Origin: a virus | Length of the DNA: 31,142 bases | Direction: 5' to 3' (one strand) | Virus record (IMG/VR): IMGVR_UViG_3300034101_004784 | Location: 1 to 31,142 of that record | Part shown: positions 1-31,142 of the stretch, one piece after another | Numbering within the stretch: position 1 is the first letter of the stretch | Layout of the letters: each line of letters begins with the position of its first letter | Program-made: the position numbers and the translations under genes | The notes under the pieces: model-generated | What the model saw: the letters and a program-made list of their open reading frames with translations, nothing else | Database searches by the model: none | What the model was told of the DNA's origin: nothing

Positions 1-528
1 GAGGTCATGGAGCACATCCAAAGCCTAGAGGACATCTTCGACCTTCAGTACAGCTTAATGGAGCAGTGGTACTCATTTGCCAATGACGACCAGGAGATGG
101 CCGACAGAAGGCTGCCTAACATGGGGGTGTTTACCAACTCCAGGGAGCAAAACGTAACCATCATGGCGAGAGCCTATGCGAACGAAGTGCGCCAAGGGCT
201 TGCCGACTCGGTGATTACTGGAGAGCGGATCTCGGACTTTGAGCTTGCCGACGTTCCAGCGACTCGAATATTCAAAGCTTTGGACGGGGATTTAAAGACC
301 GCCACGGCCACCTATGGCCGCATGGTTGCCATGAATCAGGGACTGCCATTTGTTCTTTACGCTGGCCCTCGAGACGCCAGGAATCGGCCTTTCTGCGCCG
401 AGAGGGTGAACAAAGTGTTCCCAATTCAGGTCGTGTATACTTGGGATAACGGGCAGGGCATTCCAGCCAACCTCTACTGCGGTGGTTATGGATGCCGTCA
501 TGTGCTTATTCCGGTTAAAGGAGCATGA
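1..528 (+). CDS. MuF-like minor head protein (C-terminal part)
   Basis: The reading frame is open to the window edge (first in-frame ATG at 7), so the true start probably lies outside. The C-terminal half carries the signature of the SPP1 gp7/Mu gpF head morphogenesis domain: GPRDARNRPFC, then DNGQG, then YCGGYGCRH close to the end. Members of this family bind the portal inside the procapsid, in a few copies, and help capsid assembly or DNA ejection. At least 173 residues are visible, which is short for the family and supports truncation. It overlaps the next gene at ATGA (525-528), so the two are translationally coupled. Family assignment is from motif recognition; the exact role is inferred. 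Confidence 0.75.
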   Translation, partial: EVMEHIQSLEDIFDLQYSLMEQWYSFANDDQEMADRRLPNMGVFTNSREQNVTIMARAYANEVRQGLADSVITGERISDFELADVPATRIFKALDGDLKTATATYGRMVAMNQGLPFVLYAGPRDARNRPFCAERVNKVFPIQVVYTWDNGQGIPANLYCGGYGCRHVLIPVKGA

Positions 529-953
529 TGATAAAGGTCGAAAACCTTCAGGTCATTGAGCAAGCAGTTAAACAACGTCTTCAAAATATGAAGCCAGTGT
601 TTAGAGAGGCCCTTAAGGTCGAGAACGAGCGTATCAAGACTCGTACGCAGCAAGGGCTTAGTGCTGATGGCGCCCCGTTCTTAAACAATAAGTACAGCAA
701 GAAATGGGCGAAGAAGAGAGAAGCTCAAGGTCTACAAACTGGCTACGTTGACCTTACCTTCAGTGGCGGTATGTTTAGATCCATGAGGGCATCGTTTACT
801 TCAAACGAAACGTCCACCACTGGAACTATATCGTTTGCCAGTAATAAAGAAGCAAAAAAGGCCATAGAGCATGAGATGAATGGCCGGTATTTCTTCAATC
901 TTACAGACGAACAGATAGAAATTATTAAAAACAAACTACGGAACGTAAAATGA
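525..953 (+). CDS. Phage virion morphogenesis-like protein
   Basis: A 142-residue basic protein. The middle segment (KYSKKWAKKREAQGLQTGYVDLTF in outline, then SGGMFRSM) resembles the virion morphogenesis / tail completion family, where a short Lys-rich stretch is followed by L-x-SG-x(2)-RS. Such proteins act at the head-tail junction. Two adjacent ATGs begin it (525 and 528). The Shine-Dalgarno AAAGGAG at 517-523 lies only 1 nt from the first and 4 nt from the second, so initiation at 528 is at least as likely. It ends in an ATGA overlap with the scaffold gene. Its place upstream of scaffold rather than after the capsid gene is somewhat unusual. Confidence 0.55.
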   Translation: MMIKVENLQVIEQAVKQRLQNMKPVFREALKVENERIKTRTQQGLSADGAPFLNNKYSKKWAKKREAQGLQTGYVDLTFSGGMFRSMRASFTSNETSTTGTISFASNKEAKKAIEHEMNGRYFFNLTDEQIEIIKNKLRNVK

Positions 954-1702
954 GCGAAGAGAATAACAACTCTACACCAGCGCAAGAGCCTCAAGTTTCT
1001 GATGATGCACAGAAGATGCAAGAGAAGATCCAGCGGCTTCAGGGCCTCCTGGCTTCAAAGGAGAAGGAGTACAATCGGGTTGTCTCCGTATATAAGGATA
1101 TCGACCCTGAGGAGTATCGCTCTCTTCGCCAAAAGCTTGAGGAGAAAGAGCGTGAGGCTGCTGAGAAAGACCCTCAGAAGCTCGAGGAGCTTTTCCAGCG
1201 CAAGTTCGATAAGTATCGCAACGAAGTAGAGACCGAAAAGCAGACTCTTAAAGAGCAGTTAGATGCTCTATCTCGGGTGAACAAGACGCTTGCCGTAACT
1301 GATAAAGTTATGTCTGAAATCTCTGGGATGTTCAATCAGGACGCCCTCCGATGGATTAAAAGAGAGGTAGAAGAGTCATGCGATTTAGACGAAGATGGTT
1401 CTATCGTTGTTAAAGACGATAGCGGAGATATTCTCTACAAAGGAACTCGCCCTATGACTCCAAAAGAGTATGGGGAATTGCTTGTGGAGAAGTATCCAAG
1501 TCTCGCTAAGGCATCTGGTGTTAGTGGTGTGAAGGACGCTACTCCAGGGCAACGCTCAGCGCCTCGTGGGAGCAATAAAGTTCCTGAGACCTGGGCCGAA
1601 TTGCAAGCTATGCCAAATGCCAGAGAGACATTGGAGCGCCTGAAGAAGGAGAACCCCGCTGCGGTTCAAAAGATTTTGCGAACCATATCTGCAGGTAAGT
1701 AA
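950..1702 (+). CDS. Capsid scaffolding protein
   Basis: A 250-residue, highly charged, Glu/Lys-rich protein predicted to be mostly helical. Residues about 20-115 are almost continuous coiled coil, and a short basic segment ends the protein (ERLKKENPAAVQKILRTISAGK in outline). This composition, plus a position two genes upstream of the major capsid protein, is typical of siphovirus scaffolds, which fill the procapsid and leave before DNA packaging. No protease motif is visible in it or in neighbouring genes, so it may leave intact. It starts in an ATGA overlap with the preceding gene (950-953). The call rests on composition and synteny rather than a named signature. Confidence 0.75.
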   Translation: MSEENNNSTPAQEPQVSDDAQKMQEKIQRLQGLLASKEKEYNRVVSVYKDIDPEEYRSLRQKLEEKEREAAEKDPQKLEELFQRKFDKYRNEVETEKQTLKEQLDALSRVNKTLAVTDKVMSEISGMFNQDALRWIKREVEESCDLDEDGSIVVKDDSGDILYKGTRPMTPKEYGELLVEKYPSLAKASGVSGVKDATPGQRSAPRGSNKVPETWAELQAMPNARETLERLKKENPAAVQKILRTISAGK

Positions 1703-1721
1703 TTAGGAAGGATTTCAACCT

Positions 1722-1961
1722 ATGGCAACACAGTTTAAGGATATCGATGGTGTGAGATTCACCAACGGTGTCGCCACCAAAGTTGACGTTTCGAATGTTA
1801 CGACTCCAACAGCTGCTGAGCTCATTGCCGCTTTCGGCACTGCAGCTTCTCAGGCTGGCAAGGTCTTCATTCAGGATGACAACGGTGCTGATACTACGGT
1901 TAAGCTCATAGTTAGTAATGGGACTAGCTATTATTTCGCTGCCCTCACTAAGGCATCGTAA
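1722..1961 (+). CDS. Small putative capsid decoration / head fibre protein
   Basis: A 79-residue protein starting ATGGCAACACAG after a spaced AGGAAGGA site. It contains TPTAAELIAAFGTAAS followed by a short beta-rich stretch (DDNGADTTVKLIVSNGTSYYF). Small proteins with this pattern, ending in an aromatic-rich strand, occur just before or after the capsid gene in many phages and are likely to sit on the capsid surface. Only 28 bases separate it from the major capsid gene, so it should be co-expressed at a high level. Function is inferred from position and fold expectation. Confidence 0.5.
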   Translation: MATQFKDIDGVRFTNGVATKVDVSNVTTPTAAELIAAFGTAASQAGKVFIQDDNGADTTVKLIVSNGTSYYFAALTKAS

Positions 1962-1989
1962 GAATTTTAGTTTTTTAAAGGAATAAAGT

Positions 1990-2862
1990 ATGGGTGCTGT
2001 AAGCAACATTACCGAATTTGGAAATAGCGTTAACGTCACTGACGTTCTCGCAGCTGGAATTTCCCCAGCGCTTGTAAAAGCTAACTGCATGATGGCAGTT
2101 ATGCACACTGAGGGGCTTCCTGCTGGCACAATGACAGCTAAGCTCACCAAGAAGGGCTACCTCACGGCAGCTGCTCTTGCTGAGGCTACTGCTCTTGCAC
2201 CAGATGCAAACGGCGAGCTCACTGATTCTTCTGTATCTGCAACCATTGCTAAGTGCGCTGTAGTTTCTGGCGTATCTGTTGAGCAAGGACAGTTCGGAAG
2301 CATCACAGCTGACCGTATCGCTGCTGAGCACGGTGCTGCTATCGCTCGTTATGTTGATAACGATGCTCTCTCGTTGTTCTCGGGTCTTTCGACTTCGGTA
2401 ACTTCGGCAAGCATCCTCACCATCGACGATGTTATGCTTGGTCAGTTCAACATCTTCAACTCTGAGTGCCCAAACAAGGAAGTTCCGCTTAAGGCAGTTC
2501 TTTCTCACCGTGGTCACTACAACATCAAGAAGGAAATCGTACAGTCCGGTGCTGCAGTTTGGAGCAACGAGAGCTACCTCGACGTACTTGGTGGAACCCC
2601 ACAAGCTAACTGCTACGTAGGTTCTCTCCTTGGCTCGATCGACTTCCACGCTACTTCTGGACACGCTACCTCTGGCGGCGACACTGTTCAGGCTATCTTC
2701 CACCCAATGTGGGCATTCGCTGGCTTCTTTGCTCCAGCGCCTGTTACATGGGTTAAGGAGAAGGGCTCTGAGGGCTTCTACACTGAGTATGCTACGTACT
2801 ACTTCTACGACGTACTTGAGTGGAACGACCTCTGCGGCGTTAAGCTCTTGAGCGATACCTAA
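1990..2862 (+). CDS. Major capsid protein
   Basis: A 290-residue protein in the usual position: after scaffold, with a good ribosome site (AAAGGA at 1977-1982) and followed at once by a strong terminator. The sequence fits an HK97-fold shell protein of a small siphovirus: a helical N-terminal region, a long central helix region (TADRIAAEHGAAIARYVDNDALSLF in outline), and a C-terminal strand-rich end. No N-terminal delta domain is obvious, which agrees with the separate scaffold gene. Strong use of a few codons (GCT, GGC, AAG, CTT) also suggests very high expression. Identity is inferred from synteny, length and expression signals. Confidence 0.85.
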   Translation: MGAVSNITEFGNSVNVTDVLAAGISPALVKANCMMAVMHTEGLPAGTMTAKLTKKGYLTAAALAEATALAPDANGELTDSSVSATIAKCAVVSGVSVEQGQFGSITADRIAAEHGAAIARYVDNDALSLFSGLSTSVTSASILTIDDVMLGQFNIFNSECPNKEVPLKAVLSHRGHYNIKKEIVQSGAAVWSNESYLDVLGGTPQANCYVGSLLGSIDFHATSGHATSGGDTVQAIFHPMWAFAGFFAPAPVTWVKEKGSEGFYTEYATYYFYDVLEWNDLCGVKLLSDT

Positions 2863-2877
2863 TTTAATGTAGGTTGA

Positions 2878-2925
2878 GGGGGGCGGCTCAGAGGCTTGTA
2901 TGGCTCTGGGTTGCCCCCCTTTTTT
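2878..2925 (+). terminator. Intrinsic terminator after the major capsid gene
   Basis: Left arm 2878-2893 begins with six G; right arm 2904-2919 ends with six C. They form a 16-pair stem (three G-U pairs) with a 10-nt loop, followed by T6 at 2920-2925. Only 20 bases separate it from the next start codon and no promoter is visible there. Confidence 0.92.
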
Positions 2926-2945
2926 ATTGCAATCGAGAGCACTTA

Positions 2946-3437
2946 ATGAAGAAAGAAGTGTATAAGACTATCGTTCAGCCGAAGGAAGAAACGCTTACAT
3001 ACCTTACTGGATGGAAGCGTCCCGTACACGCCTTTATCCTTTTTGAAACTAAGGAGTGGCACATCTCAAATGATGGCGAAAAGCGCCAGGGAACGGGCCT
3101 CATGACTCTTAACGCTGAGAGCCGCCCAGAGATTTACCACCATGTGGATATGTACCTTCAGAAGGGGTTCCGAATCCTCGACTACGGTAACTTCCCTAAA
3201 TTTAACGACAAAAACCCAGCACGAGCCGCAAAAGCTCACCACTACTCTCAGGGCGCTGGGATTAATCCATGGGATAACCTCGAAAAGTTTGTCAAACAAA
3301 AGATGGCCAGTGAGATAAACTGGGATGAGCGAGCCTCGAACTACGAGAACGAGATCAATGTTCTCAAGAAGAAGCTCGAAGAGGAGCGGAAGAAGCTTGA
3401 GGTCAAGCAGTCCGTTCTTAAAAAGGAGAGCATATAG
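2946..3437 (+). CDS. Hypothetical protein, head-tail region
   Basis: A 163-residue protein when started at the ATG at 2946; a longer frame beginning at 2874 would run through the terminator hairpin and is unlikely. The N-terminal two thirds look globular (aromatic-rich, TGWKRPVHAFILFETKEWHI in outline). The last 45 residues are a Lys/Glu-rich coiled coil. No family is recognised. It lies between the capsid gene and the connector genes, so a minor head or assembly role is likely, but nothing in the sequence proves this. The ribosome site is weak, which fits a low expression level compared with the capsid. Confidence 0.75.
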   Translation: MKKEVYKTIVQPKEETLTYLTGWKRPVHAFILFETKEWHISNDGEKRQGTGLMTLNAESRPEIYHHVDMYLQKGFRILDYGNFPKFNDKNPARAAKAHHYSQGAGINPWDNLEKFVKQKMASEINWDERASNYENEINVLKKKLEEERKKLEVKQSVLKKESI

Positions 3438-3440
3438 TTT

Positions 3441-3797
3441 ATGGCTACATACATTAAGAAAGAACATCTTGGTTCTCGCCCCCCTCCGAAGAAGGGGATC
3501 ATGAGGACCGTGGAGTCGCTTCCAACCTTTCAGGCCCTTCAGCAGCATTATGCCCAGCAGAAGGAGCAAAAGAAGCAGGAGCTGAAGGATAAGTGGGAGT
3601 CCAACGCTGAGGTTCAGCGATGGCGTACTCAGATGACTCCAGAAGAGCGCACACGAGACGCAATCGAGCGCCTTGTGCCTACCGCCAAAGAGGTCTTGAA
3701 GATGCGTAACGGAGGCCATGAGGTCTCTTATGAGGAAGGCCGCAAGAAGGCAGTAGAGATTGCCCATAAGTCAGAAGTGCAAAAGAAAGATGGATAG
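3441..3797 (+). CDS. Hypothetical charged protein
   Basis: A 118-residue, strongly charged, mainly helical protein starting 3 bases after the previous stop. A Gln/Lys-rich helix (residues about 30-55) and a second helical region rich in Arg and Glu (TPEERTRDAIERLVPTAKEV) dominate. It has no Cys and no TM segment. I do not recognise the family. Its position in the head operon suggests an assembly or internal virion protein. Its end overlaps the next gene. Confidence 0.7.
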   Translation: MATYIKKEHLGSRPPPKKGIMRTVESLPTFQALQQHYAQQKEQKKQELKDKWESNAEVQRWRTQMTPEERTRDAIERLVPTAKEVLKMRNGGHEVSYEEGRKKAVEIAHKSEVQKKDG

Positions 3798-4122
3798 GGA
3801 TACTTACTGCATCAAGGTTTGTGGCGGTAAATGCTGTACGCTTTACCCGCCCAATGAAGATGCGGTTAAGTGCCCAAGGCTTTCTGGCGATGGCTCCTGC
3901 TCTGTGTATCAGACCAGATACGGAGAGCTTGCCGACCAACCAATAGTGGTTGTAGGGCGCTGGGCGTCAAAAAAGAATAAGGATGTAGACGGCAACCCTG
4001 TCGTCTATAATTTTTATTGTGGGCGGATTGAGGAGATTATTATTAGCGGCACGATGCACCCAGAGGTAAAGGCGCAGTGCTGCTATGCTCATCCTGAGCT
4101 ATTAGATAAGGAATACCCATGA
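3790..4122 (+). CDS. Cysteine-rich YkgJ-like (zinc/iron chelating) protein
   Basis: From the ATG at 3790 (8-base overlap with the previous gene) the protein has 110 residues; an in-frame ATG at 3760 would add ten basic residues. Near the N-terminus it shows C7-x3-C11-GGK-C15-C16, then C28-P-x-L and C37-S-x-Y. This follows the order seen in the YkgJ/UPF0153 putative zinc- or iron-chelating family (C-x-G-x-CC ... CP-x-L ... C-x-Y). More Cys follow (YCGR and QCCY). It probably binds a metal ion or cluster. Why a head-gene operon carries such a protein is unknown; it may be a minor virion part or an early-acting factor placed here. Confidence 0.6.
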   Translation: MDRDTYCIKVCGGKCCTLYPPNEDAVKCPRLSGDGSCSVYQTRYGELADQPIVVVGRWASKKNKDVDGNPVVYNFYCGRIEEIIISGTMHPEVKAQCCYAHPELLDKEYP

Positions 4123-4307
4123 AATACAACGTAGACTTACAGAAAGAGAAGATGTCTGAGCGTCAGGTGCGTGATAGTATCGAGAGGGCATCTGCAACAG
4201 CTAGGAACATTGCCCAGCAACGTGGCGAGGGAGACCGCAGCCATGATTCATTCCGTAAGGACATGGTCAAGAACGCCGAGCGTGACAGGAAAGAAGGTAA
4301 GATATAA
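4119..4307 (+). CDS. Small charged hypothetical protein
   Basis: A 62-residue, very hydrophilic helical protein rich in Arg, Lys, Glu and Asp, with no aromatic core apart from one Tyr and one Phe. It overlaps the previous gene at ATGA (4119-4122) and the next at TAATG (4305-4309), so it lies in a tightly coupled operon. No family is recognised. Confidence 0.6.
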   Translation: MKYNVDLQKEKMSERQVRDSIERASATARNIAQQRGEGDRSHDSFRKDMVKNAERDRKEGKI

Positions 4308-5044
4308 TGGGCTATCCGTTTGGTCAGAACATAACCTACTGGTTTTATCCGCTGCTCGACAACGACACGGCTAATATCCCTGCGGCTGTTCAGGCGCAAA
4401 CGCCAGCTATTCACGTTTTTGATGAGAGTATCCCCAATCGCTCTGATGCGGCTTCTGGCGCTAACAGCCTCCAGACAATCACCTCGTGGACCTGGAGCTC
4501 TCAGAAGAAGGCCTGGAGCTTCACAATTCCAGCAATCTCTGACCCACACCCTGACAGCAATATTGCGAATCGAGTCTATTGGATTGCAATAAACTTCATT
4601 CTTCAAACTTCCGGGCAGACTCAAACTGCAATTAAGCCTCTCCAGCTTGAGCGAGTTGTCGGCCATGACCGGGTTGTTTCTGTTGGCGAGGAGGACCTTC
4701 GGGCTTACTTCCCACAGATTGACGCATACTCATCAGACGTTCAGCGCAAGGCATTTATTTCCCAGGCCATTGAGGAAATCAAAGGCGAGCTCCGAGTTAA
4801 AGGCTATGAGTGGGCAAAAATTACCCGAGCCGATCGCCTCGACCTTTGCGTGATCTACAAGGCTTTGTCGATGGTTATGCTTGGGCAGATTCAGGAGCCA
4901 AGCGATAAGTTCTCCATTAAGTATCAGGAGTATAAGGCTGGTTTCCAAAGCAACCTCGATAGCCTTAAGTTCGAATACCAGCAGATGGAAGGCGGGATTA
5001 TTGAGACCGGAAGGGGCACGGCTACCATTATTATAGCGAGGTAG
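4307..5044 (+). CDS. Head-tail connector (adaptor) with N-terminal beta domain
   Basis: A 245-residue protein. Residues 1-115 look beta-rich (alternating hydrophobic strands, DESIPNRSDAASGANSLQTI in outline) and resemble an Ig-like domain. Residues about 120-225 are helical and follow the pattern of gp6/gp36-type head-tail adaptors: GEEDLRAYFPQIDA, a helix with AIEEIKGELRVKGYEW, then a long helix with MLGQIQE and a KYQEYK helix. Adaptors form a ring between portal and tail. The order capsid, adaptor, tail terminator and tail tube supports this. The extra N-terminal domain is uncommon and could project outward as decoration. Confidence 0.65.
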   Translation: MGYPFGQNITYWFYPLLDNDTANIPAAVQAQTPAIHVFDESIPNRSDAASGANSLQTITSWTWSSQKKAWSFTIPAISDPHPDSNIANRVYWIAINFILQTSGQTQTAIKPLQLERVVGHDRVVSVGEEDLRAYFPQIDAYSSDVQRKAFISQAIEEIKGELRVKGYEWAKITRADRLDLCVIYKALSMVMLGQIQEPSDKFSIKYQEYKAGFQSNLDSLKFEYQQMEGGIIETGRGTATIIIAR

Positions 5045-5047
5045 TTA

Positions 5048-5518
5048 ATGCCATCGTCCTCAGAAGTTCGCACAGCCTGGGAAGATAAGGTCTGGGGCCA
5101 TAAGACCGTAACGGCCATGACCTCGAAGATTTTCATGTATGACGTGAGTGTCGATAGTGCATTTAACATGGCGGAGCTTTACTACGGAGCTCCTGGGAAG
5201 TACCCAACTATTAACTTCTTTTTATGCCTAGTTACACGGCAGCACGAGCCCCAGATCATGGGAAATACTAGGTACACTTTTCAGGTCCGTGTGCAGTATT
5301 ATCTTCAACAGGAGGAGAGTTCTTCCAACACTTACAACACGCTGGTAGATCGGCTTGAGACAGTGGATGATCTTGTCAGGACACAACTGACAGGAAACTG
5401 GGACAACACCGTAGATTTTTACAATGGTGGCGTCCCGCAGGATATTTCAGTAGTTACCATCGATAATAAGTCATGCTGGAGAGGTGGCTTTACGTACGTT
5501 GGTATAAAAACTGTTTAG
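5048..5518 (+). CDS. Probable tail terminator / tail completion protein
   Basis: A 156-residue alpha/beta protein starting 3 bases after the connector gene and 21 bases before the tail tube gene. It shows alternating strands with a central segment TRYTFQVRVQYYLQQEE and a following helix (YNTLVDRLETVDDLVRTQL in outline). This layout is shared by gpU/gp17-like tail terminators, which cap the growing tail and join it to the head. Identification rests on gene order and predicted topology. Confidence 0.6.
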   Translation: MPSSSEVRTAWEDKVWGHKTVTAMTSKIFMYDVSVDSAFNMAELYYGAPGKYPTINFFLCLVTRQHEPQIMGNTRYTFQVRVQYYLQQEESSSNTYNTLVDRLETVDDLVRTQLTGNWDNTVDFYNGGVPQDISVVTIDNKSCWRGGFTYVGIKTV

Positions 5519-5539
5519 TAATTGGAGATTTAAGATTTT

Positions 5540-6598
5540 ATGGCAAGTATTACAGGCGCACAAACTAAAGCTGGCGTGAAGATTGCGTCAACTTGGGGCA
5601 CGGCAGTAGCTTGCGGAGCTGGAAATAGCTTTGCTGGTGAAATCTCGCCGAGCTTCAACGTATCGGAATTGACTTCACGTCAAATTGGCTCGGGAGCATA
5701 TATGCTCTCATCTGCTACTCGTGGTTCGGTTATTCCGACGGTTTCTTTGACTGCAGACCTTGGCTATCGCAATAACTGCGATATCCTCATCGCTCAGTTC
5801 ATGGGAACATCTGGAGCACCAACAGAAGTAACCGTTGGTCAATCTGACTATAAGCACGTTATTACGTTCAACAGCACACTTAACAGCAAGTACGTAACTC
5901 TTGCATTCGAGACATCGTCTGCAACGACTATGGAGTTCCCAACTGCTGCGGTTCAGTCTATCGGAATCGCAACGACTGGAGTCCCAGGATACCTGGATTT
6001 CACAGCAGAGCTTTTGGCTAACACTGTTGAGCTTTCATCGAGCACAAACACCAACGCAACGCTTGCGAACTGCACCTTCACTGAGGGCACTCCTGAGCTT
6101 GTGGCTGTTGACCTCGTTGATAAGTTCCGCACGAACACTCAGAGCGGTGGAGCTGTAAGCTCTGGTGACCAGTACAACATCACTGGCTTTAACCTTGCAC
6201 TTAGCCGTCCACAAGAGATTATCCCAGAGATCAAGGGTAGCGCTGGTAACTCAGCTCCTATCGCTTCTGACCTCTTCGAGGGAACGCTCAGCGTGGATGT
6301 TAAGGAGCTCGCTGACCATGCTTACTACACAATCTGGAGTGCAGAGACTGCTCGCAAGGCTCTTATCCAGATCGAAGGAACTACGATTGGAACTGGAACT
6401 GCGAAGTCCTTCTCAATCTACCTTCCTCGCATGGTTCTCGTAACTGAGCCGCAGTACGCTCTTACGGACCAAGGTACTAATACTCTCTCCATGGAGTTCC
6501 GTCTGCTTAAGGCAGCTACAGCTCCAACTGGAATGACTGGGAGCACCTACCCGTACTTCGAGATCGTGAATACTCTCTCGACTTCGCTCCTTGCGTAG
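5540..6598 (+). CDS. Major tail tube protein
   Basis: A 352-residue, Thr/Ser/Ala-rich beta protein in the expected place between the tail terminator and the tail assembly chaperones. The sequence is dominated by strands such as NSKYVTLAFET and AKSFSIYLPRMVLV, and it ends in a variable, possibly surface-exposed tail. Codon use is biased like that of the capsid gene, and a terminator follows, both signs of an abundant virion protein. It is longer than a minimal tube subunit (about 150-200 residues), so an extra Ig-like or decorating domain is probably present. The lack of a sheath gene beside it indicates a siphovirus tail. Confidence 0.75.
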   Translation: MASITGAQTKAGVKIASTWGTAVACGAGNSFAGEISPSFNVSELTSRQIGSGAYMLSSATRGSVIPTVSLTADLGYRNNCDILIAQFMGTSGAPTEVTVGQSDYKHVITFNSTLNSKYVTLAFETSSATTMEFPTAAVQSIGIATTGVPGYLDFTAELLANTVELSSSTNTNATLANCTFTEGTPELVAVDLVDKFRTNTQSGGAVSSGDQYNITGFNLALSRPQEIIPEIKGSAGNSAPIASDLFEGTLSVDVKELADHAYYTIWSAETARKALIQIEGTTIGTGTAKSFSIYLPRMVLVTEPQYALTDQGTNTLSMEFRLLKAATAPTGMTGSTYPYFEIVNTLSTSLLA

Positions 6599-6618
6599 TT
6601 GTTAGGGGTCCGAAAGGC

Positions 6619-6660
6619 AAAGGGGCGGTATAGTTCTCTTGAGCTATGCCGCCCTTTCTA
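6619..6660 (+). terminator. Intrinsic terminator after the tail tube gene
   Basis: Left arm about 6623-6636 (GGGCGGTATAGTTC) pairs with 6641-6654 (GAGCTATGCCGCCC): 14 pairs, two of them G-U, with a 4-nt loop. The AAA at 6619-6621 can pair with the TTT after the stem, past one bulged G. The T tract (TTTCTATATATT) is imperfect, so termination may be partial. Confidence 0.75.
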
Positions 6661-6704
6661 TATATTCGGCCCATACCCCCCATATCAATTCGAGGGCTTA
6701 AACT

Positions 6705-7022
6705 ATGATTATTGACAGTGACCTTACGGTAAAAGTTGGCGATGGCGTTGCCGTTTTTGACGAGCCTACTCTCCGTGACTGGGCGATTATGATTGAGATG
6801 TCTGGCAAGACTCTCGAAGAGCAAGCCGACATCCTTCTCCCTAAGCTCAAAGAGCTTAAGGGCTTTGAGTATAAGGATGGGACTGCCGTTACCGTTGAAG
6901 ACCTCAAGAACAAGAAGTTCTCGGCAAAGTTCTTCTTTCAGCTTGTACAAGCTTGGTCGAAGGCGATCGTTGAAGGTCTCAAGGGAGACTCCGACTCAAA
7001 AAACGACGTAACGGTGAACTAG
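6705..7022 (+). CDS. Tail assembly chaperone, short form (gpG-like)
   Basis: A 105-residue acidic protein directly upstream of the tape measure region. Siphoviruses usually carry two overlapping chaperone frames here that coat the tape measure during tail assembly. The short form ends at a TAG at 7020-7022. Near its end the codons TCA AAA AAC contain the heptamer A AAA AAC (6998-7004), the canonical -1 slippery site, leading into the second frame. The terminal residues KNDVTVN are therefore specific to the short form. Motifs within the protein are weak; the call rests on position, size and the frameshift signal. Confidence 0.8.
   Translation: MIIDSDLTVKVGDGVAVFDEPTLRDWAIMIEMSGKTLEEQADILLPKLKELKGFEYKDGTAVTVEDLKNKKFSAKFFFQLVQAWSKAIVEGLKGDSDSKNDVTVN
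6998..7004 (+). promoter_or_regulatory. -1 programmed ribosomal frameshift site A AAA AAC
   Basis: The heptamer is in the correct phase: zero-frame codons are TCA (6996), AAA (6999) and AAC (7002). A -1 slip continues at 7004 with CGA CGT AAC GGT into a frame open to 7357. The fusion would have 100 + 117 = 217 residues. A AAA AAC is among the strongest known slippery sequences. Confidence 0.85.
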
Positions 7023-7357
7023 TTCGGCTATTGAGGTATAGGCTTTACGAGCCTGGCCTCAACTGCGCTAACTGTCACGTCCTTTTCTCAAAGAACAATA
7101 AGAAGCCAGCGTGTCTCTCGAACCTATGCCCCATCGTGGACATAGCTGGCAACAAGCGTCTCAATCGCCTTGCTGACGCATTTCTGCAGATAGAGATCCT
7201 CTCTATGACGCCAGGTTATGGCTCTTTTCAGGAAAGAGTCCTCCAGGAGAGTGGTCTTATTGACGAAAGCGCAGAAACCATCTTGGAGATGAGGGGTGTT
7301 CTGTCGGAATATAGGGAGTGGAGCGCCAAGAAAAGTAACAGGACGAAAATAAAGTAA
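7004..7357 (+). CDS. Tail assembly chaperone, frameshift extension (gpT-like)
   Basis: This frame is reached by -1 slippage and adds 117 residues to the first 100 of the short chaperone. Independent initiation would need the TTG at 7031 with no ribosome site, which is unlikely. It contains C-x2-C (CANC), then C and C in KKPACLSNLC, followed by a helical C-terminal part (ESGLIDESAETILEMRGVL in outline). A Cys-pair region before a helical end is also seen in other phage T-type chaperone domains. The T part is thought to recruit tail tube subunits to the chaperone-coated tape measure. It ends in a TAATG overlap with the tape measure gene. Confidence 0.78.
   Translation, partial: RRNGELVRLLRYRLYEPGLNCANCHVLFSKNNKKPACLSNLCPIVDIAGNKRLNRLADAFLQIEILSMTPGYGSFQERVLQESGLIDESAETILEMRGVLSEYREWSAKKSNRTKIK
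7031..7062 (+). promoter_or_regulatory. Possible frameshift-stimulating RNA hairpin
   Basis: TTGAGG (7031-7036) pairs with CCTCAA (7057-7062), and inside it AGGCT (7040-7044) pairs with AGCCT (7050-7054) around the loop TTACG. It lies 26 bases after the slippery site, farther than the usual 5-9, so its effect on frameshifting is uncertain. Confidence 0.4.
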
Positions 7358-10300
7358 TGGCAGGGTTCGGGGACTCAAATGACATTAAAATTACCGTAGC
7401 CTTAGATACTAAGGATGCGGTCGATGGTGTAAAGAGACTAACCGACGAAATAAACCTGTTCTTAAAAAGAGTCGAAGCCCCATTCAAAAAGCTCGGAGAT
7501 CTTTCAAAGGAAGTCTCTAAGGTCCAGATTGCCGATATTAAGGCTAAGCGTGACGTAGAGCTTAAAACGCTTAATGACCTTGATAAGGCTAACCAGCGGA
7601 AACATGAGCGCATTCTCGAGCGCATTCGCAACGAGGTGGCCTACGAGAAGATAGCCTCGAATGAGTTTATTAGGCTCGAGAAGATTAGAGTCGACGAATC
7701 TAATAAGCTCAATGCTCAAAGGCAGCAAACAACTCGTAAAGTAATAGATGACACAACAAAGTTTGCTATTGCTCAGACGGCAGCGCAGCTCGAAGCGGAA
7801 AAGTCAGCTAATGTAAAAAAAGCAAAAGACTTTGCCGAGACGGAAAAGACGAAGCGTACCGAGCTTCTCAAAACAATAGCCCTCATCAACCAAGACACGG
7901 CTAAGATTCGTAAAGCTCCAAGAGCTCCAGCCGATGACACCGCTGGCTCTGGCAAGCTCATCGAAGGCCTTAAGAATAGCATCGCTGCACTGTCCTTTCA
8001 GTTTGGCAATGTCAATGTAGGCTTTGGCACCTTCATAAATAACTTTAAAAACCTTGGCGCAGCTGGCGGGGCAGTTGCTGCAGTTGTAGCAGCCATTGGA
8101 GCTATTCAAAAGCTTGACAATGCGATCAATGAACTAGCAGCTCAGGCCAATAAAGTTGAAGGGCTTAGCACTGGATTCGCTACTCTCCAGAGAACGATAG
8201 GGCAAGATCCAACTAAGTCTATTGAAAGGCTTAGAGAAGCAACCCGTGGCCTTGTATCAGACGTCGATCTCTACCAGCGAGCGAACCAGGCAGTTCTTCT
8301 TGGAGTACCGACTGACGTATTCAACGAGGCCGCTGCTGCTGCAGTTAAGCTCGGAAGAGCGATGGGAATCGATGCCGCATTTGGCCTCGAGTCCCTCTCC
8401 CTTGGTCTCGGTCGTCAATCACGTCTTTACCTCGACAACCTTGGTATCATCGTCAGCGCCGAGGAGGCCTATAAGAACTTTGCTTTAACCGTTGGCAAGA
8501 GCGCTAATGATTTAACCGATGCAGAGAAGAAAGCGGCCTTCTTCGCTGAAGCTCTTAAAAAGATTAAGGAGCGAGCAGAAGAGCTCCCAGAGCCGCTGGA
8601 TACTGTTGGTATTGCGCTTCAGAAGTTGCAAGCAGCGCAAGATAATGCGAACAAAAAGTTCAATGAAGGTTTTAACGCCTCTCAGCCGTTAATACAGGCA
8701 TATAAAGATCAAGCGCAGATTGCACAGGCAACAATTCAAATAAATGAGAAGCTTGGATTAGCGGTCGGGGCCTTGGCTGCTCCAGTTAAAAACTCAGCGA
8801 ATGCGATAAACCTTGAGTTCCTTAAGGCTAAGATTGCATTCATTGAATTTGTAGATATCTTCGCCGACCTTAGAACTGCAGAGGAGAAGCTTAAGGGATT
8901 TGAGACAAGGCTTCAGAGCACTGAGGAGAGAATTCGCAAGCTTACTGAGACAAGGGATAAGTTACAGGCTCAGGGGTTTACCCTTGGCAACCCAAGGTTT
9001 GCCGATGTTGATGCAGCGCTTCAAAGAACGCAGGATGAAGCAAAAGCGTTACGAGAAGAAATAGTTAAGCTCCGTGGCGAAGGCGACAAGGGCATTAAGA
9101 TTAATGTCGACAACAGCGAAGTAATTGCTGCTCGCTCTCAAATATCGACTCTGTTTTCAGACCTTAGAGTTGAGGCCGAGCGACAGGCCGGGATATTTAA
9201 AGTCCCTGGAATCGCAGATCCACAAGCGGCCAAAATTTTCTCTGAGCTTAAAACTGCCAAACAAGAATTCGATAAAAGCGCACAAGATACTACCGCTGTC
9301 GAGAAGTATACCGCAGCATTAAATAAACTAGAGCAGGACGTATCTACGGCTGCTGCCAAATCTTCTTTTGGTAATCTAGCCAAAAACGTCACTATTTTTG
9401 CAGATGCGGCTACCAGTGGTAAAATAGGCCAGGCTAAACAAGCATTCGGTGGTATCAAGGGAGCATTGACTCAGTTATCTAAGGGGGCGGGAATAGCCTC
9501 TGTCGATCTTAAGGCTCTTGCAGCTGGCCTTACGGGCGTTACGAAGGAAAGCAAAAAGACTACCAAGCCGCTTAGTGATACAGCGAAAGCGCTCAAACAA
9601 CAACAACAGCAGCTTAAAGAGTTAACGAAGTCTCTCGGTCGTGCATTAGATAGAGCCATACCACCAGGAGTACAGCAGCAACTTGTCGATGTTTTTAATG
9701 CGCCACAGAAAAACGCTGAAGAGCTCCAAGCGAAAATACAGGCAATCGGAGAGGCATTCTTAAAAGCTGGTGGAGATTATCAGGCCTTTGCGAAGGAAGT
9801 AGGCGAGCTTAACAAGCTTAAAAACGAAGCTCCTGACAACTTGATTGAAGGCAGTTCGCAAAATGAAAAGAAACTAAGAGAGGCAAGCGAAAATTTAAAA
9901 AAACTTAAAGCTCAAAGCCTCGACATAAGAAAAATTCTATTCGGCGGTGGGACGGACGCCAGTGGCAATGAAACTGGAGGAGCGTTCTTTGGGTTTGACC
10001 TTGGGAGTAGCCTGACCGCAGAAACCGAATCTCAGTTAGCTGGCCAAGTTCAAGACTTCTTAGCTACCGCAGCTCAAGCGGGAGTCGATGGATTCGCTCG
10101 AGAGGACATCCCGCAAATTGCCTCTGGTTTAGGAGCCTTAATTGGAGGAGGGCTTGCCGCTTATTTCTCTGCGGGTGACCCAACAATAACAGCGGCAGGA
10201 GCACAGGCCGGAGCGTTTATTGGATCTGCATTTGCTCCTATTATTGAAGCTTTTGGTAAGGACTTACCAGGGACTAGAGAGCGTAAAAGCATCGATCAAT

Positions 10301-12687
10301 ATTTCGCTACATTGTTCGATGGCGATAGATTAGCTGTTGTTATTCAAGGTCAGTTAACCGGGGCCATAGATGAGGCTACTGGAGCGGCTATAAGAAGCGC
10401 ACAGCCACAACTCGCACGAATATCGGATCTGGTATTTGAGGGGATGACTCCATTCGCTGGAGATGTAGAGTTTGGCGGAGAGGACTTCTCAAACTATTTC
10501 AATACACTTAGCGCTGAAGTTCAAAATTCATTTAATGGAATTGGAATAGCGCTTGGCTCATTGCTAGGGGTTAGTGAAGAAACAGTAAGGCTTATAGGCA
10601 CTGCCATTGCTAATAATATTGGCGGAGAACTTCAAAACCTTCAGGTTCTTATTCAACAAACAGGCGAAAGCTTCGAGGATCTTTCCAAGGCAATCCTAAA
10701 AGCATTTAGAGACTCTCAAATTACCGCAGAGGAGGCATATAACGCCCTCGTTCAGCTTCAGAATATTTATGCTGAAGGCATCCCTGGAGCCATTGGAGAC
10801 TTCCAGCAAGCGATTGAGAACCTCAATACATCGCTTGAAAACAATCAGCCTGGACAATATGCGCTCGATTCGCTGCGAGATATCGGAGCTGAGGGAGAAG
10901 AGGCTCGAGCATCATTTGAGACCGTTGTATCAAGCCTCGGGCAGACATTCGGCTTCGCTGCAGATCAACAGGCAAGACTTTTTGAAGCGCTGCGCTTAAG
11001 CGGAATTACAAGCCTTCAGCAGCTTTCAAAAGCAACTGATGAGCAGCTTATTACGCTCATCAGAAACATCAATGCTATACGTCAAAATGCAGAAGCACCA
11101 CTCGCAGCTGCGCCAGTAATTACGAGCACAACTCCAAGCGGTAGTGGAAGAAGAAGAGAAAAGAGCGCCGCTGAGATTGCCGCTGATCTTTTAAAGAAGC
11201 AGCGAGAAGAGGCTCGTAAGTTAGTTCAAGATTCTCAAGAGTACTTAAGTATCATTGAGAAGATTAACTCTGGCCAACTTACAAGCGTTCAGGCTGGAAA
11301 GGAGATCGTAAAGCTTAATGCTGAAGTCTTAAGCATAATTAAGCAACGAGATAAGGCGGAAAAAGATCTTAATGCCGAGCTCGACAAGGGGGCTAAGGGC
11401 AATGCGAAAACAATCGCCGATCTTTCTGCATCGCTTTTAAAGCTTGAAGAGCGCCTTAAAAAAGTAAAAGAGAAGGCAGCCGAGAATAAGCGAGAGTATA
11501 AAGACCTCGATATCTCTGCTGTTATGCCTCTCATAAGAAGCCAAAACACACTTGGCCTTGTGGCTCGGCAGATTGGCGTAAGCCTTGAGAAGAACGTCGA
11601 CATCCTGGTCAAAGGATTCCTGCAGGGACGCCTAAGCATCAAGCAGGTAAACGATGAGATCAATAAGACTAAAGAGCTTCTCGGGCCAGGCATTCCAAAT
11701 TCTGTTGGAGCGGTTACAGATGCCTTTCAAAACCTTATCGATGCCGGAACCAAGGGTGGGCAATTTAGTGTCGATGCCTTCACAGATATCTTTGCTGAGT
11801 TTCGGGAGAAGTTTAACAAGGAAGGCTCTGCGTTTCGTGAGACTCAGCGAAAGCAACTTAATGAGAACCTCGACGCTGCAAGACGTGCGGCTCTAGTCGC
11901 TGTTGGCCCAGAGGCTACTGAGGCAGCACGTAAGGGGCTCGAGCTTGCCAAAAAGGCGATTGAGGACTTTAAAAACACTCCAGTGGCTCCAGATCTTTCA
12001 GACCTTAGAGACCAGCTGCGTAACTCCTTCAACCCAGCGGATGTTGAAAAGTTCTTTCAAGCGCTCGATGAGAGTGGGCTCAAGTCGTTCGAAGAGCTCG
12101 AGGGCGCAAGCAGTCAAGCGATCGTTGGTATCCTCGGAAGACTCCAGGAGCTTGGGTTTAACTTCAACAAGACATCCGAAGAGGCCAAGGGGGTTAACAA
12201 GGAACTGCGAGATGCTGAGGAGGCTGCGAACGGAGGTCTCGACCCATTAAAAGAGGCTATTCAGCTTGTCAGGGATTTCAATAATAGCGCAGGGCTACTA
12301 CCTCCAGTATTTAACTCAACGACCGATGCTGTCGGCAAAATGGAAGGACCTCTCGGAAAGATTAAGGACAAGATTTCCGATACCGTGGAGCTGTTGGGTA
12401 AACTCGGGGGCCAGACGTTTGAGAATGATATCGTCTTCAATATCCGAACCACTGGAGAGCAGGGCGGCAAGGCACTTGTAGAGCTCATATTTGGCGACGG
12501 CTCTGAGGCAAGCACGGATACTGGCAATGGCAAAAAGACTCCTCCAAAGAAGGAGACCTCCCCAAAAGAGACGCCATCTTCGAATGACATGGGCAAAAGA
12601 AGTGATTGGATAAGGCAGGGCCCTGGCATATATAAAAATCGAAAGACTGGCAAAACTGTAAGAAGCAGGACTAATCCAGGGGCTTAA
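7357..12687 (+). CDS. Tape measure protein
   Basis: At 1776 residues this is by far the largest gene and sits directly after the chaperone pair. It is mainly helical with long coiled-coil stretches (residues about 45-190, 490-580, 1280-1400). Two hydrophobic Gly/Ala-rich segments could cross a membrane: about residues 233-252 (GGAVAAVVAAIGAI) and 923-965 (GLGALIGGGLAAYF and AGAFIGSAFAPIIEAF). Such segments are typical of tape measures that enter the host membrane during DNA delivery. The C-terminus is Lys/Pro/Thr-rich and basic. At roughly 1.5-1.6 angstrom per residue it predicts a tail near 270 nm. No peptidase or lysozyme motif is evident. Confidence 0.93.
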   Translation: MAGFGDSNDIKITVALDTKDAVDGVKRLTDEINLFLKRVEAPFKKLGDLSKEVSKVQIADIKAKRDVELKTLNDLDKANQRKHERILERIRNEVAYEKIASNEFIRLEKIRVDESNKLNAQRQQTTRKVIDDTTKFAIAQTAAQLEAEKSANVKKAKDFAETEKTKRTELLKTIALINQDTAKIRKAPRAPADDTAGSGKLIEGLKNSIAALSFQFGNVNVGFGTFINNFKNLGAAGGAVAAVVAAIGAIQKLDNAINELAAQANKVEGLSTGFATLQRTIGQDPTKSIERLREATRGLVSDVDLYQRANQAVLLGVPTDVFNEAAAAAVKLGRAMGIDAAFGLESLSLGLGRQSRLYLDNLGIIVSAEEAYKNFALTVGKSANDLTDAEKKAAFFAEALKKIKERAEELPEPLDTVGIALQKLQAAQDNANKKFNEGFNASQPLIQAYKDQAQIAQATIQINEKLGLAVGALAAPVKNSANAINLEFLKAKIAFIEFVDIFADLRTAEEKLKGFETRLQSTEERIRKLTETRDKLQAQGFTLGNPRFADVDAALQRTQDEAKALREEIVKLRGEGDKGIKINVDNSEVIAARSQISTLFSDLRVEAERQAGIFKVPGIADPQAAKIFSELKTAKQEFDKSAQDTTAVEKYTAALNKLEQDVSTAAAKSSFGNLAKNVTIFADAATSGKIGQAKQAFGGIKGALTQLSKGAGIASVDLKALAAGLTGVTKESKKTTKPLSDTAKALKQQQQQLKELTKSLGRALDRAIPPGVQQQLVDVFNAPQKNAEELQAKIQAIGEAFLKAGGDYQAFAKEVGELNKLKNEAPDNLIEGSSQNEKKLREASENLKKLKAQSLDIRKILFGGGTDASGNETGGAFFGFDLGSSLTAETESQLAGQVQDFLATAAQAGVDGFAREDIPQIASGLGALIGGGLAAYFSAGDPTITAAGAQAGAFIGSAFAPIIEAFGKDLPGTRERKSIDQYFATLFDGDRLAVVIQGQLTGAIDEATGAAIRSAQPQLARISDLVFEGMTPFAGDVEFGGEDFSNYFNTLSAEVQNSFNGIGIALGSLLGVSEETVRLIGTAIANNIGGELQNLQVLIQQTGESFEDLSKAILKAFRDSQITAEEAYNALVQLQNIYAEGIPGAIGDFQQAIENLNTSLENNQPGQYALDSLRDIGAEGEEARASFETVVSSLGQTFGFAADQQARLFEALRLSGITSLQQLSKATDEQLITLIRNINAIRQNAEAPLAAAPVITSTTPSGSGRRREKSAAEIAADLLKKQREEARKLVQDSQEYLSIIEKINSGQLTSVQAGKEIVKLNAEVLSIIKQRDKAEKDLNAELDKGAKGNAKTIADLSASLLKLEERLKKVKEKAAENKREYKDLDISAVMPLIRSQNTLGLVARQIGVSLEKNVDILVKGFLQGRLSIKQVNDEINKTKELLGPGIPNSVGAVTDAFQNLIDAGTKGGQFSVDAFTDIFAEFREKFNKEGSAFRETQRKQLNENLDAARRAALVAVGPEATEAARKGLELAKKAIEDFKNTPVAPDLSDLRDQLRNSFNPADVEKFFQALDESGLKSFEELEGASSQAIVGILGRLQELGFNFNKTSEEAKGVNKELRDAEEAANGGLDPLKEAIQLVRDFNNSAGLLPPVFNSTTDAVGKMEGPLGKIKDKISDTVELLGKLGGQTFENDIVFNIRTTGEQGGKALVELIFGDGSEASTDTGNGKKTPPKKETSPKETPSSNDMGKRSDWIRQGPGIYKNRKTGKTVRSRTNPGA

Positions 12688-12695
12688 AAGTATAT

Positions 12696-13535
12696 ATGCC
12701 ATCCAGCTTTCTTATCTTAAAACCAGATGTTCCAGATGCGGCACTAGTGATATCAAGCTCTGTGCCTTTCGAAGAGGACTATCCAGTAGCGGCTACTTTT
12801 TATGGCCGTGGGTACACTCATGCTCGTATATCTACCGCAGCAACGAGCGTGGATATTACCTTCGACCTCGGCACCGACAACTCAAGGACGGTGGACCATT
12901 TAGTCATTGGGGGGATTAAATCGCTTGTAGCAGCATCGACTACCGGGGTGGTTCTAAGCGGCTCTAATGATGGCACTACATGGGTCTCTCAGCTTGGCAC
13001 GACAGCCAACTTCTTAACCAGGACGGCCAATGGGCCATATCAAGACGACGTTATATTTACGCCTACGTATAACGATGAGATTGCTGGTACTATTTCCGCA
13101 TATAGGTATTTTAAAGTATCGATATCAAAGGCCTCTGGGACCGCTCAGTTTGCCTTTAGAAAACTATACTTTGGTGAGGCATTCGACATGGGCAAAGAGC
13201 CCGATAACTACAATCTGGAGGTATTAAACGAGGGAGACGCCGACACCTGGAAGTACCCTCGTGGGCATACAATTCTTTCGAAAGCCTACTATCCAAAGCA
13301 CAAGGTTACAGTAGAGTGGGATGGGATTAGCGATTCAATGGCTACTGACTTCATTAGAAATATAGTCAATGACCCATACCGCAGCACGGTATACCTATAC
13401 GCTGCCAATTACCAAGACCCTCTGTACGACAATAAGCTCATGCATTGTCGAGTTGTTTCCAATGAGTGCTCTGTTTCTAAGGACAATGAGGTATCGAACT
13501 GGAATACGATTACAGCGGTATTTGAGGAGGTATAG
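12696..13535 (+). CDS. Minor tail protein, paralogue A (possible distal tail protein)
   Basis: A 279-residue beta-rich protein immediately after the tape measure gene, where distal tail or tip proteins are encoded. The N-terminal half (about residues 20-165) has the pattern of a galactose-binding/discoidin-like jelly roll: VDITFDLGTDNSRTVDHLVI, then SGSNDGTTW, then YRYFKVSI. The C-terminal part (about 170-279) is a separate domain ending NTITAVFEEV. It is clearly related to the next gene in layout and ending. It probably forms a ring at the tail end or binds surface sugars; this is inferred from fold and position. Confidence 0.6.
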   Translation: MPSSFLILKPDVPDAALVISSSVPFEEDYPVAATFYGRGYTHARISTAATSVDITFDLGTDNSRTVDHLVIGGIKSLVAASTTGVVLSGSNDGTTWVSQLGTTANFLTRTANGPYQDDVIFTPTYNDEIAGTISAYRYFKVSISKASGTAQFAFRKLYFGEAFDMGKEPDNYNLEVLNEGDADTWKYPRGHTILSKAYYPKHKVTVEWDGISDSMATDFIRNIVNDPYRSTVYLYAANYQDPLYDNKLMHCRVVSNECSVSKDNEVSNWNTITAVFEEV

Positions 13536-13538
13536 TAG

Positions 13539-14312
13539 GTGGCCACTAATCTTCTCATAGGATACGCAGAGATCCCAAACCTTGCGACGAGTAGCTCGAT
13601 TAACAACCCATCGTCTACTTTATATCCGTACGTCAATCTCTTCGGTGGCAATAAGACAGACCTTCACTACCTCGAGACAGCAACCAGCGGAGATACCAGA
13701 ATATCTCTCGCACTTCCGAGTGGCACTACAAAGTCATGCGACTTTATTTACATTGGCCGTGCGAATCTTTTACAGCAAGCAAACGTCGGAACTATCACGA
13801 TCAAGGCGAATAGCGCCAACGACTACGCTACGGCGACTACTATTCACACGATCTCTTCCTTTGGCTCTCAGACACTATATGGGCCAAACGACGATGACTA
13901 CATAGCGCATATCACACCGAGCGCTGCATACCGCTATTGGTTTATTAACTACAATGCAACGAGCGCATCGAAGATTCCTCATGCCAAGTTCTTTCTTGGC
14001 TCATCTTTCGACCCAGGCATAGACCCAAACGCCCCGGCGACTATTACTCGAATTAAACAAGGCGGAGCTCAGCGGCGACCAACATATAGCTTTCAGTTCA
14101 CTTGGAATGGAATGGCCTACGCCAAGGCAGTGCAGATGTATTTGAAGTTTTATCGCACGAGAAGATATACGCCAGTCATTATATCAACCAACTCATGGCA
14201 CGATATCCTCATGAATAATCGTGTTATATACTGCAGACTTACGGAAATGAACATTCCGCCACGGGTCACTGATTACTGCGATGTGACGGCTACATTTGAG
14301 GAGATGCCATGA
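13539..14312 (+). CDS. Minor tail protein, paralogue B
   Basis: A 257-residue protein with a GTG start at 13539 preceded by GGAGG at 13525-13529, which overlaps the end of the previous gene. It shares its architecture with the upstream protein: a discoidin-like N-terminal half (CDFIYIGRANLL, then TITIKANSANDY, then YRYWFINY) and a C-terminal domain in which both paralogues have an Arg/Tyr-rich segment and a matching end (VTATFEEMP versus ITAVFEEV). It overlaps the hub gene at ATGA (14309-14312). A duplicated pair may build two related rings at the tail tip. Confidence 0.6.
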   Translation: MATNLLIGYAEIPNLATSSSINNPSSTLYPYVNLFGGNKTDLHYLETATSGDTRISLALPSGTTKSCDFIYIGRANLLQQANVGTITIKANSANDYATATTIHTISSFGSQTLYGPNDDDYIAHITPSAAYRYWFINYNATSASKIPHAKFFLGSSFDPGIDPNAPATITRIKQGGAQRRPTYSFQFTWNGMAYAKAVQMYLKFYRTRRYTPVIISTNSWHDILMNNRVIYCRLTEMNIPPRVTDYCDVTATFEEMP

Positions 14313-17065
14313 CATCGCCGAGCTTTAACTACTTCTATCGAGTTGAGATTCAGGCAGTTCAGTATACCCTCGGAGGTATAAAGAATGACCGTCTTAACGT
14401 GCGAGAGCTTATTACCCGCACCTACAACTTTGTAAACAAGTCTCTTCGTGACGCAACAACCCCAAGCGATAGAGAGACATACATTCCAATATTAGAAAGC
14501 ATCGGAGAGGTTACGCTCGCAGCTGGAGAAGTCCTTCCGTCAGTAGCACTGTCATCTATTTCTATCGATGATTCTCGAGGGTCGTTTGGACCTGACCGAA
14601 GATTCTCGGATTTGCTTGAGCGCTTCACTATTGTTGATCAGCCTGTAAGTATTTACCTTGGAGAGTCGCAAAATGAAGTAGACGCTCCAAGCACATGGAC
14701 AAAGATTGGCTCTGGTAAGGTTGTGTCCTGGTCAAAGGCTTTGACTGGCGATAAGCCTACAATGAACATCAGCATTGAGCCGTTTAAGATATCTGACCTT
14801 GTAATGAATCTCGAGGTCTCAAGAGATATTGTCGGCATGGAAGATGCGCCGCAGACATCGCTTGGAAAGGCACTGCCAATCGTTTTCAACAAAGTAAACC
14901 CAGGGCTCTCGACCCCTATCGATAGGTATCCTCAAGTAATTCCGACTCGCATCTCAGCAGATGGAGCTGAGACAGCTAAGTATGCCCTTGCGACTCATAT
15001 GTATCGAGTCACCGAGGCTAAGATTCAGCCAAACTACTATGTCAAAAAAGCATGGGCAGATGACGGCGACATTTGGGCGTCTATATCGTTTACAAGAGCA
15101 GCTCCAAACTACACAACGCCTCTTGTTGGTTCTACGTACTCGCTCAACACGTATGCAGGAAAGCTCTATAAAATACCGCAGATAACTTCAACGAATGAAG
15201 AGACTGGATTCGTTGTCACGGGCGTTGAATTCATGGCCAAGGGCAATGGAAGCAGTGGAAGAACGAGCGGGACATATCTTACTGCATTCCTCTATCTAGT
15301 AGACAAAGTCACATATAACATAGTGCAAGAGTTGGGAAGAGGGACCGTAGCTCTTGCAAACTACGACACTCTTAATAATGGTGGAGGAAACTTTTCTGTA
15401 AATATTTCTTTCGATAAACCAGCGGTAATCGAGCTCACAGCCGATAGGGCGTATGATTTTTATATAGGGTGGGCTGCTAGTAATGTTGGTCTTACTGGGG
15501 AGTTAAGTCTTCATAAGTATAATACGGCAGTATCGACTCTCTATAAGGCCCCCTCTGGAACGGACGACCAGTGGCGTCGCCTACTGCCAGACGAATCGAT
15601 CGTGGCGCATCGCTTAAGAATAGTAACAGCGACCTCAAATAAGCATGAAAGCCTAGAGCTTCCATACATATATTTTACAAAGGATGGACTCACCTATTCT
15701 TCGCTAACACTAAGCCAGCCAGCACCGGATAGTGGTCAGCTTAACCCAGCTCTTGACTCCTTAGAAATTGTCGCTTTGGTCGAAGGCTTCTGTAAGTATA
15801 CCTACGATGGAGGTACGACTGCGGGGACCTCGAGCGCATTTACTGCGACGGCAGACCCGGAATGGACATCGTATGTCACTGGGCGTCTTATCACTATAAC
15901 GCCTCATGTTAATAATGCTTCGAGCGCTACTCTTAATGTGAGCGGCCTCGGCGCTGTGGCAATTAAGAGCGGTGGAGTTGCCATAGGGGCAAATGCTCTT
16001 GTCGCCGGAACTGCTTATACGCTTTCATATAGTGGGACGTCATTCGACCTTGTAACTGATGGCGCTCGGATTTACGACCCTCCGACAATCTTAAAGATAT
16101 TCTCCTACGCATGGGATGGAGAGCAGTGGGAGGATGTTGGAGCCGTCGATACCACTTCGCTTCAAGTAACGCACTATGACCCTCTGTTCTCCTCTGGCGT
16201 TGCAAACTATAGAGCCAGATACTTGGGCGGGATTATTGAGAACAAGAGTAGTTATAGTCAGGTTATTTCCGAAGTGGCTCGAGGAAGCGCTTCCAAGATT
16301 GGCGTATCTAACGACGGCAAGCTTTATGTTCATCCTTGGGGCGTTACTGCTCCGACAAGCTATGTGATACCACAAGCTGATATCATTCCACTGTCCTGGG
16401 AGAATCGAACTGATGACTCTATCATCAATAGAACTCAGATAACTTTCGAGCGATATTACGCTACCAACGTATCTCAAGAGGGAGCGAAGGAGGGCTATAA
16501 GTACTCTATCGACTTCTCAAACGATACGTACCTTCCTGTGCAGCAAATTACGGAACAAAGCCGCTCGTTGTTTGGCGCTCGCAACATTGTCGACAATACC
16601 TTCAACGTATTTGGCTTCTCAGATACCAACCCGGTCGTCGGACTACCTGGATACTTAACGGGTGGAAGCACTGTAAGTCAGCCAAGCTCAGGCGGCGTGG
16701 TTATTTACTCCGTCGACTTCTTAGCCGACTACTATATCTCTAGGTTTGCCCTTCCGTTTGTTTATTGCAGCTTTGTAGTGCCATACCATCGCTACAAGGA
16801 CATCAAGATGTTCGACGTGATATCATTTCACCATTCGGAGTTCCCGGCATTCTACGGCACTGACCCAGCGGCAAGGCCTGGGGTTGTTGATGATGGAACT
16901 GATGTAACTCCAGTAGCGAATGCAAACTATGGCGAAGAGCTTGTCAGAGCTCAAAGCTACCGTGGGCTTGTCGAAGCGGTTAGCTATGTGATGGCGATGG
17001 AACACGCTCCTGCGATTAGGCTTACAGTCCAGGTGCTATTGAATGAGGAGTATGACCCAACATGA
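14309..17065 (+). CDS. Tail hub / tip protein with fibre-type insert
   Basis: A 918-residue protein. The first 190 residues (VALSSISIDDSRGSFGPDRR, then WTKIGSGKVVSWSKALTG) and the last 330 (SLFGARNIVDNTFNVFGF, then RLTVQVLLNEEYDPT) fit a tail hub or central tip protein that contacts the end of the tape measure. In between, residues about 494-587 form a module (PEWTSYVTGRLITITPHVNN, then ATLNVSGLGAVAIKSGG, then TLSYSGTSFDLV) that also occurs in both downstream fibres. This suggests a fibre domain was placed inside the hub. It starts and ends in ATGA overlaps, so hub, minor tail and fibre genes are one translational unit. Confidence 0.7.
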   Translation: MTSPSFNYFYRVEIQAVQYTLGGIKNDRLNVRELITRTYNFVNKSLRDATTPSDRETYIPILESIGEVTLAAGEVLPSVALSSISIDDSRGSFGPDRRFSDLLERFTIVDQPVSIYLGESQNEVDAPSTWTKIGSGKVVSWSKALTGDKPTMNISIEPFKISDLVMNLEVSRDIVGMEDAPQTSLGKALPIVFNKVNPGLSTPIDRYPQVIPTRISADGAETAKYALATHMYRVTEAKIQPNYYVKKAWADDGDIWASISFTRAAPNYTTPLVGSTYSLNTYAGKLYKIPQITSTNEETGFVVTGVEFMAKGNGSSGRTSGTYLTAFLYLVDKVTYNIVQELGRGTVALANYDTLNNGGGNFSVNISFDKPAVIELTADRAYDFYIGWAASNVGLTGELSLHKYNTAVSTLYKAPSGTDDQWRRLLPDESIVAHRLRIVTATSNKHESLELPYIYFTKDGLTYSSLTLSQPAPDSGQLNPALDSLEIVALVEGFCKYTYDGGTTAGTSSAFTATADPEWTSYVTGRLITITPHVNNASSATLNVSGLGAVAIKSGGVAIGANALVAGTAYTLSYSGTSFDLVTDGARIYDPPTILKIFSYAWDGEQWEDVGAVDTTSLQVTHYDPLFSSGVANYRARYLGGIIENKSSYSQVISEVARGSASKIGVSNDGKLYVHPWGVTAPTSYVIPQADIIPLSWENRTDDSIINRTQITFERYYATNVSQEGAKEGYKYSIDFSNDTYLPVQQITEQSRSLFGARNIVDNTFNVFGFSDTNPVVGLPGYLTGGSTVSQPSSGGVVIYSVDFLADYYISRFALPFVYCSFVVPYHRYKDIKMFDVISFHHSEFPAFYGTDPAARPGVVDDGTDVTPVANANYGEELVRAQSYRGLVEAVSYVMAMEHAPAIRLTVQVLLNEEYDPT

Positions 17066-18180
17066 CATATTCAGATGCTTTTAATATTCGGACGACCTCA
17101 GTCAAGTTCAATGATATTGCTGATGCAATAGATGGTGTTATCAAGCGGCAATATACGACGACTAGTGGGGGTCCCAATCTTTATATAGCCACCCCAACTC
17201 CCGCATGGACCGAATATACGACATCAGCAATCATTATCATTACTCCAAATACATCGAATGCTGCTGGAGCAACTATTCAGATCAATTCGCTTCCAGCTAA
17301 AGAACTAAGGATTGGTGGTGCTCCCATTGCCGCTGGAGTTCTACAGACTGGAGTTCCTACTATTCTTGCGTATACCGGAACATACTTTGAAGTATTGCTT
17401 CAAAACATAAGCATACCAACTGGTCAGATTACAGCATTTGGAGGCTCTACAGCTCCAGTAGGTTATTTGTTGTGCGATGGTGCGGAGTATCCAATCGCTA
17501 CATATCCAACGCTTAGTAGCGTTTTAGGTACGACATATAACCTTGGAACTGAAACACTTGACTACTTCCGAGTTCCAGACTTGCAAAGAAGATATCCAGT
17601 GGGGAAGGGAGCCTCAGATACTCTTGGAAATGCCGAAGGTGGGACAAAAGCTGGAACTGCATATGCCTCTCGAAGCATACAGCATAGTCATACTATCCCA
17701 GCGCACTACCATGGTATGGGCACTGGAGCTACTCTTTCAGTGGACATCTCACATACCCACTCTTCAGGAAGCGCAGTTACTGGAACTATTGGAAGCGCAA
17801 GTGATGGAACACATACACATACGCTGAGTGGAGATGGAACCCACGATCACGATCTGAGACAAGAGGCTGGTGGAGGTGGAACTGCTGACGGTTCTGCGGC
17901 AAATATTATATCGCTAGTAGGTAGCACTGTTACTGCATATAGAAACAGCAGCAATCACTATAATGGTGGTGGTCACTCCCATACAGTAAATAGCACTAAC
18001 TCAGGACATACTCATAATACATTTAATCTTACTGCAGCAGGGCAAACATTGTCATCTACGCCTAAAACACCCACTGGGACAATCGGACTTGTGACTGGAG
18101 GCGTTGATGGAAACATACAGCAATCTACAGGTCCAGTTACGCCTCCGCATCTTTTCGTTAACTACATCATCAAGACATAG
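17062..18180 (+). CDS. Tail fibre with phage tail collar domain
   Basis: A 372-residue fibre. Residues 1-30 (TTSVKFNDIADAIDG) are nearly the same as in the next fibre and probably anchor it to the tail. Residues about 30-115 are the shared beta module. Residues about 120-185 (QITAFGGSTAPVGYLLCDG, then FRVPDLQRRYPVG) are a phage tail collar domain (PF07484 type). Residues 210-320 contain many H-x-H pairs (HSH, HYH, HTH, HTHT, HDHD, HSH, HTH), as in T4 gp12-like fibres where such His bind metal ions along a trimeric needle. The end (PPHLFVNYIIKT) is typical of the family. It probably serves in receptor binding. Confidence 0.85.
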   Translation: MTYSDAFNIRTTSVKFNDIADAIDGVIKRQYTTTSGGPNLYIATPTPAWTEYTTSAIIIITPNTSNAAGATIQINSLPAKELRIGGAPIAAGVLQTGVPTILAYTGTYFEVLLQNISIPTGQITAFGGSTAPVGYLLCDGAEYPIATYPTLSSVLGTTYNLGTETLDYFRVPDLQRRYPVGKGASDTLGNAEGGTKAGTAYASRSIQHSHTIPAHYHGMGTGATLSVDISHTHSSGSAVTGTIGSASDGTHTHTLSGDGTHDHDLRQEAGGGGTADGSAANIISLVGSTVTAYRNSSNHYNGGGHSHTVNSTNSGHTHNTFNLTAAGQTLSSTPKTPTGTIGLVTGGVDGNIQQSTGPVTPPHLFVNYIIKT

Positions 18181-18182
18181 CC

Positions 18183-19778
18183 ATGACGTATAGCGATAAC
18201 TACAACCTCAGAACTAAGAACGTAAAGTTCAACGATGTAGCTGATGCTATCGATGGCTCGCTTACAAGGAGTTATGGCGGAACAAGCACTGGCGTAGTTA
18301 ATCAGTATATATCTTCGCCAACGCCTTCATGGACCTCGTATGAGCCAGGGCAACTTCTTGTCATTATACCGCATATTACTAACACCGGAGCGAGCACGGT
18401 AAATGTAAATGGGCTTGGGGCGAAGAGCATTAAAAGAGCCGGAGCGGATGTAGTTGCTGGAGACCTTGTAATTAGTACGCCCACTGTTCTTGTCTATAGC
18501 GGCGCATACTTTGAGTCGTTGATTATTCAAAATGCAATTAACAGAGACGGCACAAATAGCCCAACAGCTAACCTTCCGATGGGGGGCTTTAAGCATACTG
18601 GAGTTGGCAATGCATCTTCCAATGATCAGTACGTTGCGTATGGTCAGATTAGGAACGGCACTCCATTCTACCTCGACACTGCTAATAATCGAATCGGAAT
18701 CAATAAGACAAATCCTACAGTAGCTCTTGATGTTACTGGAGATATTTATGGAAGCGGAACAATCTCTAGTCCGACCGGAGTATTTACAACTGGATATCTA
18801 TCAACCGGGGTAATTGGCAATGGAACGACTGCGTCAAATTTAAGCTTTAGAAACTATAACAACAACAATGGTGCGTGGGTATTCTCAGTACGCACTGATG
18901 TTGGCGGGACAAACCAGGACCTCAAACTTCTTCGCTATACGTCAGGTGGAACTGTCTACTCTGGCATTGCGATGCAGTTCAATAACACCTACGGGACTGT
19001 AGCGATTGGGACAACAACATCAATAAATACAATCGGGCCACAGCTTGATATTGGGCCAGGGCTGGGGGCATTTGGATATGCTAATCAATTCTACTTAGGT
19101 AGCAACTTTTATTACGATGGAGGGTGGAGATACAAGGCTACTGCTGGAGCCACGGTTATTATTGGCGTCAACAATGGAGATATCTCATTCAATACCGCAG
19201 CATCTGGGACTATAGACACTGCAATATCTTTTGCTGAGAGAATGCGCTTATATCAAAATGGCTCACTTTATATTGCAGGAGCCACTGGAATTGGAGCTGC
19301 CCCATCAGCTACATACGCATTGAATATCAATGGAGCAGGATATTTCGCTGGTGCTGGAATCGCCTTCGGAGGAGCAACAATTATCGGCTCCGGCAATCAA
19401 ATGGGCCTTAGGTGGGGAAGTCCAAACATATACGGCACTGTAGATAATGCAGTTCAGGCAGTTCTCGGAACTGTCTCTGACTATAGGCTAAAGGCTAATT
19501 TCACTCCTCAGTACTCTGCGCTATCTATTATTGAGCAAATTCGACCAGGGACTTACAACCCAATAGAGCTCGATGGTGAGGTCTGCGATAAGGAGCATTG
19601 GGGTATTATAGCTCACGAGCTTAAAGAAATTATTCCCTGCCTTGTGATAGGTGAAAAGGATGCTGTCAACGAAGAAGGCAATCCTATATATCAATCCGTG
19701 GATTATGCTGGACTCGTTCCGTACCTAATCGTAGCGGTCCAGGAGCTTAGCAAAAAGATAGAGGCATTAAATGGATGA
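18183..19778 (+). CDS. Tail fibre with S74 intramolecular chaperone
   Basis: A 531-residue fibre. The first 35 residues and the beta module (about 28-118) match the preceding fibre. A glycine-rich beta region follows, with repeated fibre motifs (DTANNRIGINKTNPTVALDV, then GNGTTASNLSF). The C-terminus is an S74 peptidase/chaperone domain starting at SDYRLK: Ser432 and Lys437 match the catalytic pair of endosialidase-type autoprocessing. Cleavage just before Ser432 would leave a 431-residue trimeric fibre and release a 100-residue chaperone that includes WGIIAHELKE and VDYAGLVPYLIVAVQEL. Cleavage is predicted from family knowledge. Confidence 0.85.
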   Translation: MTYSDNYNLRTKNVKFNDVADAIDGSLTRSYGGTSTGVVNQYISSPTPSWTSYEPGQLLVIIPHITNTGASTVNVNGLGAKSIKRAGADVVAGDLVISTPTVLVYSGAYFESLIIQNAINRDGTNSPTANLPMGGFKHTGVGNASSNDQYVAYGQIRNGTPFYLDTANNRIGINKTNPTVALDVTGDIYGSGTISSPTGVFTTGYLSTGVIGNGTTASNLSFRNYNNNNGAWVFSVRTDVGGTNQDLKLLRYTSGGTVYSGIAMQFNNTYGTVAIGTTTSINTIGPQLDIGPGLGAFGYANQFYLGSNFYYDGGWRYKATAGATVIIGVNNGDISFNTAASGTIDTAISFAERMRLYQNGSLYIAGATGIGAAPSATYALNINGAGYFAGAGIAFGGATIIGSGNQMGLRWGSPNIYGTVDNAVQAVLGTVSDYRLKANFTPQYSALSIIEQIRPGTYNPIELDGEVCDKEHWGIIAHELKEIIPCLVIGEKDAVNEEGNPIYQSVDYAGLVPYLIVAVQELSKKIEALNG

Positions 19779-19932
19779 GATAACCCTTAAGCTTTCGCAG
19801 CAAGAAGTTGACATGATTACGAGCCTTATCAAGCAGGTGACGATTAGCCCGGCAAGCCCGGAGGCTTTGAGCATCGTGGTCGCTTGCCAAGGCATCTTGG
19901 CTAAGGTCGGAGAGGCTACGAAAAAAGAATAG
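19771..19932 (+). CDS. Small hypothetical protein after the S74 fibre
   Basis: A 53-residue frame beginning at ATG 19771, inside the last codons of the S74 fibre gene, and ending at TAG 19930-19932. It reads MDEITLKLSQQEVDMITSLI, then a Ser/Pro turn, and ends in EATKKE. The shape (a short strand, a helix with E-V-x-M-I-x-x-L, then a second helix) resembles tiny proteins found after tail fibre genes in many phages. Their role is not known. Coupling to the fibre by overlap and good codon content support it as real. Confidence 0.55.
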   Translation: MDEITLKLSQQEVDMITSLIKQVTISPASPEALSIVVACQGILAKVGEATKKE

Positions 19933-19976
19933 GCATCTTTAAGATGTCGTAGGGACTAAAGTAGAATGAGGGCATT

Positions 19977-20324
19977 ATGGCAGCGGGACTTTACGACATC
20001 ACAATAGAGCAAGGCGCTACCTTTCAGATGAATCTCACCTGGAAGGATAGTACGGGGGCTGCTGTCAACATTACAGGCTACACGGCTCGTATGCAGGTCC
20101 GTGAGAACTATGAGGCGGAAGACACCCTCGTATCACTCACATCATCGGGTGGTGACATCGTCCTTGGCGGAGCTCTTGGCACGATTGCTATCACCATTGC
20201 GGCTTCCGCTACCCAACTGCTTCAGTTGGAGGAGGCGGTTTACGACCTTGAGCTTGTCAACGGGGCGACGGTTACAAGGCTCCTTCAGGGCAAAGCGATT
20301 ATATCGAGAGAGGTAACCAGATGA
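19977..20324 (+). CDS. Small beta-sandwich tail-associated protein
   Basis: A 115-residue protein with a GAGGG ribosome site (19971-19975). The sequence is a run of short strands: YDITIEQGATFQMNLTWKD, then ITGYTARMQVREN, then GTIAITIAASAT, then AVYDLELVNG, then a final IISREVTR. This pattern (an Ig-like or BppU-like beta sandwich opening with D-x-T-I-E-Q-G-A-T-F) recurs in phages next to fibre genes. It overlaps the large fibre gene at ATGA (20321-20324) and probably joins or decorates the fibre base. Confidence 0.6.
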   Translation: MAAGLYDITIEQGATFQMNLTWKDSTGAAVNITGYTARMQVRENYEAEDTLVSLTSSGGDIVLGGALGTIAITIAASATQLLQLEEAVYDLELVNGATVTRLLQGKAIISREVTR

Positions 20325-23300
20325 CGGATATTGTTGTTGTAGCCACTGAAGACCAGCGGTTTGTCGTGGTCCAAGAGGCCAACAACACTATTACTGTATC
20401 TTCGCCTCCGATTGTATCTGTGGAAGTTACATCTCCGGGGCCCCAGGGGATTCAGGGGCCCCAGGGTCCTCAAGGGGCTCAAGGCCCTCAAGGAAATACT
20501 GGTCCTGCTGGGAGCCCTGGTCCAGGCGTGGCGGCTGGTGGGGCTGCCGGAGACCTCTTGGTCAAGAACAGTGCGACAAACTACGACACAGCATGGACCG
20601 ATGCGCCAACTGTAGACGTTTTGGGCTTTGATACTGCTGCGGCAGAGGCCCTCAGTACCCCTGGGACCATCGCCTGGAATGATGGCGAGGGGTCATTGGA
20701 CCTTTTGATGAAGGGCGGCAACGTCACGCAAACTATTGGCACCCAGGAATATGCACGAGTCTATAATGACTCGGGGAGCCCTTTGACCAAGGGGCAGGTG
20801 GTCTACATCAGCGGCGCTCAGGGCAATCGAGTGGCCGTTAAGCTCGCTAAGGCCGATTCAGAGCTTACATCACGAGGCACCCTTGGGTTTGTCGCAGAGA
20901 GCATCGGCACAGGCGCTGAGGGCTTTATCATTGTCAGCGGAGCTCTCTATAAGCTCAATACATTTGGATTGACTCAGGGTCAGCCTGTGTTTCTTTCTGC
21001 GGCAACGGCTGGTGCGTATACGACAACAGCACCAGCGTCTCCAAATCATACCGTCATCCTCGGATGGATTGAACGAGTCCACGCAACTGTCGGATCAATC
21101 TACATCAAGGTTGATAACGGCTATGAGCTTGACGAACTGCACAATGTTCTTATTTCTGGAGCTGCAAGCGGCAACACCATTATCTACGATGCAGTCGCTA
21201 AGGTCTGGAAGAACGCTAACCTTACTGATGGCAACGGCATTTCAATCACTGAAGGTGCTGGAACCATAACCGTAAGCATCGCCGATGGCGATAAGGGCGA
21301 CATTACCGTATCTGGCTCTGGTGCAACATGGACTGTCGATAACGATGCGATTACCTATGCGAAGATTCAGAACGTATCAGGGACTGACAAGCTTCTAGGC
21401 CGACAATCTTCTGGCGCTGGAGACATCGAAGAGATCTCATGCACCGCAGCCGGAAGAGCTCTGTTGGATGATGTGGATGCGGCGGCGCAGAGAACCACCC
21501 TCGGCCTCGGAACTCTTGCCACTCAGAACGGCACATTCTCGGGAACCTCTTCGGGGACCAACACCGGAGACCAGAATCTCTTCTCGACGATTGCTGTAGC
21601 CGGGCAGAGCAATGTAATCGCCGATACTACATCTGATACTCTTACGCTCGTAGCGGGAAGCAACATCACGATTACGACAAACGCCACGGCTGATAGCATT
21701 ACCATTAACTCAACAGCGAGCGGCTCTGGTGATGTAGTTGGTCCAGCATCCGCTACCGATGAGGCACTTGTAAGATTCGATGGCGCTACTGGGAAGCTCG
21801 TACAGAACAGTAGCGGAACGCTTACTGATGCTGGACTTCTTACAGTTCCTAATCTAACGCTTTCTACATTAACCAGCGGGAGCATAGCATTTGCTGGAAC
21901 CAATGGCGCAATTACTCAAGATAACCGTAACTTTAACTGGCAAAATTCTGGAAAGTGGCTATCGGTTTCCTCCTCCTTTACAGAGCGAGTCACCAACGGT
22001 AGTTTCACTGGAAGCGCAAGCGGATGGACTCTACCTACCGGGTGGTCGTATTCCTCTAACAGCGTATCGCACGATACTAACGGCGCAGGGGGACTAACTC
22101 AAACACTCACGGTTAATCTTGGCGAGCGATATGAGATATCGTTTACGCTCTCTAACGTAACCTCTGGCGGCCTCGTAGTTACATTCAACGGCGTAACTAT
22201 TGGTTCATATACGGCAAATGGAACATACACTTACCGTGGTGAAGTAACTGCTGTTTCTGGAATCCTTGCATTTAATCCAACAGCTACTACCGCACGACTT
22301 ACGATTGACGATGTAAGCTGTAAGATTCTCAGCGGTGGCCGTATGGTCACTGGCGATCTATATGTGCAAGGCGCTGGCACATCTGGTGTTCTCACTGTTT
22401 CTGGAAGTGGCAAGTCTAACGGACTACCAGGCACAACTAAACACATATCGCTTGAAAACAATGGCGGCAACACATGGATTGATTTCGAGTTTTCTGGAGT
22501 CGACAAAGGACACATTGGAGCCAACGCATCTGGCGAAGTAAGCACATGGGTATCCGGCGGCAATTACGATGCCGTTTACAATAAATCCACCGGATCTCTC
22601 ATAAGCTACAACACTCCTGGAGCCTTCGGTCATTACGGCTTTGGATTATTTCAACTAGGCGTAAATGCCGGTGGAATGGGAACTCCATCCAGTACGCTGA
22701 TGTCACAAGGTGGTACAGCGTTAAAAGTTAAGTATATCACGGCTAATCAGACGCTCGACAACACAGCTACAGAATGGATTGTCGATCCGCAAAACGCAGT
22801 CTGTAATGGTTCTCCAACTAACGCTTGCAGTAGTTACACGAACGAAGCAGATTGCCTTGCTCGTGATGCACACGGCGGTTGCAGTTGGTTCGCAGGATAC
22901 GATTGCAGCGTTTACAATGGCGACGAGTCCAGCTGCACAGGCCAACCAGGTTGTACTTGGGAGCAAGCATCATGTTCTGTGTATGGCGACGAAACTACTT
23001 GCAACAGCTATACAGGATGTAGCTGGCAAAACGTGCCGCAAGACTGCTCAGTGTTAGATGAGACAAGTTGCGGCAATACATCCGGTTGTACGCAGAACTA
23101 CGACTATTGCTCAAATTATAGCGATGGTGGTGGAGACGGCACTGCTTGTAACGCTGCTAATGGTGGTGGTTACTGCACCTATGACAGCGGAACAGGAGCT
23201 TGCGATGGTGGCTCGTGGTACATTAGCTGTTCAGGTAGTTACGATTCCTACAGTTGCCAAGGAACCTATGCAACGGGGAATTGCACAGGCACTTATGGAG

Positions 23301-23788
23301 CAGCGTGTTCTGGCACAGCATCGTGCGGCAGCATTGACGATCAAACCAACTGCAACGCTGAACCAGGTTGTACCTGGGCGACCGGAGTTACATTGACGCT
23401 GCCGCAAATATCCGGCGTACCTGACCGTGATTACTGGATTTACAACGGAAACTCGTCAAATGCTGACGTGATATTGGTTCCATCGAGCGGAGATAGCATC
23501 GACCATACAACGTCATATACGCTCTCAAACTACAAGGATTGGGTGCATATTAGTCCGTTCAGAAGAACACAACCATGCAGTGGACTAAACGAAGGCACTT
23601 GTGGCTCAACGGCAGGATGTAATCAAAACTATTCAAACTGCACTTGGAACGCTATGGATAGCCTTTGCGAAGGTGATCCATCTTGCTCTGCCTATGGCGA
23701 TCAATCATCATGCGAAGCGGCAACGTATTTTTCAGCCTGTACTGGAAGCTATGTTGTGTCGTCTAACTGGTACGTGTTTGGAAGGTAA
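20321..23788 (+). CDS. Large tail fibre: collagen-like stalk and Cys-rich knob inserts
   Basis: A 1155-residue fibre. Residues 1-38 are an anchor and 40-69 are ten collagen-type G-x-y triplets. Residues about 70-280 are a fibre domain seen in many phages (EYARVYNDSGSPLTKGQVVY, then NGYELDELHNV), and 300-560 are beta repeats (GTSSGTNTGDQNLF, then ATDEALVRFDGATGKLVQNS). A jelly-roll-like domain follows at about 570-690. The end resembles a fibre knob in three pieces: LDNTATEWIVD, VTLTLPQISGVPDRDYWIYN and SSNWYVFGR. These are separated by two Cys-rich inserts (828-1019 with 24 Cys, 1086-1140 with 8 Cys). Likely the main receptor-binding protein; the insert role is unknown. Confidence 0.85.
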   Translation: MTDIVVVATEDQRFVVVQEANNTITVSSPPIVSVEVTSPGPQGIQGPQGPQGAQGPQGNTGPAGSPGPGVAAGGAAGDLLVKNSATNYDTAWTDAPTVDVLGFDTAAAEALSTPGTIAWNDGEGSLDLLMKGGNVTQTIGTQEYARVYNDSGSPLTKGQVVYISGAQGNRVAVKLAKADSELTSRGTLGFVAESIGTGAEGFIIVSGALYKLNTFGLTQGQPVFLSAATAGAYTTTAPASPNHTVILGWIERVHATVGSIYIKVDNGYELDELHNVLISGAASGNTIIYDAVAKVWKNANLTDGNGISITEGAGTITVSIADGDKGDITVSGSGATWTVDNDAITYAKIQNVSGTDKLLGRQSSGAGDIEEISCTAAGRALLDDVDAAAQRTTLGLGTLATQNGTFSGTSSGTNTGDQNLFSTIAVAGQSNVIADTTSDTLTLVAGSNITITTNATADSITINSTASGSGDVVGPASATDEALVRFDGATGKLVQNSSGTLTDAGLLTVPNLTLSTLTSGSIAFAGTNGAITQDNRNFNWQNSGKWLSVSSSFTERVTNGSFTGSASGWTLPTGWSYSSNSVSHDTNGAGGLTQTLTVNLGERYEISFTLSNVTSGGLVVTFNGVTIGSYTANGTYTYRGEVTAVSGILAFNPTATTARLTIDDVSCKILSGGRMVTGDLYVQGAGTSGVLTVSGSGKSNGLPGTTKHISLENNGGNTWIDFEFSGVDKGHIGANASGEVSTWVSGGNYDAVYNKSTGSLISYNTPGAFGHYGFGLFQLGVNAGGMGTPSSTLMSQGGTALKVKYITANQTLDNTATEWIVDPQNAVCNGSPTNACSSYTNEADCLARDAHGGCSWFAGYDCSVYNGDESSCTGQPGCTWEQASCSVYGDETTCNSYTGCSWQNVPQDCSVLDETSCGNTSGCTQNYDYCSNYSDGGGDGTACNAANGGGYCTYDSGTGACDGGSWYISCSGSYDSYSCQGTYATGNCTGTYGAACSGTASCGSIDDQTNCNAEPGCTWATGVTLTLPQISGVPDRDYWIYNGNSSNADVILVPSSGDSIDHTTSYTLSNYKDWVHISPFRRTQPCSGLNEGTCGSTAGCNQNYSNCTWNAMDSLCEGDPSCSAYGDQSSCEAATYFSACTGSYVVSSNWYVFGR
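20438..20527 (+). repeat. Collagen-like G-x-y repeat
   Basis: Ten consecutive Gly-x-y triplets (residues 40-69), including GPQ four times, GAQ, GPA and GSP. Pro and Gln fill most x and y positions. This favours a short trimeric triple-helix stalk, as in other phage fibres. The DNA is correspondingly rich in CC/GG tracts. Confidence 0.85.
22802..23377 (+). repeat. Cysteine-rich repeat insert 1 (24 Cys)
   Basis: Residues 828-1019 of the large fibre. The repeat unit is roughly C-S-x-[YLI]-x-(D/E)-x(2-3)-C-x(3-7)-G-C-x-W, for example CSVYGDETTCNSYTGCSW and CGSIDDQTNCNAEPGCTW. A Gly/Tyr/Ser-rich middle part has less regular Cys spacing. Confidence 0.85.
23576..23740 (+). repeat. Cysteine-rich repeat insert 2 (8 Cys)
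   Basis: Residues 1086-1140 of the same fibre. Two further copies of the motif are visible (CSGLNEGTCGSTAGC, then CSAYGDQSSC) before the final strand SSNWYVFGR. They match the units of insert 1 but are 66 residues downstream of it, beyond a Cys-free beta segment. Confidence 0.8.
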
Positions 23789-23790
23789 TT

Positions 23791-24294
23791 ATGTTGGTAC
23801 TTAGCGAAGAAAGCGTAAAAGAGTTTATTCAGAAGGACCGTGTGCTTGTGAAGGTCTGGGCGCAGAACTGTCCATACTGCACACGCCTCGATGAGCAACT
23901 TGCCAGAGTTGACCTCACTGGGTTTGAGTGTGGAATGCTTGAGGTTTCACATCCAATGGACAAGAACCCACGACCATCCGAGTTTAAGCGCACTTGGATG
24001 AAGATGGACAAGAGCGATGTAGTCAAGGATTCGGTTCCCGCTATCTTCGTCTTCGAGAAGGGCGAGTTGAAGCATCGGCAATTTGGAATGCTCTACTCTG
24101 ATTCTCTTCAACACTGGCTTCGAACCGGAGAGGTTATTCCATCCAAGATCCAGCAAGAAGAGAGAGCCGCTCAAGAGAAACAAAAGAAGCTTTACGACCT
24201 CTTCGCACAGCGAGGAGAGCTCACGTATAATATGGAACTTATAGGCGGCAAACTTGCCGAGGTTAACAAGGCTATTGGAGAGCTAACCAAATGA
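23791..24294 (+). CDS. Thioredoxin-fold protein with CPYC active site
   Basis: A 167-residue protein starting 2 bases after the fibre stop, with GGAAGG just upstream. Residues 1-115 follow the thioredoxin order: strand VLVKVWA, active site C27-P-Y-C30, strand FECGMLEV, a loop, then the cis-Pro motif V82-P83 in VPAIFVFEKGEL and a last helix. CPYC is the glutaredoxin-type pair. Residues about 120-167 are a Lys/Glu coiled coil not found in plain thioredoxins. There is no signal peptide, so it acts in the cytoplasm. Position suggests a disulfide isomerase or chaperone for the Cys-rich fibre; a general redox role is the alternative. Confidence 0.8.
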   Translation: MLVLSEESVKEFIQKDRVLVKVWAQNCPYCTRLDEQLARVDLTGFECGMLEVSHPMDKNPRPSEFKRTWMKMDKSDVVKDSVPAIFVFEKGELKHRQFGMLYSDSLQHWLRTGEVIPSKIQQEERAAQEKQKKLYDLFAQRGELTYNMELIGGKLAEVNKAIGELTK

Positions 24295-24566
24295 AACTGC
24301 GGGTCACATTCGAAATGCCGTTGCCAGACGGCTTTGAGCCATATCTCGAAGTAATCGCAAGGGTGCATGGATATCAGGGCGATGGGAGCTCTCAGCAGTT
24401 TATATGCAAGGAGGTTTGTCAGCCGCAGGTATCAGCACTCTTCAGAGCTCTGATTCTTAATGCGTTGACACCATACTTTGGCATTGCCGGGCAATCTCAA
24501 GTCGCTCTTGTCGAGGAGCAGTACTCTCTAGGCCACACGGTGACCGCTGATATTGTGTCAGATTAG
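24291..24566 (+). CDS. Hypothetical protein
   Basis: A 91-residue protein joined to the thioredoxin-like gene by an ATGA overlap (24291-24294). It has strands at the start (KLRVTFEMPLP), a central helix (QVSALFRALILNAL) and a final acidic strand. Two Cys lie close together (C-x3-C in ICKEVCQ). No family is recognised. Translational coupling to the CPYC protein suggests a shared task. Confidence 0.6.
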   Translation: MKLRVTFEMPLPDGFEPYLEVIARVHGYQGDGSSQQFICKEVCQPQVSALFRALILNALTPYFGIAGQSQVALVEEQYSLGHTVTADIVSD

Positions 24567-24616
24567 TCGTAGAAGATGGAAAGGCGTATCTGGTATTTTA
24601 TGGAGGGGATGCGCTG

Positions 24617-24886
24617 ATGTTAATTAAGGGCCTAGTTCTTCAAATGATGGATAGAATTGATAACGAGACATTCAGGTGGATTGTATCCGGCCTCCTCGGG
24701 ATCATCACATCAATAGGAGCTTTTTGGCTTTCGCATCTTACATCGAGAATAGATGCAATGACGCATGATATTTCAGAACGTAGCCAGCGGATTAGCGTTC
24801 TCGAGGCCAATGTCGATGGCGTAAATAAGCGCCTCGACCGTATAGAGTTAAAGATAGACTACCTGATTCAAGAGAAGAAAAAATGA
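24617..24886 (+). CDS. One-TM coiled-coil membrane protein (holin-like)
   Basis: An 89-residue protein. One TM helix spans residues about 20-40 (WIVSGLLGIITSIGAFWLSH). After it comes a regular heptad coiled coil (about 45-85: RISVLEANVDGVNKRLDRIE) and a Lys-rich end. It resembles small phage lysis proteins that combine TM helix and coiled coil (compare XhlA-type, in which the order is reversed). It precedes the lysozyme by one gene. It may be a holin partner, an antiholin or a tail-associated membrane protein; the sequence does not decide between these. It overlaps the next gene at ATGA. Confidence 0.55.
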   Translation: MLIKGLVLQMMDRIDNETFRWIVSGLLGIITSIGAFWLSHLTSRIDAMTHDISERSQRISVLEANVDGVNKRLDRIELKIDYLIQEKKK

Positions 24887-25374
24887 GCGCATACACATCG
24901 AAACTTTCAAGAGTTAGGGCAACATCGGCAACGGGTTCGTTCCCATCCAAGGTGCCAACTGCGACTCAGCCGACTGGAGCTGGTGTTGTTGGAGACCCTG
25001 TTGTTCAGGGAGCTCCTCAATGGATTCAGGTTATCCCTTTCGGCGATGGCGCTGATGATTCAACATTCGACCTCCGAGTCATCGGATGGAAGGTTTCGGA
25101 CCTCGGCCTTTGGGTGCCAACAATCTTGGCGCAAGCAGCTTGTACGCTTTCAACGGCTGTTGGCGTTGATACTTATGAGGCTACAAGCTCTCAACGGTTT
25201 GCCGACACGATTTCGCTTACGCAGGTTCGTGCTGATGTAGACTCTAAGGTTTCGAGCCCAACTGGGAACCTGGTCGCATCATTCCAGGTGGAGACCCGTG
25301 GCTGTGCATTTATCGAAGTTACGTTCAATCTGGGGACTGCTACTGGGGCGAACGCTCTGGTTTCTTGGGTATAA
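24883..25374 (+). CDS. Hypothetical beta-rich protein
   Basis: A 163-residue protein, beta-rich and nearly free of charged clusters. It opens with a Ser/Thr/Arg-rich segment, then GVVGDPVVQGAPQWIQVIPF, DSTFDLRVIGWKVSD, and a last part NLVASFQVETRGCAFIEVTF. The composition is that of a virion surface or decoration protein. It lies between the TM protein and the lysozyme, which is an odd place for a structural gene. No family is recognised. Confidence 0.55.
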   Translation: MSAYTSKLSRVRATSATGSFPSKVPTATQPTGAGVVGDPVVQGAPQWIQVIPFGDGADDSTFDLRVIGWKVSDLGLWVPTILAQAACTLSTAVGVDTYEATSSQRFADTISLTQVRADVDSKVSSPTGNLVASFQVETRGCAFIEVTFNLGTATGANALVSWV

Positions 25375-25378
25375 ATAT

Positions 25379-25807
25379 ATGAGCGCAGATAAGGCGAAGA
25401 AGATGCTTCTCACTGACGAGGGGCTTCGTCTGAAGCCTTATCGTTGCACGGCTGGCAAGCTGACTATTGGCTATGGCCGGAACCTCGACGATGTCGGCAT
25501 CTCTGAGCGAATAGCAGACGAGATGCTTAAAGAGGACCTGGAGGTGGCTAAGAAGATATGCCAGCGCATCTTCGGAACTCTTTTTGACACCTGGAGCGAG
25601 AACAGGCAGCTGGGATGGATTAACCTCGCATTCAACCTTGGGCAGGTGCGCCTATCAAAATTCAAAAACACAATCAGAGCGGCTCAAATCGAAGACTGGT
25701 TCGAGGTCGAGAATGGGCTACGGCAATCTCTCTGGTTCAAGCAGGTAAAGGGCCGTGCAGAACGAGTTATAGGGATGATATGCCATGAGACTTTTCCTTA
25801 TTCTTAG
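25379..25807 (+). CDS. Endolysin, T4-lysozyme family (GH24)
   Basis: A 142-residue enzyme that cuts the beta-1,4 bond between N-acetylmuramic acid and N-acetylglucosamine in peptidoglycan. The catalytic triad follows the GH24 spacing E-(8)-D/C-(5)-T: Glu14, Cys23 and Thr29 in EGLRLKPYRCTAGKLTIGYG. Other family marks are AFNLGQVRLSKF and the end R-A-x-R-V-I-G. It has no signal peptide and must leave the cytoplasm through a holin. I chose ATG 25379, 4 bases after the preceding stop; a longer frame opens at 25298 but would overlap the previous gene by 77 bases. It overlaps the next gene by 23 bases. Confidence 0.92.
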   Translation: MSADKAKKMLLTDEGLRLKPYRCTAGKLTIGYGRNLDDVGISERIADEMLKEDLEVAKKICQRIFGTLFDTWSENRQLGWINLAFNLGQVRLSKFKNTIRAAQIEDWFEVENGLRQSLWFKQVKGRAERVIGMICHETFPYS

Positions 25808-26606
25808 CCTATTTGTTTCGTCACTTGCATTCGCATCGCCATTGCAAGCGCCGTCATACATCGGGATGTGCAATGACAACTTCCCGTGCGATGAGGCCCT
25901 GAAAGTTCTAGAGAACTCCAGGACCAAGGCTATCGGATATTTGGCCGATTCCTTTGGCCACGAGTGCAGCTGCGTCAGGCAGTTCTTAAGTTTGCCGGGG
26001 GGAAAGTATGTGAGGGTCCACCTTGCGAATGGGACGTGCTTCCCAGAGCGAGGGAGGCGCTGCGGAAAGTACGATGTTTTTTACAAGGAGACGAAGAAGT
26101 CGGCGCAGCGAAAGTTAGAGAGGAGGGACCGAAAACTCTTAGCGAGATATCGAGCAAGTATTTTAAGGACGAAGAGTCTTCTGGGAGAACCACGAGAGGA
26201 CCTTACCCTACGATATTCTCTGTGCCTTGAGTGTCCAATATCCGATAGGGCAAGAAAGGTACTATTGAGGGAGGCGCTTAGGTATCTCCCGAAAGACTCA
26301 ATCGTTGACTCGCCACTAAGGCATGAATGCTTGCCAGGACTTATCTGCGAAAAGCATGGCGATTCAATGCGTTACGCAAGGGGTCAGCGCTGCATATCGG
26401 ATACTGATGGGATAACGCTGTTTGACGCAAACCTGGAAAGGTTGAACAGGAACTCAAAACAGTGCGAAGCTATATTTTACTGGACCTTCGGTTTCAACCT
26501 ACTACCTTACAAATATACGGGCGATTTTATCTCTCCGTATAGGAGGACTCAGAGGGCAGAGGAGTGGGAATTCTTAGGAGCAAAGGAATGTATAGAGGGC
26601 TTATAG
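25785..26606 (+). CDS. Secreted Cys-rich protein in the lysis cluster
   Basis: A 273-residue protein with a clear signal peptide (MRLFLILSLFVSSLAFA, cleavage likely after residue 17). The mature part has about 14 Cys, many in pairs (CNDNFPC, ECSC, LCLEC), which suggests disulfides formed in the periplasm. A basic helical segment lies near residues 105-135 (KSAQRKLERRDRKLLARYR). The C-terminal part (HECLPGLICEKHGD, then FYWTFGFNLLPY) looks like an extracellular catalytic or binding domain, but I recognise no family. It overlaps the lysozyme gene by 23 bases and the lipoprotein gene by 19, so it belongs to the lysis operon. Confidence 0.75.
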   Translation: MRLFLILSLFVSSLAFASPLQAPSYIGMCNDNFPCDEALKVLENSRTKAIGYLADSFGHECSCVRQFLSLPGGKYVRVHLANGTCFPERGRRCGKYDVFYKETKKSAQRKLERRDRKLLARYRASILRTKSLLGEPREDLTLRYSLCLECPISDRARKVLLREALRYLPKDSIVDSPLRHECLPGLICEKHGDSMRYARGQRCISDTDGITLFDANLERLNRNSKQCEAIFYWTFGFNLLPYKYTGDFISPYRRTQRAEEWEFLGAKECIEGL

Positions 26607-26791
26607 CTCTATGTCTTCTTTCGCTTCATGGGTGTTCTAATCTTGGCCTCGAGGTCTGGGACAATTCGGGAAGCCCGACACAGGGAAGCTGCCCGGATAG
26701 TGATTATGATAATGGCGGATACGTGAAACCAGAACCTGGCCTCTGCAAGATGGGGACAGGCCTACTGCTTTCTATCAACCGTCGTTTTTAA
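26588..26791 (+). CDS. Small lipoprotein (o-spanin candidate)
   Basis: A 67-residue protein started at ATG 26588 (AAAGGA just before it); a frame beginning at 26564 would put a charged extension before the signal peptide. Residues 1-16 are a short lipoprotein signal ending in the lipobox L-H-G-C16. His at -2 is unusual but Leu at -3 and Gly at -1 fit. The mature part is small, Gly/Pro/Asp-rich, with two more Cys. Lipoproteins of this size beside an endolysin often act as outer-membrane spanins. No clear inner-membrane partner is present, so this is tentative. Confidence 0.6.
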   Translation: MYRGLIALCLLSLHGCSNLGLEVWDNSGSPTQGSCPDSDYDNGGYVKPEPGLCKMGTGLLLSINRRF

Positions 26792-26800
26792 AGGTGACTT

Positions 26801-27088
26801 ATGAACAGAATCTTGGTGTATCTCTTCTCCAAAACGTCATTCGGCAGATTCGTCGATGGCAAGAAGACTGTTATCGGAGCTCTTCTCATAATCGTCGCAG
26901 CAGCGCTACAGGCGCTTGAGCAGATTGCCCCAATGTTCCCGCAGTACCCATGGCTTGCCGATGCCTCCAGAGGCTTGAGAGACGCTATTAAGGCCGCTGA
27001 GCCAATCCTTGAAACGCTCGGACTCGGGTTCCTCACCGTTGGTGTGCTTCATAAAGGTGCGAAGGCTAAATTGCCTCCGACAGAGTAA
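26801..27088 (+). CDS. Holin candidate (two TM)
   Basis: A 95-residue protein. TM1 is about residues 23-44 (TVIGALLIIVAAALQALEQI) and begins after the basic GKK; a helical linker follows; TM2 is about 69-84 (ILETLGLGFLTVGVLHKG). It ends in a basic tail (GAKAKLPP). GKKT-IG before the first TM and G-H/L-K-K/A after the second are common in small two-TM phage holins. Holins open the inner membrane so that the lysozyme can reach peptidoglycan. It lies 9 bases after the lipoprotein gene. Confidence 0.68.
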   Translation: MNRILVYLFSKTSFGRFVDGKKTVIGALLIIVAAALQALEQIAPMFPQYPWLADASRGLRDAIKAAEPILETLGLGFLTVGVLHKGAKAKLPPTE

Positions 27089-27095
27089 ACTCTGT

Positions 27096-27126
27096 TTGAC
27101 ACTTTTTAGTTGCATCTGAATATGTT
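27096..27126 (+). promoter_or_regulatory. Possible sigma70-type promoter
   Basis: A perfect TTGACA at 27096-27101 lies just after the holin gene. The best -10 candidate, TATGTT at 27121-27126, is 19 bases away, longer than the usual 17. Transcription from it would run into the hairpin at 27148. Confidence 0.35.
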
Positions 27127-27147
27127 TTCCGTAACTCTTACTAAGAA

Positions 27148-27183
27148 GGCGAAGCTCCTCGTGGGAGCTTGTTGCCGTTTTTT
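27148..27183 (+). terminator. Terminator or attenuator before the muramidase gene
   Basis: AAGCTCC (27152-27158) pairs with GGAGCTT (27164-27170). GGC (27148-27150) pairs with GCC (27174-27176) across a small internal loop. T6 follows at 27178-27183. The ribosome site AGGAGG (27187-27192) comes directly after, so termination here would silence the next gene. Confidence 0.6.
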
Positions 27184-27196
27184 GCTAGGAGGCATC

Positions 27197-27832
27197 ATGA
27201 AGAAAGTAGGCGTATTCGCTGGTAAGGTTGTTATTGGTATGGCCATATGCGTGTTGGTCACTACCGGGCTTAAGATAGCCCTCAACTTTACAATCGCTAA
27301 AGCATCACAGGCCAAGGAGAAGGTTCTCGATGCACTTCCTAAGAGGGAAGTGGCGCAGAGCCCTCTGAGCCTTGAGCAGTCAATCGCTAAGGCCTCACGG
27401 GTTAATGGCGTCGACCCACTCATCCTTCACGTCATATCGGAGAAGGAGAGTTCTAATGGCAACCAGCGAGCCTTGTATCGTTTTGAGCCTCACCTGTTCT
27501 CTCGGCTCAGGGGCGAAAAGAGCTATCGTAGCTTGAGCGATAGCGAGATTCGAATGTTGGCAAGCTCTCATGGTGCTTTCCACATCCTCGGCCTAACGGC
27601 AGAGCGGGAGTGTGGGCTTCACTTCTCTAAGCTTTACGACACCGAGAAGAGCGCCATGTGCGCCGCAAGAATCGTCAAGCGCATTGACGAGAGCGTTAAG
27701 GCTAAGGCAACAGAACATCGTCTCAGGGAAATTTTTAGGCAGTATAACGGCCAGGGGCCAGCTGCAGAAAACTATGCGAAGGATGCGATGGTCCGTTTGG
27801 CAGCTATTCTCTATCAGCGCACGAACGGTTAA
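27197..27832 (+). CDS. Membrane-anchored muramidase / lytic transglycosylase-like enzyme
   Basis: A 211-residue protein started at ATG 27197 with AGGAGG 4 bases upstream. Residues about 8-30 are a TM anchor with a basic start (MKKVGVFAGKVVIGMAICVL). The rest is lysozyme-like: the likely catalytic Glu is E84 in ISEKESS, followed by RFEPHLFSRL (as in the N-acetylmuramidase PF11860 family), SHGAFHILG (compare the S-x-G-x-x-Q-I-x-G of transglycosylases) and YNGQGP. It would act in the periplasm on peptidoglycan while tethered to the inner membrane. Its stop overlaps the stop of the convergent HNH gene by four bases. Confidence 0.75.
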   Translation: MKKVGVFAGKVVIGMAICVLVTTGLKIALNFTIAKASQAKEKVLDALPKREVAQSPLSLEQSIAKASRVNGVDPLILHVISEKESSNGNQRALYRFEPHLFSRLRGEKSYRSLSDSEIRMLASSHGAFHILGLTAERECGLHFSKLYDTEKSAMCAARIVKRIDESVKAKATEHRLREIFRQYNGQGPAAENYAKDAMVRLAAILYQRTNG

Positions 27833-28293
27833 TCTTCATCGTATAGGTTTTTTGAGGCGAAGGTCCCACAGACCTCGCCTCTTTTTTTATCTACGGCTCG
27901 AGCCGCATCGTCCTCGCTCTCCCAGAGGCCGCAGTAGTACCTACGGCCTTCGAAAAGAAAGGCACCTAACCACTTCCCTGACTTCTTGTTAAAACTGACG
28001 CCCTTGTGGCGTGAGGAGCCTCCACGGCTGCCTGTGTTCTGCTGGTTCTGAGCGTTTGTGCAGAGCCTGAGGTTGCATCGCCTGTTGTCGAGCGGGTCCC
28101 CATTGATATGGTCTACGAACATATCCAGTGGCGCATTGATAATCAGGCGATGCATCCGCATCTTGGTGACGGCATAGCCACCATCCCCATGTGGGTATGG
28201 CAGCAAGTGCCAACGGTACCTCGAGACAAGCTCGAAGTCCTCGTCATCAACTATTGCAAACTGACCGTTCCCGAGGGGAACTTTCTTCGCCAT
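27829..28293 (-). CDS. HNH homing-type endonuclease with AP2 domain
   Basis: 154 residues from the ATG at 28293; upstream in-frame ATGs exist at 28305 and 28326. The HNH nuclease core is M-H-R-L-I, then FVDHINGDPLDNRRCNLR, with the DH and following Asn residues that bind the metal and cut DNA. It is followed by an AP2 DNA-binding domain (KGVSFNKKSGKWLGAFLF, then GLWESEDDAARAVDKK). This is the layout of free-standing phage homing endonucleases. The start overlaps the upstream gene by 47 bases and the stop shares TTAA with the convergent gene, which suggests precise insertion between existing genes. Confidence 0.88.
   Translation of the reverse strand: MAKKVPLGNGQFAIVDDEDFELVSRYRWHLLPYPHGDGGYAVTKMRMHRLIINAPLDMFVDHINGDPLDNRRCNLRLCTNAQNQQNTGSRGGSSRHKGVSFNKKSGKWLGAFLFEGRRYYCGLWESEDDAARAVDKKRGEVCGTFASKNLYDED
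27854..27888 (+). terminator. Intrinsic terminator inside the antisense HNH gene
   Basis: GAGGCGA-AGGTC (27854-27865, one bulged A) pairs with GACCTCGCCTC (27871-27881); T7 follows at 27882-27888. It serves the plus-strand lysis operon and at the same time codes the last residues of the HNH protein on the other strand. The minus-strand reading has no T tract. Confidence 0.85.
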
Positions 28294-28495
28294 GCCTGTC
28301 AACATAGCGTCGGAAAATAAAAGCACAACCAGAACGTGATAGCTGCCCCTCGTCGAGGAGCTCCTTCACTACCCTTGTCGCCTCTTCTGAATCCAGGCCT
28401 TGGGAAAATAGGGCGTGGTACATACTGCCTTCGCTGATAGCTTCGAGCCCACAAATCCTCATAGCCGTGATGACGTTTACTTTTGCATTATTCAT
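28247..28495 (-). CDS. Hypothetical small protein, possibly winged-helix
   Basis: 82 residues with a strong site (AGGAGGCACT before ATG). The middle part (SMYHALFSQGLDSEEATRVV, then LLDEGQLSRSG) has the helix-helix-wing rhythm of small winged-helix proteins, so a regulatory role is possible but unproven. The C-terminal 15 residues overlap the HNH start region and are Ser/Arg-rich, unlike the rest, so the end may have been changed when the endonuclease arrived. Its ribosome site overlaps the stop codon of the gene upstream (TAGGAGG). Confidence 0.55.
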   Translation of the reverse strand: MNNAKVNVITAMRICGLEAISEGSMYHALFSQGLDSEEATRVVKELLDEGQLSRSGCAFIFRRYVDRHGEESSPRERSVCNS

Positions 28496-28503
28496 AGTGC
28501 CTC

Positions 28504-28740
28504 CTAAAAAACTAACTGCCTACCGTAGACCGCATATCGGCTCTTTCTATCACGAGCTGAAGGCCGATATTCTGCGATGATTTCAAATTCTGGAAACTCA
28601 TTCTTAAAGTCTGGAGCCCCGAGATGCTTTACGCCAATGGCAAACTCCCAGCCCCAGTTGTCGGCGGTAAGCTGATTGATCACGTCCCATCTGGCTTTGT
28701 TGAAGTAGTGCGTCGCAGCGACAGGTCGATTCTTCTTCAT
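28504..28740 (-). CDS. Hypothetical small protein
   Basis: 78 residues, Trp/Tyr/Phe-rich and basic (RPVAATHYFNKARWDVINQL, then EIIAEYRPSARDRKSRYAVY). It is the first gene of a three-gene minus-strand unit that runs into the HNH gene, and follows the inverted-repeat region at 28823-28871. The ATG at 28740 has no Shine-Dalgarno. No family is recognised. Confidence 0.5.
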   Translation of the reverse strand: MKKNRPVAATHYFNKARWDVINQLTADNWGWEFAIGVKHLGAPDFKNEFPEFEIIAEYRPSARDRKSRYAVYGRQLVF

Positions 28741-28791
28741 AAAGAAAAGTGCCCAGCTTTTTCCGTGTTGTGGGAAGCTGAGCTAAACCAC

Positions 28792-28819
28792 ATTTCTTAG
28801 GAGGCAATCCATAAGAAAT
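28792..28819. repeat. Inverted repeat around an orphan ribosome site
   Basis: ATTTCTTA (28792-28799) and TAAGAAAT (28812-28819) are perfect complements across 12 bases. On the plus strand the loop carries GGAGGCA, the same element that precedes several genes here, but no start codon follows. On the minus strand it lies in the leader of the 28740 gene. Confidence 0.5.
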
Positions 28820-28822
28820 CTG

Positions 28823-28871
28823 TGTGATATTTCACAATCAGGCTGACGGCCTGTGGGCTAATTGTGAAATA
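28823..28871. promoter_or_regulatory. Operator-like inverted repeat between divergent genes
   Basis: TATTTCACAAT (28828-28838) and ATTGTGAAATA (28861-28871) are perfect 11-bp complements, 22 bases apart, with CAGGC/GCCTG nested inside. A third TGTGA half site lies at 28823-28827. TTGTGA in each arm could be a -35 box of a divergent promoter; the plus side has TATGAT at 28888-28893. A dimeric regulator is likely to bind here. Confidence 0.6.
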
Positions 28872-28910
28872 CTATAGCTATACCTTATATGATGACACAT
28901 GGAGAGCACG

Positions 28911-29141
28911 GTGTCTAATAGGATCATCGATATTCCGGCCCTCGATAAGCTTTCAACGATCATATCCATTGCGAAAGAATATAGCCTGGCGGTCTCAATA
29001 GACTTTATGGGTGAGTTTTGGATTATGCAGATGTTTGATCAGCAGGAGCGTTTAGTCATTTCGGCCAACGCTGAGACGGCGACGCAGGTCATTAACAAAG
29101 TCCACGAGAATTGGCTAAAACGCACATCCCCGAAGTTATGA
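28911..29141 (+). CDS. Hypothetical small protein
   Basis: 76 residues with a GTG start at 28911, chosen because GGAG (28901-28904) lies six bases upstream; the in-frame ATG at 28899 has no ribosome site but cannot be excluded. The sequence is alpha/beta: NRIIDIPALDKLSTIISIAK, then a hairpin of strands (VSIDFMGEFWIMQMFD) and a last helix. No family is recognised. It overlaps the next gene at ATGA (29138-29141), and the pair is divergent from the minus genes across the inverted repeat, so both are probably regulated there. Confidence 0.55.
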   Translation: MSNRIIDIPALDKLSTIISIAKEYSLAVSIDFMGEFWIMQMFDQQERLVISANAETATQVINKVHENWLKRTSPKL

Positions 29142-29662
29142 GAAGTCAGAGGGGATTCGATAGGCTTCGTGTCCCTTCAATCCCTGATGAACTCCTGAGC
29201 CTTCAAAGCGGCAGCGAATACGCCTGTGCCAAGCTGCTTGAGAAGTATTGTGGGTGGAGAGCGATGGATGGGGTGACGATGCAAATAAAAGTCGGCAGGA
29301 CTCTATTCGACTTTCGCATTCACGACACATTCGTTGAGTACCACCCAATATCTTTAAAACGAGAGTTCATAACGGACGGAATGAGGTCAATCTCTTCGGC
29401 AATCCATGGGTTCCCGAAGGGTATCCGAGTCGAGATACTCAAGGCCGTCGCCGAGGAGCTCGAGGCGCAGTACGCAAAAAGAAGGGGCCAGGTGCTCTCT
29501 GTGCATCCAGCGTATAAAGAGATGCCTCTCATATGCGTACACACGCCGGAGGAGTTTATCCGCAAAGTGATCTGTCGCTTCGCAATAAAGCGCTGCGGCG
29601 ATGTGGATTCGCTGCGTCGAGAATTCAATAAGCTCAGAAAGGAGTTTATTGCTCTTCGGTGA
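29138..29662 (+). CDS. Possible PD-(D/E)XK nuclease-like protein
   Basis: 174 residues from ATG 29138, which overlaps the previous stop as ATGA; a TTG at 29111 would extend it. A helix with E27 (SGSEYACAKLLEKY) is followed by strands LFD58FRI and FVE67YH69PI. The order helix-Glu, Asp, then E-x-(K/H) recalls PD-(D/E)XK nucleases such as the VRR-NUC and Holliday resolvase types, with His in place of the usual Lys. The C-terminal half is helical and basic. The nuclease idea is an inference from this spacing only. Its end overlaps the convergent minus gene by 17 bases. Confidence 0.5.
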   Translation: MRSQRGFDRLRVPSIPDELLSLQSGSEYACAKLLEKYCGWRAMDGVTMQIKVGRTLFDFRIHDTFVEYHPISLKREFITDGMRSISSAIHGFPKGIRVEILKAVAEELEAQYAKRRGQVLSVHPAYKEMPLICVHTPEEFIRKVICRFAIKRCGDVDSLRREFNKLRKEFIALR

Positions 29663-29867
29663 AAAGATATCGCAGATGGTCAAGGACCCAGCGGAGGCCA
29701 TCGTCTTGACCCATTGAGAACGCATCGCCCCTTTCGCCCTTGAGTTGCCCCTCGATGAATTCTTCTATCTCAGCCTTGAGGGCCATCGTGCCGTGCTCGA
29801 ACGATTTCTTATCGTGCTTTGAGCGGAATGCGTATTTGTCGTAAAGGGCCTTTGCGCCACGGTTCAT
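29646..29867 (-). CDS. Hypothetical helical protein
   Basis: 73 residues with the strong site AGGAGGCACCT before ATG. It is acidic and helical (ALKAEIEEFIEGQLKGERGD, then LRWVLDHLRYLFTEE). No TM segment or known motif is present. It converges on the plus-strand nuclease-like gene with a 17-base overlap and follows a terminator (29879-29918) on its own strand. Confidence 0.55.
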   Translation of the reverse strand: MNRGAKALYDKYAFRSKHDKKSFEHGTMALKAEIEEFIEGQLKGERGDAFSMGQDDGLRWVLDHLRYLFTEEQ

Positions 29868-29878
29868 AGGTGCCTCCT

Positions 29879-29918
29879 AAAAATATGGAGCGAGGAGAGC
29901 TCTACTTCTCCCCGCTCC
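29879..29918 (-). terminator. Minus-strand intrinsic terminator next to a ribosome site
   Basis: On the minus strand GGAGCGGGGAGA pairs with TCTCCTCGCTCC (12 pairs, one G-U) around an 8-nt loop, followed by ATATTTTT. The T tract runs straight into TAGGAGG, the ribosome site of the next gene (start 29867). Confidence 0.75.
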
Positions 29919-29926
29919 CAGGAAGC

Positions 29927-30139
29927 CTACTCCTTGGACCTGCTCGTCACAAGATCCCCGACGTAGTCCTGCACACCTTTTTGCGCCATCAGGCTGTACT
30001 CACACTGATAGCCTCCGAGGGAGCAGGTTACGGTAAACATCATTCGCTCGACCGCAGTCATGAGGATGATGAAGAGGATTGGGTAGCCGACAAGCTTAGC
30101 GGTTTGTCCGTACCATTGGATGAATGCTTTCATGTTCAT
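29927..30139 (-). CDS. Small one-TM membrane protein
   Basis: 70 residues; ATG at 30139 or 30133 (GGAG upstream). One TM helix covers residues about 16-34 (LVGYPILFIILMTAVERMMF). The part after it has two Cys (C-x5-C) that could form a disulfide outside the membrane. It lies 2 bases after the lipoprotein gene, so the two may work together, for example as a spanin-like inner/outer membrane pair. There is no coiled coil, which argues against a classic i-spanin. Confidence 0.55.
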   Translation of the reverse strand: MNMKAFIQWYGQTAKLVGYPILFIILMTAVERMMFTVTCSLGGYQCEYSLMAQKGVQDYVGDLVTSRSKE

Positions 30140-30141
30140 GG

Positions 30142-30411
30142 CTACTTCTCCGTCGATGTAAGCTTCTGAAAGATTCCAGAGCGCCGTGTACGCTGGCTCT
30201 CCTGCTCCTTGCGGTGTCTCCAGTGCGCCGAGTCGCCCATGGGGTCCTGCGTGTGGCCGTTAGCGACAAAGCCGTTCAGGCCGTCCATAAGGGCCTCTAT
30301 GCCTTCAGCGTCCCCGGCAAGCACTACGTTGCCCTTCTGGAACGGCGATGGCGCAAAGCTCATACAGCCCGATGCAGCCACGGTGATTGTAAGGAAAAGA
30401 ATTGTTCTCAT
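30142..30411 (-). CDS. Small lipoprotein
   Basis: 89 residues with a strong ribosome site (CTAGGAGGCAAT before ATG). Residues 1-16 (MRTILFLTITVAASGC) are a typical lipoprotein signal with lipobox A-S-G-C16. The mature protein is hydrophilic with a basic, Gln/Arg-rich end (RKEQESQRTRRSGIFQK). It would be anchored to a membrane facing the periplasm. Superinfection exclusion or spanin roles are both possible from size and location; nothing in the sequence decides. Confidence 0.65.
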   Translation of the reverse strand: MRTILFLTITVAASGCMSFAPSPFQKGNVVLAGDAEGIEALMDGLNGFVANGHTQDPMGDSAHWRHRKEQESQRTRRSGIFQKLTSTEK

Positions 30412-30451
30412 ATTGCCTCCTAGTTTGAGTTGTTCACGTCAACATCAACAT

Positions 30452-30480
30452 CACTTGGAGACCTATGATGTCCCCAAGTG
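30452..30480 (-). other. RNA hairpin upstream of the lipoprotein gene
   Basis: On the minus strand CACTTGGGGAC pairs with GTCTCCAAGTG (11 pairs, one G-U) around a 7-nt loop. On the plus strand the same position is an A-C mismatch, so the structure favours minus-strand RNA. No T tract follows; a processing or stability element is possible. Confidence 0.5.
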
Positions 30481-30511
30481 CTAGGAGGATTCGGAGGTAT
30501 ATGGGAAAAGC

Positions 30512-30745
30512 TTAAGAGTCTTTTTGCTCTTTTCGCATTTTAGTATCTAAGTCGAGCTCACCCATAGCTTTTTCAGTGTCCAGTAACGCTGTATGCAAGT
30601 CTTTCGACTTCGCCATCACAGCGGCAAACACTGTTGCTTTTCCGAGCATATACAAATTGTATTTGATGAGGTGCCCGAGCACGAGAAGCTCCGAGAGCTG
30701 TTCAGGGCTCTCGGAGGAAGATTTTGTTTTCTTCTTAACTGGCAT
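30512..30745 (-). CDS. Hypothetical helical protein with basic N-terminus
   Basis: 77 residues. A short Lys/Ser-rich start (PVKKKTKSSSESP) is followed by helices, one of them hydrophobic (SELLVLGHLIKYNLYMLGKA, then VFAAVMAKSKDL) and one acidic (LLDTEKAMGELDLD). The hydrophobic part is too broken for a sure TM helix. No family is recognised. About 100 bases without a gene separate it from the lipoprotein gene; they hold the hairpin at 30452-30480. Confidence 0.55.
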   Translation of the reverse strand: MPVKKKTKSSSESPEQLSELLVLGHLIKYNLYMLGKATVFAAVMAKSKDLHTALLDTEKAMGELDLDTKMRKEQKDS

Positions 30746-30754
30746 AAAGAAACT

Positions 30755-31000
30755 TTACTTCTTCTTAGTTGTTTTCTTCTTAGCAGTCTTCTTGGTAATG
30801 CCCTTAGCAGTACCCTTCTTTTCCATTGCGTAAAGGACGCTTTCGCCCTTCTTCTTTCCGTACTCTTTCACAAGCTCTTTCTTAATCTTCTGGCCTTTCT
30901 TAGTAAGCGGCATAGATCTTAGTCCTTCATAAATATAGATCCCACTCGAAACTCCAAGCAGGAACGTAATGATTGATGTAATAATGAATATCTCAGTCAT
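30755..31000 (-). CDS. Membrane protein with Lys-rich tail and possible internal start
   Basis: 81 residues from the ATG at 31000, which overlaps the end of the upstream gene. Residues about 4-24 are a TM helix (IFIITSIITFLLGVSSGIYI). From Met30 the sequence (MPLTKKGQKIKKELVKEYG, then KKGESVLYAMEKKGTAKG) matches a small soluble protein seen alone in many phages. An AAGGA site lies before that Met (start 30913), so a 52-residue soluble form is plausible. The end (TKKTAKKKTTKKK) is histone-like and may bind nucleic acid. Confidence 0.55.
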   Translation of the reverse strand: MTEIFIITSIITFLLGVSSGIYIYEGLRSMPLTKKGQKIKKELVKEYGKKKGESVLYAMEKKGTAKGITKKTAKKKTTKKK

Positions 31001-31142
31001 CTAAAATATCCGAAACAGATTTAGCACTCCAGAACTTGCAGCTCCACCACTTTGCTTTCCACTTAGGGCCTGGATCGTCGCAGTTGTGTCGAGCTCTGAA
31101 GTTCTTTCTACGCTCCGGGTCATCCCGTTTAATTTCCATATC
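30993..31142 (-). CDS. Small Cys/His protein with RARHNC motif (5' end probably outside)
   Basis: The frame is open to the window edge; the only visible ATG is at 31139 and would give 48 residues. The segment DDPERRKNFRARHNC, followed by K-x-K-A-x-W-W-S-C-K-x-W, is a conserved C-terminal motif of longer proteins in many phages, with His and Cys placed as for a metal site. The gene is therefore probably cut by the window. It overlaps the next minus-strand gene by 8 bases. Its exact role is not established. Confidence 0.65.
   Translation of the reverse strand, partial: DMEIKRDDPERRKNFRARHNCDDPGPKWKAKWWSCKFWSAKSVSDILDD

Follow-up and report, generated by a model that had tools for sequence, protein, structure and literature searches.

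The window, i.e., the whole stretch of DNA analysed here, is an entire IMG/VR virus record of 31142 bases. Scaffold and tail-fibre families found elsewhere in the window are consistent with its source, an uncultured virus, being a tailed phage. The region described below contains two overlapping reading frames, a heptamer at their junction, and candidate elements on both sides of it (Table 1). At 7357, the tape measure gene begins with an ATG that overlaps the second frame's stop, which places the chaperone-like pair directly upstream of that gene. Just upstream of the pair, the major-tail-protein position is occupied by a 352-aa ORF (5540-6598) for which PHROG and Pfam searches gave no match.

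Table 1. Features of the overlapping gene pair and its surroundings, in window coordinates.
Feature	Position	Strand	Description
0-frame ORF	6705..7022	+	105 aa; putative short tail-assembly chaperone, lambda gpG-like by position
Shine-Dalgarno-like AAGGGAGA	6981..6988	+	anti-SD duplex about -8.4 kcal/mol
Slippery heptamer A_AAA_AAC	6998..7004	+	also in phase in 9 further loci; wobble-A conservation
-1 frame extension	7004..7357	+	117 aa plus stop; putatively lambda gpT-like
3' stimulatory stem-loop (candidate)	7011..7078	+	covariation, synonymous-recoding test
Tape measure protein	7357..12687	+	1776 aa; PHROG_3779 tail length tape measure, E 9.4e-5

A strong terminator-like hairpin (6620-6657; 17 pairs, -29 kcal/mol, z -5.3) separates the G-like gene from the putative gene for the major tail protein and may set expression of the tail protein far above that of the chaperone. 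Just 3' of the putative capsid gene at 1990-2862 there is another terminator-like element (2875-2926), a very strong hairpin (about -43 kcal/mol, z -5.5) with a T run behind it. The ORF at 2874-3437 has a doubtful TTG start, and its true start probably lies further in. Within the tape measure gene, in-phase A_AAA_AAA runs occur at positions 7815 and 9897.

Near the end of the first frame, AAAAAAC is read as xxA AAA AAC, with the 0-frame codons AAA at 6999 and AAC at 7002. An open -1 frame spans 6974 to 7357, and the heptamer, which is of the X_XXY_YYZ type, lies in 0-frame phase inside the overlap. A tandem -1 slip would join 100 residues of the first frame to 117 residues of the second, resulting in a product of 217 residues. 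A preliminary description of this DNA had placed a heptamer in exact -1 phase at this site and predicted a 217-residue fusion; coordinates and codon phase were borne out, and recomputation returned the same length. In the 18 ORFs checked, comprising 7680 codons, AAAAAAC occurs in phase only once. In-phase heptamers of any X_XXY_YYZ kind number 23 in the same codons, with about 0.05 expected in the 16-codon overlap.

Scans of IMG/VR yielded 11 distinct relatives, giving 12 loci together with the window. Six relatives are close (L005, L008, L010, L011, L012, and L013; 0-frame identity 70-95%), and five are distant (L023, L025, L026, L031, and L033; 0-frame identity 19-27% for the first four). 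No relative was found among cultured phages, searched by DNA and by protein, or in the prokaryote genomes searched. A shift-prone heptamer is present in exact -1 phase at the frame junction of all 12 loci, distant relatives included, and in ten of them, the window counted, this heptamer is A_AAA_AAC. In L026, which has a T-domain identity of 43%, it is replaced by T_TTT_TTG (L026 4965-4971), and in L031 by A_AAA_AAA, the -1 phase being kept in both cases. The 0-frame stop ends 25 nt from the heptamer start throughout the close group and 13-64 nt from it in the distant loci. Since this distance varies among the distant loci, it is the heptamer, rather than the stop, that is kept.

The codons at the slip site were compared in the seven closest loci. 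Codon 98, which precedes AAA, reads TCA, TCA, GCA, CCA, TCA, TCA, and GGA; its amino acid varies (Ser/Ala/Pro/Gly), and its third base is A in 7/7. Codon 99 is AAA in all seven. AAA makes up 22-44% of the Lys codons, about a third, in the loci with A_AAA_AAC (L033 left out). In the upstream control from the same seven loci, the third base varies in each of the 22 four-fold columns, and among 47 codons whose amino acid is invariant, 2 are invariant as codons. Protein coding does not account for this conservation at the slip site, because the second frame is untranslated at those bases unless slippage occurs.

On the 5' side of the heptamer, AGGGAG (6982-6987) ends 10 nt upstream. A comparable Shine-Dalgarno-like element is found in 11 of the 12 loci, L013 being the one without. 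Specifically, GAGG or GGAGG is located 7-8 nt before the heptamer in nine of the ten relatives of the first scan, and L033 contains GGAGG as well. The element also encodes a conserved Glu-Ala, and this protein constraint may explain part of its conservation. In L026, the GAGG stands in a different codon phase, so that the conserved Glu-Ala does not account for it there.

On the 3' side, RNA was folded from 7011 onward, as left by a paused ribosome, revealing a candidate stem-loop. Its base is formed by pairing of 7011-7015 with 7071-7075 (spacer 6), or of 7014-7017 with partners ending at 7078 (spacer 9). The spacers between heptamer and structure are usually 5-9 nt (PMC5009743). The preliminary description had noted a hairpin 26 nt from the heptamer and had considered that either another structure stimulates slippage or the heptamer alone suffices. 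The hairpin it described is present (7031-7062), but it is the tip of a longer stem, which reaches to about 7078 and has its base 6-9 nt after the heptamer. The first of the two options is thus favoured, in the form of this longer stem with normal spacing; the heptamer is not alone, as it is also accompanied by the upstream Shine-Dalgarno-like element. An outermost helix (7005-7009/7077-7081) was not counted as part of the stimulator, since it would abut the heptamer and its conservation is poor beyond the close group.

In a nine-locus alignment, eight pairs of the stem changed on both sides, and the covariation score was reached by 0 of 500 shuffles. Pairing was found in 74.8% of cells, compared with at most 40% in slid versions of the stem. 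A consensus fold over nine loci retains the apical part only, and covariation tested with just the four closest sequences was uninformative. As shuffling takes no account of relatedness, and as some of the stem codes for conserved residues, synonymous codon recoding was added. For the window, this gave z-values of -5.0 (100 nt) and -5.6 (75 nt), and of -4.9 for 80 nt starting 6 nt after the heptamer; L033 is negative in the latter test, too. The z-value of the +1..+100 segment is negative in all 11 loci tested, albeit weakly in L012, L013, and L025. When the coding segments of the window were ranked by folding strength relative to synonymous recodings, the segment at 7013 came first of 947, followed by the segment at 2874, with its strong terminator-like hairpin and T run. 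Support for the stem itself is weak in L012 and L013, and its shape differs in the distant loci.

The second frame might instead be a separate gene that is translated from TTG 7031 by reinitiation after the TAG ending at 7022. This codon lies 8 nt after the 0-frame stop in the window, and no ATG, GTG, or TTG precedes it in the -1 frame. However, it is found in this phage only, with CTG, CTA, GTA, CTC, or TTT in the close relatives, and it has no Shine-Dalgarno-like sequence ahead of it. The first in-frame start past the heptamer lies 60-207 nt downstream of it in the remaining loci, at positions that differ. A separate gene would also leave the conservation of the heptamer and of the wobble A unexplained. 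As TTG 7031 is restricted to this phage among the loci compared, independent initiation there is very unlikely. The earlier statement that the second frame has no usable start was upheld in the sense that no start codon is conserved among the loci.

Transcriptional realignment, in which RNA polymerase slips on the A run and some mRNAs become one base longer or shorter, would draw on the run of six A, which is extended to seven in L023, L025, L031, and L033 and replaced by six T in L026. Six A are short for efficient polymerase slippage. Furthermore, all loci keep the codon phase of a tandem slip, and the structure and the Shine-Dalgarno-like element are placed for a ribosome, which makes this explanation improbable. 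The relatives already refute the idea that a sequencing error or gene decay produced the frame break: the break has an identical position in 11 independent contigs, and both frames are conserved as protein. Nothing was found in favour of this idea, and its probability is negligible.

The two protein parts were analysed using all members of both halves, for which searches of PHROGs and Pfam gave no convincing match. A sequence search against solved structures returned weak, unrelated matches only, such as designed helical barrels. The AlphaFold2 model of the T domain is confident (pLDDT 82) and all-helical, and a fold search with it returned nothing at E <= 0.001. For the 0-frame (G) protein, the AlphaFold model has a pLDDT of 51 and is too poor to interpret. 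The missing similarity to chaperone families is weak evidence, because such families are very divergent. The preliminary description had proposed a tail-chaperone frameshift; the frameshift part is backed by comparative evidence, whereas the chaperone label comes from gene position and from the overlap/frameshift layout, not from a sequence or fold match. It is on this basis that we infer a chaperone role for both products, which as lambda-type chaperones would both be missing from the virion. The second-frame domain (window 6974-7354) contains four Cys (CxxC, C, C) that are invariant in all ten aligned members; the Cys-bearing members include the window, L022, L023, L025, L026, and L031. Tentatively, the -1 extension might be a metal-binding tail-tube chaperone domain, with the four Cys holding Zn, although metal binding by the T domain is a guess from the cysteines.

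As in lambda G/GT, two overlapping frames stand immediately before the tape measure gene, a -1 slip (predicted for the window) falls late in the first of them, and the second is without its own start. It differs in the heptamer, which is G_GGA_AAG in lambda and A_AAA_AAC here, and in the Cys4 motif of the extension; the two protein parts show no detectable sequence similarity to known families. Escherichia coli dnaX has an A-rich heptamer flanked by AGGGAG, 10 nt before it, and by a stem-loop on the 3' side, and each of these elements recurs in the window. The heptamers differ, that of dnaX being A_AAA_AAG, and the -1 shift shortens the dnaX product, whereas the shift in the window would give a longer fusion. 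Low-level -1 frameshifting, with gpG and gpGT as its products, is a widely conserved trait of long-tailed dsDNA phages (PMC5009743; for lambda G/GT, Xu, Hendrix and Duda 2004, as cited there). In this system, gpG binds the tape measure protein, while the T part binds the tail tube (PMC5009743). HCTV-2, a haloarchaeal tailed virus, uses A_AAA_AAC for its g-t frameshift (PMC5009743). Its likeness to the window lies in the heptamer and the gene type, i.e., analogous g-t genes; its host belongs to another domain, if the window phage infects bacteria. For IS1, A_AAA_AAC has been proven to work as a shift site in bacteria, and no stimulator is established there (PMC4066793). The heptamer is shared with the window, but the IS1 product is a transposase and not a tail chaperone, and the window contains both 5' and 3' stimulator candidates.

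All features of a -1 frameshift site that can be tested from sequence are present at the locus, as is the gene-order feature of tail chaperones. It very probably encodes a lambda G/GT-type -1 programmed ribosomal frameshift, making two tail-assembly chaperones from one start. Most ribosomes would terminate at TAG 7020-7022 and release the 105-aa protein. A minority would pause at A AAA AAC, held by AGGGAG behind and by the stem-loop 6-9 nt ahead, and peptidyl-tRNA-Lys and tRNA-Asn would re-pair one base back. Reading in the -1 frame would then run on to 7357, yielding the 217-aa fusion. The shared N-terminal part would bind the tape measure protein, whose gene comes next, and the Cys-rich extension may recruit the tail tube protein. 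Slippage in the host is predicted from these sequence features, and its efficiency is uncertain because A_AAA_AAC is much less shift-prone than A_AAA_AAG in E. coli (PMC5009743).

If the metal-binding proposal were true, tail assembly would depend on a Zn-folded T domain, of which no description was found in the literature searched. The frameshift itself is a known phage device; what is new is the protein family carrying it. In a phage family for which no cultured relative and no matching Pfam or PHROG profile was found, this locus provides a natural example of A_AAA_AAC tail-chaperone frameshifting that is well supported and has candidate stimulators on both the 5' and the 3' side.
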